From NCBI GenBank assembly GCA_038852285.1, contig JAWCKG010000004.1, positions 1 through 64,000 of the forward strand: DNA of 64,000 nt, given 5' to 3'. Of this stretch, positions 1 through 64,000 are shown in pieces (position 1 is the first letter of the stretch; each line of letters starts with the position of its first letter). Origin of the DNA: Candidatus Bathyarchaeia archaeon (GTDB lineage Archaea > Thermoproteota > Bathyarchaeia > 40CM-2-53-6 > DTGE01). The position numbers were made by a program, and so were the translations under genes. The notes beneath the pieces are model-generated. The model was given only the letters and a program-made list of their open reading frames with translations. It was not told the origin of the DNA and ran no database searches.

Positions 1-394
1 ACCTTTCAGCCGACACATCCACACCTAGGTCGATGACCTCGAAGCCGGCGGCTTGAAGCATCATGATGACTATGTTCTTACCGATGTCGTGGACGTCGCC
101 CTTAACGGTTCCCATCACAACCTTCAACCCTCCGGCCTCACGTCTCCAAAATGGCTTTAATGTGTTCACAACCTCTGTGGCCAACAAGCCCGCCATCAGC
201 AAGTCTGAAAGGAACGCCTCCCCCCGCTCGTATCTCTCGCCTATCTCCTCCAAAGCCTCGACCATGATGTCTAATACCTCCCTTGGCTTAACGCCTAAAC
301 TCAGCGCCCTCTCCACCTCCCGCCTTAAAACCTCCGGCTCAGCCATATCCAATATCAACGCCTTTAAGCCAAAACTCGGTTGCTCCAAGTTCAT
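1..394 (-). CDS. Corrinoid (B12-binding) methyltransferase subunit, 3' end cut off by the window
   Basis: Reading the minus strand from an ATG at 394 gives about 131 residues running off the window edge. The N-terminal ~80 residues are helical, as in the cap domain of MtaC/MtbC/MttC corrinoid proteins. They are followed by GTVKGDVHDIGKN, which carries the D-x-H-x-x-G motif whose His ligates cobalt from below, and then a Rossmann-type stretch (MMLQAAGFEVIDLGVDV). In the known family these proteins shuttle methyl groups between a substrate-specific methyltransferase and a MtaA/MtrH-type acceptor. No partner methyltransferase is visible beside it, although a UroD/MtaA-like gene lies at 7337-8410. 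The substrate cannot be told. About 80 C-terminal residues are expected outside the window. Confidence 0.9.
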   Translation of the reverse strand, partial: MNLEQPSFGLKALILDMAEPEVLRREVERALSLGVKPREVLDIMVEALEEIGERYERGEAFLSDLLMAGLLATEVVNTLKPFWRREAGGLKVVMGTVKGDVHDIGKNIVIMMLQAAGFEVIDLGVDVSAER

Positions 395-730
395 CCACAA
401 CCTCAACGGCGGCACAGCTAAACAAGTTAAGCCCTTAACCCATAAAAAGCTATAATTTCCACCCCTTAAACCATTTCAACCTTAAAGGTATAAGGAGGCT
501 GAATGACTTTAAACGAAGGGATAAAAAAGTACGCCGTCGAATCATTCTTATCCCATGTCTTTATCCCTAGTCATTAATTTAGAAACAGACCTGTAAACCT
601 GACCGAAAGAGCTAATCGACGTCGAACAGAAATACCGAGGGTTTCAGAAGCACAGCGATATAGGTATCCCAGAATTTAAACAATTAAATGATGTTTGACC
701 AACTCAAACTGACTCATTGTAAAGAGACCT
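395..730. other. Intergenic stretch, no supported gene
   Basis: AT-rich spacer. The only coding-like item is a 24-residue plus-strand frame at 503-577, preceded by a good Shine-Dalgarno match (aaggagg at 491-497). It is too short to support alone. No repeats or RNA fold were recognised. Confidence 0.4.
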
Positions 731-919
731 TTAATCCTCTCGATGCTCGTGAGGTTCAGGTGGGGCGTATAGGAACCGGATGGCATTCAACCGTATAGGG
801 CAATGCTCACAGAACTTCGGTTGATCCTCAACCCGTATGAGCTTCCCAATCTGATCTAACACCCTGCAGTTGAAGACTCTATGGGAAATATCCTGCAACC
901 CATATAGGCAGTCGGCCAT
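731..919 (-). CDS. Small four-cysteine protein, unknown function
   Basis: About 62 residues from the ATG at 919; an in-frame ATG at 955 would add 12. Four cysteines are present, the last two as CEHC, so a metal-binding mini-domain is possible. The sequence ends in a charged, His-rich tail (PPEPHEHRED). No family was recognised and no neighbour suggests a role. Composition looks coding rather than accidental, but a spurious frame is possible. Confidence 0.45.
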   Translation of the reverse strand: MADCLYGLQDISHRVFNCRVLDQIGKLIRVEDQPKFCEHCPIRLNAIRFLYAPPEPHEHRED

Positions 920-1323
920 GTTTTTAACCCACCTCCATTTCCGCCAATAAACCATATTTTAACCTTATGGGCGAATCCGCGACATGTTTAAATGATTCAC
1001 ATGGGCTGCTTTAACCCCTTCACCGGTAAATAAGCCAAGAAACCTGGATTCTACCTACTAATGCTTTAAAGCTAACACTGAGGTGCCGTCAATTTAGCGC
1101 TACTATCCTTTATCATCCTCATTATATTGAAACAGTGTTGAAGGCCTAAACACTCTTAGCCGCGAAACTGAGGTTTTAACGGGATTGAAAGAGGAGGCGG
1201 CTTATCATATCGTCAATTCACCTCTCGATGCTGAGAATTTGTCCACTTCATCAACTCGTCGGTTTGTTTGAACGGGAAGATGGGCTTTTTAAACTTGGTA
1301 TTGAATTGTGGTCGAAACCGTTT
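920..1323. other. Intergenic stretch, nothing recognised
   Basis: No coding frame, tRNA or strong hairpin was seen. A plus-strand frame starting at 1228 lies mostly antisense to endA and is treated as a shadow. Confidence 0.4.
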
Positions 1324-1887
1324 TTAAGCTTTAAACCATTTAAATATCAAATAGTCGATTTTGCCTTTGCCATTTTTCGGGCAGGCTATGATGAATTGCT
1401 TTCTCACAGTGGTGGCCAGTCGACCAGCCCTCACGATTTCAAAGGGTCCCATCGAGTCCTTTCTAGATTTAACGGAGATGATGAAGGGCGCGTGATCTAT
1501 GCCGGGCCCTCTCTCATACACGGCGAAGTCTGATCCAAACTTGATCCCAGGGGTTACCACGTATCCTTTATCACGCAGATCCTTATAGATCATGTACGAT
1601 TTCTCGAAGTTGTTGTACAGCTTCGCCGCTTTGTTTAGTAACGTTTTCATCTTCACTGGTCTACCGTCTTTCTGGGACCTAATTTCCAATAAACCTTTTT
1701 CTTGGAGGTATATGGCCTCCATTATGTCTAGGGTTAATGGTGCTTGAAACTCTTGGCCGGGCTTCGGCTTCGGTATGCCAACGGGCTTGCCGTAAAAGCC
1801 TAGGCGGTAGAGGTGGTTAGCCTCGTTAAAATCCCAAACTATGATTCTGCCTCCAACCAGATTACCTATGGTCTTCAAGTCGATCAA
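1324..1887 (-). CDS. endA: tRNA-splicing endonuclease, catalytic subunit
   Basis: 187 residues, close to the usual archaeal alpha-type EndA (~180). The C-terminal nuclease domain carries the expected triad: Y124 in FAVYERG, H132 in GIDHAP and K163 in TVRKQF. The His-Lys spacing is family-like. The N-terminal half is the tRNA_int_endo_N-type domain. The enzyme cleaves bulge-helix-bulge structures in pre-tRNA. It starts at an ATG that overlaps the stop of the PhoU-like gene (ATGA), so the two are co-transcribed. Its presence matters because this window holds a tRNA-Gln with four introns and a tRNA-Gly with one. Whether it works as alpha4 or with a separate beta subunit cannot be seen here. Confidence 0.93.
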   Translation of the reverse strand: MIDLKTIGNLVGGRIIVWDFNEANHLYRLGFYGKPVGIPKPKPGQEFQAPLTLDIMEAIYLQEKGLLEIRSQKDGRPVKMKTLLNKAAKLYNNFEKSYMIYKDLRDKGYVVTPGIKFGSDFAVYERGPGIDHAPFIISVKSRKDSMGPFEIVRAGRLATTVRKQFIIACPKNGKGKIDYLIFKWFKA

Positions 1888-2555
1888 CCGTATATGGCTA
1901 TGAGCCTGATTAAGTCGATGACGTTCATTCCTATGTCTGAGATCATCTCAACGTGGTTTAGGATTTCCCTCATCAGCAACATCGCTGGTATAGGTAAGTT
2001 TGATTTTAAAATCTTCATGTCTAAGCTTCTGTTCTTTTCATCTAAGCTCTTCTCCATTTGCTCAACGTTTTTAGAAAGCTCTAACGCTTTCTCCGGGTTA
2101 AAGCCAAGGGACATCATCGTTTCCCTTACCTTAATAATTTGCTCCAACACCATGGTCATAAACTCAACCAACTCTGCCATGTACTTCTCATTTACCTTCC
2201 ATTTCTGCTTCTCCAAATCCATTAAACGGTAGGCCACGGCCTCAGCGTAATCGGAGATTTTTTCAACCTCGAAAATCAGCCGAAGAAAGCTCTCCCTGCT
2301 TATCAGAAGAGACCCAACGGAGGCGATTTCCTCCAACAGCTTGGACTTCGCTTGTTTGGATTCAGATATCAGCTTACCCATCTCTAAGCTGTGCTTATCC
2401 GCTTCCTCACCGTTCCGATTAGACACACTTTCCATCAGCAAGGTCAGCTCCCTAACGATATCCACCACTATCCTAGCGTGATCCTGACACATGTTAAGCA
2501 TCCTACGCCTTACAGCAGCCTCAGTTTCCAGGGGATACGTCACACCGCACACCAA
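1884..2555 (-). CDS. PhoU-like / DUF47 family protein
   Basis: 223 residues, almost entirely helical, with heptad-like charged helices typical of the PhoU/DUF47 (TIGR00153) fold. Members usually sit beside phosphate permeases (PitA) and modulate phosphate uptake, but no permease lies nearby; the downstream partner is endA by a 4-nt overlap. The start is TTG at 2555 or the adjacent in-frame GTG. Family assignment rests on helix pattern and residues such as EVEKISDYAEAVAYRL. The exact role is unknown. Confidence 0.7.
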   Translation of the reverse strand: MVCGVTYPLETEAAVRRRMLNMCQDHARIVVDIVRELTLLMESVSNRNGEEADKHSLEMGKLISESKQAKSKLLEEIASVGSLLISRESFLRLIFEVEKISDYAEAVAYRLMDLEKQKWKVNEKYMAELVEFMTMVLEQIIKVRETMMSLGFNPEKALELSKNVEQMEKSLDEKNRSLDMKILKSNLPIPAMLLMREILNHVEMISDIGMNVIDLIRLIAIYG

Positions 2556-2698
2556 TCATATTGTTTACATGGTAAAAAATACTCGAATTTAAATAAAAGA
2601 TTTGTCTTCGACCCGCCTTCCTGAAGATGAAAACCAGTTCTCTAAAAGTTTAAAAGGCTTATTTAGCCCGCTGAAAACAGTTGGAGTCGTGATGTTTA

Positions 2699-2872
2699 AT
2701 GGAGGAAGAGAGGTCTCAGGTCACTGGAATACTCTATGAATGCTTAAACTGCGGCTCGAAGGTAAGCTTAGAGGAGCTTTCCATGACACCTGAAATAAAA
2801 TGCCCCTACTGCGGATACCGAGTCCTAAAGAAGTCGAGGCCTCCGATCGTAAAACGCGTTAAAGCTAGGTAA
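2699..2872 (+). CDS. rpoP: DNA-directed RNA polymerase subunit P (Rpo12)
   Basis: 57 residues starting at the ATG at 2699. It contains the paired zinc ribbon YECLNCG ... KCPYCGYRVLKK (C15, C18, C35, C38) and the basic tail RPPIVKRVKAR, diagnostic of archaeal Rpo12/RpoP, the homologue of eukaryotic Rpb12. It helps assemble the Rpo3/Rpo10/Rpo11 platform of RNA polymerase. It lies 35 bp upstream of glyS on the same strand, and a TATA-like tttaaaa sits about 45 bp upstream. Length is normal for the family. Confidence 0.95.
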   Translation: MEEERSQVTGILYECLNCGSKVSLEELSMTPEIKCPYCGYRVLKKSRPPIVKRVKAR

Positions 2873-2907
2873 CGACCCTGCGAACCGGCATAACTCGTTG
2901 ATTTAGG

Positions 2908-4629
2908 TTGGTGCCTTCAGTGGACTTGTATGATAGGGTTCTGGAGCTTTCAAGAAGGAGGGGATTTTTCTGGCCCTCCTTCGAAATCTACGGAGGAGTG
3001 GGGGGCTTCATCGACTTTGGGCCATTAGGCGCTAAGATAATGTGGAAGTTGAAGAATCATTGGAGGGATTTCTTCGTAAGGTTGGAGGGGTTGTTAGAGA
3101 TCATAACCCCCGTCATCACACCCAGCAGGGTTTTTGAAGCTTCAGGACACGTTGAACATTTTCGAGATCCCATGGTGACTTGTTTAAGCTGTGAAAAGAA
3201 GTTTCGGGCTGACCAACTCCTTGAAGAAGTGGTAGGGAAGCGGTTTGAAGGAAAACCTTTAGAAACCATAGATTTCTTCATAGCGGAAAAGAACGTAAGA
3301 TGCCCCGAGTGTGGAGGCAAGCTTTCTAGATCTGAGTTTTTCACTACAATGTTCAGGACGACGATAGGACCCTATAGCGAGGAAGTAGCGTATGGAAGGC
3401 CTGAAGCGGCTCAAGGCATGTTCCTAGACTTTAAACGTGTATACGAGACTGCTAGAGAAAGGTTTCCATTAGGCATAGCTCAAATCGGCAGAGCTATGAG
3501 AAACGAGATCTCCCCTAGGCAGGGACCTATAAGGCTCAGAGAGTTCACTATCATGGAGTTCGAATTCTTCTTTGACCCTGAAAACCCCATGTGTGAGAAG
3601 CTTCCCTCGATTGAAAACTTGGAAATCAATTTGCTACCCAGCCTCGTGAGGGAGAAGGGCGTTGAAGAGCCTGTTAAAATAACCCTTCGAAAGGCCGTTG
3701 AAGAGGGCTTCATCACATCGGAATGGCTCGCGTATTTTATGGGTAAATCCGTGAAGTTTCTAGAGCAGCTGGGAATAGAACCTGATGATCAGCGTTTTGA
3801 GGAGAAGCTTCCTACCGAGAGGGCTCACTACTCCCTTCAAACCTTTGACCAGCAGGTTAAGCTTGATAGGTGGGGATGGACCGAGGTGGCTGGGTTCGCC
3901 TATAGAGGGGACTATGACCTTAAGAGACATGCCTTGTACTCGAAGGTGGACATGAGGATTTTTAAGGGATATGAGCAACCGGTTGAAAAGGTCATCAGGT
4001 CTATTCACCCAGTTGAAGGGGAGGTGATTAAATTGTTCGGGGAGCGAGCTAAGCTCGTATTGGAAAAGCTTCGAGAAGCCGAACCTGAGGAAGTTTACAG
4101 CCAATTGGGAAGGCAAGGGTTTTTTAAGTTAGGTGAATTTACAATTCCAGCCTCATGCTTCCTCCGAGAGGAGAAGAGGGTTAAGGAGACGGGAGCGAGG
4201 TTTATACCCCATGTCGTCGAGCCCAGCTTTGGGGCTGAAAGGCTTCTCTACGCAATTTTGGAGAAAGCCTACTCAGTTAAGGAGGGAAGGGTTGTACTTC
4301 AGTTGCCTAGTTTCCTGTCACCTTACGATGTAGCCGTGTTCCCCTTAGTTTCAAAAAACGGATTAAATGATTACTCTTACAAGCTTAGCCAACAACTCCT
4401 ATACCAAGGATTCGACGTTTTCTATGATGAGAAAGGCTCGATAGGTCGGAGATACGCGAGGGCGGATGAAGCGGGAATACCTGCAGCCATAACCATCGAC
4501 TACCAGACCATGCAGGATGACACGGTTACGGTCAGGGATCGAGATTCTTGGAGTCAAATTAGAGTTGACGTAAAACGGTTAGATAGTTATTTGACCGAGC
4601 TGCTGAAACGTAGCAAGAGAATTGATTAA
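2908..4629 (+). CDS. glyS: Glycyl-tRNA synthetase, archaeal/eukaryotic alpha2 type
   Basis: 573 residues, normal for the homodimeric class II enzyme. The N-terminus shows the GlyRS signature FFWPSFEIYGGVGGFIDFGP. An inserted zinc knuckle (CLSCEKKF ... CPECGGKL) lies near residues 90-145. Motif 2 is around IGRAMRNEISPRQGP and the C-terminal anticodon-binding domain around VFPLVSKNGL. It charges tRNA-Gly; a tRNA-Gly(CCC) gene is at 61729. Possible starts are TTG 2908, GTG 2911 and GTG 2920. It probably forms a unit with rpoP upstream and trm5 downstream (2-nt gap). Confidence 0.96.
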   Translation: MVPSVDLYDRVLELSRRRGFFWPSFEIYGGVGGFIDFGPLGAKIMWKLKNHWRDFFVRLEGLLEIITPVITPSRVFEASGHVEHFRDPMVTCLSCEKKFRADQLLEEVVGKRFEGKPLETIDFFIAEKNVRCPECGGKLSRSEFFTTMFRTTIGPYSEEVAYGRPEAAQGMFLDFKRVYETARERFPLGIAQIGRAMRNEISPRQGPIRLREFTIMEFEFFFDPENPMCEKLPSIENLEINLLPSLVREKGVEEPVKITLRKAVEEGFITSEWLAYFMGKSVKFLEQLGIEPDDQRFEEKLPTERAHYSLQTFDQQVKLDRWGWTEVAGFAYRGDYDLKRHALYSKVDMRIFKGYEQPVEKVIRSIHPVEGEVIKLFGERAKLVLEKLREAEPEEVYSQLGRQGFFKLGEFTIPASCFLREEKRVKETGARFIPHVVEPSFGAERLLYAILEKAYSVKEGRVVLQLPSFLSPYDVAVFPLVSKNGLNDYSYKLSQQLLYQGFDVFYDEKGSIGRRYARADEAGIPAAITIDYQTMQDDTVTVRDRDSWSQIRVDVKRLDSYLTELLKRSKRID

Positions 4630-4631
4630 CG

Positions 4632-5507
4632 TTGCCTAGAAGAAGGTTGAGGCTACTGGAGAAAGCGGCTCAAAACATTGTGGGTTCTGAAAACGCGAAA
4701 CTCTTGATGAAGGGCGTAGACATAGTAGGGGACATAGCTGTTGTAAAATTTCCCGAGGATTTGAAAAGCTTTAGACGCGCTGTGGCATTGGAGCTTTTAA
4801 AGGAAGCCCCGTATTTAAAGGTGGTTTTACAGCAATCCTCACCGGTTTCCGGTAAATATAGGCTGAGGAGGCTTAGCTGGTTAGCGGGGGAAAGAAGGAA
4901 AACAACCTTCCACAGGGAGTATGGTTGCCTTTACAAGGTAAATCTGGAGAGGACCTATTTTTCTCCTCGGCTGAGCGCTGAGAGGCATAGAGTAGCCTCT
5001 CAACTTCAGCTTGAAGGTGGAGAAAAACTTATCCTAAACATGTTCGCGGGTGTTGGATGCTTCTCCATACTTATCGCTAAAAGAAATAAAGCATGTAAAG
5101 TTTATTCCGTCGACCTCAATAGACATGCCGTCGAGCTGATGGTTTACAACGCATATTTGAATAAGGTGAGGAGACAGGTGACCTCGATCCTAGGCGATGC
5201 ACGCCACGTGGCGTTTAACCTCTTCCAACGAAAGGTTGACAGGGTTTTAATGCCTTTGCCTGAAAAGGCGAAGGAATATTTAAACTGTGCCGTAGCAGCC
5301 CTCAAGCCGGAAGGAGGCATTATACACTATCAGACCTTCATACACGCATCTAAAAACATCAATCCAGCGAAGGCCGCTGAAGATGAAGTAAGGAATGAAT
5401 TAAAGAACATCCCACATGAAATTCTACTCTCGAAAGTTATTAGAGATGTAGGTCCCAGATGGTTTCATGTAGCCGTTGACGTCAAGACGACGAGCGCTTT
5501 AATTTAG
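4632..5507 (+). CDS. trm5: tRNA (guanine37-N1)-methyltransferase Trm5 (Taw22 family)
   Basis: 291 residues with a TTG start 2 nt after the glyS stop. The SAM-binding Rossmann core begins near residue 136 with NMFAGVGCFSI, followed by VYSVDLN, where the acidic residue binds the SAM ribose, and the Trm5 motif DRVLMPLPEKAKEYL. Family members methylate N1 of G37 next to the anticodon, and some also act in wyosine synthesis. Length and motifs fit archaeal Trm5 without the long D1 domain. Linkage to glyS and rpoP is a translation/transcription housekeeping cluster. Confidence 0.9.
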   Translation: MPRRRLRLLEKAAQNIVGSENAKLLMKGVDIVGDIAVVKFPEDLKSFRRAVALELLKEAPYLKVVLQQSSPVSGKYRLRRLSWLAGERRKTTFHREYGCLYKVNLERTYFSPRLSAERHRVASQLQLEGGEKLILNMFAGVGCFSILIAKRNKACKVYSVDLNRHAVELMVYNAYLNKVRRQVTSILGDARHVAFNLFQRKVDRVLMPLPEKAKEYLNCAVAALKPEGGIIHYQTFIHASKNINPAKAAEDEVRNELKNIPHEILLSKVIRDVGPRWFHVAVDVKTTSALI

Positions 5508-5544
5508 ACGTTTAAACTCATCAGCGAGACATAAAACAATTAAT

Positions 5545-6168
5545 TTATTGGTTAATAACTTCAGGTTGAAGTTTTGATTTTGAGAGTGACCCTCTATGAC
5601 GATTTAAATCATTGATGATCTCTACCACGAGATCTTTTAAGGCTGGATCTTTAATGAGCGCCGTTAATCGGTTTTCCTCCTCCCAGAATTCCTGGACCTT
5701 ACTCGGTGAAAACCCAGATTGCTCATACTCATAGGCTTGAATCAACGTTTCAAGCTTGTCCGAAACCTTAACGACTTGGGCTTCGACACTGTTCCCTTCG
5801 CGATAATCCCTTAGAAGGCTTAAATATCGCTCCTTTAAACTAGGCTCAAGCCGCTTCAACGTAAATTCTTCAATGGTCTTCTCAGCCCTTTTCTTAAAGT
5901 CTTCACCAATTAGCTTTGAAACTCTTCTATCCATGTCCAAGAGCATGGCTTCTGAGATATCGTGAAGCAAGCTCATTTCCACAACCTTATAACCATCCAA
6001 TGTAACACCTTTAGCGGCCAAAGTGTCGGCAAGACTCATCGCGATAAAGCTTGTTCTCGCCACATGATCGGCTACCGACTCCACCGACCATCTGCCCAAT
6101 CCTCTTAGAAGCCAACCTGTTCGTGGCACGTTCTTCAGCTTACCGAACTCCAACCACGTAGTTATCAA
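5545..6168 (-). CDS. HD-domain phosphohydrolase, YfbR (5'-nucleotidase)-like
   Basis: 207 residues. Metal ligands of the HD superfamily are visible: H35 (VADHVART), H69-D70 (LLHDISE) and D137 (VKVSDKLE), with the YfbR/HD_3 spacing. Characterised relatives are deoxynucleoside 5'-monophosphatases; the substrate here is inferred only. It lies downstream of the site-2 protease gene on the same strand with a 24-bp gap, so it may be co-transcribed. Confidence 0.82.
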   Translation of the reverse strand: MITTWLEFGKLKNVPRTGWLLRGLGRWSVESVADHVARTSFIAMSLADTLAAKGVTLDGYKVVEMSLLHDISEAMLLDMDRRVSKLIGEDFKKRAEKTIEEFTLKRLEPSLKERYLSLLRDYREGNSVEAQVVKVSDKLETLIQAYEYEQSGFSPSKVQEFWEEENRLTALIKDPALKDLVVEIINDLNRHRGSLSKSKLQPEVINQ

Positions 6169-6192
6169 CGCTCAACCCTCCTGAAACGTTGT

Positions 6193-7011
6193 TCATAATA
6201 GTTTGAGGAAGACTACCACCCATACAGGTATGGTGACGAGAAACCATATCCGTCGATCCCAAGTATAGATTTTCTGTCCATCCATCATCCCTAATGGAAG
6301 CAAGTTAAACGCAGCCAACCAGAGATTGACGACAAACCCTATTTCACCTATATCGGATAGAAGGGTTACACGCGTTATGGATAATGTTAAAAACATTAGG
6401 GCCACCGCCAAGTTCGCTAAGGGTCCTGCGAGAGATATAATTCCATACATCCTTTTATTAGCCATGTATGGTGTCTTTGGCGATATGTAGACTGCACCGG
6501 GGGCGGCGAATACCACTGATCCCCGGGACAGTAGGGCGAAGGCTAAGGCCATCAGCAAACCTAAAGGCCAGAGTTTAAACTCAGCGTGGCATCCGAGCTT
6601 TCTTCCATAATATCTGTGGGATAACTCATGGGCTACGAAGCCTAAACCAACCGTCAACAGGGAGATTAGAAAGGCGTTAAAAAACACCCTGACCCCGTAA
6701 ACGCTCAACGACGAAAGATCGTGAAATCGGCCTGGATTTAAAGCCACGTTTATTGAGAAGCAAAACCCTAACACCAACCACGCTATGATTAGGTCTCTAA
6801 GCTCTCTTGAAAAATGGAGCTTGCCCGCGGTTGATAATCCCTCTTTCAAACCTAATTCTCGAAAGGAAACAGTGTCGCCCCCCCGCTTGTAAAGGAGGCT
6901 TTTACATTCATGGTTCTCCGGCAGCCTGTGATCGACACAAAGCGCTTTTCCACAATGCCTGCATCTAAACGGTAAATTAATTTCAAGCCTACAATACTCG
7001 CATCTAGGCAT
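6193..7011 (-). CDS. Membrane site-2 metalloprotease (M50) with N-terminal AN1-type zinc finger
   Basis: 272 residues. Residues 1-36 form an AN1-type finger (C4, C7, C17, C20, C25, H28, H34, C36). Hydrophobic segments follow, with the zinc-protease motif H128-ELS-H132 inside a membrane helix and the second motif FNLLPLGMMDG (D244 as likely third ligand). M50 enzymes cleave substrates within the membrane. The AN1 finger suggests a cytosolic docking or ubiquitin-fold-binding head; such fusions are known from other archaea. Partner or substrate is not evident. Confidence 0.88.
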   Translation of the reverse strand: MPRCEYCRLEINLPFRCRHCGKALCVDHRLPENHECKSLLYKRGGDTVSFRELGLKEGLSTAGKLHFSRELRDLIIAWLVLGFCFSINVALNPGRFHDLSSLSVYGVRVFFNAFLISLLTVGLGFVAHELSHRYYGRKLGCHAEFKLWPLGLLMALAFALLSRGSVVFAAPGAVYISPKTPYMANKRMYGIISLAGPLANLAVALMFLTLSITRVTLLSDIGEIGFVVNLWLAAFNLLPLGMMDGQKIYTWDRRIWFLVTIPVWVVVFLKLL

Positions 7012-7336
7012 GTTGAAACACGAATCTAATATTCGACCTTGAGATATTTAAAGAGGTTCGGATTTTTCAATCGACTTAAAGAGAGTTGGGGAGTTTAAAA
7101 GCAGTCTTCCCCTAAACTCGGCATTGGTTTAGCTAAAATTTGGCTGAAGCTTTAATGTTTCCCACGATTCATGATGAGGTTTTTGAAATGGTATTTTATG
7201 GACCGTCTCCCATGTACGCTCGCTTAGATGTGAAAGTAAAGTATCCGTGTAGATCTATCGTTTAGGTTTAATCCAGTTTCAGCTAATTAAAGGTGTTAAG
7301 CCAAATACGGTAAAGGTAAACGACGGTCATTGGTTT
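7012..7336. other. Intergenic stretch, promoter of the AN1-M50 gene, otherwise empty
   Basis: 325 bp with no plausible coding frame. The AT-rich part near 7040-7080 probably holds the minus-strand promoter. No repeat or RNA gene was recognised. Confidence 0.35.
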
Positions 7337-8410
7337 TCATAAACGTGCTTTACCATTATTTTGAGGTTTAACAGGGTATTTTCCATAGTTTCTACCTGCT
7401 TTCATGAATGTTAAAAAGTTTTCATATGAAAAGCCAGGCATTATTAGGCAGCCTGAGCTGAGGATGTATCCGCCGCCTCCAGCGGCACTCGCGACGCATG
7501 CTCGAGTTTTAACTTCTACTTCTTCCATTGGCGCTCGATGTAGAACCCATGATGGATCTACATTTCCCATCAAGCAAACTTCGCCTTCGAAGAAGCTTTT
7601 GGCGGAGCTTAGGTTGATCACGTGATCAACCTCGAATATGTCTGGCTTCACCTCTTTAATGGAATGCCATATCGGCGAGCTGTTTCCACAGATATGTAGG
7701 GAGGTTATGGCGCCCTGTTTTTTCCACGCGTAGAAGACTTGTTTTAACATTGGAACAGCCCATTTTGAGAAATTCTGCGGAGAGATCAACCCTGGGCCTG
7801 CGAAGGAGTCTCCTAAATGGAGGATGTGGGCGCCGGATTTGATTAAGGCTTCCCCCAGCTCGATCATGTATTCAGCCGCAAACTTGATCAGCTTCTCCGC
7901 AAGTTCTCGGTTGACGTAGAGATCCTTGAGGAAGGTTTCTAGACCCCTGATTTCAGCGGCCAAGGAGAACGGCCCTTGTCCCCCCGAATATACGGCGACT
8001 TTTCTTCCATACTTCTTACATGTCAATTCAACGGCTTTCAACAGAGTTGGGAGTCTGCCATCGCGATGAACATCAGGTATGGAAAGCGCCTCAACATCCT
8101 CTATGCTCTTTATGGGAGAATTCCCAGGATGGGGAACGCCGTCTTCAGGGAATTCGAGGCTTAAACCAGCAGCTTGGGCGAAAAGGTATACGTCAGCGTA
8201 AGCGATTATACCATCGTAACCAAATCTCTCATACCCGTAGGATACGGCTTTGAAAAGTTTTTTGGCGTCGTGACAGAACTCGCGTACAGTATGGCCTACG
8301 TGCCTCGCGAGGGCATATGTGATGAGGGGGATAATGGGAACTCGGTCGCCCTCCTCATGGTTTACAGAGGCCTCCACTCTCTCCAACCCTGAAAGCTCAT
8401 TTCTGGGCAA
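7337..8410 (-). CDS. Uroporphyrinogen decarboxylase-family methyltransferase (MtaA/CmuA-like)
   Basis: 357 residues of the UroD-fold TIM barrel. The zinc site of cobamide-dependent methyltransferases is present: H239-I-C241 in SLHICGN and C321 in SSGC. True haem-pathway UroD lacks this set, so methyl transfer between a corrinoid protein and a thiol acceptor is the likely chemistry. Typical members are ~340 residues. The gene starts inside the 3' end of ubiX (14-bp overlap), implying co-transcription. A corrinoid protein is encoded at the window start, but no link between the two is shown. Confidence 0.82.
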   Translation of the reverse strand: MPRNELSGLERVEASVNHEEGDRVPIIPLITYALARHVGHTVREFCHDAKKLFKAVSYGYERFGYDGIIAYADVYLFAQAAGLSLEFPEDGVPHPGNSPIKSIEDVEALSIPDVHRDGRLPTLLKAVELTCKKYGRKVAVYSGGQGPFSLAAEIRGLETFLKDLYVNRELAEKLIKFAAEYMIELGEALIKSGAHILHLGDSFAGPGLISPQNFSKWAVPMLKQVFYAWKKQGAITSLHICGNSSPIWHSIKEVKPDIFEVDHVINLSSAKSFFEGEVCLMGNVDPSWVLHRAPMEEVEVKTRACVASAAGGGGYILSSGCLIMPGFSYENFLTFMKAGRNYGKYPVKPQNNGKARL

Positions 8411-8975
8411 CGACGCCCCATCTCCTGTAAAGCTGATGCTCTATGCCCATTAAATCCAAGATTTTCCCCACTATGAAGTTTACCAGTTCTGTGATGGTTT
8501 CAGGTTTATGATAGAAGGCGGGCATAGCTGGGAGGATGATGGCCCCAGAGTGGGCAGCGGACCCCATGGCCTTTAAATGGCTGTAGGTGAGGGGCGTCTC
8601 CCTTGGAACCAGAATCAGCCTCCTTTTCTCTTTCAAAGCCACGTCGGCAGCTCTGATAAGTAAATTCGAGGCGATCCCGTAAGCTATGCAGGACAGAGTT
8701 TTCATGCTGCATGGAACGATCACCATTCCATTCGCCTGAAAGGACCCACTAGTCGGGGGGGCATCCAAATCTTCTTCATCGTAAGCGTAATTCGCCAGCT
8801 TCTCCAAATCCTTTCTCTCCAATCCCACCTCCCATTTTACAATTTTTTCAGCGTGTTTGGTGATGATGAGGTGAGTTTCAACATCAGTATTATCGCTTAA
8901 AAATTTAAGAAGGCTAACACCGTAGATCGCTCCGCTGGCCCCTGAGAACCCGATAACCCACTTCATAAAACTCAA
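8397..8975 (-). CDS. ubiX: Flavin prenyltransferase UbiX
   Basis: 192 residues, normal length. The flavodoxin-like core shows GFSGASGAIYG at residues 9-19 (FMN binding), TSGSF, VPCSMKTLSCIAYGIASNL and LVPRETPLTYSHLKAM, all UbiX signatures. UbiX attaches dimethylallyl to FMN to make prenyl-FMN, the cofactor of UbiD decarboxylases. A UbiD-type gene lies at 13846-15153 in the mevalonate-branch operon, so this is its natural cofactor supplier. It is encoded about 5 kb away and coupled instead to a UroD-type methyltransferase. Confidence 0.93.
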   Translation of the reverse strand: MSFMKWVIGFSGASGAIYGVSLLKFLSDNTDVETHLIITKHAEKIVKWEVGLERKDLEKLANYAYDEEDLDAPPTSGSFQANGMVIVPCSMKTLSCIAYGIASNLLIRAADVALKEKRRLILVPRETPLTYSHLKAMGSAAHSGAIILPAMPAFYHKPETITELVNFIVGKILDLMGIEHQLYRRWGVVAQK

Positions 8976-9029
8976 AAAGGCATCCCCGAATATAGGTTTT
9001 AAGGTCTAGTCGCGTTGCGGTCGGATTTA

Positions 9030-9803
9030 ATGACTGAAACTTGGCGTCTCATCGCGTCTGAGAGCCATAGGCCAGAGAGAAACTTGGCCGTCGAAGAGGC
9101 TGTGCTCCAAGCCGTTGGGTTGGGTTCGTCGCCAAACACAGTTTGTTTCTACGTTAACGAAATGTCGCTGGTGTTAGGGCGGTTTCAATCCGCCTTATGG
9201 GAGGCGGACCCCTCCACATGTAGGAAATATGGGATAAAGATTTTGAGAAGGATCACCGGGGGAGGAGCCGTTTACCATGATTATGGAAACTTAAACTACT
9301 CCTACATTGTTAAGAGACCTCACCGCTTACTCTCCCATGATGTCCGCAGCGTAAAACGCCGCCTCCAACAGCCTGTCATTCGAGTGATCAACGGATTAGG
9401 CCTTCATGTCGATTTTGACGATCGAAACGGCTTAACCATTCGTGGGAAAAGGCTCTCAGGTGTGGCTTGCGCCTTAAAAAAAGGCGTCTTCCTCCTGCAC
9501 GGGACCTTGCTCGTCAACGCCCAGGTAGGGGTATTAACTCAAGCCCTGAATCTCGATCGTACAAGAATGGCATCAACGCAGCAGAGGGGCGCGGTGAGCG
9601 CGGTGAAGCCGGTGACCACCTTGTCCCGCGAGTTGAGAAAACCCATATCCATGGAGGAAGTCAAAAAGATGTTAAAGAACGCCATCGTGGAATGTTTCAA
9701 AATTAAACTTGAAAGTGGGTTGTTGACCACTTTTGAGGTTACCCTCTCAAATAAGCTCCTTAAAGAGAAGTACGGTCGACCGGAATGGAATCTCAAGATG
9801 TAA
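9030..9803 (+). CDS. lplA: Lipoate-protein ligase A family protein
   Basis: 257 residues from the ATG at 9030; an in-frame TTG at 9015 would add five. The biotin/lipoate ligase core is clear: RRITGGGAVYHDYGNLNYS for lipoyl-AMP binding and TIRGKRLSG containing the expected catalytic lysine region. The C-terminal ~60 residues resemble the accessory domain. It attaches lipoate (or octanoate) to E2 or glycine-cleavage H proteins. No lipoyl-domain protein is encoded in this window. Confidence 0.88.
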   Translation: MTETWRLIASESHRPERNLAVEEAVLQAVGLGSSPNTVCFYVNEMSLVLGRFQSALWEADPSTCRKYGIKILRRITGGGAVYHDYGNLNYSYIVKRPHRLLSHDVRSVKRRLQQPVIRVINGLGLHVDFDDRNGLTIRGKRLSGVACALKKGVFLLHGTLLVNAQVGVLTQALNLDRTRMASTQQRGAVSAVKPVTTLSRELRKPISMEEVKKMLKNAIVECFKIKLESGLLTTFEVTLSNKLLKEKYGRPEWNLKM

Positions 9804-9989
9804 GCTGACCACGCGAAATCTCCGACTTGTCGCTTCTCGGAGACTGAAAAGGCAGATTTCAGTAATCCTGAAACCGTTGATTTAAGATGTAGTTAACCTA
9901 TAATCTTTAAGCCTAGCCGTATCTTGGTAGCTAGGTTGAACCTGTTTTGAAGTTATGATGTTGGGTGAAGGCTTTATACAAGCCAATTC

Positions 9990-10451
9990 TTAAGCCGTGT
10001 ATCCTAGGTAGCTGGTCTTCTGCTTTTGGTATGGAAAGGAGATGGGTGGTATGGGTGGCGGAACGCCGATCGCCTTTGATATCATTATGGCCTCAGCCAT
10101 CATCGAATTTGAAAATGCTTGAATGATCTGTGGTGGGGGGCCTTTACTCTTAAAATCGGATGCGATGCTGTTAAGCTCGCCTTCGTCACCCTCCACTTCA
10201 CCTTTACCTTTCAATGTGATCTGAGCTATTGAGGGATTGTAGTTAACCGCGAAAACTACTGAAACCTCTATTTTCCCCCCTTTCACTTCAAACTTTAAAA
10301 CATTGATGTTCACGGTTATTTGAATTTGCGGCGGCATAGGTGCGTTGACCTCCCAAATCCTGTCCCCGGAAACCTGAGTTAGGTAAACGTTCACTTTAAG
10401 CAAACCTTCAACACCAGAGAAAGGGTTAACACGTATTTTATTAGGCTGCAT
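9990..10451 (-). CDS. Conserved-looking beta-rich archaeal protein, unknown function
   Basis: 153 residues. The middle reads as alternating beta-strands (ITVNINVLKFEV, KIEVSVVFAVNYNP, IAQITLKGKGEV), followed by a helical section and a proline-rich end (GVPPPIPPISFP). This arrangement loosely recalls SecB-like chaperone folds, but the resemblance is by eye only and no motif proves it. It has no signal peptide or membrane segment. It is divergent from the CofE-like gene, with 20 bp between their starts. Confidence 0.65.
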   Translation of the reverse strand: MQPNKIRVNPFSGVEGLLKVNVYLTQVSGDRIWEVNAPMPPQIQITVNINVLKFEVKGGKIEVSVVFAVNYNPSIAQITLKGKGEVEGDEGELNSIASDFKSKGPPPQIIQAFSNSMMAEAIMISKAIGVPPPIPPISFPYQKQKTSYLGYTA

Positions 10452-10471
10452 TTATTAAAGGTTGCCTCAAG

Positions 10472-11344
10472 ATGAGAGTCAGAGTTCTTTCCCTTAAATC
10501 AGCTTACTGGCGGCCTGGCACCGCTTACCAACGCCTTGTCTTGGACATGATTAAGGATCACGTGAAAGACGGAGATATCGTGGTGATATCTGAGAAGGCG
10601 ATCGCTACGGCTTTAGGAAACCTCGCAGATGAATCCAAGTTGAAGCCGGGTAAGCTTGCATATCTTTTAGCGCGATTATGGATTCGGTTTGTGTGGGGCT
10701 ACCTGCTCGGAGCCGTCTCAAGAATGAGCCTTAAAAACATACAGAGATTGAGATATTATCCATTGGAGGAAGGCGCCAGACATAAACAGCTTTGCTTGAG
10801 GACTGTTGGGTTATTACACGCTTTAAAACATTGGTCAGAGGGGGGGATCGACGCGTCAAACCTTCCAGGATCCATGGTTATGATCCCTCTGGCTGAGGGT
10901 AACGTGGTCGCCAAAAAATTGAAGGAGGAAATTCGACGAGCATTAAGGAAACGTGTGATGGTGATGATAGTGGATTCAGATAAAACCTTTACTTTCAGGA
11001 ATGTTCATTTCGCTTCAAGGCGTACAGACGTGAAGGGCATTATAAACATAGGTCCGTTGGCGTTTATCTTAGGTAGGGCTTTAAAGCTACGTGCTCGGTC
11101 AACGCCGATAGCGGTCTCTGAGAAGATTTCAGTGAATCTTGCCCTAAATGTGGCCGCCGTCGCGAATAAAGCCCGAGGCTCGGGCATGGGTCGAACTGTG
11201 TGGGATGCCTCTGCGAGGTTTAATGTACCCGTGACGCAGTTAACGTGGGAGATGTTAGAGTCCAACGAGCATCGACCCGTCACGTTGGTCAGGTTATGGC
11301 CTAACCCCGCTGAGGGTGGCCACGGCGATGGAGGAGCAGGTTAA
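10472..11344 (+). CDS. CofE-like (coenzyme F420-0:gamma-glutamyl ligase family) protein
   Basis: 290 residues, somewhat longer than CofE (~250). Resemblance includes the N-terminal GDIVVISEKAIATALG, the middle VMVMIVDSDKTF and the C-terminal region around VANKARGSGMG. Archaeal CofE adds gamma-linked glutamates to coenzyme F420. This looks like the divergent paralogous branch, so the acceptor may differ. Its 3' end overlaps the 3' end of the convergent CitG-like gene by 51 bp. Confidence 0.72.
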   Translation: MRVRVLSLKSAYWRPGTAYQRLVLDMIKDHVKDGDIVVISEKAIATALGNLADESKLKPGKLAYLLARLWIRFVWGYLLGAVSRMSLKNIQRLRYYPLEEGARHKQLCLRTVGLLHALKHWSEGGIDASNLPGSMVMIPLAEGNVVAKKLKEEIRRALRKRVMVMIVDSDKTFTFRNVHFASRRTDVKGIINIGPLAFILGRALKLRARSTPIAVSEKISVNLALNVAAVANKARGSGMGRTVWDASARFNVPVTQLTWEMLESNEHRPVTLVRLWPNPAEGGHGDGGAG

Positions 11345-12271
11345 GTCGGCGGTCGTTCCTGGATTTAATTCATGACCTCGACTTCTCAACTTTTCATCTA
11401 GGCTCCAGAGAAGGCTCATACCTTTGGATGTAGATGCTCCTCCCTCCTCAAGGATTTTCCGAGCGTCTCGACTAACATCAATGGCCTGGTTTAAACCAGC
11501 CTTCCTAGCGATAAGTGTGTCTGGTTTTTCGGAAAGAATTTTCAGAAAAGTGTTCACCGCGGCAACGTTTAAATCCCCATGTCGTTGCAAGGCTTCCATG
11601 TAAAATGGGTATCCGACTTCAAAGGTGATCTTAAAGCCAGTTACCCATTCCAAGGCGATGGAATCGTATCTAGCTGACAGATAAAAAATTTCGTTCAAGG
11701 GAATTCTTTCCTTTCCAATCCTTCTTAAAGCAGATGGGTCGTGAACGTCCAGTTCCTGAACCTTACCCAGGCCGCCCGGCCTAACGAGCTTAATGGCTTT
11801 AAACAACCACAGGGAGTCTTGAAAGTTAGCGCGTCTGCATACATTAACGACCTCCGCTCTAAATCGTTTTGCAAAGCCTTTGAAGCCCCCATTCTTCAGC
11901 GACCTCCCAGCAGCTACGGCCAATGGTGTAAGAAGAATTATCGTGCCCAAGCTTGTATTGCCATCGCTTTGCCAATTAAGCATCCTTTCAGCGCCCTTGA
12001 AAATCAGTTTCCCAATTCTTCCTTCATATGTTCTCCGCCAACCACATTCGGCGGCCTTAAAGAATGCCATGTAAAGAGCGGAGATGGTCCCTAGAAAATT
12101 CTCATATCGCATATCCTCGTGGTCTCGAGTTCTATGAACGTTTCCAGGCTTCGGATATGCGCTTAATTCTAGCAACATCGCCAGCTGCATCGAGGTGGCC
12201 ACATAATCAGCCGCTTCGAGTGGTTTTCCGTTAATCGAGAACCTTGAGGATTCCTTGGAACCCGTCAACAA
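11294..12271 (-). CDS. CitG/MdcB-like triphosphoribosyl-dephospho-CoA synthase family protein
   Basis: 325 residues. Family signatures are present at both ends: LLELSAYPKPGNVHR near residue 40 and NPGTTADLTCSSIAVA near the C-terminus. The bacterial enzymes make the prosthetic-group precursor of citrate or malonate decarboxylase; no acyl-carrier subunit of those systems is seen here. Archaea encode this family with unknown products. The annotated start (TTG 12271) overlaps the AcnX small-subunit gene by 41 bp; an in-frame GTG about 70 bp downstream (GTGGCCACC) would remove the overlap. It is part of the mevalonate-branch operon by position. Confidence 0.8.
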   Translation of the reverse strand: MLTGSKESSRFSINGKPLEAADYVATSMQLAMLLELSAYPKPGNVHRTRDHEDMRYENFLGTISALYMAFFKAAECGWRRTYEGRIGKLIFKGAERMLNWQSDGNTSLGTIILLTPLAVAAGRSLKNGGFKGFAKRFRAEVVNVCRRANFQDSLWLFKAIKLVRPGGLGKVQELDVHDPSALRRIGKERIPLNEIFYLSARYDSIALEWVTGFKITFEVGYPFYMEALQRHGDLNVAAVNTFLKILSEKPDTLIARKAGLNQAIDVSRDARKILEEGGASTSKGMSLLWSLDEKLRSRGHELNPGTTADLTCSSIAVATLSGVRP

Positions 12272-12647
12272 GAATCTTCGCCCCTGTTTTCACGTTGCTT
12301 ATCGGATCCTGGTTTAACCTATCGACGAGGGGGATTTTAGCCATGGCGCAGCCAACCACAGTCACAGGGTCTGCCTCCCTGTTAACGAAGCCCACCGGAT
12401 GATTTCCAAACCTTTTAAGCGCATATATCACATATGAGCCTACGGTGCTTCCCTTGCTGTTAGGAAAGACAAGAACTTTTCCCTTAACGTTAGCGCCGTT
12501 GATGTCGAGGGTTTCATCGACCACCGTCCCCGTTTTCGGGTCTACCCCTCCGAGAAAAGAAATGGCCTTTGACGAGACCAAGGCCTCCCCCACCCCCATA
12601 CCGCCTACTATCGGCCTTCCTTTAAGTGTTAAAGAGCTCGAATTAAT
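12231..12647 (-). CDS. Phosphomevalonate dehydratase small subunit (aconitase X, DUF126)
   Basis: About 138 residues when started at an ATT at 12647-12645; the first ATG (12599) would cut off a conserved N-terminus. Signatures include LKGRPIVGG, GEALVSSKAISFLGGVDPKTG and SKGSTVGSYVIYA. With the large subunit it dehydrates (R)-5-phosphomevalonate to trans-anhydromevalonate 5-phosphate, the archaeal mevalonate branch shown in Aeropyrum. The ATT shares one base with the TAA stop of the large-subunit gene, and a gaggagg lies just upstream, supporting coupled initiation at a non-standard codon. Confidence 0.9.
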   Translation of the reverse strand: MNSSSLTLKGRPIVGGMGVGEALVSSKAISFLGGVDPKTGTVVDETLDINGANVKGKVLVFPNSKGSTVGSYVIYALKRFGNHPVGFVNREADPVTVVGCAMAKIPLVDRLNQDPISNVKTGAKILVDGFQGILKVLD

Positions 12648-13812
12648 CGCCTCCTCGAATTTGGCTGAAAATTCCCTCCAAAGAATTGAGCTTTACCTTT
12701 ACGCCTGAAAGTAGGGGGGCGTAGTAGGAGGCTTTACAGGAATTTGTCTCCATGGATTCAACTCCAATATCGGTCAGAGGCGACACGACCATGCATGTGT
12801 CCTTTACGATCGTTCCCCCGATCTTTTGAATCCTTCTCACCAATCCATTCTTTTCAGCCTTCAGAAAAGTCTGGTAAGACGTGAAGCATAATAGCTTCCT
12901 CTCCCCCCTACGTCCAGTAGCCAATTCGCTTATCCGCTTTAATTCGTTTAGGCTTAGATGCGGGCAGCCTAGGCAGATGGTGGAGGCTTCCCGCTGAGTT
13001 GAAAGCTCCTCGAAGGTTTTCTGTAGGGCGTGGTCGTCTACCTCCAGCTTTTCCAATCCCTTTAACTCCCTTTCGCCGATGTATTTCGCCTCATAAGAAC
13101 CTTCTACGTAAAACATGGATATGGAGCTTGAAGATGCCATGGAGGCGGCTAAACCCTTGAGAAAATCCTGGCGTAAACGAATTTTGCCGATGTAGGGTGT
13201 GGCTAGGCCTAAATTCTTACCAACCGTGTAGCCGAGGAGGCTGGCCTCTAAGTCGTTTTCCACCTTACATTTAACGGAAACCATATGTGTCGGCTTGCGG
13301 TTTTCAGGCAGATGCAACCCGTAATACGGGGTCTTGCCGGTGATCGCCGAGGCTAGGGCTGAGGGGCCGCCTTCCCTGTTGGTTCTCGCCCCTAGAATCG
13401 AGTTAGCGTAGGCTATGGCGGAGGACTCAGACCACGCTACATGCTCCCCTGGCCGCGGTCGATTACCTATCAAGTAAGGTGTACAGGAATACGACCTTAA
13501 CGCCCCCATGGCCCTAAAACAATCTACGATTTCCAGCTGCTTTTTCGCGAATTCGTTTGGAAAGCCAATCTTCTCCCAATCCTCCAGGTCGATGCCGCAT
13601 GGGTTGACGGTCGTTTTAACGGCGAATGAAGCCCCCTCCTTCACCATTTGCCTTAAGAAATCCAGCCCAACGTCTCCAATGGTCTTGTAGGAGACGCCTG
13701 AAATATGGCAGCTTTTCACTGGAATAAGCCTTTTGGCCTCGTATATTTCTCCGAGGGCGCAGAGGAGGCGCATGGCCGTTGCCTTCGCCTCACCGTACTC
13801 TCCGTTGAGCAT
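12643..13812 (-). CDS. Phosphomevalonate dehydratase large subunit (aconitase X, DUF521)
   Basis: 389 residues, normal for the AcnX catalytic subunit. The start MLNGEYGEAKATAMRLL and the pieces VKSCHISGVSYKTIGD, TTVNPCGIDL, CTPYLIGNRP and EGGPSALASAITGKTPYYG are characteristic. Cysteines C105-type (NPCG), those in SCTPY and those near CLGCPHLS are candidate Fe-S ligands. It forms the phosphomevalonate dehydratase with the small subunit encoded immediately downstream. It lies 33 bp after the UbiD gene. Confidence 0.93.
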   Translation of the reverse strand: MLNGEYGEAKATAMRLLCALGEIYEAKRLIPVKSCHISGVSYKTIGDVGLDFLRQMVKEGASFAVKTTVNPCGIDLEDWEKIGFPNEFAKKQLEIVDCFRAMGALRSYSCTPYLIGNRPRPGEHVAWSESSAIAYANSILGARTNREGGPSALASAITGKTPYYGLHLPENRKPTHMVSVKCKVENDLEASLLGYTVGKNLGLATPYIGKIRLRQDFLKGLAASMASSSSISMFYVEGSYEAKYIGERELKGLEKLEVDDHALQKTFEELSTQREASTICLGCPHLSLNELKRISELATGRRGERKLLCFTSYQTFLKAEKNGLVRRIQKIGGTIVKDTCMVVSPLTDIGVESMETNSCKASYYAPLLSGVKVKLNSLEGIFSQIRGGD

Positions 13813-13845
13813 TTTCTCCTCATGCTTCGTTAAATACAGGCCATT

Positions 13846-15153
13846 TCACCAATCTTTAAAGGGAATTTTTGCCCTCTCAAACTTCATCCTAGGCTTTTTC
13901 ATAGACATGGTAGCGTCGAGGCCCATCTTGGACGTCAATAGGTTTTCCTGGTCGCTGGAGGGATCTAGGGAGGACCCCCTAGCATGCTCGATGATGACAA
14001 GGCCTCGACTCGCCTGAAACCTCGTCGCCACAGCCCACTCAACCTCCTTATCCGAATACACATCTATGTCTGAATCCACCACGATAACGTGTTTTAACGA
14101 TGGATGCGCTGAAAAAGCCGCTAAGATAGCGTTTTTACCGTCTCCTTCGCTTTGCTTCTCGATGGACACTCTCGCGTGAAGCCATCCACAGCCGCCAGGA
14201 GTTAAGTATACTTGGTGAACTCCAGGAACTACGCTCCTCACTCTCTCATAAATCATAGCCTCGTACGGCAAGCCCATGAGGAGTATGTGCTCTGAGCCCG
14301 AGGGAAGTAACGCTTGATACATAAAATCTTTTTTACAATTCATCTCCAGCAACTCCAAAACAGGCTGTTCCCTGCTAACATCGTACGTTCCAGTAAGGTC
14401 TACGAAGGGGCCTTCATTGACAAGTTTGTCCAAGAGAATTTTGCCCTCAAAGACGATTTCAGATTCCGTAGGCACTGGAATACTGTACCGTCTAGTTAAG
14501 GATAACTTTACTCCATCTTTTAGAAGAGTGTTGGCTACATCGAATTCACTTACGTTGTAGGGTGCGGGTGAGGCTGCGGCCAAGAGGATGGCTGGATGCG
14601 ATCCAATGACCACGGCTACAGGAATTTCAAGACTCCCCCTCTTTTTCGCCTCCTCACAGATTCTGAATAGATGCCTCGGCACTATTCTTACGGCGAGATG
14701 CCTCTTATCCAACACCATCATACGGTGGATGGATACATTCTCCTCGCCCTCAGGTGTTTTAGCCACCACAACGCCTCCAGTAATGTATTTACCTCCGTCT
14801 TTTTCAAAGTGTCTGAGTATTGGTATCCGGTTGAGGTCGGGTTTAGAGATCACTCTATCTTCATCGACCCAATCCACGATCTTTGGGGAGGTGGGGTTGT
14901 TCAAAGCGTAGAGAATTCTTTGATGAAGCTCTTTTTCGCAGGTCTCGATAGAAGCCGCTATTCTTCCCTTCGAGGACAAGATTCCTCCGACAACAGGGTT
15001 TTGGAACCCCTTAACCGGTTTAAACAAAATAGCTGGACCGCCGTCAAACTTTCTCAGATAATGCGCGATTTCAAACTCCGTTGAGGCGTTTTCAACCGTT
15101 TTCAGGCTTCCCTCCAATTCGAGTTTAGACAGAAAATCCCTTAAAGACCCCAT
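13846..15153 (-). CDS. UbiD-family decarboxylase, probable anhydromevalonate phosphate decarboxylase
   Basis: 435 residues, normal for UbiD. N-terminal MGSLRDFLSKLE, HRMMVLDKRHLAVRIVPRHL, IGSHPAILLAAASPAPYNVSEFDVA and the C-terminal LDATMSMKKPRMKFERA match the family. UbiD enzymes need prenyl-FMN from UbiX. In the archaeal mevalonate pathway the AcnX product is decarboxylated to isopentenyl phosphate. Direct linkage to both AcnX subunits makes that role more likely than aromatic-acid decarboxylation. It is the first gene of the operon, starting at an ATG about 80 bp from the divergent coaD. Confidence 0.92.
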   Translation of the reverse strand: MGSLRDFLSKLELEGSLKTVENASTEFEIAHYLRKFDGGPAILFKPVKGFQNPVVGGILSSKGRIAASIETCEKELHQRILYALNNPTSPKIVDWVDEDRVISKPDLNRIPILRHFEKDGGKYITGGVVVAKTPEGEENVSIHRMMVLDKRHLAVRIVPRHLFRICEEAKKRGSLEIPVAVVIGSHPAILLAAASPAPYNVSEFDVANTLLKDGVKLSLTRRYSIPVPTESEIVFEGKILLDKLVNEGPFVDLTGTYDVSREQPVLELLEMNCKKDFMYQALLPSGSEHILLMGLPYEAMIYERVRSVVPGVHQVYLTPGGCGWLHARVSIEKQSEGDGKNAILAAFSAHPSLKHVIVVDSDIDVYSDKEVEWAVATRFQASRGLVIIEHARGSSLDPSSDQENLLTSKMGLDATMSMKKPRMKFERAKIPFKDW

Positions 15154-15262
15154 GGGGAAGTCCTCCGACCGTGCCTCGTAGTGATTAAATAAAGCTCAAA
15201 CAACTCTATTAAACTTAGGGATTCTACCTTAAGAATTGAAAGGTAAGTTATCTACCGTCGGG

Positions 15263-15778
15263 ATGTGGGTAAAAATGGCGGATTGGGACTCCGGTAGTGT
15301 TTTCAAGAAGGTCGCGGTGGGCGGGACCTTCGACATGCTTCATAAAGGGCATAGAAAGTTGCTTGAGGTGGCTTTTACAGCGGGCTCTTATGTTCTAATC
15401 GGGCTGAGTAGTGATTCCTTTGTGAGAAAGCTTCATAAACCTCACAAGGTGGGTTCGTATAGGGCCCGTCTTGAAGCGCTCTTGAAATTCCTTAGGGCTC
15501 AAGGATGGGTTGACAGGGCAAAGATCATACCTATAGAGGATCGCTTCGGAGTGGCAGCCTCCGATCCAGAGCTTGAGGCGATTGTCGTGAGTGTTGAGAA
15601 AAGAGATGTCGCAAAGGAAATAAACGATCGAAGGGTGGAGATTGGCCTCAAACCGTTAAATGTTTTATCTGTGGACATGGTGATGGCGTCGGACAATCGA
15701 CCCATTTCGACAACGAGGATTCGAAGGGGTCTTATAAATAGGGAAGGTAAGCTGATTAAACGTTTAAAAGATGACTAG
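15263..15778 (+). CDS. coaD: Phosphopantetheine adenylyltransferase, archaeal type
   Basis: About 171 residues; start ATG 15263 or ATG 15275 (an upstream in-frame TTG at 15236 is less likely). The nucleotidyltransferase motif GGTFDMLHKGH and the C-terminal ISTTRIRRG are the two active-site signatures. It transfers AMP to 4'-phosphopantetheine in coenzyme A synthesis. It is divergent from the UbiD operon, so the ~80 bp between them holds both promoters. The 3' end overlaps the convergent RAM-domain gene by 15 bp. Confidence 0.92.
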   Translation: MWVKMADWDSGSVFKKVAVGGTFDMLHKGHRKLLEVAFTAGSYVLIGLSSDSFVRKLHKPHKVGSYRARLEALLKFLRAQGWVDRAKIIPIEDRFGVAASDPELEAIVVSVEKRDVAKEINDRRVEIGLKPLNVLSVDMVMASDNRPISTTRIRRGLINREGKLIKRLKDD

Positions 15779-16021
15779 AAGGGTTTCGCTGGTTTGAACC
15801 CCGGGCATTGACCTGATTTTATCTGTGACTAGGTTCCTCAATTCCTCAACGCTCTCCGCTTCAGCGATGGCGATGATGTCCCATCGACCGAAAACCCCGT
15901 AGACCTCTGTGATGCCCTTACATTTAAGTAGCTTCTCTTTGGTTTGCTTAAACCAGTCCAAATGCTCTCCTGTGCCCCCTACAAACGTCATGAGGATGAA
16001 GGCTTTAATCAATGAAACCAC
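15764..16021 (-). CDS. Stand-alone Lrp/AsnC ligand-binding (RAM) domain protein
   Basis: 85 residues, the whole protein being one alpha-beta RAM domain (AFILMTFVGGTGE ... YGVFGRWDIIAIAEAES ... IRSMPGVQTSETLLVI). There is no DNA-binding helix-turn-helix. Stand-alone RAM domains bind amino acids or modulate full-length Lrp partners in archaea. The ligand is unknown. Confidence 0.87.
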   Translation of the reverse strand: MVSLIKAFILMTFVGGTGEHLDWFKQTKEKLLKCKGITEVYGVFGRWDIIAIAEAESVEELRNLVTDKIRSMPGVQTSETLLVIF

Positions 16022-16266
16022 CTTTCCGCTCTAAATCATCCACGATAACCCTTATAAATTATTCGAACAACCGAGGGCACCGGGTTTAGTTTTACTCCTC
16101 TCTTATTATGGTGGTTGGTGAAAGTTGCCTAGATGCTCGATGATCCTCGAAAAGCGTATACAAGATTATGGTTTTGGTCGCTCGCCCCGAGGATCTCTAG
16201 TGCGCTTTGAATTGGGTTAACGTTTATTTCTCCTAGGCCTTATTTATGGTAGTTTGGGGGTTCTGT
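16022..16266. repeat. Short intergenic region with an 8-bp inverted repeat
   Basis: Between the RAM-domain and HAD genes, GATCCTCG at 16142-16149 is matched by CGAGGATC at 16188-16195 across a 38-nt spacer. It may form a hairpin in a 5' leader of the HAD gene. No conserved RNA class was recognised. Confidence 0.35.
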
Positions 16267-16917
16267 ATGGGTGTGAAAGCGATCTCCTTTGATCTGGACG
16301 GTACTTTGGTTGACTACGCCTTCATTGACTCGATCTGGTTCGACGAGATTCCGAAGCTTTACAGTGCTAAGCATCATGTTTCCTTTGAAGAGGCGAAGAA
16401 AACTGTTATTGATGAATACGATAAGGTGGGTGAGGATAATTTAGAGTGGTACGATCTTAAATATTGGCTTAGAAGGTTTAATCTTGATTATGATCCGGGG
16501 AGGCTTTTAACTGAAAACATGAATAAAGTTAGGGTTTATCGCGACGCTAAAGAGGCTTTGACGAGGTTTTACGGTAATTATATTTTGGCTATAAACTCTA
16601 ATTCTCCCATCGAGTTTATAGAGGTCGAGTTAAAGCAAGCTGGGCTTAATGGATTCTTTCAACACGTTTTTTCCTCCACTTCGCATTTCCATCAAGTAAA
16701 GAAGACGCCTGAATGTTACGTGAAGGTATGTAACGCGATGGGGGTAAGTCCAAACGAGTTAATGCATGTAGGAGATAATCGACGATTCGATTACGAAGTG
16801 CCATCGAGTATCGGAGTTAAAGCCATATATCTGGACAGGAAGCGAAGATGTCGAGGAGATACCGTTGTACATAACCTTAAACAGCTGGTTGAAGTCCTTC
16901 GTAGAATAGACTGCTAA
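16267..16917 (+). CDS. HAD-superfamily hydrolase
   Basis: About 216 residues from ATG 16267; an in-frame ATG at 16246 is also possible, but ggggg sits well placed for the later one. HAD motif I is FDLDGTLVD, motif II AINSNS, motif III lysine near HQVKKTPE, and motif IV GDNRRFDYE. A helical cap follows motif I. Probably a phosphatase of small phosphorylated metabolites; no neighbour fixes the substrate. Confidence 0.85.
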   Translation: MGVKAISFDLDGTLVDYAFIDSIWFDEIPKLYSAKHHVSFEEAKKTVIDEYDKVGEDNLEWYDLKYWLRRFNLDYDPGRLLTENMNKVRVYRDAKEALTRFYGNYILAINSNSPIEFIEVELKQAGLNGFFQHVFSSTSHFHQVKKTPECYVKVCNAMGVSPNELMHVGDNRRFDYEVPSSIGVKAIYLDRKRRCRGDTVVHNLKQLVEVLRRIDC

Positions 16918-16963
16918 ATCCATGGATCAACCTGGAGGCCATTTAAGTTTTTAGCCCATTGGG

Positions 16964-18106
16964 TCACGTATAGATTTCGACGAGATCCTTATCGAACAAT
17001 TCATGGTTAACTCCAACCTTTTCACCTGGATATTTGCTTGAAGGCCCCCATATCTTCGCATACCTGAATTTCCTCAAAACCTCAGAATGGATGGACTTGG
17101 CTAAATCAGATATTCTAGATCCCTTCTTCAAAGTGAAAGGAGGACCTATAGGAGCCTTTTCACCCGGCTCACGAGTGTAAACTCGGATGATTGAAAGCTG
17201 TTTGAATATGGCTGCGGACACATTTTCCAGACCAATATTCATTCTACTCGAAATCTCCATCAATGGCACATTTGGAGCAAATCTCTCAATGATTGATGAG
17301 CTCACAATTCCATCGGGGCGGGGCTTATTTACGAGAATTAAAGTGGGCTTATAGGACTTATCCCATCTCGATGCGAATTCCACTATCTCTTCGAAACTTA
17401 CCTCCCCCTTTAGGAATATCCTCACGTTTTTTAAACCATTTTGAAGAAAGAATTCCTTTACTTCTTGGATTGTGCAGTTCAACAACCTTCCAGCGAGCTG
17501 GATTACTGGTCCATTATTCAAGTTATTTTCTATTTTTACTTCGATGTTTGGGGACGGCTTCACGATTGTTATTCCGATCTCGTTTAACTTGTCTAGGATA
17601 AGTTTTAATTGTTGCTCGATATCCTGAGCGCTGTCTAACACGATCAATAAACCATCTGCCTGCCTCAGCGTATCTAAGCCCTCACGAAAGTTATCAGAGA
17701 AGATGTGGTGAGACAACTCTATAAGCTGTATTTGTATGTCCTCATAGGGCATCATTCCCATGGTTGAAACCGCCGAGTGTCCTCCTATTTTCAGGCGCAT
17801 GTTCGTTAGCTTCTCCATTAAGCTTGTTTTTCCCACCCTAGCTAAACCCAGTACCACGACTTGGGCTGCGCCTGATTTCTCTGGAAGCTTCTTTTTTCCG
17901 GCCTGTCTTCGACGCTTTTTCCGCTCCAGTTGACTCATTAGATCGGATATCTTATGTTTTACCTGCATACGAAGTTTTTCGTTGCCTTTATGCTTCGGGA
18001 TCGCCGATAGGAATTCCTTTAAAGCCTCCAGTTTCTCCTCGGGGGTTTTGGCTGAAATAACCTTATTCCATTTCCCTTTGGCTTCTTGGGGAAGGTTGGT
18101 AGGCAT
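16964..18106 (-). CDS. DRG/Obg-like GTPase homologue with TGS domain and degenerate G motifs
   Basis: 380 residues: an N-terminal helical basic region (KKRRRQAGKKK near 63-73), a G domain, and a C-terminal TGS domain (IIRVYTREPG ... FTLKKGSRISDLAKSIH). The P-loop G87-LARVGKT-94 is kept. The family's DLPG at G3 is replaced by ELSH (130-133) and the NKxD of G4 is NKPR (260-263). DRG proteins bind ribosomes and translation factors. The altered motifs suggest lost guanine specificity or a changed switch. Clean length and composition argue against a pseudogene. Confidence 0.8.
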   Translation of the reverse strand: MPTNLPQEAKGKWNKVISAKTPEEKLEALKEFLSAIPKHKGNEKLRMQVKHKISDLMSQLERKKRRRQAGKKKLPEKSGAAQVVVLGLARVGKTSLMEKLTNMRLKIGGHSAVSTMGMMPYEDIQIQLIELSHHIFSDNFREGLDTLRQADGLLIVLDSAQDIEQQLKLILDKLNEIGITIVKPSPNIEVKIENNLNNGPVIQLAGRLLNCTIQEVKEFFLQNGLKNVRIFLKGEVSFEEIVEFASRWDKSYKPTLILVNKPRPDGIVSSSIIERFAPNVPLMEISSRMNIGLENVSAAIFKQLSIIRVYTREPGEKAPIGPPFTLKKGSRISDLAKSIHSEVLRKFRYAKIWGPSSKYPGEKVGVNHELFDKDLVEIYT

Positions 18107-18190
18107 GGATGTGGCGTTACCTTATAGCGTCTTAGGAGTATTAAAATTTTTAAGTGTCGACACGAGTAAAGTGTGGTTTAACGCAAATGG

Positions 18191-19027
18191 ATGAAACTTA
18201 CCGGGCGGTTTGAAGTGATTAACGCGAAAGTGGGTATAATAGGTTCAGGGAAGATTGGTGAGGCTTTGATCAAAGGCCTCATCTCATCGAAGAAGTTGTC
18301 GAGGAAAAACCTTTGCGCCAGCGATGTGAGGGAGGAGAGGAGGAGATATATCTCGAAAAAATACCTTATCGAATGCCTTCACAGCAATCTGGAGCTGGTT
18401 GAAAAAAGCGAAGTGGTCATATTAGCCGTTAAGCCCAACGATGTGAAGAAGGTTTTACAGGCGATTAGGGACAAGTTAACGGATAAACAATTGTTGATCT
18501 CCATCGCGGCGGGGGTTACCATCGATTTTATCCTGAAGATCCTAGGTAAACCAATTCCCGTTGTCCGTGGAATGCCAAATCTACCCGTGCTTGTCCGAGA
18601 AGGAATGACTGTGCTGTCTTCCATGAATGGGTCGGAGGAGCATCTAGCCATGGCACGTGAGATCTTTGAATCCGTTGGCAAAGTTGTCTTCATGGAAGAG
18701 AAGTATATGAACGCGGTTACGGGTTTAAGCGGAAGCGGACCAGCTTACATATTCATGGTTATAGAGGCGTTGGTTGAGGCGGGTGTTAAAGTGGGAATTC
18801 CTAGAGAAACATCAACCTTACTGGCGGCTCAAACTACGTTAGGAGCTGCTAAGATGATTTTAGAAACCGAAGAGCACCCCGCGCTGCTCAGAGAAATGGT
18901 AACGACTCCAGGCGGCGTGACGATTGATGGAATCATCCAGTTGGAGGAGGGAAAGCTTCGAACCTCCATAATCAACGCTGTGGTAAAGGCTACGGAGAGA
19001 TCACGAGAATTGGTTATGAACGGTTAA
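18191..19027 (+). CDS. proC: Pyrroline-5-carboxylate reductase
   Basis: 278 residues. N-terminal NAD(P) motif VGIIGSGKIGEALIKGL, middle VRGMPNLPVLVREGMTVL, and the C-terminal dimer/substrate region GLSGSGPAYIFMVIEAL with MVTTPGGVTIDG are all ProC signatures. It catalyses the last step of proline synthesis. It is divergent from the DRG-like gene. No other proline gene is present. Confidence 0.94.
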   Translation: MKLTGRFEVINAKVGIIGSGKIGEALIKGLISSKKLSRKNLCASDVREERRRYISKKYLIECLHSNLELVEKSEVVILAVKPNDVKKVLQAIRDKLTDKQLLISIAAGVTIDFILKILGKPIPVVRGMPNLPVLVREGMTVLSSMNGSEEHLAMAREIFESVGKVVFMEEKYMNAVTGLSGSGPAYIFMVIEALVEAGVKVGIPRETSTLLAAQTTLGAAKMILETEEHPALLREMVTTPGGVTIDGIIQLEEGKLRTSIINAVVKATERSRELVMNG

Positions 19028-19143
19028 CCATTAAATCCGAGCCATCGGGCTTCGGTTTAAACTGATTATAAGGTCTTCCAGTAGCGTAAGGATTTCCACT
19101 CGCCCGAGCCTTTTTCACTGTTTTAAAAATTCGAGTAGATTTT

Positions 19144-19581
19144 TTAACTTGTACTCAAAATGGCTTTTTTCGCGGTGAGATAGTTCTCCCAGTAGTCAGC
19201 TATGTCCCTTAGCCTTCTGCTGAATTGGACGCTGAGGTAAGTTGGATCGTTTCTATACTTTTTTTCCAATAGACCGCTTCTCAACATGGCTTTATAAGTG
19301 TCGCTGAGGGTCTGAGATGAAACCTTTAGCTTCTCTGATATGATCCTTCTTAGGTCTCTGAGGTATAGTGGTCTATTGGATTCTATGAAAGCGTCGATGA
19401 TGACCTTCGCCACCCCCTGTTTTTTAACGCTGTGGGGAAAAATTATTTGGCAAAAAGTGTCTAGGTCAACGATTCTCTTCGAAGTTAGCCTTCTATCTAT
19501 TTTAGGAAAAACCCAAACCCAACGCTTCTGCCTCTCTCGATAATACTCTTCTCTAGGTATTCGACCGATTTTCCTCGACAT
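19144..19581 (-). CDS. Predicted winged-helix DNA-binding protein
   Basis: 145 residues, basic. The central part (IIDAFIESNRPLYLRDLRRIISEKLKVSSQTLSDTYKAML) reads as a winged helix with recognition helix around SSQTLSDTYKAMLRSGLLEKK. The N-terminus is Arg/Tyr-rich. It follows the metallopeptidase gene by 6 bp on the same strand, so the pair is co-transcribed and may be regulator and effector. Target unknown. Confidence 0.65.
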   Translation of the reverse strand: MSRKIGRIPREEYYRERQKRWVWVFPKIDRRLTSKRIVDLDTFCQIIFPHSVKKQGVAKVIIDAFIESNRPLYLRDLRRIISEKLKVSSQTLSDTYKAMLRSGLLEKKYRNDPTYLSVQFSRRLRDIADYWENYLTAKKAILSTS

Positions 19582-19587
19582 TCCTAT

Positions 19588-19980
19588 TCAACTCCTCTGT
19601 TTGCACTTTAATTGAAGATATTTTCGGTGAATCTCATCAACCCTTTTCCTGCTTACCCAGCGTTTATGGGGTCTAAAGCCTCCTTGGAAGCTTTTCGGTA
19701 TGTGGAGGAGCTCGTGGATTAGAACTCGCTCCCTCTCATATTCACCTAGCATATCAAATCTTTCCTCCACTACCTCTATAATGTAAAACGCAGGCTTTCC
19801 TAAGGCCTTCTGCCATATTCTGGGAAGGCCATGAACTCGGGCGAACGACATTTTGGAACTGGAGCCCACGCTCCTGATGCATATTACCTTCGACTTATCG
19901 ATATATGATAACCCCAGCTTATCGATCATGTCATATATCTTTTCCCGTACGTCATGCGCTAAACTATATTTGACAGCCAT
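19588..19980 (-). CDS. Predicted zinc metallopeptidase (COG4900-like)
   Basis: 130 residues with HELLH in ERVLIHELLHIPKSF and a downstream FRPHKRWVSRKRVDEIH that could supply the third ligand, as in the archaeal putative metallopeptidase group COG4900. No signal peptide, so cytosolic. It is translated just before the winged-helix protein. Substrate unknown. Confidence 0.75.
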   Translation of the reverse strand: MAVKYSLAHDVREKIYDMIDKLGLSYIDKSKVICIRSVGSSSKMSFARVHGLPRIWQKALGKPAFYIIEVVEERFDMLGEYERERVLIHELLHIPKSFQGGFRPHKRWVSRKRVDEIHRKYLQLKCKQRS

Positions 19981-20338
19981 TTATCTATCACCTTACGAGC
20001 TCATGCAACCCTTAAAACCATAGCTAAAGCTATGATGCGTGTGGTATATAAGCCACTGTCAAACAACGGTGTAAACGGCGAAATTTTCCCATAATTCCTT
20101 TGTAACCTATGGAGTCTTTTTTCGTTCTTTAAATGTTTACAACCTCGCGCGTTTGATTTTAGTTGATTCAACTTTTTTAATGCATTTTGAAAGAGATGTT
20201 TGGATCGAAATCGCGGGTCTAATGTCTTTAATCTTCTTAAAACTCGTTCACGTCATCTGGTGGATGAGAGTAAGCCAGATACTTTCAGAGGATGCAACTT
20301 TTTATGGTAGTTCGCATTACCCGCGGCATTTTCATTCT
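19981..20338. other. Intergenic stretch, nothing supported
   Basis: AT-rich, holding the minus-strand promoter of the metallopeptidase unit. A plus-strand frame starting at 20153 begins here but runs antisense into the MgtC gene and is not supported. Confidence 0.35.
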
Positions 20339-20767
20339 TCATGTTTGTCTTACCCTCTCCATTTTTCCGAACCGTAGAACGATGAATGCGATTCCTGTAA
20401 CGAATATGGCTGAGATGTACAGGCCCACTCCGCATGCCATGCCTATAGCCGCCGTTACGAACAGGGACGCGGCTGTAGTTATTCCTATCACCCGATCTCG
20501 ACTTTGGATGATTGTCCCCCCTCCGATAAAGCCTATACCCGCCACAACATAGGCGGCTACTCTGGCTGGATCCGAACCTGGGAAACCATACAATGATAGG
20601 ATGGTGAACAATGCTGATCCTATGGCTACAAGAATGTGGGTTCTCAGTCCAGCTGGCTTTCTGAGCACTTCTCTTTCTAAACCGATAAGGCCTCCTAGAG
20701 TTAGGGACAATGAAAGCCTCGCGACGATTTCTAGCTCCGATATCATGACTATAAAACTCGCGATCAT
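20339..20767 (-). CDS. MgtC/SapB-family membrane protein
   Basis: 142 residues with about four membrane helices. The MgtC signature is plain: LGGLIGLEREVLRKPAGLRTHILVAIGSALFT and the GIGFIGGGTIIQ turn with TTAASLFVTAAIGM. It has only the membrane domain, lacking the C-terminal ACT-like part of MgtC. Family members affect magnesium or phosphate homeostasis and ATP synthase control; mechanism here unknown. Single gene. Confidence 0.88.
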   Translation of the reverse strand: MIASFIVMISELEIVARLSLSLTLGGLIGLEREVLRKPAGLRTHILVAIGSALFTILSLYGFPGSDPARVAAYVVAGIGFIGGGTIIQSRDRVIGITTAASLFVTAAIGMACGVGLYISAIFVTGIAFIVLRFGKMERVRQT

Positions 20768-20914
20768 GGATTTAAAGTAACTATTTTTTTCCCTCTACTT
20801 GTAAAACACCATTATGACGAGTTTTGCGTTGGAAATCCAGTTAACGAACAAAATTTTATTAATGTTGAATGGTTTGAAATGATATCTCGCGGAGTTTAAG
20901 GGCGGGGGACTTTA

Positions 20915-21472
20915 TTGCGTACGCTTTATCTGGTTCCAAGGATGTACACGGTTGAGGAGGTCCAGCTCATCCTGTTTCAGGTCCCTGAGGACTATTCCAG
21001 CAAGCTGGATGAATTCTGGTCCTATGTTGAAGATAAACTTGCAGTCATCAAAGAGAGAGTTAAGCATGTTTACAGGGACATGGTGACTAGGGGAGGTGTC
21101 GAGGGATTAGGATACGTTAAGGAGGTGGATGAAAGATGTTATAGGGTCATCGAGATGCTTGTTAGATCTGGAGCAAGGTTAGAGGTGACCGAGGACGCGA
21201 ACCTTGTAGCTGAAGCTGAGTCGTGGGTTAGCTTGATGAAGGCTACAGGTTTAAGGAGCGCGGTCATGGATTTGTTTAAACAGAACCTAGAGGAGAGAAA
21301 CCGGTTTATAGCCAAGGCCATATCTGAAACCGTTAAAGTTGACGAAATAGGTGTCCTGTTCCTGGAGCCCACTAGGAGGGTGGAGTTACCTGAAGACTTT
21401 AAGGTCATCAAAGTATGCCCATTCGAGCCAGCCGACTACATAAACAGCCTCATCGCTAAGGGACAGGGCTAG
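20915..21472 (+). CDS. Archaeal protein of unknown function
   Basis: 185 residues from a TTG at 20915. Mixed alpha/beta, soluble, acidic. The C-terminal part ERNRFIAKAISETVKVDEIGVLFLEPTRRVELPEDFKVIKVCPFEPADYI looks like a conserved core, with an ERN motif before a long helix and a strand-rich end. I do not recognise the family. It precedes the duplicated HTH regulator by ~160 bp but need not be linked. Confidence 0.65.
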   Translation: MRTLYLVPRMYTVEEVQLILFQVPEDYSSKLDEFWSYVEDKLAVIKERVKHVYRDMVTRGGVEGLGYVKEVDERCYRVIEMLVRSGARLEVTEDANLVAEAESWVSLMKATGLRSAVMDLFKQNLEERNRFIAKAISETVKVDEIGVLFLEPTRRVELPEDFKVIKVCPFEPADYINSLIAKGQG

Positions 21473-21632
21473 TCATTTCGTTCGCCCAATCTTATTTGTC
21501 TCCCCGCTATAGCTTAACCATCTTTTCCGGACATAGAACCGTATCGTGACGCAAGGGACGATAGTAGACCATTATTTTTCGTACAGATTGTGTAATCTTT
21601 TGAACAAAACTTTTATAATGCTTTAATAAATA

Positions 21633-22676
21633 ATGTTAATTATTACCATGATGCTCTCCGACAAGTTAAATTTGAACATTCTACGTAAAATATGCTCTGG
21701 TCAGGGTTTAGACGTTAACCTTCGATACCTTTCCAACGTGTTGAACAAGCATAGGGAAACGGTGAGGAGGAGGGTTTTAGAGTTACTGGATGCGAAAATA
21801 ATCGATAGACCCGTATTTCCATTCATAGAACTGTACAGGGAATATCCCCTCTTCATCACAGCGTACGCTGATTTGCCAGACGATGAAAGGGTTGTCAGAT
21901 GGGTTAAAGAGGATAAGCACATTTTCGGCGCCTTCAAGGTTAGAGAAGGCGATTACAACATGATGCTGTTCGAATTTCATAAGAGTCTCGACGATTACTT
22001 GAAATGGAGGGATCGATTAACCATCGAGGGGAAAATCCCTGAAAGGGCAGGTAGGATCCCATCCAGTGCCATATACGTTTCGAATCGACTGGTAATAAAG
22101 TATGAGCCTAACGCCGCCATCAAGCTAATCGAACAAGAGTTCCAAGAGAAGGGTAAGATAACCTTAAATAATCAGGTTATCGACGATGTTTCCCTGAAAA
22201 TTTTAAGGATGCTGGTTAACGGTAAAGGGATACGCGTAAACGAAAATCTCCTCGCCCGCGAGTTAGAGGTGCATAGGGCCACGGTGAAGAAGAGGATAGC
22301 GAAGATGGTTGAAAGCGGCGTCATATTGAACCCACTATGCCGGTTTCCCGCCTTTTTCGTTCCACCCGACTTCCTCCTCGTTTACTCATTGGTGGAGTTG
22401 AAGGGTAAGAAGGAGGAGTTGGAGAAGAGAATATTAAAGGATCCTCATGTAAGCCTAGCCTACAGGATCAGCCAAGGACGATATAACCTACTCTTGTTTG
22501 AAACTCATAAAAACATCGAAGAATACCTAACTTGGGAGGATGAATACGTTAAAAGGTTTCCTGGAAACTTCGGCTCAATTAAGAACAATTACTTATCCCC
22601 AAAAATGACTATTTCAATCGACCAGCAAAAGGTTTCTCTAGGAGCCATAGAAAACAGGTTGAACGCATTGAGTTAA
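21633..22676 (+). CDS. Transcriptional regulator with two tandem winged-helix plus sensor units
   Basis: 347 residues built of two similar halves. Half one has a helix-turn-helix (LNKHRETVRRRVLELLDAKIIDRP) and an Lrp-like alpha/beta part ending DYNMMLFEFHKSLDDYLKWRD. Half two repeats it (LEVHRATVKKRIAKMVESGVILNP ... RYNLLLFETHKNIEEYLTWED). One chain therefore mimics a regulator dimer. It sits alone with an AT-rich promoter just upstream (tttataatgc near 21610). Effector and targets unknown. Confidence 0.8.
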   Translation: MLIITMMLSDKLNLNILRKICSGQGLDVNLRYLSNVLNKHRETVRRRVLELLDAKIIDRPVFPFIELYREYPLFITAYADLPDDERVVRWVKEDKHIFGAFKVREGDYNMMLFEFHKSLDDYLKWRDRLTIEGKIPERAGRIPSSAIYVSNRLVIKYEPNAAIKLIEQEFQEKGKITLNNQVIDDVSLKILRMLVNGKGIRVNENLLARELEVHRATVKKRIAKMVESGVILNPLCRFPAFFVPPDFLLVYSLVELKGKKEELEKRILKDPHVSLAYRISQGRYNLLLFETHKNIEEYLTWEDEYVKRFPGNFGSIKNNYLSPKMTISIDQQKVSLGAIENRLNALS

Positions 22677-22822
22677 ACTGACGCATTCATTTAAACTCTC
22701 TTTAAATCAAGATCGCTTACATCCTACTGCTCGAAACTATGGAGGAATCGATGGTAAGGCTTGAGACATGAATAACCCGTAGCCTGCAATGTCAAGGCTT
22801 GGCTTAATTATACTATTATTAT

Positions 22823-23713
22823 TTATAATGCTTGTTTTCCTTTTTCAATCAACTTTGAGAATTGAAGGATGTTCATCGCCTGCCTGTAGGATGCGCGGTC
22901 GATCATCTTTCCTTCAAGGGAGGTGGCGCCTAAACCAGCTTCAAGGGCTTTCTCAAAAGCCTCCACGACCTTCTTCGCGTACGTTATCTCTTCGTCCGTA
23001 GGGGAAAACATGCGATTAACGATGTTTAGTTGGGAAGGGTGTATAGCCATTTTCCCCGTGAAGCCAAGCTGCCTCGCTATCTTGCAGTCTTTGATCAAGC
23101 CCTCTAGATCCGTTATGTTAACCCAAGGCGTGTCGATGGCTTGAACCCTGGCCGCATGGGCCGCGACCGAAATGTAAGCCCTAGGATAATTGATTTCTAA
23201 CCCATCACCTAAGGGTTTAGCTCCGATGTCGGCGGTGAAGTCTACTGAGCCGAAACCCAACGCAACGATTCTTCGACTCGCTGAAGCCAGCTCATACGCG
23301 TGTAAAACGCCTTTCGCGGTTTCAATTAAAGGGATAAAAGTAATTCCACCTTGCTCCAACCCCAACTCTTTTTCCCTTTCCCTTAACAAAGTCTCGATCG
23401 TCTTCACATCGTCCACGGTCTCTGATTTAGGGATCATGAGTCCCTCAACGTTTTTCTGTACCGCTTTATCTATGTCCTCCCTGTAAAGCTCGGAGGAGAT
23501 CGAGTTAATCCTGATGAATAGATGAAGCTGGTTTGATGAGCCGAAGCGGCGAATAGAGTCTTGAACGATCAATCGCGCATTTTCCTTCTCATGTATAGGA
23601 ACGGCGTCCTCAAGGTCTAAGATGATGGCGTCGGCCTCAAGCTTAACGGCTTTCTCAACCATTTTAGCGTTGTTTCCTGGGACGAATAACATTGACCTAA
23701 AAGGCATGGCCAT
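22823..23713 (-). CDS. CitE/HpcH-family acyl-CoA lyase (citryl-, malyl- or citramalyl-CoA lyase-like)
   Basis: 296 residues. TIM-barrel signatures: RSMLFVPGNNAKMVEKA, ADAIILDLEDAVP (metal-binding acidic residues), FIRINSI, MIPKSETVDDV, LIETAKGVLHA and ALGFGSVDFTADIG, ending KMAIHPSQLNIVN. Family enzymes split beta-hydroxy-acyl-CoAs into acetyl-CoA plus an oxo-acid. Its start touches the stop of the SucD-like gene (23714/23713), so the synthetase product is probably its substrate. Substrate not determinable from sequence. Confidence 0.9.
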   Translation of the reverse strand: MAMPFRSMLFVPGNNAKMVEKAVKLEADAIILDLEDAVPIHEKENARLIVQDSIRRFGSSNQLHLFIRINSISSELYREDIDKAVQKNVEGLMIPKSETVDDVKTIETLLREREKELGLEQGGITFIPLIETAKGVLHAYELASASRRIVALGFGSVDFTADIGAKPLGDGLEINYPRAYISVAAHAARVQAIDTPWVNITDLEGLIKDCKIARQLGFTGKMAIHPSQLNIVNRMFSPTDEEITYAKKVVEAFEKALEAGLGATSLEGKMIDRASYRQAMNILQFSKLIEKGKQAL

Positions 23714-24619
23714 TCAGCCTCTAAACGATTGAGTCAACTCCTTGACTTTAACGACCACTTCATCAGGTCTTTCAACCACGGTGGCACCCGCTTCCCGGAG
23801 GGCTTTAATCTTACTCTCAGCCGTACCTCGTCCTTCCTCGATTATGGCGCTGGCGTGCGAGAATCGTATCCCAGGCTTAGCAGAGCCCCCCGTCACGTAC
23901 GCCACAAGGGGCTTACTGAACCCTCCTTCCTTTAACACTTCAGCCGCTTCCTCTTCAGCTTGAGTTCCGATTTCCCCAAACATGACAACCAGCTCGGTTT
24001 GCTCATCCTCCTCAAACAGTGTTAAAAGCTCGGCGAAAGAGGTTCCAACCACTGGCTCAGAGCCTATGTGAATAGCTGTGCTTTCACCTAAGCCAGCCTC
24101 GGTTAAAGCCCAACACAGCGTAGTTGTTTGGCCTCCACTTCTCGACATTACCCCAACTGGTCCCGGCTTGAACACGGACTGGGCGAGCTCCAGGGTTCCC
24201 CCTATCCAGCCCGCGATGGCCTCACCGGGTGTGACTAACCCTAGAGAGCCTGGGCCGACGACTCTGGCTTCACATCGCTTCGCGTAGGCTAGGATGTCAA
24301 GGATGTCGTGGATAGGAACCCTTTCAACCGGCATGACGATGATTTTAACTCCTGCGTCCAACGCCTCATAAACAGCATCCTTGACGAAAGGCGCTGGAAC
24401 GAATGTTACTGAGAGGTCGACGCCGCCTCTTTCTTTTAAAGCGCTTTCCACGGTGTCGTAGACCGGGATTCCCCACACTTCTCGTCCACCCTTTCCCGGC
24501 GTAACCCCAGCTACCACATTGGTCCCGTAATCTTTCATGAGCTTGGATCTGGCCAACCCCTCCCTGCCCGTTATTCCCTGGATTAACACCCTCGTATTTT
24601 TGCTCAACAAAATCGACAT
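23714..24619 (-). CDS. Divergent succinyl-CoA-synthetase-type alpha subunit
   Basis: 301 residues of SucD fold: CoA-binding GITGREGLARSKLMKDYGTNVVAGVTPGKGG, then VMPVERVPIHDI and the phosphohistidine region GIRFSHASAII. Canonical SucD has SRSGTLTYE and IGGDPIPG; here these are SRSGGQTTT and IGSEPVVG, right beside the acyl/phosphate site. The enzyme is thus likely an ATP-dependent acid-CoA ligase for another acid. It lies between a ferredoxin gene (33 bp) and the CitE-type lyase (adjacent) in one operon. Confidence 0.88.
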   Translation of the reverse strand: MSILLSKNTRVLIQGITGREGLARSKLMKDYGTNVVAGVTPGKGGREVWGIPVYDTVESALKERGGVDLSVTFVPAPFVKDAVYEALDAGVKIIVMPVERVPIHDILDILAYAKRCEARVVGPGSLGLVTPGEAIAGWIGGTLELAQSVFKPGPVGVMSRSGGQTTTLCWALTEAGLGESTAIHIGSEPVVGTSFAELLTLFEEDEQTELVVMFGEIGTQAEEEAAEVLKEGGFSKPLVAYVTGGSAKPGIRFSHASAIIEEGRGTAESKIKALREAGATVVERPDEVVVKVKELTQSFRG

Positions 24620-24652
24620 ATTAACCCAACACCGGTTAAACCATTTTGGTTT

Positions 24653-24931
24653 TTAGAGGTTTATGGTGAGAGGAAGATCTATTACGATGGCTTTCCGACC
24701 TTTGAACCAGCACTCGTACTCGCAGGAAAGACATTCCACGCATCCTCCTTTCTCAGCCTCTTCACGGGTTATTGAAAGGATGGGTTTTCCGGATTCAATT
24801 TTAAGGATACCGCTGCCGTATTGTTTACACGCCTTAACGCATGCGTGGCTTTCGCATGCAAGGCATTCGTCGTGGTTTATCGTTATTCTCCCAGTTCTGC
24901 TATTAAATTCATATAGGGTGTCCCGGTTCAT
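24653..24931 (-). CDS. Two-cluster ferredoxin-like protein
   Basis: 92 residues. Eight cysteines in two groups: C23, C26, C31, C35 (CxxCx4Cx3C) and C64, C67, C70, C74 (CxxCxxCxxxC), enough for two 4Fe-4S clusters. The usual proline after the fourth cysteine is missing and the second group ends CEYECWFKG, so it is not a standard bacterial-type ferredoxin; a FixX-like form is possible. Its start overlaps the SucC-like gene by 23 bp. A ferredoxin wedged between the two halves of a CoA synthetase is unusual. Confidence 0.88.
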   Translation of the reverse strand: MNRDTLYEFNSRTGRITINHDECLACESHACVKACKQYGSGILKIESGKPILSITREEAEKGGCVECLSCEYECWFKGRKAIVIDLPLTINL

Positions 24932-26183
24932 TTGTCTTCATCGCCCTGTATTCTTCTACGAGACTCCTCATCCTGAGGGCCAAATGGCCTAAGTTGTACA
25001 CGTAGTCCCGGCCGTATACCTCAAGTTTTACAGGCAGGTCCTTTAACCCTTCTTTCATGATTCTATGAGCTTCTTTCTCCTTATTTCCGGCGATAAGGGC
25101 TACGATTGGGAAACCTGGCTTTTCAGCCAACGTTTCCCTGAAGGCTTTCACCAGTCCATGAGCGTGGTGCCACTGCTCCTGGCTGGCGATCACAGCCCCT
25201 GAGAGAAAGTATCCTTCTATGCCGGGTTGAGCGAGGATTATTTTCGCTACTCGATAAACCTTAGCAGCCGTGGGATTTCCACTCGTATCGGCGTAATTGG
25301 CGATTTTTAAACCGCATCTATGTAAAGCGTCCATGCCTAGCATGGCCCCTCCTCCGCCTATTCCGTGAAATCCTACATATCCACCTTCTTTTGTTTCCTG
25401 GGTTAGTTGCGCGAAGTAAGAGGTCCCTCTGTAATCGCGTTCTTCTATTTTCCAAGCCATTTCCTCCAGTTGCGTTGGAGGAGTTTCTCTGTCTCGCGGA
25501 AACTGGATTCCCAGCTCTGGATGTCGCGGCGCGGCTGAGTCGTCTATGACCATCTTGCAATCTAAGGCCGCGATTTTAAGGTCTTTGGTTAATGCTAGCG
25601 GGTTGATCTCTAAGATTCTCGCCTCGTACCGCTTAAAGGCGTAATACATCGCGGTTAAAGTTTCACCTATTTTAGGTATCCATTGGCTTGGAACGCCTAA
25701 TCGTATAGCTAGGTTATAAGCATCATACTTGTTAACCCCCTTTAAAACGTCTACGGTTAGCGTTGACACTTTTTCAGGTGAATGTTTAGCCGTCTCCTCT
25801 ATGGAAATTCCTCCCTCAACGCTAAAGATTATGACTGGACTCCTCACCTTCCATGAATCGTTTATGATTATGCCCGCATAATACTCCTTTTCGATTTCCA
25901 CCTTCTCCTCCACTAATAACTCGTGAATGGAGAACCCCCTGATCTCTGAAGACAAGATGTGGGAGGCGGCTTTCTCAGCTTCATCAGGAGTTTCCGCGAT
26001 CTTGACGACCCCCGCCTTAAACCTCCCGCTGAATGGCACGTGTGCTTTAACCACAACTGGCTTGGCTAGGCTTTCACTTATTCTTCTCGCTTCTAAAGAG
26101 GTTCTCGCAACATCCCCGGTAGGCGTGTTAATTCCCATGGATCTTAAAATTTCTTTACCCTTATGCTCCGTCAACTTGACCAT
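24909..26183 (-). CDS. Divergent succinyl-CoA-synthetase-type beta subunit (ATP-grasp)
   Basis: 424 residues, about 35 longer than typical SucC. N-terminal ATP-grasp begins LTEHKGKEILRSMGI; the usual VKAQVHAGGRGKAGG loop reads VKAHVPFSGRFKAG. The ATP-grasp acidic residues are in ARILEINPLAL and AALDCKMVIDD. The C-terminal domain has GFHGIGGGGAMLGMDAL and ANYADTSGNPTAAKVYRVAKIIL, where canonical SucC has a GGGA(T) turn and IFGGI; here LSGAVIASQEQW. It pairs with the alpha subunit two genes downstream. These changes suggest a different acid substrate. Confidence 0.87.
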   Translation of the reverse strand: MVKLTEHKGKEILRSMGINTPTGDVARTSLEARRISESLAKPVVVKAHVPFSGRFKAGVVKIAETPDEAEKAASHILSSEIRGFSIHELLVEEKVEIEKEYYAGIIINDSWKVRSPVIIFSVEGGISIEETAKHSPEKVSTLTVDVLKGVNKYDAYNLAIRLGVPSQWIPKIGETLTAMYYAFKRYEARILEINPLALTKDLKIAALDCKMVIDDSAAPRHPELGIQFPRDRETPPTQLEEMAWKIEERDYRGTSYFAQLTQETKEGGYVGFHGIGGGGAMLGMDALHRCGLKIANYADTSGNPTAAKVYRVAKIILAQPGIEGYFLSGAVIASQEQWHHAHGLVKAFRETLAEKPGFPIVALIAGNKEKEAHRIMKEGLKDLPVKLEVYGRDYVYNLGHLALRMRSLVEEYRAMKTNEPGHPI

Positions 26184-26187
26184 AAAT

Positions 26188-26493
26188 CTAACCCCCCGCC
26201 GCGAGGGGAAGTATTGTTAGCCTATCCCCATGTTTCACGGATGTTTTCGTTTTTTCAAGAAAATGCACGTCCAAGTCGTTTAGCAGTATGAGGACTTTAA
26301 GCTCCCCCGACCTACGGTCTACGATGGAGTCTTTGATCGAACGACCACAGTAGTTCGACAAGCTTTCAATTACCCCCATGACCGTTGATTCCTTAGGCGT
26401 TACCTCCACTTCCTTCCTACCTAGTAGATCTTGTACGTGGCCTAAAGCCGTGACGTAAACCTTTAATTGAGGCTTCAAGCTTCCTCTCATCAC
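26188..26493 (-). CDS. Beta-grasp (ThiS/MoaD-like, ubiquitin-related) protein
   Basis: 101 residues ending in the diagnostic Gly-Gly (LTILPLAAGG). Strands KVYVTALGHVQDLLG, KEVEVTPKESTVMGVIESL and LKVLILLNDLDVHFLE match the MoaD/ThiS beta-grasp. Such proteins carry sulfur as C-terminal thiocarboxylates or act as archaeal SAMP modifiers after E1-type activation. No E1/MoeB gene is near. It is 4 bp upstream of the SucC-like gene and is the first gene of the five-gene operon, which is not a molybdopterin or thiamine context. Confidence 0.87.
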   Translation of the reverse strand: MMRGSLKPQLKVYVTALGHVQDLLGRKEVEVTPKESTVMGVIESLSNYCGRSIKDSIVDRRSGELKVLILLNDLDVHFLEKTKTSVKHGDRLTILPLAAGG

Positions 26494-26870
26494 TCTTAAA
26501 CCCCCAAAGCCAGTTTAAGGCTTTCCCTGTATGTTGTCTAGAGTGTATACTTCTGCGGGTTAATTTAAATTGAATACCAGACCTGTTAAGTGGTTTGCGA
26601 TAAGATCCCTTCATAACGTAATTTTATTTTGAAAGCGCATTAATTAACTTGTAACCCTTCATTCGGTCAAATTTGGGTTGTAAGTAAAACGATTCAGGAC
26701 GAGCGATACAGGGAGTAGGTTAGGTTCGTTTTCAGTGGGTGCATTTTTTTAGACTGGTTTTCAGGATTATGCGCTGTCACCTTTATTTCGATTTTCCAAC
26801 TTTTCCAGTTTAAACTTGTATTCGACCTGATGGTTGTGTAGATTGGCGGATTTTTTAAGAGGTGAAGTTT
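26494..26870. other. Intergenic stretch, operon promoter region
   Basis: Contains the upstream region of the five-gene acyl-CoA operon (minus strand) and the 3' flank of the SSB gene. AT-rich runs near 26560-26640 are candidate promoter elements. No coding frame or strong hairpin was seen. Confidence 0.35.
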
Positions 26871-27335
26871 TTATCGTCTACTTCTGTAGCGTCCTCTTCC
26901 ACCCATGGGTCCTGAAGGATACATTGGTCTAAAGTAGGGTCTTCTCCTGGGCTGTTCATATTGTTTCTCTGAAAGGTTGTTTTCTGTGTTCACTTCTCCT
27001 ATCGTTGATTCGCTGTTCTCTAAGCTGCCGTATCGGCCTACGTTCAGCCTCATTGAACCTCTGAATAATGAAATATACGCGTTTTTTAAGTCGATTACGT
27101 CTCCTTCGTTCACCTTTTCTATGTTATCGTCCCATAAGGTTAGGTATAGACATCCTGTTTCATCGCCCACTAGGACGTCGGCTACCCGATGGGTTGATCC
27201 ATCAGCTCTAGAAACAGTTTCCCTAGGCTCACTTTTTGACAAAACCTTAACGGTTAGGTTTACCCTTCGAGAGTTCAAATCTAGGTTTTCTACCTTTACA
27301 TCGGTAGGTTGGTTGAGGTCGATCCTATCACTCAT
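26871..27335 (-). CDS. OB-fold single-stranded DNA-binding protein (SSB/RPA type)
   Basis: 154 residues. The OB-fold occupies residues 10-105 (VKVENLDLNSRRVNLTVKVL ... RVADVLVGDETGCLYLTLWDD ... VIDLKNAYISLFRGSMRLNVGRYG). A disordered tail rich in Arg, Gly and Pro ends GGRGRYRSRR, as in crenarchaeal SSB. It binds single-stranded nucleic acid during replication and repair. Single gene. Confidence 0.87.
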   Translation of the reverse strand: MSDRIDLNQPTDVKVENLDLNSRRVNLTVKVLSKSEPRETVSRADGSTHRVADVLVGDETGCLYLTLWDDNIEKVNEGDVIDLKNAYISLFRGSMRLNVGRYGSLENSESTIGEVNTENNLSEKQYEQPRRRPYFRPMYPSGPMGGRGRYRSRR

Positions 27336-27680
27336 GCTTATGCAACTCAGGTTCGGATGGCTTTTAAGTGGATTCCGCGGCTTTTAAGGTTTTTTGTTTC
27401 TCGTAGGGCTCTGTTAACTTAAGGGGTTTTTGATGGGGTTGTTGTGGCTTCCTCATGGTTTGAGGCGTTGGAGATAAGCGGGGTTTCCGCCTCAACTGAT
27501 CTGAAAAGCCCATTTTAAGCCTAACTTGAAGGGTGCCTCCAAGACCAACGGATAGCATGATCCCACATCCACCTTAAGTTAACAGCGCCTCTCGTAGGCT
27601 ATAAGGGCTCATCAGAGAAAGCTATTTTAAAGGGTTTAAAAGCATCGTATAGACTCATAGTGTAAGCCGGGTTCACGTCG
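27336..27680. other. Intergenic region carrying a structured inverted-repeat element
   Basis: No protein gene supported. CTGTTAACTTAAGG at 27411-27424 is perfectly inverted at 27572-27585, and pairing extends on the outside to 27406-27590 with one mismatch. Between the arms are two competing hairpins, TTGAGGCG/CGCCTCAA (27460-27467/27488-27495) and GCGG/CCGC (27478-27481/27487-27490), and a third, CTTGaAGG/CCTcCAAG (27525-27543). This looks like a ~185-nt RNA or a small non-autonomous element. See findings. Confidence 0.55.
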
Positions 27681-28244
27681 ATGATTCCTGATTTCTTGGT
27701 TCCCTTTGTAACGATAGGCCTAGCCGAGCTGGGGGATAAAACGCAGCTATCAATTTTTCTTCTTTCATCTGGAACGGAGAAACGTTTTCAACTTCTACTA
27801 GGGGTCTCTTTGGCCTTTCTAACGGTTGATGGGTTCGCAGTCGCCTTGGGCTCATGGATTACCCATACAATCCCATATAGCACGTTGAAGGTTGCCTCAG
27901 GACTCATGTTCTTAGCATTCGGGTTTTTAACATTAATGGGGTGGAAGATTGGGAAAAAACCTTGGGTAATCACCGTTAATTCCAAAAAGAATCCTTTAAT
28001 CGTAGGATACACGTTAATTTTTATGGCTGAATGGGGCGACAAGACGCAAGTCGCATCGGCCCTATTCGCCGCCCACTTTGAGGCCTCAATGGTCTTGTTA
28101 AGCGTTATGGCAGCGTTAATAATCCTTTCCGCCATAGCGATTTACCTGGGTAAGATCGCTTTAAGAAAGGTGGATAATAGGCTGATGATGAAAGTGTCTG
28201 GAATCTTGTTCATGATAATCGGATTTCTAACCTTTTTCTTTTGA
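27681..28244 (+). CDS. TMEM165/GDT1-family (UPF0016) cation transporter
   Basis: 187 residues with six hydrophobic segments. The duplicated family signature is present twice: AELGDKTQ (residues 15-22) and AEWGDKTQ (116-123). Characterised relatives transport Mn2+ or Ca2+ in exchange for protons. Length is normal. It is followed, after ~215 bp, by an MgtE-type transporter, so this is a divalent-cation locus. Confidence 0.92.
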   Translation: MIPDFLVPFVTIGLAELGDKTQLSIFLLSSGTEKRFQLLLGVSLAFLTVDGFAVALGSWITHTIPYSTLKVASGLMFLAFGFLTLMGWKIGKKPWVITVNSKKNPLIVGYTLIFMAEWGDKTQVASALFAAHFEASMVLLSVMAALIILSAIAIYLGKIALRKVDNRLMMKVSGILFMIIGFLTFFF

Positions 28245-28459
28245 TCTTAAAATTGAAGCTGTTAAGTAAGTCTGAGTTAATTTTTTAAATTCTGGTTGAA
28301 AGTAAACCTCGCCGTGGTTGAAGAATATTATGGAACTTTTTGAGGGTGAATTTTTAAATTAATCTTTAAATTTGACGTTTATCCTTAACCTTTCATCCAA
28401 TATGGGCTGTCTTAAACCCATGGATCACGGTGAAGGCATGGACGTGGGAGGTAAGTTAA

Positions 28460-29680
28460 ATGAGGTTACCGTATGGAGTGGATTTCTCAAGGTTACGCTC
28501 CATGCTATCCCAGTCCATGCTGGCCTTCAGCTTTGATTTAGGCGGTCTCTTAGCTGGATTTTTCGTAGGCCTCGCATTTCACACCATAAACAACGTCATA
28601 TTCCTCCTGCTTTATCCAGCTGTTTTAACCGTCAGAGGAAATATCAGCGGCATCTTATCTGGAAGACTTGGAACCGCCTTGCATACTGGCCGTATCCAGC
28701 CACGCCTTAGGAACAATACTCAAGAGTTTTATTCACTAATTCGGTCTACGTTTGTACTTTCATTTGTTGTAATGATACCAGTAGGTTTCGCGGGATTCCT
28801 ATTGAGTTTAATGACTTTTGGCCTAAAAATCAATGACCTGCTCATTTTCATAATGCTGCCATCTTCAGTGGGGTTTCTATCCGCGACCTTAACTATCCCC
28901 TTGAACTCCATTTTATCCGTTCTAACCTATAAGAGAGGTCTTGACCCAGATACTATCGTATACCCTATTATGTCCACGGTGGCCGACATCGTTGTAACTC
29001 TCGTTTACTTTGGTGCTGCTTGGATGCTTTTCCATGGAGGATTGTTAGAAACAGCCCTAAGCCTCTTATTATTCCTCCTGGGAGCTCTCATCTCCCTCGC
29101 CTTCTACATGAAAACTAGGAAGGAAGTTATTTTCAAGGATATGATTAGAGAGGCCACTCCTGTGCTCTTATTCTGCAGTGGAATCGCAACTTTATCAGGT
29201 CAACTGCTCGGCGGGTTGAAAAGAATACTTGAAAGAAGGCCTGGGATCCTCATCCTATACCCAGCAGTAATGGATACCGTAGGTGATGTGGGCTCTATAA
29301 TCGGGTCAACTACAACGAGTCGCCTTCACTTGGGCGAAATGGTTCCAAATGTGTCCACGTATAAAAGGCAGATTTCCGAGTTGATGGCCGTTGGAACATC
29401 GTCTTGTATCATGCACATGATTTACGGTTTCGCATCATACCTGCTTTCCTTGAAGATGTTTTTAGACTCTAGTTTAGATAAGTTGGTTTTGACCTCTCTC
29501 CTATCCGGCCTAATGAGCTTCATACCCATATCCTTTTTATCGTTTATAATAGCGGTGAAGACGTTTAAGAGGGGCTTCGATCCTGATAACTTTGTCATAC
29601 CAATCGAAACATCGGTGGCTGACGCTTTAGCCACTTTATCCTTGTCCGCTTCAGTCGCCCTTATCCACTTATTAATTTGA
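28460..29680 (+). CDS. MgtE-type Mg2+/divalent cation transporter, two membrane domains fused
   Basis: 406 residues of membrane protein with two MgtE-like integral domains and no cytosolic N/CBS domains. The repeated signatures GLDPDTIVYPIMSTVADI (near 165) and GFDPDNFVIPIETSVADA (near 375) mark the ion-conducting halves. Bacterial MgtE carries one half and dimerises; the archaeal/SLC41 form carries both. It starts at an ATG at 28460 and is followed after 40 bp by a PhoU/TrkA-C regulator that probably controls it. Confidence 0.9.
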   Translation: MRLPYGVDFSRLRSMLSQSMLAFSFDLGGLLAGFFVGLAFHTINNVIFLLLYPAVLTVRGNISGILSGRLGTALHTGRIQPRLRNNTQEFYSLIRSTFVLSFVVMIPVGFAGFLLSLMTFGLKINDLLIFIMLPSSVGFLSATLTIPLNSILSVLTYKRGLDPDTIVYPIMSTVADIVVTLVYFGAAWMLFHGGLLETALSLLLFLLGALISLAFYMKTRKEVIFKDMIREATPVLLFCSGIATLSGQLLGGLKRILERRPGILILYPAVMDTVGDVGSIIGSTTTSRLHLGEMVPNVSTYKRQISELMAVGTSSCIMHMIYGFASYLLSLKMFLDSSLDKLVLTSLLSGLMSFIPISFLSFIIAVKTFKRGFDPDNFVIPIETSVADALATLSLSASVALIHLLI

Positions 29681-29720
29681 AGCTTCAATCCTTATATAAC
29701 ATGATGCTTCACGTTAGAGT

Positions 29721-30923
29721 GTGGGTGTAGAGCATCGGGGGGCGATCTTGAGAACGGATGAGACTAAAGTTGAGTACAAGCCCACGTCGGTTCTTCAGGT
29801 TCTGAAGGAGATGAAAAACATCAGTCAACTAGCGGTGGATTTAGGGTATCTGGCCGTGTTGTTTAACGACGGGGAATTGGCTGAGAGGTTGTTGCAGCTG
29901 GAGAATCGGATCGACTCAACGGCGTATCAGCTTTGGATGAGTGCCGCCTTAGCCACGAGGGATCCTGAGGATGCGGAGAAAATTGTTGGGATAATGAAGT
30001 TAGGTTCCTCACTTGACGAAATTTCAAACGCGGCGGCTGATCTAGCTAAAATGGTCACACTTGGTTTGAGTAAGCATCCTTCCCTGAAGCGGGTTTTTCA
30101 GAGGCTGGAAGACCGGTTTGGGATGGCTATAATTCCTCCTTCGTCAAAGCTGATAGGTCAACCGATCGGGGAGACAGGACTCGACACAAGGGCTGGCTTA
30201 AAGATTCTGGGCATCAAACGAGATAAATGGATCATAAACCCTGGAGACGATGAAGTGTTAAGGGAGGGCGACGTCTTGCTAACTAAAGGCCCTGAATCTA
30301 AGGTTGAGGCTTTAAACCAGCTTCTCCGCGATCGTTCAATAAAAGTTGAAAAGATTAAAAGCTATGGAAAAGTTGAGGAGCTGCTGGCGGAGATCATTAA
30401 CACCACTGAGATGATGGTTGATTTAGCTTACGGAGCACTCATCTACAATAATGTCGAGGTGGCGCGAGAGGTTATCGCGTTGGAGGAGGAGGTGGATTCG
30501 CTTCATCTCAAATTGGAGTTGGAGGTGATGAAGCGCTCAGGGAGGAAAGGCAGGGAGCTGGAGTCTTTAGGGTTGATTAGGATGGGCTTAACGTGCGAGA
30601 TGATTTCCGACGCCGCCGCCTCAATAGCGGACATCGTGGTCCGCGGATTAGAAGCCCATGAAATCTTGATCAAAGCGTTTCAAGAGGTTGAGGACACGGT
30701 GTTGATGACGGAGGTTAAGCCCGGTAGCTTAATAGATGGAAAAACCATCGAGGAAACCAAGCTTCAGGAAAGGTTTAACGTGAAAATCCTCGCGGTGCGC
30801 AGGGCTTCAAAATGGCTGTACGAGCCTAATGAAGCGTTTAGAATCACTGGAGAAGACGTACTCATAGCGACTGGACTTCTAGAGGGCATCGAGGAGGTTA
30901 AACGCTTATGCTCCAGCAGCTAA
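29721..30923 (+). CDS. PhoU-TrkA_C double-repeat regulator of cation transport
   Basis: 400 residues made of two copies of a PhoU-like helical domain followed by a TrkA-C (RCK_C) domain. Copy one: residues ~20-125 helical, then SKLIGQPIGETGLDTRAGLKILGIKR. Copy two: ~215-320 helical, then GSLIDGKTIEETKLQERFNVKILAVRR. Each RCK_C part ends in a predicted ligand-binding sheet (GDVLLTKGPESKVEAL, EDVLIATGLLEGIEEV). It is co-directional and close to the MgtE-like gene, so it likely gates that transporter. Ligand unknown. Confidence 0.86.
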   Translation: MGVEHRGAILRTDETKVEYKPTSVLQVLKEMKNISQLAVDLGYLAVLFNDGELAERLLQLENRIDSTAYQLWMSAALATRDPEDAEKIVGIMKLGSSLDEISNAAADLAKMVTLGLSKHPSLKRVFQRLEDRFGMAIIPPSSKLIGQPIGETGLDTRAGLKILGIKRDKWIINPGDDEVLREGDVLLTKGPESKVEALNQLLRDRSIKVEKIKSYGKVEELLAEIINTTEMMVDLAYGALIYNNVEVAREVIALEEEVDSLHLKLELEVMKRSGRKGRELESLGLIRMGLTCEMISDAAASIADIVVRGLEAHEILIKAFQEVEDTVLMTEVKPGSLIDGKTIEETKLQERFNVKILAVRRASKWLYEPNEAFRITGEDVLIATGLLEGIEEVKRLCSSS

Positions 30924-31252
30924 CGAGGACTTGGGATCATCCTGTTATCCAGTATTGAGAGTTGATGCGTGATTTAAACCGTTTTCTATAAACAGATTGG
31001 AATGAGATTATTGGCGCCAAGATGTAAACCATGGCCGATGACACGGTTGCGAATAGAAATGCCGCTACAGATACGTATGATTAACATTAGCTTCATATTT
31101 GCTTCGCGAGCATCATCGTGACCATAAAATGGAAGAACCCCGAAATGATTTCTGAGACGAGATCATGATCAATTGGGTAGGAAAAGGGATTGACCGGGGA
31201 ATGTGTTTTCCATTTTGGATGAGGTTTTGACTGTAGCTCTGTTGGAGGCGGG
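30924..31252. other. Intergenic stretch with a possible decayed membrane-protein remnant on the minus strand
   Basis: Read on the minus strand, about 30930-31200 encodes membrane-like pieces in two frames (EIISGFFHFMVTMMLAKQ, stop, then YVSVAAFLFATVSSAMVYIL). This could be a broken gene, but no family is recognised and chance is not excluded. Nothing else was seen. Confidence 0.25.
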
Positions 31253-31813
31253 ATGATGAGTCGGCTGCTTACAGTCGGCCACTCCACTAGGAGCCTGGAG
31301 GAGTTCATTGGGCTTCTGCGTGAAAATTATGTTAAGATTTTGGTGGACGTTAGAAGATATCCGGTCTCTAGACGTTATCCGCATTTTAACCAAGAAAAGC
31401 TAGCTGAAATCCTTCCTAAACATGCGATAAGATATGAATGGTTAGGCGAGGAGCTGGGCGGTTTCCGCCGACCGGCTCTAGAAGACTCACCTAACAAGGC
31501 TTGGAGGTCAGGGGGCTTCAGAAATTACGCGGATCATACTTTGACTGTGCAATTTAGGGAAGGCGTAGAAAAGCTGTTAAAGTTAACAGAGGAAGGCGAA
31601 GTCGCTTTTATGTGCGCTGAGAAACAGTATTGGCGTTGCCACCGTCGGATCATTTCAGACTACCTGACGGTGAAAGGCCACGTGGTCATTCACATAGTGG
31701 AGAAAGGAAGGGTAGAACCGCACAACTTAACCGGTTTCTGCCGAATCGTGGATGGAGAATTAAGATACCCTATCAACATCGTGGAGCATAAATCAATACC
31801 TACACAGCCTTAG
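31253..31813 (+). CDS. DUF488 family protein
   Basis: 186 residues. Family signatures: TVGHSTRSLEEFIGLLRE, ILVDVRRYPVSRRYPHFN, YEWLGEELGGFR, and the Cys/His-rich end VAFMCAEKQYWRCHRRIISDYL. DUF488 proteins are widespread and uncharacterised; conserved His, Cys and Arg residues suggest an enzyme active site. Single gene. Confidence 0.9.
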   Translation: MMSRLLTVGHSTRSLEEFIGLLRENYVKILVDVRRYPVSRRYPHFNQEKLAEILPKHAIRYEWLGEELGGFRRPALEDSPNKAWRSGGFRNYADHTLTVQFREGVEKLLKLTEEGEVAFMCAEKQYWRCHRRIISDYLTVKGHVVIHIVEKGRVEPHNLTGFCRIVDGELRYPINIVEHKSIPTQP

Positions 31814-31896
31814 TGAAGAATCTAAGCTGCTCTGTTTTTGAAATGCTGAGCAGTTGAGATTAAGATACGAGGATGGTAGCCCGGGGGAGATTCGAA

Positions 31897-31909
31897 TTCG
31901 GGTTTACGT
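31897..31909 (-). other. tRNA-Gln intron 4 (13 nt, position 53/54 in the T arm)
   Basis: Exon CGGG pairs perfectly with intron CCCG. Bulges are AG^A and AA^T and the outer helix is CGA/TCG. There is no inner helix, only a 6-nt loop, so it is a bulge-helix-loop form. Confidence 0.88.
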
Positions 31910-31924
31910 CTCCCGTCGGCAGGT

Positions 31925-31946
31925 TCCTCCTCTCTGAGGAGGAGAT
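31925..31946 (-). other. tRNA-Gln intron 3 (22 nt, canonical 37/38)
   Basis: Anticodon-loop bases CTCT pair with intron GGAG (one wobble). Bulges are GG^A and GA^A, the inner helix is TCTC/GAGA, and the outer helix is the anticodon stem. It is a complete bulge-helix-bulge once intron 2 is removed. Confidence 0.92.
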
Positions 31947-31954
31947 CCAGAGCC

Positions 31955-31971
31955 CTATAGGGTTAGTTCCA
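31955..31971 (-). other. tRNA-Gln intron 2 (17 nt, position 29/30)
   Basis: Exon ATAG pairs perfectly with intron CTAT. Bulges are CA^T and AG^G; the outer helix is AGC/GCT and the inner one GG/CC. It splits the 5' strand of the anticodon stem, so it must leave before the outer helix of intron 3 can form. Confidence 0.87.
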
Positions 31972-31991
31972 TGCTATGCTTGGCCTCTACA

Positions 31992-32011
31992 CTCGGCGAG
32001 GGGTAGCCTCT
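31992..32011 (-). other. tRNA-Gln intron 1 (20 nt, position 10/11)
   Basis: Exon bases CGGT (5-8) pair with intron GCCG. Three-base bulges GG^A and AG^T flank this helix, and an inner helix GAGG/CCTC closes a 5-nt loop. The outer helix is weak, so this is a relaxed motif. Confidence 0.85.
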
Positions 32012-32057
32012 CCACCGGGCTTTTCCCCTCCGGGCTGTTCTAGGATTTCTTAATTCA

Positions 32058-32066
32058 GTATAAAAA
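32058..32066 (-). promoter_or_regulatory. TATA-like box upstream of tRNA-Gln
   Basis: The minus strand reads TTTTTATAC about 37 nt before the mature 5' end. With normal archaeal spacing, transcription would start near 32036, leaving a leader of about 15 nt. Confidence 0.45.
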
Positions 32067-32146
32067 CTTATTTTTGCCATTAAAGTTGATTACCTTACAG
32101 AAGTTTCCCCTATAAAGCGAAGAAAAAATACGGGTTGAGCCTAGCC

Positions 32147-33343
32147 TCAAGGAGAACCTATCCGATTAAGCTGCTCGAGGACGTGCCTCCTTATCTCCTC
32201 CGCTTTCGGCAGTTTTTGAATAATCTTCCCCTCTGCAATGTATTCCTTCAACAAAGGGTTCATCGACTCCCCGCATTGTCGGCATTTAGGCGGGTCCTCT
32301 TCTGCGAGTTTTACCAAATCTTGAAGGCAACGGTCGCAGCGCCAAACCTGTTTTCTGCCTCCAAGTTTTCCCCTTTTCGCGACCATCCTCCCCTCCATTT
32401 CCACTAGGTCGAGGGCGAAGTCGATGGTGTGGGCGTTGCTGATGGATGTACCGACTCCAAACCCGTCAACTCCCGCTTCACTTAACTCGACGAGCACCTC
32501 TTCGTCGATTCCACCCGACACAAATATCTTCACGTTTTTAAAACCCCTCGCATCTAACTCCCATCTTACTTCTCGGACGATCTCCTTAAAGTCACCTCTC
32601 CGGGAGCCAGGGGTGTCCAGCCTGACCCCATAAAGCCTTTCACCTAAGGATTCAGCGGCCATGATTGCTTCAATCTTTTCATCGTAATAGGTGTCTATGA
32701 GGGCAACCCTTGGAACATCTTTTTCTATAACTTCATCAAAGGCCTTCCAAGCCTTTACTTGATCTCCCATGACTATGATCAAGGCGTGGGGCATCGTTCC
32801 CACCGGATCCCTCCCGATGATTTTCGCCCCAGAAAGACTTGAAACAGCGTCGAATCCACCTATGTAGATCGCTCTATCGATCATGGGTGAAATGGCTGGA
32901 TGCATGCGTCGGATGCCGAAGGATAGAAGCGTTTTTTCATTACCCACGAGCTTCCTCATTCTCGCAGCGGCAGTGGCTATGCCTGATGCCTCGCATATTA
33001 ATCCCAGCATCGGAGTCTCCAGCACGCAATATTCTCCATATGGGCCCTCTACCGTCAGCACAGGGACTTTAAACCCCATTTGATCATGTGAGCGGAAGAT
33101 TGTTCCCTCAGGCATGGCCTTCACATCCACGCGGTACCCTTCAAACAGCCTTAACGTTTCCTCCAAACCGCAGAAAACTCCCCATCCATAGCCCCTTGGA
33201 AGGTTTGAAGCCGTAACCTCGGCGTAAGCCCTCTTAGAGGCGAGGCCCTTGGCTTCAAGAATTCTTTTGGTTCTAACAAAGTATACGTCCGTTGTACCTC
33301 CACTTTTAATTTCCTCATCTGAGGCTACGTGAAACAATCTCAT
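32147..33343 (-). CDS. Nicotinate phosphoribosyltransferase-like enzyme with C-terminal zinc ribbon
   Basis: 398 residues. The type II phosphoribosyltransferase barrel shows TTDVYFVRT at the N-terminus, FGIRRMHPAISPMIDRA, the phosphate-binding region near DTYYDEKIEA, GVRLDTPGSRRGD and VSGGIDEEVLVEL. A C-x2-C ... C-x2-C ribbon (CDRCLQ ... CRQCG) occupies roughly residues 345-370 and is followed by a helical tail. The archaeal family converts nicotinate to NaMN for NAD salvage, though some paralogues act on other bases. Single gene on the minus strand. Confidence 0.87.
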   Translation of the reverse strand: MRLFHVASDEEIKSGGTTDVYFVRTKRILEAKGLASKRAYAEVTASNLPRGYGWGVFCGLEETLRLFEGYRVDVKAMPEGTIFRSHDQMGFKVPVLTVEGPYGEYCVLETPMLGLICEASGIATAAARMRKLVGNEKTLLSFGIRRMHPAISPMIDRAIYIGGFDAVSSLSGAKIIGRDPVGTMPHALIIVMGDQVKAWKAFDEVIEKDVPRVALIDTYYDEKIEAIMAAESLGERLYGVRLDTPGSRRGDFKEIVREVRWELDARGFKNVKIFVSGGIDEEVLVELSEAGVDGFGVGTSISNAHTIDFALDLVEMEGRMVAKRGKLGGRKQVWRCDRCLQDLVKLAEEDPPKCRQCGESMNPLLKEYIAEGKIIQKLPKAEEIRRHVLEQLNRIGSP

Positions 33344-33484
33344 CGAAACGACACCAAGTTATCAATATAATCACCCCTTCAGAAGTTCAATATAATAATA
33401 TATGTTCGACTTGCCTAATCCGGAGCATGAGGCCTAGAATTCTAATTGTCTTCTCTTCCTACGAAAGTTGAGTTGAAAAATATT

Positions 33485-34399
33485 TCATGTTTTAGAGGCT
33501 AATCCAACGAGCTCTGCGACGCTTTTAAATCCGTTTGATTTCATATATTTTTTAATGCCAGATTCTAGTTGATGGAATATTTTGAAATCTCGGTTCATGA
33601 GGGCTGTTCCAATTTGAACCGCGGTGGCTCCGGCGAGGAAGAACTCGACGGCGTCCCTCCATGATTGAACTCCGCCGCAGCCGATGACGGGGATCTTTAG
33701 TCTTCGATGAAGCTCGTAGACGCATCGTAGGGCGATGGGCTTTAACGCTGGGCCGGATACTCCGCCGATAGCGGAGGATAAAACTGGTCTACGAGCTTTA
33801 ACATCTATAGCCATACCCTTAATTGTGTTTACGGCAGTTACGGCGTCAGCTCCCGCTTCCTCGGCGGCCTTTCCCAGTTTTTCAATAACGCCAGCATCGG
33901 GGGGGAGCTTGACGATCACATGGCCTTTGAAACGATTTTTGACGGAGGCTACAACCTCGCTTAGGGTTTCTGGATTATGTCCGAACTCCTCCCCGGTTCC
34001 CTTAACGTTTGGACAGGAGAGGTTCAATTCAACAACGTTGAATCCAGCCTCTTCCACCTTCCTAGAGACTTCGACATATTCTTGAACGCTGAACCCGTAG
34101 ACGCTCACGATTAGCTGAACTCCCATGTTCCTCGCCTCGATGAGCTCTTGAAGAGCTTGTTCTACCCCTGGGTTGGGTAAACCCATGGCGTTGATGACCC
34201 AACATTTATCCACTACGATGTTGGGTCCCGTGTAGCCCTCCTTCTCCTCAAGGCCTATGGATTTAGAAACGATGGCTCCAGCTCCAGCTTCATAGGCCCT
34301 CGCCAACAGTTTCGAGGATACGCCTAGGACTCCTGAAGCCACCATGAAGGGATTCCTTAAAGAGAGACCGAGCATTTCAACATGCAGATCTGCTTTCAT
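33485..34399 (-). CDS. pyrD: Dihydroorotate dehydrogenase, catalytic subunit (class 1B type)
   Basis: 304 residues. FMN barrel motifs: NPFMVASGVLG, IVSKSIGL, NAMGLPNPGVE, VELNLSCPNVKGTG with catalytic C129, VIVKLPPD, GGVSGPALKPIALR and IPVIGCGGVQSW ... AGATAVQIGTAL. The catalytic cysteine (rather than serine) and length mark class 1B, which pairs with a PyrK electron-transfer subunit; no pyrK is adjacent. Pyrimidine synthesis. Confidence 0.93.
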   Translation of the reverse strand: MKADLHVEMLGLSLRNPFMVASGVLGVSSKLLARAYEAGAGAIVSKSIGLEEKEGYTGPNIVVDKCWVINAMGLPNPGVEQALQELIEARNMGVQLIVSVYGFSVQEYVEVSRKVEEAGFNVVELNLSCPNVKGTGEEFGHNPETLSEVVASVKNRFKGHVIVKLPPDAGVIEKLGKAAEEAGADAVTAVNTIKGMAIDVKARRPVLSSAIGGVSGPALKPIALRCVYELHRRLKIPVIGCGGVQSWRDAVEFFLAGATAVQIGTALMNRDFKIFHQLESGIKKYMKSNGFKSVAELVGLASKT

Positions 34400-34642
34400 A
34401 CTTAACCCAGCCGATAACCGCGATCGTCCTCTCCTACATCTAAGGGGAAACGAGTATCTAATGGTTTTGTTTCATTGCCTAAATAGGAGAGTCGTCGTCG
34501 ATGCTTTCAAGACGTTAAACATTTCTTTTAGCCGATCTAATAATTAACAAAAACGTTATTTAGGGATGGGGACTTAACAGTGTGGCTTCAACGCTCTTCG
34601 CGATGCGGGCTGGCCCGCTCACATTCGTTGGGATGGGTTTGA

Positions 34643-35827
34643 ATGGACATGTATATGGTTGACTCACCTATCGGGTTATTTTTGATTAACGATCAAATGG
34701 AAATCGTGGGAAGATGTCTCTATCCCAAGGCTTCAGCCCAGGCTGCTGAAGAAGCCATCAAGCTTCTAAAAGGCTCTCCAAGCCACGGAGTCGTCTCCTT
34801 CCTTTCTCAAATCGGCCAAGCCACCGTCACCGTGGATAATAAAGACTTGGAGTCAGCCCTCAGAAAGGTCGGTGTGGATGTGAGGTTCGCTCGGCATCCG
34901 TTGATCCAGTCATTCAGAGGGCAGCTACCAACTCGGCTAATACAAGAGGGCGTTTTCAAGGACGAGGAAGAGTGGAGAAGTTTCGAGCGAGGCTTCGCCG
35001 TAGAAATGGCGAGAATTTCTATAGCCATGAGAGTTGCTCAGAGGGATATGGCGGTCATTCAAGCCGTAAGGGCGGTGGATGACGTTGATAAAACCCTAAA
35101 CCTCTTCTCCGGCAGGATGAGGGAGTGGTATGGTCTACACTTCCCTGAGCTGGATAAACTCTTGGACTCCCATGAGAGGTATGCGCGATTTGTCTTAGAA
35201 GTAGGGGATCGAAGCAACCTGGACGTGGACAAGCTGAGGCGCCTTGGCTTCGATGAAGGAAAGGCGAACATCATCTTACAGAAGAGCGCGTCTTCCTCAG
35301 GTGGTGAGATAAGCAGCGAAGACCTAACGGTGCTTCAAGACTTCTGCGAACGTATCCTCGAGCTGTATAGACTCAGGGAGAGGCTGGAAAAATATGTTGA
35401 GGAAGCGATGGAGGAGGTTGCTCCAAACCTCAGCGGTTTAATCGGCGCCACAATCTCGGCGAGGCTCATATCCCTAGCCGGTGGACTGGAGAATCTGGCG
35501 AAGATGCCTGCCAGCACCGTTCAGGTTCTGGGCGCTGAGAAGGCTTTGTTCAGGGCAATTAAAACCGGGTCAAGACCGCCAAAGCATGGGGTAATTTTTC
35601 AACACTCCGCTGTTCATCAATCCCCGAGGTGGCAGAGAGGTAAGATAGCACGGGCTTTAGCGGGGAAACTGGCGATAGCCGCCAGGCTGGACGCTTTCTC
35701 AGGAGAGTACATGGGCGAGGAGTTGAAAAAGGTGTTGGAGAAGAGGATCGATGAGGTGAAGGCTAAGTATTCTAAGCCTCCCCCGGAGAAGAGGAGACGT
35801 GCGGGTAGAGCCCGTAGAAGGCGTTGA
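34643..35827 (+). CDS. Nop5 (Nop56/58) C/D box sRNP core protein
   Basis: 394 residues. N-terminal domain to ~120, coiled-coil to ~240, then the Nop domain with APNLSGLIGATISARLISLAGGLENLAKMPASTVQVLGAEKALFRA, the RNA- and L7Ae-contacting signature. The tail is highly basic (KRRRAGRARRRR). It bridges L7Ae, C/D guide RNA and fibrillarin for 2'-O-methylation. The next gene, fibrillarin, starts inside its last 29 bp. Confidence 0.95.
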   Translation: MDMYMVDSPIGLFLINDQMEIVGRCLYPKASAQAAEEAIKLLKGSPSHGVVSFLSQIGQATVTVDNKDLESALRKVGVDVRFARHPLIQSFRGQLPTRLIQEGVFKDEEEWRSFERGFAVEMARISIAMRVAQRDMAVIQAVRAVDDVDKTLNLFSGRMREWYGLHFPELDKLLDSHERYARFVLEVGDRSNLDVDKLRRLGFDEGKANIILQKSASSSGGEISSEDLTVLQDFCERILELYRLRERLEKYVEEAMEEVAPNLSGLIGATISARLISLAGGLENLAKMPASTVQVLGAEKALFRAIKTGSRPPKHGVIFQHSAVHQSPRWQRGKIARALAGKLAIAARLDAFSGEYMGEELKKVLEKRIDEVKAKYSKPPPEKRRRAGRARRRR

Positions 35828-36497
35828 AGGCGTATACTGGATCGTCAACCATGATCGCGGCGGAGCGGCTCGAAGGCTGGCCACCGTTAACCTGTGTCCA
35901 GGCCGATCCGTATATGGGGAGTCCTTGGAGCACGTCGGCGGCGTTGAGTATCGGATATGGGATCCCTACAGAAGTAAGCTAGCCGCCTACATTATGAAGG
36001 GAGCTAAGCGTTTACCGATTAAGGCCGGGGATAGAGTCCTTTACTTGGGAGCGGGATCCGGGACAACCCCCAGCCACATCAGCGACATGGTCGGCGTAAA
36101 GGGGACCGTATATTGTGTTGAGTTCTCACAACGGGCCATGAGGGAGCTGATTGAAAGACTCTCAGCCAGGGTTAACGTTTACCCACTCCTCTTCGACGCT
36201 AGGTTTCCTGAAAGGTATTCAGGTTTCGTAAGACCCGTCGACGGTGTGTACTGTGACTTAGCCCAACCGGATCAAGCCCACATAATGGCCCGCAACGCCG
36301 AAGCCTACTTGAAGAAGTCAGGATGGGGGCTGATAGCCGTTAAGGCTCGAAGCATCAGCGTAGTCGCTGAGCCAGAGCTCATCTATATAAGAGAGCTTGA
36401 AACACTCAAGTCCAGAGGCTTCAAAATCTTAGATGAGAAGAGGCTTGAACCTTACGAAAAGGACCATTTAATGGCCTACTGCCTTTTTGAGGCGTAA
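35799..36497 (+). CDS. flpA: Fibrillarin-like rRNA/tRNA 2'-O-methyltransferase
   Basis: 232 residues from a GTG. SAM fold with RVLYLGAGSGTTPSHISDMVG, VYCVEFSQRAMREL, PLLFDARFPERY and VDGVYCDLAQPDQAHI, all fibrillarin signatures. It is the catalytic subunit of the C/D box RNP. Its 29-bp overlap with the Nop5 gene implies translational coupling and balanced synthesis of the two partners. Confidence 0.96.
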   Translation: MRVEPVEGVEGVYWIVNHDRGGAARRLATVNLCPGRSVYGESLEHVGGVEYRIWDPYRSKLAAYIMKGAKRLPIKAGDRVLYLGAGSGTTPSHISDMVGVKGTVYCVEFSQRAMRELIERLSARVNVYPLLFDARFPERYSGFVRPVDGVYCDLAQPDQAHIMARNAEAYLKKSGWGLIAVKARSISVVAEPELIYIRELETLKSRGFKILDEKRLEPYEKDHLMAYCLFEA

Positions 36498-36632
36498 AAT
36501 CCTCTCTAAACGGGAGGGTTATACGCGCGGTGGAGCGACTTGAAGTATGCTTAGATTGAAGCGATGAGAGAGGCTCTAGGAGGCGATGAAAGGTGGGTGC
36601 GCGGGTTCTTGAGAGTCTTCTCACCGCTGTGG

Positions 36633-37946
36633 TTAAGGGTAGACGCGGTTGATTAGTCTGGGGAAGGCTACGGCGTCCCGGATGTGGCTTAGTTTACATA
36701 TCCACGCCAACATTCTTTCAACCCCTAATCCGAACCCGGAGTGCGGAATTGAACCATACCTTCTCAAGTCCACATACCACGCGTAGTCTTGGGGGTTCAA
36801 TCCTTCTTCCCTCATTCTTTCAAGCAACTCCTCTTTACTGTCGATTCTTTGTCCTCCGCCGGTTATTTCTCCATATCCCTCCGGGGCTAGCAAGTCAGCT
36901 GAAAGCGTGAGATCCGGCTTCTGCGGATGCTGTTTGTGGTAGAAGGCCTTCGCCTTCTTCGGGTAATATATGATGAAAAACGGTTTATTCCTTTTCAACG
37001 CTATACGCTTCTCATACTCGTAGGTTAAATCCTCTCCGTAGGTGACTTCAACGCCCTCCGACCCTAACTCCTTTAACGCGTCGTCGTAGGTCAGCCTCTC
37101 GAAGGGAGGGTTGACTTTTAACAGGTCTTCGGGTTTTCTTCCCAGCTTTGACAGCTCGCTCCCTCTTTCTTCGCCGACGCGGTGGCAGATGTAGGCGACC
37201 AGCTCCTCTTCGTCTCGCATGATGTCCTCCAACGTATACCAGGGCGCCTCAGCCTCCAAATGCCAGTATTCGGTAAGGTGTCTTCTCGTTCTAGACCTTT
37301 CAGCTCTGAAGGAGGGTGCGAGGGTGTAGATTTTCCCTAGGGAGGCGATGGCGGCTTCGGCGTAGAGTTGCCAGCTTTGAGTTAGAAAGGCTTTTTGATC
37401 AAAATACTTCACCTCGAAGAGGGTTGCCCCGCCTTCACAAGCCGCTGAAACAAGGGTAGGCATGTGGGCTTCCACATATCCGTTTTCTTTAAACCACTCC
37501 CTAGCGGACTCTAGTAGGCTCGCCCTTATCTTCAGAATAGAATGCATTTTCTCACTTCTTATCCACAAATGCCTATGATCCAGCAGGAACTCGGGTCCGT
37601 GATATTTTCGAGCTATGGGGTAAGGCTCCTCGGCTTTTGACAGCACATGAAGCTCCTTCACATCTACTTCCCATCCCATAGGAGCCCTTTCATCCCGTTT
37701 CACCTCGCCCTCAACATGCACAACCGACTCTAATGGGATCTCCTCCACGGCCTTAAAGGCTTGCTCGCTAGCCGTCCCCTTGCGTAGGGTGCATTGAATA
37801 AAGCCTGTTCCGTCCCTTAAAATTATGAATTGGATTCCACCACTGGATCTCCAAGCGTTAACCCATCCCCTCAAGCGAACATTTTCACCAACTCGATTGC
37901 CCCGGAGAATTTCCAGTATCGAGGTGTACATACTGGATCGCTTCAC
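36633..37946 (-). CDS. asnS: Asparaginyl-tRNA synthetase
   Basis: 437 residues, class IIb. OB-fold anticodon domain (VRLRGWVNAWRSSGGIQFIILRDG) then catalytic core. Motif 2 is FRAERSRTRRHLTEYWHLEAE and motif 3 GFGLGVERMLAWI. CEGGATLFEVKYFDQKAFLTQSWQLYAEA and the end AVAFPRLINRVYP point to AsnRS rather than AspRS (which ends in FPR(D) with different loops). The organism can therefore charge Asn directly. Confidence 0.88.
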   Translation of the reverse strand: MKRSSMYTSILEILRGNRVGENVRLRGWVNAWRSSGGIQFIILRDGTGFIQCTLRKGTASEQAFKAVEEIPLESVVHVEGEVKRDERAPMGWEVDVKELHVLSKAEEPYPIARKYHGPEFLLDHRHLWIRSEKMHSILKIRASLLESAREWFKENGYVEAHMPTLVSAACEGGATLFEVKYFDQKAFLTQSWQLYAEAAIASLGKIYTLAPSFRAERSRTRRHLTEYWHLEAEAPWYTLEDIMRDEEELVAYICHRVGEERGSELSKLGRKPEDLLKVNPPFERLTYDDALKELGSEGVEVTYGEDLTYEYEKRIALKRNKPFFIIYYPKKAKAFYHKQHPQKPDLTLSADLLAPEGYGEITGGGQRIDSKEELLERMREEGLNPQDYAWYVDLRRYGSIPHSGFGLGVERMLAWICKLSHIRDAVAFPRLINRVYP

Positions 37947-38061
37947 TTATCAAACCCCCAAAACCACGAGCACCTTTCGAGCCCATGAATTTAAAAGTAT
38001 GGGTAAGCTAGAGGGTTCAGGCAACCTTGATATCCAACTATTGTTAAATTATTCATGAAAG

Positions 38062-38619
38062 GTGTCTGACCGTTTGAGTGAAGGTGAAAGGGTTAGAAGG
38101 CTGGCTGAGCTTAAATCCTTCTTAGAGGCTAAGGTCAGATCGTTGGAAGGGGAGCTAACTCGAACCAGGGAGCTAGTGGACTTAGTTGACGGCTTGCTGG
38201 CTGAAGGCAGCTTCAAGAAACTTGAGCCTAAGATCATAGCGGAGGCTGAGAGGGAGGTTTCTAGGGCACCGTTAACGACCATTGACGGCGTGAAGCTAGC
38301 GGACTTTATCGTCCAGGGAAACACGATCAGGGTTGAGCCATCACCTGAGCTGAAGCTGGAAGTATCCTATCCGCCCCTCAGCTCATTCCTCATCAACAAG
38401 GTCCTCGAACCCATGAGGAAAAAGGACTTGGAATCGGTGAGGGCTGGTGAAAAATCCGAGGATGAAGCCTTCAGCTACGAAATATCCCAGGAGGGAAACA
38501 TCTTAAAGGCCCTCACGCTTAAGAACTTCGGCGACGAAAGAAGGCTGGTCGAGTTGAAAAGCGCCGTTAAATGGACCCTTAGAAGAATGTATGAAAGATC
38601 CATTGGCAAGGCACGTTAA
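38062..38619 (+). CDS. Coiled-coil protein of unknown function
   Basis: 185 residues from a GTG. Residues 1-50 form a charged coiled coil (RVRRLAELKSFLEAKVRSLEGELTR). The rest is alpha/beta, including LTTIDGVKLADFIVQGNTIRVEP and ILKALTLKNFGDERRLVELKSAVKWTLRRMYE. It looks like a conserved soluble archaeal protein, but I cannot name the family. It lies between convergent and divergent genes with no operon partner. Confidence 0.7.
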   Translation: MSDRLSEGERVRRLAELKSFLEAKVRSLEGELTRTRELVDLVDGLLAEGSFKKLEPKIIAEAEREVSRAPLTTIDGVKLADFIVQGNTIRVEPSPELKLEVSYPPLSSFLINKVLEPMRKKDLESVRAGEKSEDEAFSYEISQEGNILKALTLKNFGDERRLVELKSAVKWTLRRMYERSIGKAR

Positions 38620-38642
38620 ACCATAAACCCGCAAACATGGTT

Positions 38643-39692
38643 TCACTTCTGTCGAGGCCCTGTGAAAAAGGGTTTCAAAAGGCTGGCGGTGGCCTCTGGT
38701 GTCCGCTCAACTACCGGTTCAAACTGTAATACCTCCATAAACCCTTTATCGTTCGTATAGTAGGATGCAAGCTTCGGCCTAGAGATGAACCTGAACTGTA
38801 GGGTGAAATGCCTCGATTTTGAGTGGAACTCCTCTGAGTAGGTGGACATGTTGAAGCTGTTCACCCCTATCCTATCGTAGGCTTGCAGCAACCTCCTCAC
38901 GCCTTCAGCCAAGCTTCTCACATGCTCCTCCTCCATTTCGCCGAGGCTTGAAATGGACGGGTGGAGAGCCATAACCTCGTTATTGCCCGTAGGAGCGTAA
39001 CTTGAAAGCCAAACCGTGCAATCGTCTTCGCCGATAAACCTCTCCTTTAGTCTTCTTTCAGTTTCGATTAAACGAACCCAGTAGCTTCGTCCTCTTCGAC
39101 GATAATACGTTAGGCTTTTCCTCAACAACTCATTTAAAGCGTAGCTGGATGACCCTTCAGCCGTCACCTGGAGATGGGGGTGAACGATGCTGGCTCCGCT
39201 GGGAGGCATGTAATTCCAGTTGATCCAAGCGTAAAGGACCTCAGCCTTGGATGCTAACCTACGAAGGTATTGAAGAGAAAGCCCCAAGGCGTCGCGTAAG
39301 GCTTCCACCTCAAATTCACCGATTGGAACGTAATGCCTTTTCGTCATGACGACGACGGCATGATGCTCGCTGAAACCGTATCGGTTGGGGAAGAGAGCCG
39401 CCTCCCCCATCTTTAACCTCCCCTCCTCCACGACGTCCTCAGGGAATTTTGGAGTTTTACGCTCGATACTCCCTGGACAGAAAGGGCACTCCTGGGATGG
39501 CTCAAACCCGTGAAGAGGCTCAAGCCGCGAGACCGGCCTTTCTCTCATCTCCCTCAACACGTTAATCCGGGCCTTTCTCCCTGTCAGTGGATCAACCCTA
39601 AGCTCTATGAGCTGCTCTTCGCTTTGAAACCCAGTTTCAGGCGTTAGAACCCTGAACCTTAAAACTTTCCTGGAAAATTTAAGGCCTCCCAT
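38643..39692 (-). CDS. Galactose-1-phosphate uridylyltransferase-like protein (HIT superfamily)
   Basis: 349 residues. CPFCPG near residue 67 is the zinc-binding start of GalT. The active-site histidine triad is in ASIVHPHLQVTAEG (HPH). ALFPNRYGFSEHHAVVV fits the nucleotide-binding lobe. GalT exchanges UMP/hexose-1-phosphate; related archaeal proteins may use other sugar phosphates or ADP. Its C-terminal zinc/histidine region is divergent, so the substrate is open. Divergent from the PIG-L deacetylase gene. Confidence 0.82.
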   Translation of the reverse strand: MGGLKFSRKVLRFRVLTPETGFQSEEQLIELRVDPLTGRKARINVLREMRERPVSRLEPLHGFEPSQECPFCPGSIERKTPKFPEDVVEEGRLKMGEAALFPNRYGFSEHHAVVVMTKRHYVPIGEFEVEALRDALGLSLQYLRRLASKAEVLYAWINWNYMPPSGASIVHPHLQVTAEGSSSYALNELLRKSLTYYRRRGRSYWVRLIETERRLKERFIGEDDCTVWLSSYAPTGNNEVMALHPSISSLGEMEEEHVRSLAEGVRRLLQAYDRIGVNSFNMSTYSEEFHSKSRHFTLQFRFISRPKLASYYTNDKGFMEVLQFEPVVERTPEATASLLKPFFTGPRQK

Positions 39693-39781
39693 CCCTCATC
39701 CGGATAAGCATTAAATCCTCCTCTCTCTTATAACGATTCGTCAAGTGAAGGAACTGGCGATTTGAGGGTGAGTTAAAAGTT

Positions 39782-40480
39782 ATGAACATTCTAGCTGTTG
39801 GAGCGCATCCCGACGATGTGGAAATGCTGTGCGGAGGCGCTTTAGCGAAAATGTCTCGGGAAGGGCATCGGGTCTTCATAGCTACGATGAGCAACGGGGA
39901 CAAAGGCCATTTAATCATCCCCCCAAAGAAGCTGGGAAGGTTGAGGCTGAAGGAGGCTGAAAACGCCGCTCACATCCTAGGCGCGGAACACCTTTACCTG
40001 GGCTTTAGGGACGCTGAGGTGTTCCATCGAGAGGAGACGGTTTTGAGGGTTGTGGAAGCGATAAGAATGGCGAAGGCTGACGTAATTCTTACACATCATC
40101 CTGAGGACTATCATCCAGATCATGTGAACGCAACTCTGTCGGTTTTAGACGCCGCTTTCGAAGCCGGTGTCCCCAGGATTAAAACCCGCCGTGAAGCCTA
40201 TACCCCAAAGAAGCTCTATTTCATGGAAACTCTTTTCGGATTGGGCTTTAACCCTGAGATTTGGGTCGACATATCAGACACCATAGAGCTGAAAATGAAG
40301 GCACTAGCCGAGCATAAATCTCAAGTAGAATGGTTGAAGAAGCATCATGGATATGACCTCCTCGAAGCCATTCGAACGTGCGCCCGATACCGGGGACTGC
40401 AGGTAGGCGTCGAATACGCAGAAGTGTTCAGCTCAGCGAAAAAGCATATGATGGTCAAACCAACCGAAATTTTCCCCTAG
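39782..40480 (+). CDS. PIG-L/LmbE-family N-deacetylase
   Basis: 232 residues. N-terminal AHPDD (8-12) and ILTHHPEDYHPDHVNAT are the zinc-binding motifs of the family that deacetylates GlcNAc-inositol, GlcNAc-malate or diacetylchitobiose. It shares a divergent promoter with the GalT-like gene, so both may act in sugar or glycolipid metabolism. Substrate not determinable. Confidence 0.9.
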   Translation: MNILAVGAHPDDVEMLCGGALAKMSREGHRVFIATMSNGDKGHLIIPPKKLGRLRLKEAENAAHILGAEHLYLGFRDAEVFHREETVLRVVEAIRMAKADVILTHHPEDYHPDHVNATLSVLDAAFEAGVPRIKTRREAYTPKKLYFMETLFGLGFNPEIWVDISDTIELKMKALAEHKSQVEWLKKHHGYDLLEAIRTCARYRGLQVGVEYAEVFSSAKKHMMVKPTEIFP

Positions 40481-40539
40481 ACTAGTTAATGTCGATGAGC
40501 CACCGTGAAGCTTTCGGATCGGATCTCTAAGGCCAATGT

Positions 40540-40707
40540 CTACGCGTCTCCTCGCTCAGCGCATGAGGGTTTAATCGGCCATGAGACCTGGCTTTTCGCG
40601 AGCCTCAGCCAGCATTCACGGCAAACCCCATATTTTCTACCCTCACCATCCATCAAGTAGAGGTAAAGCTTCGAGTCGTTACATCTCCATAGAGGGACTT
40701 CGCACAT
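40540..40707 (-). CDS. Small four-cysteine (zinc-finger-like) protein
   Basis: 55 residues from ATG 40707. The layout is MCEVPLWRCND ... YGVCRECWLRLAK: C2, C9, C29, C32 can form one zinc site. Codon pattern and motif look real. A TATA-like AT-rich stretch lies upstream (about 40730-40750). Unknown role; similar mini-fingers in archaea are often transcription- or translation-linked. Confidence 0.7.
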   Translation of the reverse strand: MCEVPLWRCNDSKLYLYLMDGEGRKYGVCRECWLRLAKSQVSWPIKPSCAERGDA

Positions 40708-40912
40708 CTTGTTGACACGTCTATCAATCTAATAACGATTCGTTATTAAAGGAGAGAGAAAGGTGTTTAGTAATCAAGTGGGGGGAGGATTAAGGGCCAT
40801 CTACCAAAGCGGGCTGAGGATTATTCAACCTTTAACCTCGCTGACTAGCCGTAAAGTTAACGTGGTTGAGGCGTCGTTAAGGTTTAAATAAAAGAGGCCG
40901 GCTTCCTTACCC

Positions 40913-41725
40913 ATGCTCGATTACCATGTGCACACTCGATATTGCCGCCACGCGACCGGTGAAGTGGAGGATTACGTGAAAGCGGCCCTCAGCTTAGGTT
41001 TGGATGAGATCGGATTCGCCGATCACTTCCCTATGTTTTATCTTCCTGAACTACCCTATGACGACTATTCTATGGATTTTGAGGAGCTCCCAGCCTATGT
41101 AGCAGAGGTTGGAAGGGTTAGAGGAATGTTCTCAGACAGGATAGGTGTGAAGGTTGGGGTGGAGGTTGACTATCAAAGAGGTAAGGAGACGACGATAAAG
41201 AGGGCTGTTTCAACCCAGGAGTTTGACTATTTGATCGGCGTTATACACTTGGTCGATGGGTGGGTAGTCGACGACACGAGGAACGTGGATAAGTTTAGGG
41301 AGTATGAGCTGGATAAGCTTTACAGAAAATATTTTGATGAGTTGGAGGCTCTGATTAAATCCGGGATCTTCGACATAGTGGGGCATATAGACGTGATTAA
41401 AAGGTTTAATTTCATTCCAGAAGGCGGTGTTGAACAATACGTGTTACCATGTCTAGACTTGATCGCTGAGAAAGGCTTATGCGTTGAATTGAACACGTCT
41501 GGACTTGACAGGCCTGTCTGCGACACTTACCCGGGTCTAAATCTACTGGAGGCCATGCGGTGTCAGGGGATTCCCATAACCTTAGGTTCAGACGCCCACG
41601 ACCCCGCTGAGGTGGGCAGACATTTCGGACGGGTTTTGGTGGAGTTGAAGAAATCCGGGTACCTGAAGGTTGCTTGCTTCGAGAAAAGGAGTATGTTGAC
41701 GAAAAGGCTTTCCGCCTTCTCCTAA
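40913..41725 (+). CDS. PHP-domain phosphatase, histidinol-phosphatase (HisK)-like
   Basis: 270 residues. PHP metal ligands: YHVHTRYCRH (H5, H7), EIGFADHFP, GVEVDY, VGHIDVIKRF and PITLGSDAHDP. Length and order match the bacterial HisK/HolPase group of the last dephosphorylation in histidine synthesis, though other phosphoesters are possible. No his genes are adjacent. Confidence 0.88.
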   Translation: MLDYHVHTRYCRHATGEVEDYVKAALSLGLDEIGFADHFPMFYLPELPYDDYSMDFEELPAYVAEVGRVRGMFSDRIGVKVGVEVDYQRGKETTIKRAVSTQEFDYLIGVIHLVDGWVVDDTRNVDKFREYELDKLYRKYFDELEALIKSGIFDIVGHIDVIKRFNFIPEGGVEQYVLPCLDLIAEKGLCVELNTSGLDRPVCDTYPGLNLLEAMRCQGIPITLGSDAHDPAEVGRHFGRVLVELKKSGYLKVACFEKRSMLTKRLSAFS

Positions 41726-42321
41726 GGACGAATGAGGTGGTAATGGCTCCCACTAGGCCGGCTAACGTCAGGAGAGCCCACGACGAGGCTTCCCCAAGAT
41801 CAAATTAAGCCTGGAAACATATCCGAGAAAATGTAAGTGGATGCTCCCCTACTGAAATGTCGTAAGGAAAAACTACCCTCAAAGAAGGGGAGTCTCTTTG
41901 AAAAACCACTTGCAACATCACAACGTTACTGGTTAACAATGCATTAGATCGGTGTTTAGAATGAAAAAGAGGAGGGAAAAATTTTTTCTTCCTTGCCCTC
42001 TACTCCAAACCATACTCTACTCCCTTCTGGGATTGGCAATGGTTTTGACTACCTGTCTCCGCCTCGTTTAAGGATACGCCGTGAAACTTCAGGTTTGATG
42101 CGACTCATACAATGTATCACAATGTTGTATGATGTGATGTGGGCTTCAAAACGCGTGGAAGAGGTTGGGGAGAGGGGTGGAAAACCCCCTGGGGAGGGGT
42201 CACTTGTGGCCCCAGCAGGTACAGATATTTTCACAGCGGTATGGATGTATCCCCTCTTCCCCGCTCCACGTGTATATCATGTTCTTAATGGGTTGACGGA
42301 TAGTATGTTTGGCCATGTTTT
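41726..42321. other. Gene-poor region with a long hairpin
   Basis: No gene supported. A nested hairpin pairs GTAAGTGG (41833-41840) with CCACTTGC (41906-41913) and CTCCCCT (41844-41850) with AGGGGAG (41886-41892). The 42120-42300 segment has coding-like pieces in several frames (for example a plus-strand frame from 41993 with PPGEGSLVAPAGTD), perhaps a decayed gene, but no family was recognised. Confidence 0.35.
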
Positions 42322-42567
42322 TCAGGATTTCTTCATGTAGAATTGGTTGTCGTGGTTTGAGTGACCCCTTTTTTTAACCACTTCCTCGAGTAGGCTGCGC
42401 AGGTATTGGTTTTCGAACTCGCCTAACGCTTTAACACATTTCCGGTAGTGTTCCAACGCGGCTTTGAAGATTAGGATTATATGGGAGGTCGAAAAATGGC
42501 CATATTCGTCAAGGGGTAAACTCTGATCATGAAACCCTCTACCAGCGAACCACTCAAAACGCTCCAC
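42322..42567 (-). CDS. Possible small protein, unknown
   Basis: 81 residues, mostly one or two helices (SHIILIFKAALEHYRKCVKALGEFENQYLRSLLEEVV). It follows the 104-residue gene at 42598 by 30 bp on the same strand. No family was recognised. It could be spurious, but the helical middle looks coding. Confidence 0.4.
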   Translation of the reverse strand: MERFEWFAGRGFHDQSLPLDEYGHFSTSHIILIFKAALEHYRKCVKALGEFENQYLRSLLEEVVKKRGHSNHDNQFYMKKS

Positions 42568-42597
42568 GCATGGAATCGAATAACGGTGTGTTTGAGG

Positions 42598-42912
42598 CTA
42601 GGGATGGTATCCTCGAACCAGTTTTCCGGTTTCCTCCATTTCCTTCAACCGTTTACGCAAACTTTCATGGTCTTTCACCGCGTCGTAACGCTTTCCATCC
42701 AGAACGACCTTGACCTCAATTCCCCTTTCCCTTTCAGCGTAATCCCTGAGCAATCCTAGAGAAATGGGGTCGAGGTGTGAAGCCTCAACTGAAAACCTGG
42801 TAGAAGGCTCAGCGGATCTCCGATGATGATACCTATAGTCGACGCCGATGCCCTTTAAATAGCCGAGAAATGCCTTAAACTCCGCCTCAGCGCCGCTGAA
42901 CTCTACAATCAT
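42598..42912 (-). CDS. Small alpha/beta protein, unknown
   Basis: 104 residues. VEFSGAEAEFKAFLGYLKGIGVDYRYHHRR, then EASHLDPISLGLLRDYAERERGIEVKVVLDGKRY and a charged helix. The beta-alpha-beta pattern resembles a small ferredoxin-like domain. It may be co-transcribed with the next small gene. No named family. Confidence 0.6.
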   Translation of the reverse strand: MIVEFSGAEAEFKAFLGYLKGIGVDYRYHHRRSAEPSTRFSVEASHLDPISLGLLRDYAERERGIEVKVVLDGKRYDAVKDHESLRKRLKEMEETGKLVRGYHP

Positions 42913-43086
42913 AAATTAGGTTGAAGCGTCGAAGCTAATTAAATTTCCTGTTAAACCCTAAGCGTCCGTGTGGGAAATTGAGTCGAGGATGATAAAACAA
43001 AGCTCGAATCGACCCGTATTCAATGAATACTTGTAAAAAACCTATTAGGCAGTTAAAATCCACAACATCCACTCGGGTTAATAACC

Positions 43087-43341
43087 TTGTACGCACCGAT
43101 GATATGCCCGATCTGCGGCAGAGAAACAGACCCAGGCAACTACTGCCAGAAATGTGGCGCAATTTTAAGCAACCTAAACCCCTATCCACAGTATATGACG
43201 CCCCCGCAGCCCATGCAATGGCCCTATCTCAATCCTCCAAGCGCCTATACACCCGCAAACTTAACCTTCCCATACGGCGCACCCGCACCGCCACCAGTGG
43301 TTCATAAAAGAAGAATGGACCTCTTATACGGCAGACCCTAA
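43087..43341 (+). CDS. Zinc-ribbon protein with proline-rich tail
   Basis: 84 residues (start 43087 or the Met four residues later). N-terminal zinc ribbon MICPICGRETDPGNYCQKCGA (C-x2-C, C-x2-C), then a Pro/Tyr/Gln-rich low-complexity stretch (YPQYMTPPQPMQWPYL) and a basic end. Such proteins are common in archaea with unknown roles; the tail may mediate weak multivalent contacts. Confidence 0.75.
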   Translation: MYAPMICPICGRETDPGNYCQKCGAILSNLNPYPQYMTPPQPMQWPYLNPPSAYTPANLTFPYGAPAPPPVVHKRRMDLLYGRP

Positions 43342-43692
43342 GATAAAATGTCGGAGCTATCATCCTCAAAATAAGGCGCCATCGTACGGGAGGGCATTTC
43401 CACGTGTAGAGGGTGAAACGTTAAGTCTAAATGACCCGCTAGGTGATTAACCGATGAATTAAGAGTGGCAACTACGGGGAGCGTTAATATATTCTATACG
43501 TCGCCTCGATAATGGGTTAGGATCGTTTTTTACACGCACTCTTTTACCAGGTTTGACGAGTTAAAAGTTCTGCTCGCTTCCAATTTGATGAAGGATATTT
43601 ATATCGTTGAGATTGGAGTTAACCTCGTTCAAGAACCTTCTAAAAATTAAACTTATTACTCAGGGTTTAAGTGTAAGTTTACGGGAAGCGCG
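43342..43692. other. Intergenic stretch, nothing supported
   Basis: 350 bp, AT-rich toward the right end, with a probable promoter for the gene at 43693. No coding frame or strong repeat was seen. Confidence 0.35.
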
Positions 43693-44085
43693 TTGATTGA
43701 GAAAGCCGCGGTGGCATCCGAGGTTCGTAGACGGGTAAGTCATATGTACTCTTTGGTGGAGGATTTTTATCGGAGAGTTAACGACCGATCGCTTAAAGCT
43801 GATGAGCACCACAGCTGGGTTGAAGGCGAATTCCTACCTAGCCTAAACTTAACTCACCGGGAAATCGTCGGATTTCTCGACTCTTTAGGCGTCTCCGTGT
43901 GTCAGCCTGGAATTACCGGAAAAACCTTGGATGAAATAGTTGATTACGTTGTCACCAATACTATGGAGAGCTTAGGCAGCGAATCCGAGCGAGAGCTATG
44001 GGCTAGGCAGATGCTCAACATCCTTAGAGACTACCATTTAACAGTGGAGATGTTGATGCGAAACCTTCAAAGAAGGTTGGATTAG
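43693..44085 (+). CDS. Helical protein of unknown function
   Basis: 130 residues, starting with a TTG. All-helical by eye (RRRVSHMYSLVEDFYRRVNDR, LDEIVDYVVTNTMESLG, ELWARQMLNILRDYHLTVEMLMRNLQRRLD), no membrane segment. I do not recognise the family. Convergent with the KDPG-aldolase gene. Confidence 0.6.
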   Translation: MIEKAAVASEVRRRVSHMYSLVEDFYRRVNDRSLKADEHHSWVEGEFLPSLNLTHREIVGFLDSLGVSVCQPGITGKTLDEIVDYVVTNTMESLGSESERELWARQMLNILRDYHLTVEMLMRNLQRRLD

Positions 44086-44109
44086 AGAGAAGTGGGACAG
44101 TGGTTTCTT

Positions 44110-44778
44110 TTATGCTTTTTTAACTTCCCTTATGATTCGCAGAGCCTCTTTAACCAACCTTGAGATCTCATCGAAATTCCCTCTATCGATAAGCTCCTTC
44201 TTGCATATCCATGTACCCCCTACAGCCCACGCTCCAGCCTTAAAGTACTCGGCCATGTTATTGGCGTCAACCCCTCCCAGAGGTAGAAACTTCACCTCAG
44301 GGAACACGGCTTTCATCGCCTTGATATGTCCAGGCCCCCCGGTTGAGGCTGGAAAAATCTTGATCACCAATGGAATGTCTTTAACTGATGGGAAACGCCT
44401 ATTCCTAGTAGCCGCGGCTAGAGCCCTCTGCACCTCTGAAGGCGTGTATACGCCTGGAATGCATACAATATCGTGATCCACGCAGTACGTCACGATTTCC
44501 TCATCGAGATGCGGGGAAACGATGAATCTAGCCCCATGTTTAATGGCTTCTTTCGCCGCTTGGAGGGAGAAAACTGTTCCCGCCCCAAGCGTGAGCTCCG
44601 GAAGCTGTTCGCCTAGAATCTTCACGGCCTCCATCGCCCTCTCAGTACGCATGGTAATCTCAATTAAATCTAGACCCGCCTCCATCATCGTCTTGCCAAG
44701 CTGAACAGCTTTTCCCGGGTCCTCGATCACAACCACGGGTATGATGCCAGCCCTCTCCATTTTCGATAAAACTTCCAT
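44110..44778 (-). CDS. eda: 2-keto-3-deoxy-6-phosphogluconate (KDPG/KHG) aldolase
   Basis: About 222 residues from ATG 44778. An in-frame start at 44913 would add 45 unconserved residues; a TTG two codons before the ATG has a good ggag at 7 nt. Eda signatures: GLDLIEITMRTERAMEAV, LGAGTVFS, GARFIVSPHLDEEIV, PGVYTPSEV, Schiff-base lysine in LVIKIFPAS and FLPLGGVDANNMAEYFKAGA. It cleaves KDPG to pyruvate and glyceraldehyde-3-phosphate. The class differs from the archaeal KDGA aldolase. No other Entner-Doudoroff gene is adjacent. Confidence 0.9.
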   Translation of the reverse strand: MEVLSKMERAGIIPVVVIEDPGKAVQLGKTMMEAGLDLIEITMRTERAMEAVKILGEQLPELTLGAGTVFSLQAAKEAIKHGARFIVSPHLDEEIVTYCVDHDIVCIPGVYTPSEVQRALAAATRNRRFPSVKDIPLVIKIFPASTGGPGHIKAMKAVFPEVKFLPLGGVDANNMAEYFKAGAWAVGGTWICKKELIDRGNFDEISRLVKEALRIIREVKKA

Positions 44779-44913
44779 CGACAAAGCCAATCTCCTACCC
44801 TTCACTTTTTGACTTATACCCATCCCCAGTAAGGTTGATAAATTTTTCCGTATCAACAATTCACCTGCGTTCTCAACAAGAACGTATAAGAAACCGCAAT
44901 CGCCAAACTTCAT

Positions 44914-45288
44914 CGAATAGAAATGTATGAGGACGCCAGGAGATTGAGGATGGCATTTTATATTCTAGTCAAACCCCACCTCCTACTTTAAAAACGAGTT
45001 CACGGAGGGTCCATTTTAATTAGAGGCGATGGCATGCTGGGATAGCTTTGGATTTATCTACTTTAACTCAATCCGAGATGATACATATGTTTGACCAAGA
45101 CGCTCCCACTCGTAAATTCTTATCCTCGAATTCAAGAATCGTGAATCATAAAGATTAAAGGCGTGGTAATCTCACGGTCATGTTCACCGGCGCTACGAAG
45201 TGTGGAGCAGGGTCTGCGTTATTGACAGGCCAGCGAGTACCTTTTTGATTCCAACAAATCGGATAGAGGTCGTAGACCCTAGGCTGGG
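44914..45288. other. Intergenic stretch, nothing recognised
   Basis: No plausible coding frame, tRNA or strong hairpin. It separates the aldolase gene from the Tyr/Pro-rich gene. Confidence 0.35.
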
Positions 45289-45570
45289 CTACCTGACACG
45301 AATCCACGGTGGCATTATGGTGTAGGTTCGACGTATAGCAGGTGAAACAAATTGGCGAGGCACATAGTAATTATAGATTATAGGCGGCTCAACAACGTCG
45401 TACCTTATTGGAGGCGGTTGATAGAAAACCTTGGGAGGAGGAGTAAAATAGGTCTGAGTTACTGGGGGCTGATACACGTGTCTGCGAAACCGGTACTCCA
45501 TCGAATAGTACTCTACCGGTTTAGGGAAGTTAAGGATGGGCCTCGGTCTTTGAGGGATCGCGTAATACAT
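45289..45570 (-). CDS. Tyrosine/proline-rich low-complexity protein
   Basis: 93 residues with very high Tyr and Pro content and repeated PP-x-(V/I)-x-Y units (TPPPKVFYQPPPIRYDVVEPPIIYNYYVP). No signal peptide, no Cys. It reads as an intrinsically disordered or PPII-rich chain, possibly an adhesive or scaffold peptide. Codon use is coherent in this frame, and an antisense frame exists but is less convincing. Unknown function. Confidence 0.6.
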   Translation of the reverse strand: MYYAIPQRPRPILNFPKPVEYYSMEYRFRRHVYQPPVTQTYFTPPPKVFYQPPPIRYDVVEPPIIYNYYVPRQFVSPAIRRTYTIMPPWIRVR

Positions 45571-46011
45571 TTCCCGCCCTCCGGCTCCTTCAAAAAGGTT
45601 TACGGCAACAGGTACTTAATAAAAAAATGGACCTAATCATTTAAAATCGATAATATTAAATAAATAGTTTTGAAACGTTCAAGATATTTGATGCCAAATC
45701 AACCTACCATTATTCTGCGGACCCTTCAAATTGAATCACATATTCGAAGTCTGAAGAGAAATGTTTCCGCTTAATATTAATGTAGGTAAATTAAGGTGTT
45801 AAATCTTAATACCGCTCAGTCCCCTTGCATAGACTTCGAGTCCAATCAGGCTTATCGTCGATGGATGAGCCATCGGAAGTACAAGCGGAAAGAGCTCTTT
45901 AAAAAACTTTCTTCCTTTCGTGAGGGAGAAAAGCCTTCCGGTCGAGACTCAGTATGATCTGGTCGAGCTTCAGAAAAAGTTGCAGGATAGGAGCACTAGC
46001 TGCTAGATCTA
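45571..46011. other. Intergenic stretch, possible gene remnant
   Basis: A plus-strand frame near 45810-45955 (ending FREGEKPSGRDSV) and another leading into 46012 look partly coding but are broken by stops. This may be the decayed 5' part of the next gene. Promoter-like AT-rich runs lie near 45640-45670. Confidence 0.3.
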
Positions 46012-46452
46012 TTGCGGGAGTTAACGAAGCGGCGCGAGGCCACGGTCAGGTCGAAGATCCAATTCTACAGCCAGGTGCGCATGTTCTTCAAGAAGAATAG
46101 GGCCCCCCGCCAGAGGATGATTCCAAGATTCACTGAACGAGGGATCAGGTGTGGCCCAGCCTCTCTCCACGATCTCAAGACCTTTGTAGAGAAAGCGGAT
46201 CTTGGGAGGAGCGACTTCTATCTTACGGTGTGGATGGCCATGATGGACCGAGAGCGCTTACGCATCTTTAACGAAAAGTGTGGTGGGGCCTTAACCGAGC
46301 ATTTGAAGACGAAAGGCGTGGATGAGCTTTTCCTAATAGAGCTCCACGGCCATAAGCGGAGGGAGGGGAAGACGTTTTTCTACACCTTCATCGGACATGA
46401 CGCGCTCCACGCTGGAAGGAGTATTTCGAGAGGAAACAACGCTTCCAGATAA
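46012..46452 (+). CDS. Basic protein of unknown function, possibly truncated
   Basis: 146 residues from a TTG, Arg/Lys-rich (RELTKRREATVRSKIQFYSQV). The frame extends four codons upstream before a stop. The first 25 residues faintly recall IS110-type transposase helices, but the rest does not match. Ends 14 bp before the tRNA-Arg gene on the opposite strand. Could be a remnant of an inserted element. Confidence 0.4.
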   Translation: MRELTKRREATVRSKIQFYSQVRMFFKKNRAPRQRMIPRFTERGIRCGPASLHDLKTFVEKADLGRSDFYLTVWMAMMDRERLRIFNEKCGGALTEHLKTKGVDELFLIELHGHKRREGKTFFYTFIGHDALHAGRSISRGNNASR

Positions 46453-46465
46453 CCTGCGCAGAATG

Positions 46466-46539
46466 CGGGCGGGAGGGGATTCGAACCCCTGTCACAGGCT
46501 CCGGAGGCCTGCGCCCTATCCTGGCTAGGCTACCCGCCC
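46466..46539 (-). tRNA. tRNA-Arg (anticodon CCG)
   Basis: 74 nt, no intron. Acceptor GGGCGGG/CCCGCCC, D stem GCC/GGC, anticodon stem CAGGC/GCCTG with loop CTCCGGA, T stem AGGGG/CCCCT with loop TTCGAAT, discriminator G, CCA not encoded. A TTTAAAC box lies about 30 nt upstream. argS is transcribed divergently from the same intergenic region. Confidence 0.96.
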
Positions 46540-46822
46540 ACAAGAATCATGAAGAGGGGTTTGTTTAAACCTTTAGGACACCTTAAAGCTTCAACCAAGC
46601 CATCTCTAGTAGGATACGCCGGTAGAACCAGCTTTCACGTCTTAATGAAGGAGATGTCACTTCAATTTCATGTTCTACTGAAGGAGATCGGGTTGAAGAA
46701 TTTATTACTTTTCTAAATGTTTTAATTAAGGTTGAACTTGGTAACGGATTACGTTTTCTCTAGAAACTTAAAAATATCCGTTATGTGGTTAACTTTCAGG
46801 ATAAGTCGATGGTGTTGTCAGC

Positions 46823-48757
46823 GTGAGTTATTTCTTCCGGGAGTTCCGAGAAGAATGCGTTAAGGCTTTGATGAAAGCCTTAACGCATTTTGGAGTATTA
46901 GAAGAGAGGTTGAGAGCGTCCATTAATCTGCCTCCAAGGCCGGAGTTTGGGGAGCTTTCATCCTCGATTTGCTTTGATATCGGGAAAGATCTGGGTCAAA
47001 GCCCTAGAGAGATCGCTGGAGAAGTGTTAAGGAAAGTCGATTACACGGTTTTTAAGTATGTTTCACGCGTCGAGGAGGCGGGTGGAGGATACGTTAACTT
47101 TCACCTCAACTATGCTCAAGCTTCACCCCGCATTTTAACTGAGGTCTTAGAAAACAGCTGCGCGTACGGATATGTGAAAGCTGAACACCCATTGAGAATT
47201 GTTGTTGAGCATACTAGTGTTAACCCTGTGCACGCCATTCATATAGGACAAGCCCGAAACACAGTGCTCGGAGACTCCATCGCGAGGATCCTTAAAGCCA
47301 GGGGGCACTCGGTGAAAACGCGTTACTACGTCGACGACATGGGGAGGCAATCGGCCATTTTAGCATACGGGTACTCGAGGCTCGGAAGCGAAGAGTTCGA
47401 AGGTAAAATCGACCACTTCCTAGGGAGCGTATACAGCTTGACGAATTGCATAATGGAAGTGAAATCACTGAAAAGAAGAATCGATGAAACCCCACCGGAT
47501 CGAATAGAGGAGTTGAACCAGCTCAGGGCGAAGCTTGACGAATGGGTTTCCATCGCCGCCGAGCTTCAGGAGAAACACCCTATGCTTTTCGAGAAGTTAA
47601 CCACATTAGTAGAAGACGACGCGGAAGCGAATGTTGGAAAGTTGATCAGGGATTACGAGCAAAAGGAGCCGTCGGCGGTTGAAGCCATCAGAAGGGTCAG
47701 CTCCCTATGCTTGGAAGGGTTTAAGGAAACCTTGAGGAGACTTGAAGTCGAGTTCGACAGCTGGGATTGGGAAAGCGATCTCGTTTGGAGTAGCGCGGTG
47801 GGAAAAATCCTCGAGGAGTTGAAGAAGACCGGTTATGTCCGCGAGGTAGAGGGGGTATTGGAGCTTGAATCCGAGAGAATCGTAGACGACCTGAATCTCA
47901 GGGAAAAACTTCAGCTTACAGGAAGATATAGTCTGCCGCCTTTAACACTCGCCAGATCCGATGGAACCACCCTATACACCCTTAGAGACATAGCCTACAC
48001 TCTGCGAAAGTTTGAAGAAGCCGATAAGGTCGTCAACGTGATCGGAGCCGAGCAACGATTAGCCCAAATTCATGTGAAAGCCGCGTTATACGCCTTGAGG
48101 AAGCCTAGTTACGCCGACAACCTAATCCACTTCGCCTTCGGCCTAGTCGAAATGCCAGGTTACAAGATGTCCAGCCGTAGGGGTCGATTCATAACATTGG
48201 ACTCCGTTATGATGGAGTCCATCAAAAGAGCCGAAGTCGAGGTGGAAAAAAGGTCGAAAAACCTCCCGGAAGAGGAGAAAAGAAAGATCGCTGAAACCAT
48301 CGCCATCTCAGCGGTAAAATACACCTTACTCAGCGTCGACCCCTCAAAAACTGTGGTATTCACATGGGACAGGGTGTTAAGCCTCGAGAAGAACAGCGCC
48401 CCATTCATCAACTACGCCTACACTAGGGCTGTCGGCATCCTCAATAAAGCCCCCAGCTTAAAAGCCCAACCCGACTTCAAGCTACTGGTCCATCCTCTAG
48501 AAAAAGCTTTAATCCTACGCGTCGCCACGTTTCCCGAGGTGTTCGAGGAGGCGGCTGAGAAACTTAGACCAGAAAACCTAGCTAACTATTCTAACGAATT
48601 GGCCGAAATCTTCCACGAGTATTATGAGAAGGTAAATGTCATCAGGGCTGAAAGCGAGGAGTTAAAATCTGCGAGAGTAGGGCTGGTGAAGGCGGTTAAA
48701 ATAGTGTTAGAAAACGCCATGTCACTCCTAGGAGTGAAACTTACCCCTAAAATGTAG
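46823..48757 (+). CDS. argS: Arginyl-tRNA synthetase
   Basis: 644 residues from a GTG. Class I motifs: HTSVNPVHAIHIGQARNTVLGD (HIGH form HIGQ) and GYKMSSRRGRFI (KMSKS form). The N-terminal Arg_S domain and C-terminal DALR helices (FINYAYTRAVGILNKA) are present, so the length is complete. It charges tRNA-Arg, one gene for which is immediately upstream on the other strand. Codons 11-22 contain a perfect 16-bp inverted repeat (listed separately), which may influence translation. Confidence 0.96.
   Translation: MSYFFREFREECVKALMKALTHFGVLEERLRASINLPPRPEFGELSSSICFDIGKDLGQSPREIAGEVLRKVDYTVFKYVSRVEEAGGGYVNFHLNYAQASPRILTEVLENSCAYGYVKAEHPLRIVVEHTSVNPVHAIHIGQARNTVLGDSIARILKARGHSVKTRYYVDDMGRQSAILAYGYSRLGSEEFEGKIDHFLGSVYSLTNCIMEVKSLKRRIDETPPDRIEELNQLRAKLDEWVSIAAELQEKHPMLFEKLTTLVEDDAEANVGKLIRDYEQKEPSAVEAIRRVSSLCLEGFKETLRRLEVEFDSWDWESDLVWSSAVGKILEELKKTGYVREVEGVLELESERIVDDLNLREKLQLTGRYSLPPLTLARSDGTTLYTLRDIAYTLRKFEEADKVVNVIGAEQRLAQIHVKAALYALRKPSYADNLIHFAFGLVEMPGYKMSSRRGRFITLDSVMMESIKRAEVEVEKRSKNLPEEEKRKIAETIAISAVKYTLLSVDPSKTVVFTWDRVLSLEKNSAPFINYAYTRAVGILNKAPSLKAQPDFKLLVHPLEKALILRVATFPEVFEEAAEKLRPENLANYSNELAEIFHEYYEKVNVIRAESEELKSARVGLVKAVKIVLENAMSLLGVKLTPKM
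46854..46889 (+). repeat. Perfect 16-bp inverted repeat in the 5' coding part of argS
   Basis: AATGCGTTAAGGCTTT (46854-46869) and AAAGCCTTAACGCATT (46874-46889) are exact reverse complements around a GATG loop. A further wobble and A-T pair extend the stem to 18. It begins about 30 nt after the start codon, where a stable mRNA hairpin could slow ribosomes or bind a regulator. Confidence 0.9.
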
Positions 48758-49014
48758 GGCCCATTGAAAGCCTGTATGAAGCCACTAAGAGGATCATGCC
48801 CGCCATTACCGTCTACGCTTTTAAGCTTGCCATCGAAGGACGCATGGCCAAAGGTAGTCGTATAAGACTGTGAGCTACTTTGGGCAAGTTCCGATGATCA
48901 ACACATAAATCGCGATGGGTGAATCTAATTCGCGCATGGATTCTGGAAGGGCGCGAGTTAAATTAAAATATCGGGATGCGGTGAATACTGCGGCTAAACG
49001 GGTGACCTCAAAGA

Positions 49015-49992
49015 GTGCTTAATAAACCTTACATGGACCTAGGCTTGGTGAATACGAGGGAAATGCTTGAAAACGCCTACAAGGAAGGGTACGCTGTTCC
49101 AGGGTACAACTTCAATAACATGGAGCAGCTGCAAGCCATCATGAAAGCCTGCTCTGAGACCCGATCCCCAGTTATTTTACAGGTTTCGAAGGGAGCTCGA
49201 GAATACGCTAACCAAACCCTGTTGAGGTACATGGCCATGGGGGCTGTTAAAATGGTCAGAGAACTCGGTAGCCATATACCTGTAGCCCTGCACTTAGATC
49301 ACGGCGACAGCTTCGAGCTTTGTAAAGCCTGCGTGGATAACGGCTTTTCTTCGGTGATGATCGACGGCTCATTCCTACCCTACGAGGAGAATGTGGCTTT
49401 AACGAGGAAAGTAGTGGAGTATGCCCACCAGTTTGACGTAACCGTTGAAGGCGAATTAGGCGTTCTCGCCGGCATTGAGGAAGAGGTCAGCGCTGAGAAA
49501 TCCCATTACACCAACCCTAAGGAGGTTAAGGATTTCGTAGAGAAGACTGGTGTTGACAGCCTAGCCATCTCCATAGGGACCTCCCATGGAGCGTATAAGT
49601 TTAAGCTAAAGCCTGGAGAGCCTCTGCCTACTCTTAGGTTCGACATCTTGGAGGAGGTCGCTAGAAGGCTGCCTGGATTCCCCATCGTTTTACATGGAGC
49701 CTCATCCATCCTTCCCAAATACGTGCAAATCATAAACGAGTTTGGGGGAAACTTGGAGGGAGCGGTTGGAATACCTGAGGATCAGTTGAGGAAGGCGGCT
49801 CAGTCAGCGGTTTGCAAGATCAACATAGACAGCGACGGCCGCCTCGTCTTCACCGCGATCGTAAGGAAATATCTAGCGGAGAATCCTAAGGAGTTTGATC
49901 CCAGAAAATACCTTGGAGCGGCGAGGAAGGAGCTTATCGAGATGATAAAGCAGAAAAACATTGATGTTCTAGGCTCGGCTTGGAGGGCGTAA
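49015..49992 (+). CDS. fba: Class II fructose-bisphosphate aldolase
   Basis: 325 residues from a GTG. Zinc and catalytic motifs: ALHLDHGDSFELC, MIDGSFLPYEEN, VEGELGVLAGIEEE, SIGTSHGAYKF and VLHGASSI. This is the bacterial-type metal-dependent aldolase, not the archaeal class IA or bifunctional FBPA/P enzyme. It is followed after 7 bp by phosphofructokinase, forming a two-gene glycolytic unit. A bacterial origin by transfer is likely. Confidence 0.93.
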   Translation: MLNKPYMDLGLVNTREMLENAYKEGYAVPGYNFNNMEQLQAIMKACSETRSPVILQVSKGAREYANQTLLRYMAMGAVKMVRELGSHIPVALHLDHGDSFELCKACVDNGFSSVMIDGSFLPYEENVALTRKVVEYAHQFDVTVEGELGVLAGIEEEVSAEKSHYTNPKEVKDFVEKTGVDSLAISIGTSHGAYKFKLKPGEPLPTLRFDILEEVARRLPGFPIVLHGASSILPKYVQIINEFGGNLEGAVGIPEDQLRKAAQSAVCKINIDSDGRLVFTAIVRKYLAENPKEFDPRKYLGAARKELIEMIKQKNIDVLGSAWRA

Positions 49993-49999
49993 CGGGCCT

Positions 50000-51034
50000 T
50001 TGACTGAAACAGTTGGGGTTCTAACGGGTGGAGGCGACTGCCCAGGCATAAACGCCGTCATCAGGGCCATCGTCAGAAAGGGAATCCTAACCTACAACTA
50101 CGAGATGATTGGCGTCAGAAACGGGTGGAAGGGTTTAATCGACCTTGATTACTTCCACCTCGGCCTTGACTCAGTGTCGGGTATACTGCATAAAGGGGGA
50201 ACGATTCTAGGCACATCTAGGACAAACCCGGAAAAATATCCCAATGGATATGAGAGAGTTTGCAAGAATCTACGGGAACTAGGGTTGAGTGGGCTCATCG
50301 CCATAGGTGGGGAGGACACGTTAGGGGTCGCTAATAGGCTTCATTTAATGGGATGCCCCATCGTAGGTGTTCCGAAGACCATTGACAACGATCTATACGC
50401 CACGGACTCAACCTTCGGCTTCGACACGGCTGTAAACATCGTCATGGAGGCCATCGATCGCCTTCACTCCACGGCTGAATCCCACCATCGAGTAATGGTG
50501 GTTGAGGTGATGGGTAGACACACAGGTTGGATAGCGGTTTACGGCGGCCTCGCGGGGGGAGCTGACGCCATACTGATCCCCGAAGAGCCCTTTGACATCG
50601 ATGACGTATGCGAAATCATTAGAAGGAGACAGGCTCGAGGAAAGAACTTCAGCATCATCGTGGTTGCGGAGGGAGCTGTCCCCAAACAGTTAGGTAAATC
50701 CGTGACCTCGGGGGGAGTGGATGAGTTTGGACACGTCAGGCTTGGAGGCGTAGGAAACTTTTTGGCGGAGGAGGTTGAAAAGAGGACTGGACTGGAGGCT
50801 AGGGCCACCATCCTAGGCCACGTACAGAGAGGGGGAGCCCCCACGGCTTTCGACAGAGTTTTGGGAACAAGGTTTGGAGTCGCGGCCATAGACTTGGTGG
50901 CCGAAGAAAAATTCGGCTACATGGTCAGCTTAAGGGGCAATAAAATCGTTCCCGTACCGTTGGAAGAGGCGGTCGCGAAGCTAAAAACAGTGGACATGGA
51001 GCTATACGAGATCTCAAAAATCTTCTTTGGTTGA
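50000..51034 (+). CDS. 6-phosphofructokinase of bacterial (PfkA) type, probably PPi-dependent
   Basis: 344 residues from a TTG. GVLTGGGDCPGINAVIRA, PKTIDNDLYATDSTFGFDTA, EVMGRHTGWIAVYGG and ILGHVQRGGAPTAFDR are PfkA signatures. The phosphoryl-donor pocket reads GGEDT (D106) and PKTIDND (K126): Asp plus Lys at these sites is the pattern of pyrophosphate-using enzymes, whereas ATP-PFK has Gly at the first. Most archaea use ADP- or ribokinase-type PFK, so this gene was probably acquired with fba. Confidence 0.9.
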   Translation: MTETVGVLTGGGDCPGINAVIRAIVRKGILTYNYEMIGVRNGWKGLIDLDYFHLGLDSVSGILHKGGTILGTSRTNPEKYPNGYERVCKNLRELGLSGLIAIGGEDTLGVANRLHLMGCPIVGVPKTIDNDLYATDSTFGFDTAVNIVMEAIDRLHSTAESHHRVMVVEVMGRHTGWIAVYGGLAGGADAILIPEEPFDIDDVCEIIRRRQARGKNFSIIVVAEGAVPKQLGKSVTSGGVDEFGHVRLGGVGNFLAEEVEKRTGLEARATILGHVQRGGAPTAFDRVLGTRFGVAAIDLVAEEKFGYMVSLRGNKIVPVPLEEAVAKLKTVDMELYEISKIFFG

Positions 51035-51070
51035 ACAGACTCCTCAAAGCCTAGCACGTCGATAAAGGGG

Positions 51071-52132
51071 TTATAGAACCTTTATGGACGAAGACTTAAA
51101 GCTGAGACAAACCCTCGAGCCAATGTTCAACCCCAACTCCTCAAACGATTTCCTCGTAACGGTCACGGTTATGACCCTACCCACATCCACCTTCAACCGG
51201 AGTTGATGGTCCACTTCCGAGGCTTCGACAACCCTGCCCCACAGCTTATTCCTCGCGCTACTCCTATGCATGTACTTTGAAACGGAAATGTCTGAGGGGT
51301 CGATGTACACTTTCACCTCGCCTTCAAGGGTGCCTACAGCCTCGATTCTCACTCCGCTTCCCAAATCCACCATCGACAGCCCATCCTCCATTGGAGCAGC
51401 GGTCCCCTTAAACAGGTTATCAACATTAACGTAACCCATCAAGGGGGATGATAGCCGTCTGTAGACTTCACCAATCTCACCGTGCATAACCAGCTTCCCA
51501 CCGCGCATCACCGCGGCTTCAGAGGCTAGCCGAGTCGCCTGTTCTAGACTATGGGTGGCCATTAAAATCGACATGCCCCCCCCACCGATCAACCCTCCAA
51601 CCACTTCCTCTATCAACGCCGCGTTTTTCGGATCCAGGTTCACCGTCGGCTCGTCGAGCAGCAACAGTTTAGGTTTCAACACTAAGGCCCTCGCCAGGGA
51701 CACCCTCTGCTGCTCACCCCCTGAGAGTCTTCGAGCGTTTCTATGGGCCAATTCTTCCAGTTGAAGAAGCTTCAACACATCCCTTACATTTCTTTCAACC
51801 TCCTTTCCCGAAAACCCCCTAGCCTTTAAACCGAAAGCCACGTTCTTGTAAACCGTCGTGTTGAACATCACAGACCTCTGGAACACCATGGTCACGTTCC
51901 ACCTTAGGTAGTCGAGATTGTCACTAGTGATGGACGACCCGTTAAAAATGATTGTTCCAGAGGTTTTCTCCAACAACCCAGCAAGAATTTTTAACAACGT
52001 GGTCTTTCCCGACCCATTAGGCCCGATCAAAGCCGCTAAAACCCCGCTCTTCAAGGTGAAGCTAACCCCATCTAACGCCTTCACGCTGCCGTACTCCTTA
52101 GTTAACTTTTCAACTTTCAACAATTCCATCAA
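51071..52132 (-). CDS. ABC transporter ATP-binding protein, tungstate/molybdate-type
   Basis: 353 residues (Met 1 or 2). Walker A GPNGSGKTT, signature LSGGEQQRVSLARAL, Walker B LLLLDEPTVNLDP and switch MATHS. The C-terminal ~110 residues carry a TOBE/Mop-like oxyanion-binding domain (SARNKLWGRVVEASEVDHQLRLKVDVG), as in ModC/WtpC/TupC. No permease or binding protein is adjacent, so it must combine with subunits encoded elsewhere. Tungstate is more likely than molybdate in this kind of archaeon, an inference. Confidence 0.87.
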   Translation of the reverse strand: MMELLKVEKLTKEYGSVKALDGVSFTLKSGVLAALIGPNGSGKTTLLKILAGLLEKTSGTIIFNGSSITSDNLDYLRWNVTMVFQRSVMFNTTVYKNVAFGLKARGFSGKEVERNVRDVLKLLQLEELAHRNARRLSGGEQQRVSLARALVLKPKLLLLDEPTVNLDPKNAALIEEVVGGLIGGGGMSILMATHSLEQATRLASEAAVMRGGKLVMHGEIGEVYRRLSSPLMGYVNVDNLFKGTAAPMEDGLSMVDLGSGVRIEAVGTLEGEVKVYIDPSDISVSKYMHRSSARNKLWGRVVEASEVDHQLRLKVDVGRVITVTVTRKSFEELGLNIGSRVCLSFKSSSIKVL

Positions 52133-52272
52133 AACAACTTCACCGTGAAGAAGACACCGCCCTATACGTCCACCTATAAAACGCCTCTTTTAACCTGTTT
52201 ATTTTATAGGTCGCCTCCTTGGAGGCTTGTTTCACGAAGCGTGGAATTGAGGACGTGGCCGCTGAGTAAAGG

Positions 52273-53346
52273 TCAACTCGTAGAGGACTCTGTTAAGTAT
52301 TTTTTAATTCTCTTCAGGCCTTCCTCGATTTTCCGGGCGTCTAAAGCGTAACTCAGCCTTATCCGATCCTCGACCCCGAACCACTCTCCCAGATATGTGA
52401 TGACCTTATAATGTTTATATAGGTTCCAGACCATTTCACCCGGTTTCTCTACTCTGGGGAAAACGTAGAAGGCGCCTTCTGGTTTCCATAAGTCGAACCC
52501 CAACTCCAAGAGCCCTTTGTATATGAGGTCCCTTCGCCTCCTCCATATGTCCAAGTGTTTTTTGATGAAGCTCTTAGGGGCCTTTAACGCTTCATAAGCC
52601 ATCTCCTGGGAGAGGATCGAAGTGTTCATCGACTTGTAGGTTTTCTGCTCTACGATCGATCGGATCAATTCATCGTTGTCGGAGTAAAGGTATCCTACCC
52701 TTAAACCGCACATCGCGAAGGTTTTAGAAAAGGAGTTCACGTTAACCACGTATTCGCCTCTCGGGGAGTAATGCTCCCCCTCGTAGATTAGGTTGCAGTA
52801 AACCTCGTCGAAAATCAGGTAGACCTTTAAGTCATTGCAGACTTTCTCAATTTCGCTTAAAATCTTAGGGCTTTGAACGCTGCCTGTTGGGTTGCCAGGC
52901 GAGTTCACCAACACTGCTTTGCAGCCTTCTACACCTCTCCTGAAGTCCTCTAAGTCGATCTTCCCTTTCACCAGCCTTGTATAGGTTGGAACGCCCTTAT
53001 TGATCTCCACGAGTCGTGGATACGCGTAGTAGTATGGTTTGGTGAGGAGGACTCTGTCGCCGGGTTTCAGCAATGTGGAAAAACATAGATCTATGGCCTC
53101 CGAGGCCCCATTTGTGATGACGACATTTTCTGGGGGAACGTTATGCTCGAGGGCTAAGGCTTCCATCAAATGCCTCTGACCTTGAATCGGCCCATATTTA
53201 AATGAGGTGAAGTTTGGAAGCACCTTAAACACGTTATCCGGTGGGGGAAGATCCGGTTGGCCGCTTCCAAAGCTGATGATGTCGTCGCTGTTCACCCCGA
53301 TAAACATAGAAGGCCCTGTAAGGTGGTTGACCTCGCCCCTAGACAT
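52273..53346 (-). CDS. Class I/II pyridoxal-phosphate aminotransferase
   Basis: 357 residues, fold type I. SFGSGQPDLPPPDNV at the N-terminus, NGASEAIDLCFSTLLKPGDRVLL, SPGNPTGSV, FDEVYCNLIY and the PLP lysine in VNSFSKTFAMCGLRVGY. Probably an aspartate/alanine/aromatic-type aminotransferase; the substrate is not determinable. Somewhat short (usual ~390). Confidence 0.92.
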   Translation of the reverse strand: MSRGEVNHLTGPSMFIGVNSDDIISFGSGQPDLPPPDNVFKVLPNFTSFKYGPIQGQRHLMEALALEHNVPPENVVITNGASEAIDLCFSTLLKPGDRVLLTKPYYYAYPRLVEINKGVPTYTRLVKGKIDLEDFRRGVEGCKAVLVNSPGNPTGSVQSPKILSEIEKVCNDLKVYLIFDEVYCNLIYEGEHYSPRGEYVVNVNSFSKTFAMCGLRVGYLYSDNDELIRSIVEQKTYKSMNTSILSQEMAYEALKAPKSFIKKHLDIWRRRRDLIYKGLLELGFDLWKPEGAFYVFPRVEKPGEMVWNLYKHYKVITYLGEWFGVEDRIRLSYALDARKIEEGLKRIKKYLTESSTS

Positions 53347-53483
53347 GAAGTTTAAAGTAGCTCACTACCTCCTTATATACTAAATGGTGCCCGAGGGCCT
53401 ATGAGGATTGAAATCTCAGTCGATCCTGGGCGAATTGAAGGGCGCGATTAAACTTTAAAACAAGGGAATCCACGATCTATTCT

Positions 53484-56219
53484 ATGCCATCCCATAAGGT
53501 AAGTACCTTAACCCTTGTCGCAACGTTACTTGTCCTCATTACCTTTACGTCAAACCCCATTTACGCAGCTCGGACAGGTGAATTTGAGGTCGCGAGAATC
53601 GTCGATGTGGTTCACCCTGACACAGTTGAGCCGGGTGCCTTGATTCAAGTTTTGGTGACCGCTGAATATGAGGAGAAGCTACTGATCGATGTAGGTTTAA
53701 TGGACGTAGATCGTGACGTAATCTTAGATAGCTATACGATGATTAGCACATTCACCGGCCCGGGCCTTTCAAACTTCACCTTCAACGCGCGAGCACCGTT
53801 GAAGGAGGGGCTTTGGAAACTTCGAGCCATGACAAGGGCATGGTGGGCTAACAGTTGGTACAGCGATCCTACGCAGGGGTTAATGGACTTTGAAGTCTAC
53901 GTCAAGAATTCAACTGTCACGCTTAGCCGTAAGGCTGAAATTACCATAACATCTAACGTTCCCAACCTCACCGTAACGTTGGATGGATCCGCATGGAACC
54001 TAACGGCGGGGAGGTTGACCGTGGAATTCGAGCATGGTCTTCACGAGTTCTCGGTTAATCCGATCGTCGATGTTAACCCTACGGAGCGATGGGTTTTCGT
54101 CAAGTGGAGTGATAACGTTTCTTCACCTTACCGCAAAGTGCATTTAAACGGTGACCTAAACTTTGACGCGATTTACAGACCCCAATACCGGGTAAGGGTG
54201 GAGTCCAACGGGGGAATCATATCAGGAGATGGATGGTATTGGTCGGGCTCTAAGGCTTACATTTCAGCTTTACCGACTTTGAAGGTGAACGATGAGGAGT
54301 GGAGGTTCGCGAAATGGACAGGAAGCCTTGAATCCGAACAGAACGTTGACGAATTAACCGTTGACTCACCGAAACTCGTTAAGGCTGTATGGGAACCGGT
54401 AAGACATGGAGAGGTGAGGAACATGTCTCTGCTGTTTCTTTTATGCACTCTCTCCATGTGCTCGATACCTTTAACCTACATCATGGTCCGCAGGAGAAAG
54501 TTTAGAGCCCACAGGGTCAGCGCCGTGTTCTTAACAGTTATGCTCCTTCCCTACCTGTGGCTTCAACCGGCTCAGGCATATTCCTTTTCAGCGAACCTAC
54601 AGCTGGGGAGCGTTACGTGGCGTTACTGGAAAAACCCCGCCGCCGACACGTGCATCATCTGGTTGGGTGGGGGAATTCTAGGCGACTCGCTAAGAATTAA
54701 CCCCTTTTGGCTTGAATCCTACAACACAAGAAGGTTTGTTGAAGGCTTAGCCGACTACTATTCAATTCTAGCCGTGGAGGAGGGCCCAGACCCTATTCCC
54801 CAGCCTGCGTTAAACCGGACAGTCCAAGCGGTCCTCTATCGGCCGGGGATGCTGGAAGATGTACGCGTCTGGCTTAAACGGGAAGGCTACAGGTTCATTT
54901 ATCTGATGGGTTACTCTGTGGGCGGAATCGCCGTCCTCCAAGAAGCCTTGGAGGCGAATCCCAAGGGATGGGAAGCCCCAAACGGGGTGATTCTCATAAC
55001 CGTGCCTGTCAAAAGCGGTTTTAAAGCCGAGGCCCACAAGTTAAGGTCGAACCTGCTACTTCTCTACGGCGAGAAGATGACTAGGTTTTACGTGGACTCT
55101 GGGCTCAGCTTCTTTCAAGGTGTTCCAACCAAACCCCACATGCTGAAGGAGTTCCAAATAACACCAGAGGTGGCGCATGAGGTTTGGACAATAGCGGATT
55201 CGGGAAAATTCACTTTGAACTCCACCTCTCATATCGTAGAGTTTATTGAAAACGCTAAGACCCTTTACTTCAACAGCCTCCAAGTCATCGGAAACTCGAA
55301 AAACCGCGTATACATTGATGATTTGAGGCTTTCAAATGAAAGCGATGGGTTGGATCGCATTCGCATAACGGGTCAAGCATGGTCCACTCGAGATGAACCA
55401 TACCTCCTAGCGGCCAAGGATCATGAGGGCAGAGTCCTCTCGGTTTGGGCGGGTGAGAAAACCAGGCAAATAAACTTCAGCTTACATATTCCAGGAGGCT
55501 CATTGGATCGTGAATGGGTTGAGATTCACGCGTACTGGTTAACGGAAGGCGACCTCTTGGAGGCTGATGGAAACCCGCTCATGAAGGTGGAGGTTAAACC
55601 GCGAACGCTTCTAACAGTGAAGGTGTCCTCAGAGCCTGATGAATTCAAGGTTTACTTTGACGGAGCCTACTACACGGTTGAGGAGACCCTTGAGCTTAAA
55701 ACCACTCCTGGGATCCATAACATCACGGTGCCTGGGATGCTTCAGGCGGAGAATTCTAGGCTTAAATTCCTGTTCTGGACCGATGGAGAAACTCAGCCAA
55801 GTCGACTCATCAAGTTAAACAAGGATGTGGAGTTGAAAGCCATTTACATAAAGGAGCATCTGCTAACAGTAGAATCTACTTATGGCAGCGTTGAAGGCTC
55901 TGGATGGTGTGAGGATGGAGCCTTGGCCACTCTGCATGTGACACCTCCATATGCCTTCAAAGAAGCCCGAGGAAACGTATTTTTCTCCGGCTGGTCTGTA
56001 GAAAATGGGGAGGTTGAAGCCTATAATGGGACGCAGATAACTGTTGTGGTTAATAGACCTATGACGGTTAAAGCTAACTGGTACGCGGTGAAGGGGAGGC
56101 AAGACACTTCCCCTCTAATCTACCTCTTCTCTGATGTGTTGGCAGGCTTTACCTTAATTCTCAGCGCGTATCTCGCCGTACGGGAGCGCAGAAAATCCGA
56201 GAAAAGAAATAGCCTGTGA
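53484..56219 (+). CDS. Large membrane-anchored surface protein with a serine-hydrolase-like domain
   Basis: 911 residues. A signal peptide (about 1-29, ending PIYAA) is followed by beta-rich repeats including a YRVRVESNGGIISGDGWYWSG unit and a WRFAKWTG turn (InlB-B-repeat-like). Next are a helix at ~318-337 (MSLLFLLCTLSMCSIPLTYIMV), a basic RRRK loop and a second helix ending LQPAQAYSF that itself looks like a signal peptide. An alpha/beta-hydrolase-like part carries GYSVGG (nucleophile S477), then two more beta units and a C-terminal helix near 888-906. It looks like two surface proteins fused head to tail. Confidence 0.82.
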   Translation: MPSHKVSTLTLVATLLVLITFTSNPIYAARTGEFEVARIVDVVHPDTVEPGALIQVLVTAEYEEKLLIDVGLMDVDRDVILDSYTMISTFTGPGLSNFTFNARAPLKEGLWKLRAMTRAWWANSWYSDPTQGLMDFEVYVKNSTVTLSRKAEITITSNVPNLTVTLDGSAWNLTAGRLTVEFEHGLHEFSVNPIVDVNPTERWVFVKWSDNVSSPYRKVHLNGDLNFDAIYRPQYRVRVESNGGIISGDGWYWSGSKAYISALPTLKVNDEEWRFAKWTGSLESEQNVDELTVDSPKLVKAVWEPVRHGEVRNMSLLFLLCTLSMCSIPLTYIMVRRRKFRAHRVSAVFLTVMLLPYLWLQPAQAYSFSANLQLGSVTWRYWKNPAADTCIIWLGGGILGDSLRINPFWLESYNTRRFVEGLADYYSILAVEEGPDPIPQPALNRTVQAVLYRPGMLEDVRVWLKREGYRFIYLMGYSVGGIAVLQEALEANPKGWEAPNGVILITVPVKSGFKAEAHKLRSNLLLLYGEKMTRFYVDSGLSFFQGVPTKPHMLKEFQITPEVAHEVWTIADSGKFTLNSTSHIVEFIENAKTLYFNSLQVIGNSKNRVYIDDLRLSNESDGLDRIRITGQAWSTRDEPYLLAAKDHEGRVLSVWAGEKTRQINFSLHIPGGSLDREWVEIHAYWLTEGDLLEADGNPLMKVEVKPRTLLTVKVSSEPDEFKVYFDGAYYTVEETLELKTTPGIHNITVPGMLQAENSRLKFLFWTDGETQPSRLIKLNKDVELKAIYIKEHLLTVESTYGSVEGSGWCEDGALATLHVTPPYAFKEARGNVFFSGWSVENGEVEAYNGTQITVVVNRPMTVKANWYAVKGRQDTSPLIYLFSDVLAGFTLILSAYLAVRERRKSEKRNSL

Positions 56220-56242
56220 ATTTTGCTTCGTGTCGATGAGAT

Positions 56243-56584
56243 ATGAGCCAGTTGGTCGAGGAGGCTGAGAAGAGCGTTAAGGAGGCTTTGATGTGGCTGA
56301 GGAAATGTGAGGCTGATCCTGATGGCTCATCCCTACGCTTTAAACTATGGAGGGTCACAGAAAGCCTCGACTACGCTGCTATGCTCATATCGCTGCACTT
56401 CCACTTCACCGAATTTTACCCAGAGGTTGATTTAAAACAGCCCACTGATCAATCCTCAGCCTTAAGGTCTGTTGAAGAGGCTTTGAATGAGGCGTTGAAA
56501 CATCTTAAAACCGATCCTAGAACTGGGTATAAGTTGTTGAAGAATTGTTTATCTACGCTGAGGGCGCTAAGAAGAATGAGATGA
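56243..56584 (+). CDS. Small helical protein of unknown function
   Basis: 113 residues, helical bundle by eye (EEAEKSVKEALMWLRKCEADP ... LRSVEEALNEALKHLKTDPRTGYKLLKNCLSTLRAL). No membrane segment. It starts 24 bp after the surface-protein gene, so it may be in one transcript. Family not recognised. Confidence 0.6.
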   Translation: MSQLVEEAEKSVKEALMWLRKCEADPDGSSLRFKLWRVTESLDYAAMLISLHFHFTEFYPEVDLKQPTDQSSALRSVEEALNEALKHLKTDPRTGYKLLKNCLSTLRALRRMR

Positions 56585-56615
56585 GGTGTTGATTAGCTCA
56601 TTTGGTTAAATAAGG

Positions 56616-57227
56616 TTACCATGCTTGGAAGCGTTCATATAACCCGCTTGTGTAGCAAAGGATGTATGGGATGGCGCAGTCCCAAAGGCTTTGTTCCATG
56701 TTGATTAAAATCGCGACCGCTACGACAGCGCCCCACGCCGAGAAGGTGAATGGCCCTAGTGAAAAACGCACAGAGGCCACGTTGAATAGGAGTAGGAATA
56801 GAAGCATGTTGGCGGCCAGCATGACCACAACTCTCACAGCCGCCCCTAGGAGGCTTAGCGGAACGTAAACCTTTAAGGGTTTTAAGGATAAACCTGAAGG
56901 ATTAGCCGTTTTATACAGCTTTAACCCGTAGTTGAGGGATAAGATGATGGGTAATGTAGCGGCGAGCTTCATAACTGGGCCTATGGGCGTGAATGGGTCG
57001 AAAAACATGAGCCCGATCGTGCCGATGAGGCTGCACAGCAATCCCGTGTATAGGCCGAATATGAGGAAGCATAGGATCCATACAATGCTCACAGGGTCGA
57101 TGAAGGCTATTCCCCAGCCTGGCATCCTTGGAAGGTATGGAGCTGTCATGGCTGATATTATAAAGGATAGGGCGCCGAAGATCGACGCGCCAGCGACGGA
57201 CCTCGTGACGAATCGGGTCTTACTCAT
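56616..57227 (-). CDS. ECF transporter S component (vitamin/substrate-binding membrane subunit)
   Basis: About 203 residues from ATG 57227 (an ATG at 57260 would add 11). Six hydrophobic segments, with VAGASIFGALSFIISAM, the GWGIAFIDPVSIVWILCFLIFGLYTGLL region and GAVVAVAILINMEQSLW typical of S components. It captures a vitamin or cobalt-type substrate and docks on an EcfAAT module, which is not in this window. Substrate unknown. Downstream of purA by 19 bp and probably co-transcribed. Confidence 0.8.
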   Translation of the reverse strand: MSKTRFVTRSVAGASIFGALSFIISAMTAPYLPRMPGWGIAFIDPVSIVWILCFLIFGLYTGLLCSLIGTIGLMFFDPFTPIGPVMKLAATLPIILSLNYGLKLYKTANPSGLSLKPLKVYVPLSLLGAAVRVVVMLAANMLLFLLLFNVASVRFSLGPFTFSAWGAVVAVAILINMEQSLWDCAIPYILCYTSGLYERFQAW

Positions 57228-57279
57228 TATTTCGACCTTATAATGCCTCTTACATCTCATATAAAAATTTTTGTATGTA

Positions 57280-58296
57280 CTATTTTTTGAGTAGCTCTCT
57301 TCGATCCACGATATCTTCGGCTCCAGGACCTGTGCCTATAAGCGTCACAGGCCTATTTGTGCGAGTCTCCACCTCCTCGATGAAGACCTTCACCTCATCG
57401 GGCAACGCTTCGTAGCTTTTAACATTCTTGCAAGTCGGGTAGACGACGTCCATCTTCGTGATGGCGATTTGAGTTGCGCCGTTTAGGTTTACAGCTCTCC
57501 TCGCTAAGTCGAAGTCGAAGGGCGCGGCTCTCCTCTCCCTTCCCGTTACGGTGCCATATTCCATCCACCCCCTCGCCAACACTTCTTCCCTCGGTAATTC
57601 TCCTTTTAACGGCCCTGCTCCCACCCTTGTCACATACGCCTTAAAGACGACGATGACCTCATCCACGGAGGTTGGACCTATGCCCACGTCGGAGCAGATA
57701 GCTGAGGCGCACACATCCTTAGCCGTACAGTAAGGATAGGTACCGTGGAAGAGGGAGAGGTATGTCCCTTGCGTACCTTCAACCAACACATATTCACCCG
57801 CACTTAAAGCCTCATGAAGCTCTCCAGCGACGTCCGCGACGTAAGGTTTCAGCTCTGGGATGTCCCGTGCGAGCTTAGCTATTCTATACGCCCTAGCGGC
57901 GCTGCAAGTGCCTATGCCGCTCTTGGTCGATCCTATCTTCTCCACGAGGTGGGTGGATTTAGCTTCCTCCTCAATATGTTTCTCCTCGATGATGGCGCAT
58001 TGAGCGTCAACGCCCAGCCTATCCCCGCACCCAAGCCTCTCCACCTCCTCAAGTAAAACCCTTGGGTTCACCAGCACGCCGGGACCTATGAGTAGCCTAG
58101 CTTTCTCATAGACGAAGCCGCTGGGAACCATTCTCAGAAAATACTTTTTACCCTTATATTCGACCGTGTGGCCGGCGTTCGGACCCACACCTCCCCTAGC
58201 GATGATTGTGGGCCTCTCCTTTAACGCGAGATGGGATATTATCTTACCCTTACCTTCGTCTCCGAAGAAGCCCCCGACAAGTACGGTGCACGGCAA
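57280..58296 (-). CDS. purA: Adenylosuccinate synthetase
   Basis: 338 residues from a TTG, matching the short archaeal form (about 340 against 430 in bacteria). GGFFGDEGKGKIISHLAL is the P-loop and GVGPNAGHTVEYKGKKYFLRMVPSG the IMP region; GSTKSGIGTCSAARAYR and GTVTGRERRAAPFDFDLAR follow. It makes adenylosuccinate from IMP, Asp and GTP. Confidence 0.95.
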   Translation of the reverse strand: MPCTVLVGGFFGDEGKGKIISHLALKERPTIIARGGVGPNAGHTVEYKGKKYFLRMVPSGFVYEKARLLIGPGVLVNPRVLLEEVERLGCGDRLGVDAQCAIIEEKHIEEEAKSTHLVEKIGSTKSGIGTCSAARAYRIAKLARDIPELKPYVADVAGELHEALSAGEYVLVEGTQGTYLSLFHGTYPYCTAKDVCASAICSDVGIGPTSVDEVIVVFKAYVTRVGAGPLKGELPREEVLARGWMEYGTVTGRERRAAPFDFDLARRAVNLNGATQIAITKMDVVYPTCKNVKSYEALPDEVKVFIEEVETRTNRPVTLIGTGPGAEDIVDRRELLKK

Positions 58297-58936
58297 GCAT
58301 TCACCACCGAGTAAACATCGCTTCGCCTATATATAAAAGAGTTAAATGCGATGGGTAGTTCGGCTATTTCGACTTGCGTTTGGTGGCAAGTGTATTGAGT
58401 TCGAGCAGCTTCATGAGTCAAATTTAAGGTTTTCGCAGTTTAAAACGCATTGCTTTAACGGCTGCGTGAAATTGAAAATTTTTATTTGAATAATTATTTG
58501 AATGAATGAAGAAAATTTGGAGGATATATCGCAGCTCGATGTATTGAGTTTTATAATAAAACTTTTTATCACGTTTATAGTAATGTTTTTCGGGATGGGA
58601 GGCGCCCGATAAAGTAATAAAAAAGCGTATCCCCTTCTAGAAACCTTTTCCTCCAGGCATCCCATCCCACCTAAATACATAACCCAGCTGGGAAAACCTG
58701 GGGCTTCTAAGGGGAAATTAGAACACATCAATTATCAATCCAACCCTCTTAAAATAGGTTCCACACTTAACCTCCTCCTTGATGTTTCCAGAGCGCTGGA
58801 GAATAGATTGAGGCTCCATTCAATTCAACATAGTCCAGTTAAAGTGCTCTCTTTTAACCACTTTCAACGTTTTTACTATTTTTAGGGAAATGTGGGCGAG
58901 AGAGCCTTAACACGTCACGTTTATAAAACGGTATAG
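58297..58936. other. Long intergenic region with inverted repeats and one possible micropeptide
   Basis: Contains GGGATGGGA (58592-58600) inverted at 58660-58668, CCCCTT/AAGGGG within it, and the palindrome CCCAGCTGGG (58683-58692). A 36-codon frame lies at 58502-58612 (separate entry). A minus-strand frame at 58411-58731 was judged accidental. No tRNA or known RNA was recognised. Confidence 0.45.
58502..58612 (+). CDS. Possible 36-residue single-helix membrane peptide
   Basis: ATG 58502 to TAA 58612: a polar N-terminus (MNEENLEDISQ) and a strongly hydrophobic segment (VLSFIIKLFITFIVMFFGMGG). An AT-rich run upstream could be a promoter. Small membrane peptides of this shape exist in archaea, but there is no family support. 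Confidence 0.35.
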   Translation: MNEENLEDISQLDVLSFIIKLFITFIVMFFGMGGAR

Positions 58937-60343
58937 GTGGACTGTCGTCGTATGAGTTTCAGCGACGTTAAGAGGGCTGTGTTATATCTTTCAGCTTTAG
59001 GCTCATTTCTCACCCCCTTCATGGGATCTTCGGTTAACGTGGCTCTTCCCGCCATTGGAGACGAATTCTTGATGGACGCGGTTTCTTTAAGCTGGGTCGC
59101 CACTTCCTACCTATTGACGGCCGCGATGTTTCTTGTTCCGATTGGAAGGATAGCTGACATTTATGGAAGGAAGATGGTTTTCACTTGGGGAGTTGTTATT
59201 TACACTGTTTCATCCGCTCTCTCAGCGACTTCCAACTCAGGTTGGACGCTCATAGCGTTTCGTTTTATCCAGGGTGTAGGTGGGGCCATGATTTTCGGCA
59301 CAGCAGTGGCCATTCTCACGTCGGTTTATCCAGTCGGTGAAAGGGGAAAGGCCCTAGGAATCAACGTCTCCGCAGTTTATTTAGGGCTGTCTCTTGGCCC
59401 TTTTCTAGGCGGGTTTCTCACCCAACGTTTTGGATGGAGGAGCATATTTCTCGTCAATGTACCCTTAGGGGTGGTGACCCTTATCTTTACTTTACGGGGA
59501 TTGAAAGGAGAGTGGGCTGAGGCGAAAGGGGAAAGACTCGACATGGTCGGCTCCGTGATCCTCGGTTTAACTCTCGCGCTTATAATGTACGGTTTTTCGT
59601 TGCTTCCCACAGCGGCAGGTGGCATGTTGATTTTAACCGGCTTGTTGGGTTTACTGACGTTTGCCGTTTGGGAGTCCTCTACGGAGTACCCGGTTTTAAA
59701 CGTCAACCTGTTTCGAAGCAATGCGACCTTTACCTTCTCCAACTTAGCGGCGTTGATCAACTACAGCGCGACGTTCGCCGTAAGCTTCCTGTTGAGCCTC
59801 TACCTTCAATACATTAAAGGGCTGAGCCCCGAAAACGCTGGTATTATTTTGGTGTCTCAACCCGCGGTTCAAGCCGCCTTATCACCTTTCGCCGGCAAAC
59901 TCTCCGACCGGTTGGAGCCGAGACTAGTGGCCTCCTCAGGGATGGCGATGACGGTTGTAGGGCTAATACTTCTCATGTTCATAAACGAAGACACGACGAT
60001 GAAATACATCCTAACCAGTTTAATCCTTTTAGGAGCTAGCTTCGCCCTTTTCTCATCTCCTAACACGAACGCTGTCATGAGCTCCGTCGATAAAAAAATC
60101 TATGGCGTCGCTTCAGCGATCCTCGGCACCATGCGGCTTACTGGCCAAATGCTCAGCATGGGCATAGCCACACTAATATTCGCCATTTACATTGGAAGAA
60201 CGCGAATCACTCCTCTAGAATACCCGATGTTCATAACCTCCGTGAAAATGGCCTTTACCATTTTCGCCGCCCTATGCCTCGGAGGAGTATTCGCCTCCCT
60301 CGCCAGAGGAAAAATAAGAAAGCAAGAAAGCCTCATCCAATAA
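58937..60343 (+). CDS. Major facilitator superfamily drug/solute exporter (DHA2-like, 14 helices)
   Basis: 468 residues; a start at the ATG of MSFSDVKRAVLY (58952) is also possible. MFS motif A is IGRIADIYGRKMVF; motif C-like GPFLGGFLTQRFGWRSIFLVNVPLG marks DHA2 proton antiporters. About 14 hydrophobic segments. Efflux substrate unknown. Stand-alone gene; such exporters are often exchanged between bacteria and archaea. Confidence 0.92.
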   Translation: MDCRRMSFSDVKRAVLYLSALGSFLTPFMGSSVNVALPAIGDEFLMDAVSLSWVATSYLLTAAMFLVPIGRIADIYGRKMVFTWGVVIYTVSSALSATSNSGWTLIAFRFIQGVGGAMIFGTAVAILTSVYPVGERGKALGINVSAVYLGLSLGPFLGGFLTQRFGWRSIFLVNVPLGVVTLIFTLRGLKGEWAEAKGERLDMVGSVILGLTLALIMYGFSLLPTAAGGMLILTGLLGLLTFAVWESSTEYPVLNVNLFRSNATFTFSNLAALINYSATFAVSFLLSLYLQYIKGLSPENAGIILVSQPAVQAALSPFAGKLSDRLEPRLVASSGMAMTVVGLILLMFINEDTTMKYILTSLILLGASFALFSSPNTNAVMSSVDKKIYGVASAILGTMRLTGQMLSMGIATLIFAIYIGRTRITPLEYPMFITSVKMAFTIFAALCLGGVFASLARGKIRKQESLIQ

Positions 60344-60576
60344 AACCTCAATTCAGCCTCATCTTAGCTAGGAACAATTATCCATTCAAGGTTTAACCCT
60401 ACCTGTGAAGAAGTTAATAATCAGGAGTTAAGCATTAAACTCGACCTCGAAGAAGTTAACGCTAAGGCGTTTAAAGTATCCGCTGACGATTTAAGCTATG
60501 GAGTTTCGTCATCCGATACAAACTTTAAATACGGTTTACTGGTTCTATTGCCCTACACACTTTAATGGTGTTTTAG

Positions 60577-61134
60577 ATGAAGTTAGTGGATATCATGTCG
60601 ATGAACCTCATAGGTTTGTTTCAAACAGTTCTAGTACCCGTGCTGATGATCAGCGGCATGGGACTTTTCATTCTAATTCTCCAAACGAGGTACGGAAGAG
60701 TGGTGGATAGGATCAGAGCAATAAACAATGAGAGGCTTGAATTGATTAAAAGGTCTGTGACGAAGAGACTTTCAAGGATTGAGAAAATTTGGAACGACTA
60801 CAGGCTGCAAGACCTTCATAAGCAAATGGCGATTCTCGCCAAACGGGGGAAACTTTTGAAAGACGCATTGAAATATATGTTTATATCGATATTTACCTTC
60901 ATTATCTCCTCACTTCTTCTATTCATTGAACAGGTAACTAATATCCCGTTATCCGTCGCCGTCCTCCTCTCCTTCAGCTACGGAATGCTGATGTTATTCA
61001 TGGCCTGCGTAAACGCGATAAAAGAAGTAGGGGGCTCATTCGAAGCCGTAATGTTCGACATCGACACTCATGTTCCCCAGGAATACCGTATGAAGACTGA
61101 GTTCGGAACGTTCGGGGACTTGGAGGAAAAATAG
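60577..61134 (+). CDS. DUF2721-like membrane protein
   Basis: 185 residues: an N-terminal membrane helix (VPVLMISGMGLFILILQTRYGRVVDRIR), a charged helical middle, and two more helices (YMFISIFTFIISSLLLFIE, VAVLLSFSYGMLMLFMAC). The order and the ...YGRVVDRIR end of the first helix resemble DUF2721. Function unknown. Confidence 0.75.
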   Translation: MKLVDIMSMNLIGLFQTVLVPVLMISGMGLFILILQTRYGRVVDRIRAINNERLELIKRSVTKRLSRIEKIWNDYRLQDLHKQMAILAKRGKLLKDALKYMFISIFTFIISSLLLFIEQVTNIPLSVAVLLSFSYGMLMLFMACVNAIKEVGGSFEAVMFDIDTHVPQEYRMKTEFGTFGDLEEK

Positions 61135-61251
61135 GTGTAGGCGCATCATTCACACAGCGTTGAAACCGTTAAGAAGCGTGAAACGCCCCCACAAGGAGGC
61201 CTCTAGGCGTTTTCCTCAAACCATGAATTCAGGTGTCCGTAGGGTTCAAAG

Positions 61252-61551
61252 CTACGTTCTCTCGTCTTCCAGCTCCTCTGATGGATACTCAACCCCCGGC
61301 TCCTTCACTTGGGGAAGTCGCTCTGGAAGCTGAGAGTAGCTTCCATCGCTACTCCTGTAAACCGCCAACCTACCCATTGTAACCCATTCACCACCCTCCA
61401 AACGTCTAATCTGAACAGTCAAAACCTCAGCCTTCGGATCCTTCTTCCCAGGCCATACGCTCATGGTGAGATAGTCTCCGTTCGGTAATCGATTCATAAA
61501 TTTAAACTTAGGATAGGACTTAGCCAAATCCGACACCCACATCTCCACCAA
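61252..61551 (-). CDS. Small soluble archaeal protein, unknown
   Basis: 99 residues, beta-rich: FKFMNRLPNGDYLTMSVWPGKKDPKAEVLTVQIRRLEGGEWVTMGRLAVYR, then a Pro/Glu-rich tail. No motif names it. Composition and length look like a genuine conserved protein. Single gene. Confidence 0.65.
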   Translation of the reverse strand: MVEMWVSDLAKSYPKFKFMNRLPNGDYLTMSVWPGKKDPKAEVLTVQIRRLEGGEWVTMGRLAVYRSSDGSYSQLPERLPQVKEPGVEYPSEELEDERT

Positions 61552-61728
61552 GAATCATACATCCACGAACGATATAAATGAATACGAATTGTATGAAAAC
61601 TTATCGCGGTAGATGAATAACCACTCTTTCAACTTGCACCTATTCCAACAAGTTGTAGAAACCTAAACTGCCTTGGAAACCTTTATTTTAGAGGTAAACT
61701 TTTGAAATTATTGAAGTTAAAAAAAGAC

Positions 61729-61816
61729 GCGGCCGTAGTCTAGCCTGGCCTAGGACGTCGGCCTCCCATACGAGGGAAAGTCGGTGACCCGGGTTCGAAT
61801 CCCGGCGGCCGCACCA
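61729..61816 (+). tRNA. tRNA-Gly (anticodon CCC) with a 10-nt intron, CCA encoded
   Basis: Acceptor GCGGCCG/CGGCCGC, D stem GTCT/GGAC, T stem CCGGG/CCCGG with loop TTCGAAT, discriminator A, CCA present. The anticodon stem TCGGC pairs with GTCGG only if ten bases in the loop (61769-61778 or 61770-61779) are removed. The loop then reads CTCCCA plus one base, anticodon CCC. TCCC of the loop pairs with intron GGGA. Mature length 78 nt including CCA. Confidence 0.92.
61769..61778 (+). other. tRNA-Gly intron (10 nt, near 37/38)
   Basis: Very short intron. Two splice registers one base apart give position 38 as A or T. The shifted register (61770-61779) gives a perfect 4-bp central helix TCCC/GGGA; the canonical one gives three pairs. 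Confidence 0.7.
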
Positions 61817-62111
61817 ATACACATACATTTATGATTGGATTGAAGTTAGATTAAGACCGGTAAATTCAGCAACTTTCAACTATACGTATCTCGCCTTTCG
61901 CGCGATTCGCGTAGGAATAAACTAAGTGGAATGGTTCGCCGGTTAAAAAACATGACGACGATGTTAAAGCGCGGCCTTACCGTAAATTTCTTCATCCTAG
62001 AATAGATGTTTTACCTGGATAGTTTCGGGAATTTTTCCTAGCTTACCTATTATCCAATCTAGCTAATTCGACGGATGGTTTTCGACGGGGAGCTGATAAC
62101 CGTTAACCCGT

Positions 62112-63116
62112 TCACATGTTCACGACTTTGCCGGTGGCCGCGGACTCCTCCGCCGCGCACATAACGGCTACAGCCATCTTTGATTCTTCAGGTGTGATGA
62201 CTGTTGGTTTCACGCCCTTCTTCACGCAGTTCACGAAGTAGCTTAGCTCGGTTCTTAGGGCGCCGATCCGCGTGTCATGGACAACAGGCCAGTATATGGT
62301 ATCGGGCTTGTGTAGGCCTTCCTTATCGTTTATCGTTATGCCAGCGTTTCCGGCGTCGATGTATATGGCGCCTTCTGTTCCGATGATTTCCATCCGGGCG
62401 TCAATGGTGTATGGTGTGTTTTCAGGTAGAAACCACACCACCTCTATAACGCCCACGGCCTCGTTGTCGAATCGATACATCGCCCATCCAATGTCAGGGT
62501 ACTTGAAATCCCTTACGCGGACGTTTTGCGCGTAAACTGATTTCACCTTGCTTTTCGTCAGCCATAGCATGATGTCTGTGTCGTGGATTCCATCCCCCAT
62601 TAAGGGTGAGATGCTGTCAAGAACCCTCGGCTGGGCTGTGAGATCCTTTGGGAGGTTTCGAGTCGCGTGCATTGACACGATTTTTCCTATTCGACCCTCC
62701 TCTACAGCTGCTTTGGCGAGGGATACCCTTGGATCGAACCGACAGATGTGGCCGACCATTAAACTCCCCTTCGAGGAGTTCGCGGCCTCTATGATCGCGT
62801 CGCAATCCTGAACCGTTGCCGCCATGGGCTTCTCTAAGAAAACATGCTTTCCCGCCTTTAACGCGTCTACCGCGATGCCTCTATGGTCGTTTATATGGGT
62901 CACCACACTTACCGCCTCAATCTCCGGATCCTTGAGAAGCTCCCTGTAATCGGTATACGTCTTTGAAACTCCATACCGCTCCGCGACCTCTTTCAAACGT
63001 TGTGGACGACGGGTGCATAAAGCTACTAAATCGACGTCGGGCATTTTAGATAATACGTCGGCGTGAACTTCGCCGAAGAACCCTAAACCGATGACTGCGT
63101 ATTTTACTTTATCCAT
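62112..63116 (-). CDS. Gfo/Idh/MocA-family NAD(P)-dependent oxidoreductase
   Basis: 334 residues from ATG 63116 (MDKVKYAVIGLGFFGEVHADVL); an upstream in-frame ATG at 63170 adds 18 unconserved residues. Rossmann GLGFFGE, then the family EKP motif in HVFLEKPMA and a C-terminal substrate domain with DGIHDTDIMLWL. Members oxidise or reduce sugars and inositols; a UDP-sugar or inositol substrate is possible but not fixed. Confidence 0.9.
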   Translation of the reverse strand: MDKVKYAVIGLGFFGEVHADVLSKMPDVDLVALCTRRPQRLKEVAERYGVSKTYTDYRELLKDPEIEAVSVVTHINDHRGIAVDALKAGKHVFLEKPMAATVQDCDAIIEAANSSKGSLMVGHICRFDPRVSLAKAAVEEGRIGKIVSMHATRNLPKDLTAQPRVLDSISPLMGDGIHDTDIMLWLTKSKVKSVYAQNVRVRDFKYPDIGWAMYRFDNEAVGVIEVVWFLPENTPYTIDARMEIIGTEGAIYIDAGNAGITINDKEGLHKPDTIYWPVVHDTRIGALRTELSYFVNCVKKGVKPTVITPEESKMAVAVMCAAEESAATGKVVNM

Positions 63117-63343
63117 GTTTAGACTTTTTTGGGTTCGAGCAAATAAAAATATCGGTTTATTAAACTCCATGCCTCTCTTGGGGTAGTTTCACCATCGTTT
63201 TGATAGAAGTGATCGAAGTTCTTAGACTTGTAAGCATGGTTAGGTGTGATGGTTAGGTGTGAAGGATTTGACGCAACCCAGAAAGTGGATAGGTTTCGAT
63301 TTCTGGAGGTTGGTGTTTGTGGTTTGGTTAATCTGAATTCATT

Positions 63344-63970
63344 TTAATCCGTCTTTTTAGCCCTTTTCAATTTCGGTTGAAAAATGTCCTTTTCCATCCG
63401 CTCCACTTCAGACAGTGTTTCGCATCTTCTATAGCTTTCTAGCGGGTAAAGGTTTAATTGTAAAAATGTTTCTCCCCACTTATACAGCGACAAGAGACGT
63501 CCCGCTAACCCTATGTGATTCGTCATGTAGAGCGCTGCTGCAAGCGCTTCCAAGGTGGAGAGTTTCCCGATTTTTCCATAATTGATGGGGTTCGCCGCCA
63601 ACAGATACGGCAACCTTCTCCTTAAACCCCTCAGCCGCTTCTCAAGAAATAGGTTAACGTTTTTCCAAGAGCAATCCACTGCCGTTAACCCCCCTACCCT
63701 GACGTTAATTCCATCCTTCGCTGTAAGAATCGTCGATGAAGTGGGATCCAGCAGTATTGATTTCCTAGGTATTCGATTTAACCTTACTGGGGAGGCTAGC
63801 TTAAACTTCAAAAGCTTAACCGAGGTGCATTTTCGCGGATCATCCTGACCAAGCCTTACCACGTAAAGTTTAACTTCCTCAACCCACTGCTTCAGCAACC
63901 TCGTACACCATTCATGAACCTTAAGGATGGCGAGATTCATAACTTTTCGAGTTCCAAAAACCCCAATCAT
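63344..63970 (-). CDS. tsr3: Tsr3, 16S rRNA aminocarboxypropyltransferase
   Basis: 208 residues (Met 1 or the Met at residue 11). Family signatures: KLYVVRLGQDDPRKCTSVKL, ILLDPTSSTIL, GLTAVDCSWKNV, LPYLLAANPINYGKIGKLST and EALAAALYMTNH. Tsr3 transfers the aminocarboxypropyl group of SAM to a modified uridine in the small-subunit rRNA decoding region. The C-terminal SLYKWGETFLQLN is complete, so the gene lies fully within the window. Confidence 0.93.
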   Translation of the reverse strand: MIGVFGTRKVMNLAILKVHEWCTRLLKQWVEEVKLYVVRLGQDDPRKCTSVKLLKFKLASPVRLNRIPRKSILLDPTSSTILTAKDGINVRVGGLTAVDCSWKNVNLFLEKRLRGLRRRLPYLLAANPINYGKIGKLSTLEALAAALYMTNHIGLAGRLLSLYKWGETFLQLNLYPLESYRRCETLSEVERMEKDIFQPKLKRAKKTD

Positions 63971-64000
63971 CTTCCAATATTCAAACCTTAAGATCGATCC

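Follow-up and report, generated by a model that had tools for sequence, protein, structure and literature searches.

A four-intron tRNA-Gln(CUG) gene from a Bathyarchaeia archaeon and an upstream copy of its acceptor strand with a possible role in splicing

A tRNA-Gln(CUG) gene interrupted by four introns was located in the window, the whole 64,000-nucleotide stretch analysed here from contig JAWCKG010000004.1 of a Candidatus Bathyarchaeia archaeon. We assign a probability of about 0.7 to the reading that this is a working gene and that its primary transcript opens with a spare 5' acceptor strand, which enables splicing of the first intron (I1). The sequence-level basis of this reading comprised the four introns, the upstream copy of the acceptor strand, the association of such copies with introns in three isotypes, the position of an A+T peak, and the genes for the splicing endonuclease and RNase P RNA. 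The copy is likely a cis-acting RNA element of a kind not described before, a duplicate at the 5' terminus that would serve as a temporary replacement for the acceptor strand and permit introns that use this strand. We also consider it probable that the element is shared by three or more tRNA isotypes and by several Bathyarchaeia families, allowing intron positions otherwise incompatible with tRNA folding. No earlier report of such a leader, of four-intron tRNAs, or of tRNA introns in Bathyarchaeia was found in the part of the literature covered, and this absence is weak evidence.

Structure of the tRNA-Gln(CUG) gene and its introns

The gene, its encoded 3' end, and its introns occupy the following positions.

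31874..32021, minus strand: tRNA-Gln(CUG) gene, 148 nt; mature form of 76 nt once the four introns are removed
31876-31874, minus strand: encoded CCA of tRNA-Gln(CUG)
31992..32011, minus strand: I1, position 10/11, 20 nt; central helix CGGU/GCCG, in which CGGU is acceptor nt 5-8; inner helix GAGG/CCUC
31955..31971, minus strand: intron 2 (I2), position 29/30, 17 nt; central helix ATAG/CTAT
31925..31946, minus strand: intron 3 (I3), position 37/38 (the canonical position), 22 nt; central helix CTCT/GGAG
31897..31909, minus strand: intron 4 (I4), position 53/54, 13 nt; central helix CGGG/CCCG, without an inner helix

Read on the minus strand from 32021 to 31874, the gene has the layout AGCCCGGTGG[20]TGTAGAGGCCAAGCATAGCA[17]GGCTCTGG[22]ACCTGCCGACGGGAG[13]TTCGAATCTCCCCCGGGCTACCA, where the bracketed numbers are introns. 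The spliced product consists of a 73-nt body and the encoded CCA, with anticodon CTG and all stems intact. The exons are colinear within 148 nt, being neither out of order nor on separate transcripts. The first-pass annotation had given coordinates that proved exact (31874-32021), although it left the strand, which is minus, unstated, and it had claimed introns of 20, 17, 22, and 13 nt leaving a 76-nt tRNA with CTG and CCA. The identical result was obtained from an independent splicer, a beam search written for this analysis, the inputs of which were general tRNA features and a 4-bp central helix with 3-nt bulges. It returned exactly four introns at 10/11, 29/30, 37/38, and 53/54 with anticodon CTG, and its best score was 66.8, compared with a mean of 27.3 (s.d. 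5.6, maximum 39.7) when the 140 nt on the upstream side of the T loop were dinucleotide-shuffled 120 times and up to five introns were permitted. The central helices that had been proposed (CGGT/GCCG, ATAG/CTAT, CTCT/GGAG, and CGGG/CCCG) form 4/4 pairs at each of the four junctions, with 3-nt bulges, and covariation in the inner helix of I1 fits the bulged register. ARAGORN missed the gene, as did Rfam at the gathering threshold, and Rfam E-value scans of the Gln loci gave chance-level matches only. The sequence analysis confirmed tRNA-Gln(CUG) as a real gene with four bulge-helix-bulge (BHB) introns of the splicing-endonuclease type; the gene is probably functional.

The published archaeal maximum is three introns per tRNA gene (PMC8450103, PMC4390854, PMC3218864). 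The first-pass annotation had placed four introns at or beyond the usual limit; this agrees with the published maximum, but the gene is not an isolated extreme, as four introns are shared by the UUG gene and by related genomes. In tRNA-Gln(UUG) of the same genome (contig C18), the splicer found introns at 10/11, 24/25, 37/38, and 53/54. It also returned four-intron Gln genes in genomes G008 and G006, and the same junctions were read by hand in G025 and G036. Four-intron Asn genes occur in related genomes as well, one identified by the splicer (L309) and others by inspection (L296, L307, L308, and L311). By these gene models, four introns, one above the published maximum, is a recurrent condition in one archaeal order.

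When tRNA-Gln genes of related genomes were compared, as the first-pass annotation had proposed, the junctions of I2, I3, and I4 recurred in orthologues: CUG-type orthologues retain 3/4 or 4/4 central-helix pairs at I2 and I3, and at I4 where present, with varying intron lengths. I4 is nearly identical (12/13) in the two Gln genes of the genome, ACGTAAACCCGAA and ACATAAACCCGAA (31897-31909 and L061), which suggests gene conversion or a recent common origin.

A dead or mis-assembled tRNA gene that goes unprocessed would be compatible with an intron number above the published maximum and with the state of the assembly, a draft in 42 contigs. However, the spliced form has no broken stem, its junctions and exons are retained by orthologues in other genera, the endonuclease subunits are present, and a second intact tRNA-Gln(CUG) gene, a possibility raised in the first-pass annotation, was looked for and not found in the assembly, which is rated 99% complete. 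We consider this the least probable of the alternatives weighed here. The assembly also yielded no intron-free Gln gene and no Gln gene beyond CUG and UUG; tRNA genes were recovered through RF00005 hits and DNA and pattern searches, and the recovered set is incomplete.

Multi-intron tRNAs had been framed by reference to Thermoproteales, a frame that does not suit the lineage here, which is Bathyarchaeia: in the Nop5 tree, the relatives of the class are among named Bathyarchaeota, and the order of the window forms a separate deep clade. The Nop5 and fibrillarin-like genes (C/D-box RNA methylation) are adjacent at 34643-36497, 2.6 kb from the tRNA gene. Further along the window, a tRNA-Gly(CCC) gene lies on the plus strand at 61729-61816 and contains a 10-nt intron at 36/37; ARAGORN reported it as 'tRNA-???' and gave its anticodon as 'cc'. 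Elsewhere in the genome (G000:C6 near 37470-37630; L027, 1406 onward), the 5' acceptor of tRNA-Asp(GUC), expected to read CCCTTGG, seems to be broken up; an intron within the acceptor stem may be the cause.

Two genes of the PF01974 family, one alpha-like and one beta-like, were found in the genome.

1324..1887, minus strand: tRNA splicing endonuclease, catalytic (alpha-type) subunit
G000:C2:106620-106853: second, beta-like endonuclease subunit

The best sequence matches of the catalytic subunit include solved structures, which we take to be of the Aeropyrum and Pyrobaculum types. The subunits would assemble as a two-subunit (alpha2beta2-type) endonuclease, and tRNA ligation would occur. An RNase P RNA gene is also present. 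Endonucleases of the alpha2beta2 type have been linked with non-canonical and multiple introns (review, PMC4090602).

The outer helix of I2 (C23-G31, G22-C32, and A21-U33) overlaps the central helix of I3 (32-35), and because it takes the bases of this helix, the I2 and I3 motifs are mutually exclusive; removal of I2 before I3 would be the simpler splicing order. The ordered splicing argued in the first-pass annotation draws support from this overlap, but its statement that the I3 outer helix exists only after I2 has left was overstated, since a partial helix of two Watson-Crick pairs and one G-U pair exists before I2 removal, compared with five pairs after it.

Acceptor-strand copies upstream of tRNA genes

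The sequence directly upstream of the gene is AGCCCGGAGGGGAAA, the first seven bases of which exactly repeat the 5' acceptor strand.

32030..32036, minus strand: leader copy (AGCCCGG) that matches the 5' acceptor strand, located 15 nt upstream of the mature 5' end
32059..32066, minus strand: TATA-like element TTTTTATA, located 22 nt upstream of the leader copy

As the first-pass annotation ended at the mature 5' end, this copy, the most informative feature of the locus, lay outside its coordinates.

A pattern for the 10/11 intron was run over 257 genomes of the class Bathyarchaeia. The strict pattern retrieved 23 genes from 18 genomes of several families, and all of them (23/23) carried the leader copy; with the variant genes L268 and L272 included, the copy was present in 25/25 Bathyarchaeia Gln genes with a 10/11 intron. 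Among Gln genes without this intron, an exact copy was found in 3/72 (L218, L069, and L071). Fisher's test for the strict Gln pattern (23/23 vs 5/74) gave 9e-18, a value that ignores shared ancestry. The contrast also holds within single genomes (G083, G086, and G039), but it fails in G008 and G025, where the second Gln gene has a distant copy.

The other recovered tRNA genes of the genome were scanned in the same way, and one further exact copy was found, the leader GCCGCCG of tRNA-Asn(GUU), which has an 8/9 intron; the remaining scanned genes have no acceptor copy. In the order of the window, 29/29 Asn genes combined the 8/9 intron with the leader (28 exact, one G-U-compatible), and the combination was also observed in two further families of the class (G065 and G206). 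Elsewhere in the class, genes with the same acceptor and no 8/9 intron, a set of approximately 18 Asn and 6 Phe genes, had copies in 2/24 (one exact, L353, and one near). The corresponding Fisher value of 6e-13 likewise takes no account of shared ancestry. The exact Asn intron and leader pattern was absent from the genomes sampled in the rest of the phylum. Three tRNA-Thr genes with an 8/9 intron, from three genomes, carried a 5-nt copy, GCCCC. By sequence, leader copies accompany acceptor-proximal introns in three isotypes (Gln, Asn, and Thr).

Several genes run against the proposed role in that they have the copy without an acceptor-proximal intron: the Gln genes L069 (G025) and L071 (G008), with a copy at -35; L034 and L035, the copy of which has one G-U-compatible change; and the Asn gene L353 (G237), with an exact copy at -35. 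L218 has an exact copy that its sister genes do not have. L069 and L071 have the acceptor AACCCGG, with an A2-C71 mismatch, and their spacers resemble each other across genera. Imperfect acceptor-like stretches lie 8-10 nt upstream of four other Gln genes without the 10/11 intron (L245, L246, L247, and L259); these are possibly decayed leader copies and could be due to chance.

Retention of the copy in several Gln genes and one Asn gene without the intron would be expected if the copy, a short direct repeat beside inserted sequence, were a by-product of acceptor-proximal intron gain (e.g., a duplication at insertion) with no role in splicing, the four-intron gene itself being real. However, the copy is exact across families while the spacers and intron sequences diverge, and it is almost missing where the intron is missing. 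Three different acceptor sequences are copied, and the rare changes in the copy (A/G at position 1, GCCUGG, and GCCGUCG) preserve pairing with the 3' acceptor strand. The by-product explanation is thus unlikely.

The position of the copy relative to the promoter was compared across genes. In 25 genes with the copy, the A+T content peaks approximately 24-30 nt upstream of the copy, about 44 nt from the mature end, while in genes without the intron the peak is 32-36 nt from the mature end. The peak position and the spacing of the TATA-like element indicate that the transcript probably begins at the leader copy. A copy at the probable transcription start, with a purine as its first base, could also be a DNA-level signal (an initiator or promoter element) and not an RNA strand. 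Against this, most tRNA genes of the genome have no copy, and the copied sequence is isotype-specific (GCCCGG, GCCGCCG, and GCCCC). Since each leader matches the acceptor of its own gene, RNA pairing is favored over a DNA signal, which we regard as very unlikely.

Predicted pairing of the leader and a proposed splicing pathway

The central helix of the acceptor-proximal introns uses acceptor nt 5-8 in Gln and 3-6 in Asn and Thr, and because these nucleotides are taken by the helix, the intron motif competes with the acceptor stem. In RNAfold models of the Gln genes, the leader paired with the 3' acceptor strand with a mean probability of 0.94. The probability of the I1 central helix was 0.69 with the leader, 0.03 without it, and 0.16 with a shuffled leader, and it was raised by the leader in 25/25 Gln genes. 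The cost of forcing the bulged I1 motif in Gln was 4.6 kcal/mol with the leader and 9.4 kcal/mol without it; for the central helix in Asn, the corresponding costs were 4.2 and 9.0 kcal/mol. The modelled effect of the leader had the same direction in all Gln and Asn genes tested. The motif is dominant in many Gln genes and a minority state in Asn even with the leader, and in the window gene with its leader the probability of the motif is no higher than 0.30 at 37 °C and 0.52 at 70 °C. For some I1 introns, the bulged helix has an unbulged competitor. These models suggest that pairing between the leader and the 3' acceptor strand releases the real 5' strand. We rejected the idea that the leader forms the outer helix of I1, as no sequence past the 3' bulge pairs with positions 1-4.

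Removal of I1 alone did not produce a flip back to the true acceptor strand in the predictions, and RNAfold kept the leader paired. With leader pairing still favored after I1 has left, the strand exchange would need other help, for example, from tertiary structure, proteins, or RNase P. This predicted stability, and the ability of CCGG to pair with CCGG, would also suit a reading that makes the leader copy the genuine 5' acceptor strand and treats the sequence between the two copies as a fifth intron. However, with a cut at the usual 2/3 position of the bulge, the universal U8 would become A or G in all genes inspected, and G, not A, is the first base of approximately 40% of the Gln leaders. 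This reading was rejected on account of the loss of U8 and is less probable still than a DNA signal.

In the preferred reading, with the leader as a temporary acceptor strand, transcription would begin at the leader copy. The 3' acceptor strand would then be occupied by the copy, leaving the real 5' strand outside the acceptor stem, and nt 5-8 of the real strand are predicted to pair with the 3' end of I1, forming a BHB motif for the two-subunit endonuclease. The endonuclease would cut each remaining intron at the motif belonging to it, and only one of the I2 and I3 motifs could form at a time. After ligation, the real acceptor strand would displace the copy, and RNase P would remove the leader.

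Relation to known multi-intron and split tRNAs

These genes raise the known number of introns per tRNA gene from three to four. The proposed surrogate strand provides a concrete and testable answer to a folding puzzle, namely how a tRNA gene accommodates an intron with a splice motif in competition with the acceptor stem. Should the reading hold, a pre-tRNA leader can serve as a folding device and is not waste; gene finders that end at mature ends would overlook it, and the leader could be used as a marker for hidden acceptor-proximal introns.

Several introns per gene are also found in the multi-intron pre-tRNAs of Thermoproteales, such as tRNA-Glu(UUC) of Pyrobaculum calidifontis and tRNA-Pro(UGG) of P. 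islandicum, in which the introns are closely set and one must exit before the next motif forms (PMC8450103, PMC4390854). Those cases have at most three introns and no acceptor-strand leader is mentioned, whereas the genes described here have four introns and a leader copy and belong to Bathyarchaeia. More than one intron in a tRNA with a CUG anticodon outside Thermoproteales has a parallel in Caldiarchaeum subterraneum, the tRNA of which is printed as Glu[CUG] with 'multiple introns' in a paper that gives three as the maximum of the field (PMC3293823). The use of a leader has a likeness in the split and permuted tRNAs of Nanoarchaeum, Caldivirga, and Thermofilum, in which complementary leaders shape the BHB substrate (PMC4090602, PMC3218864). 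In those tRNAs, the leader and trailer pair together and build the splice site itself, whereas the leader described here would bind the 3' acceptor strand, which is exon sequence, and free the other exon strand within one colinear transcript.
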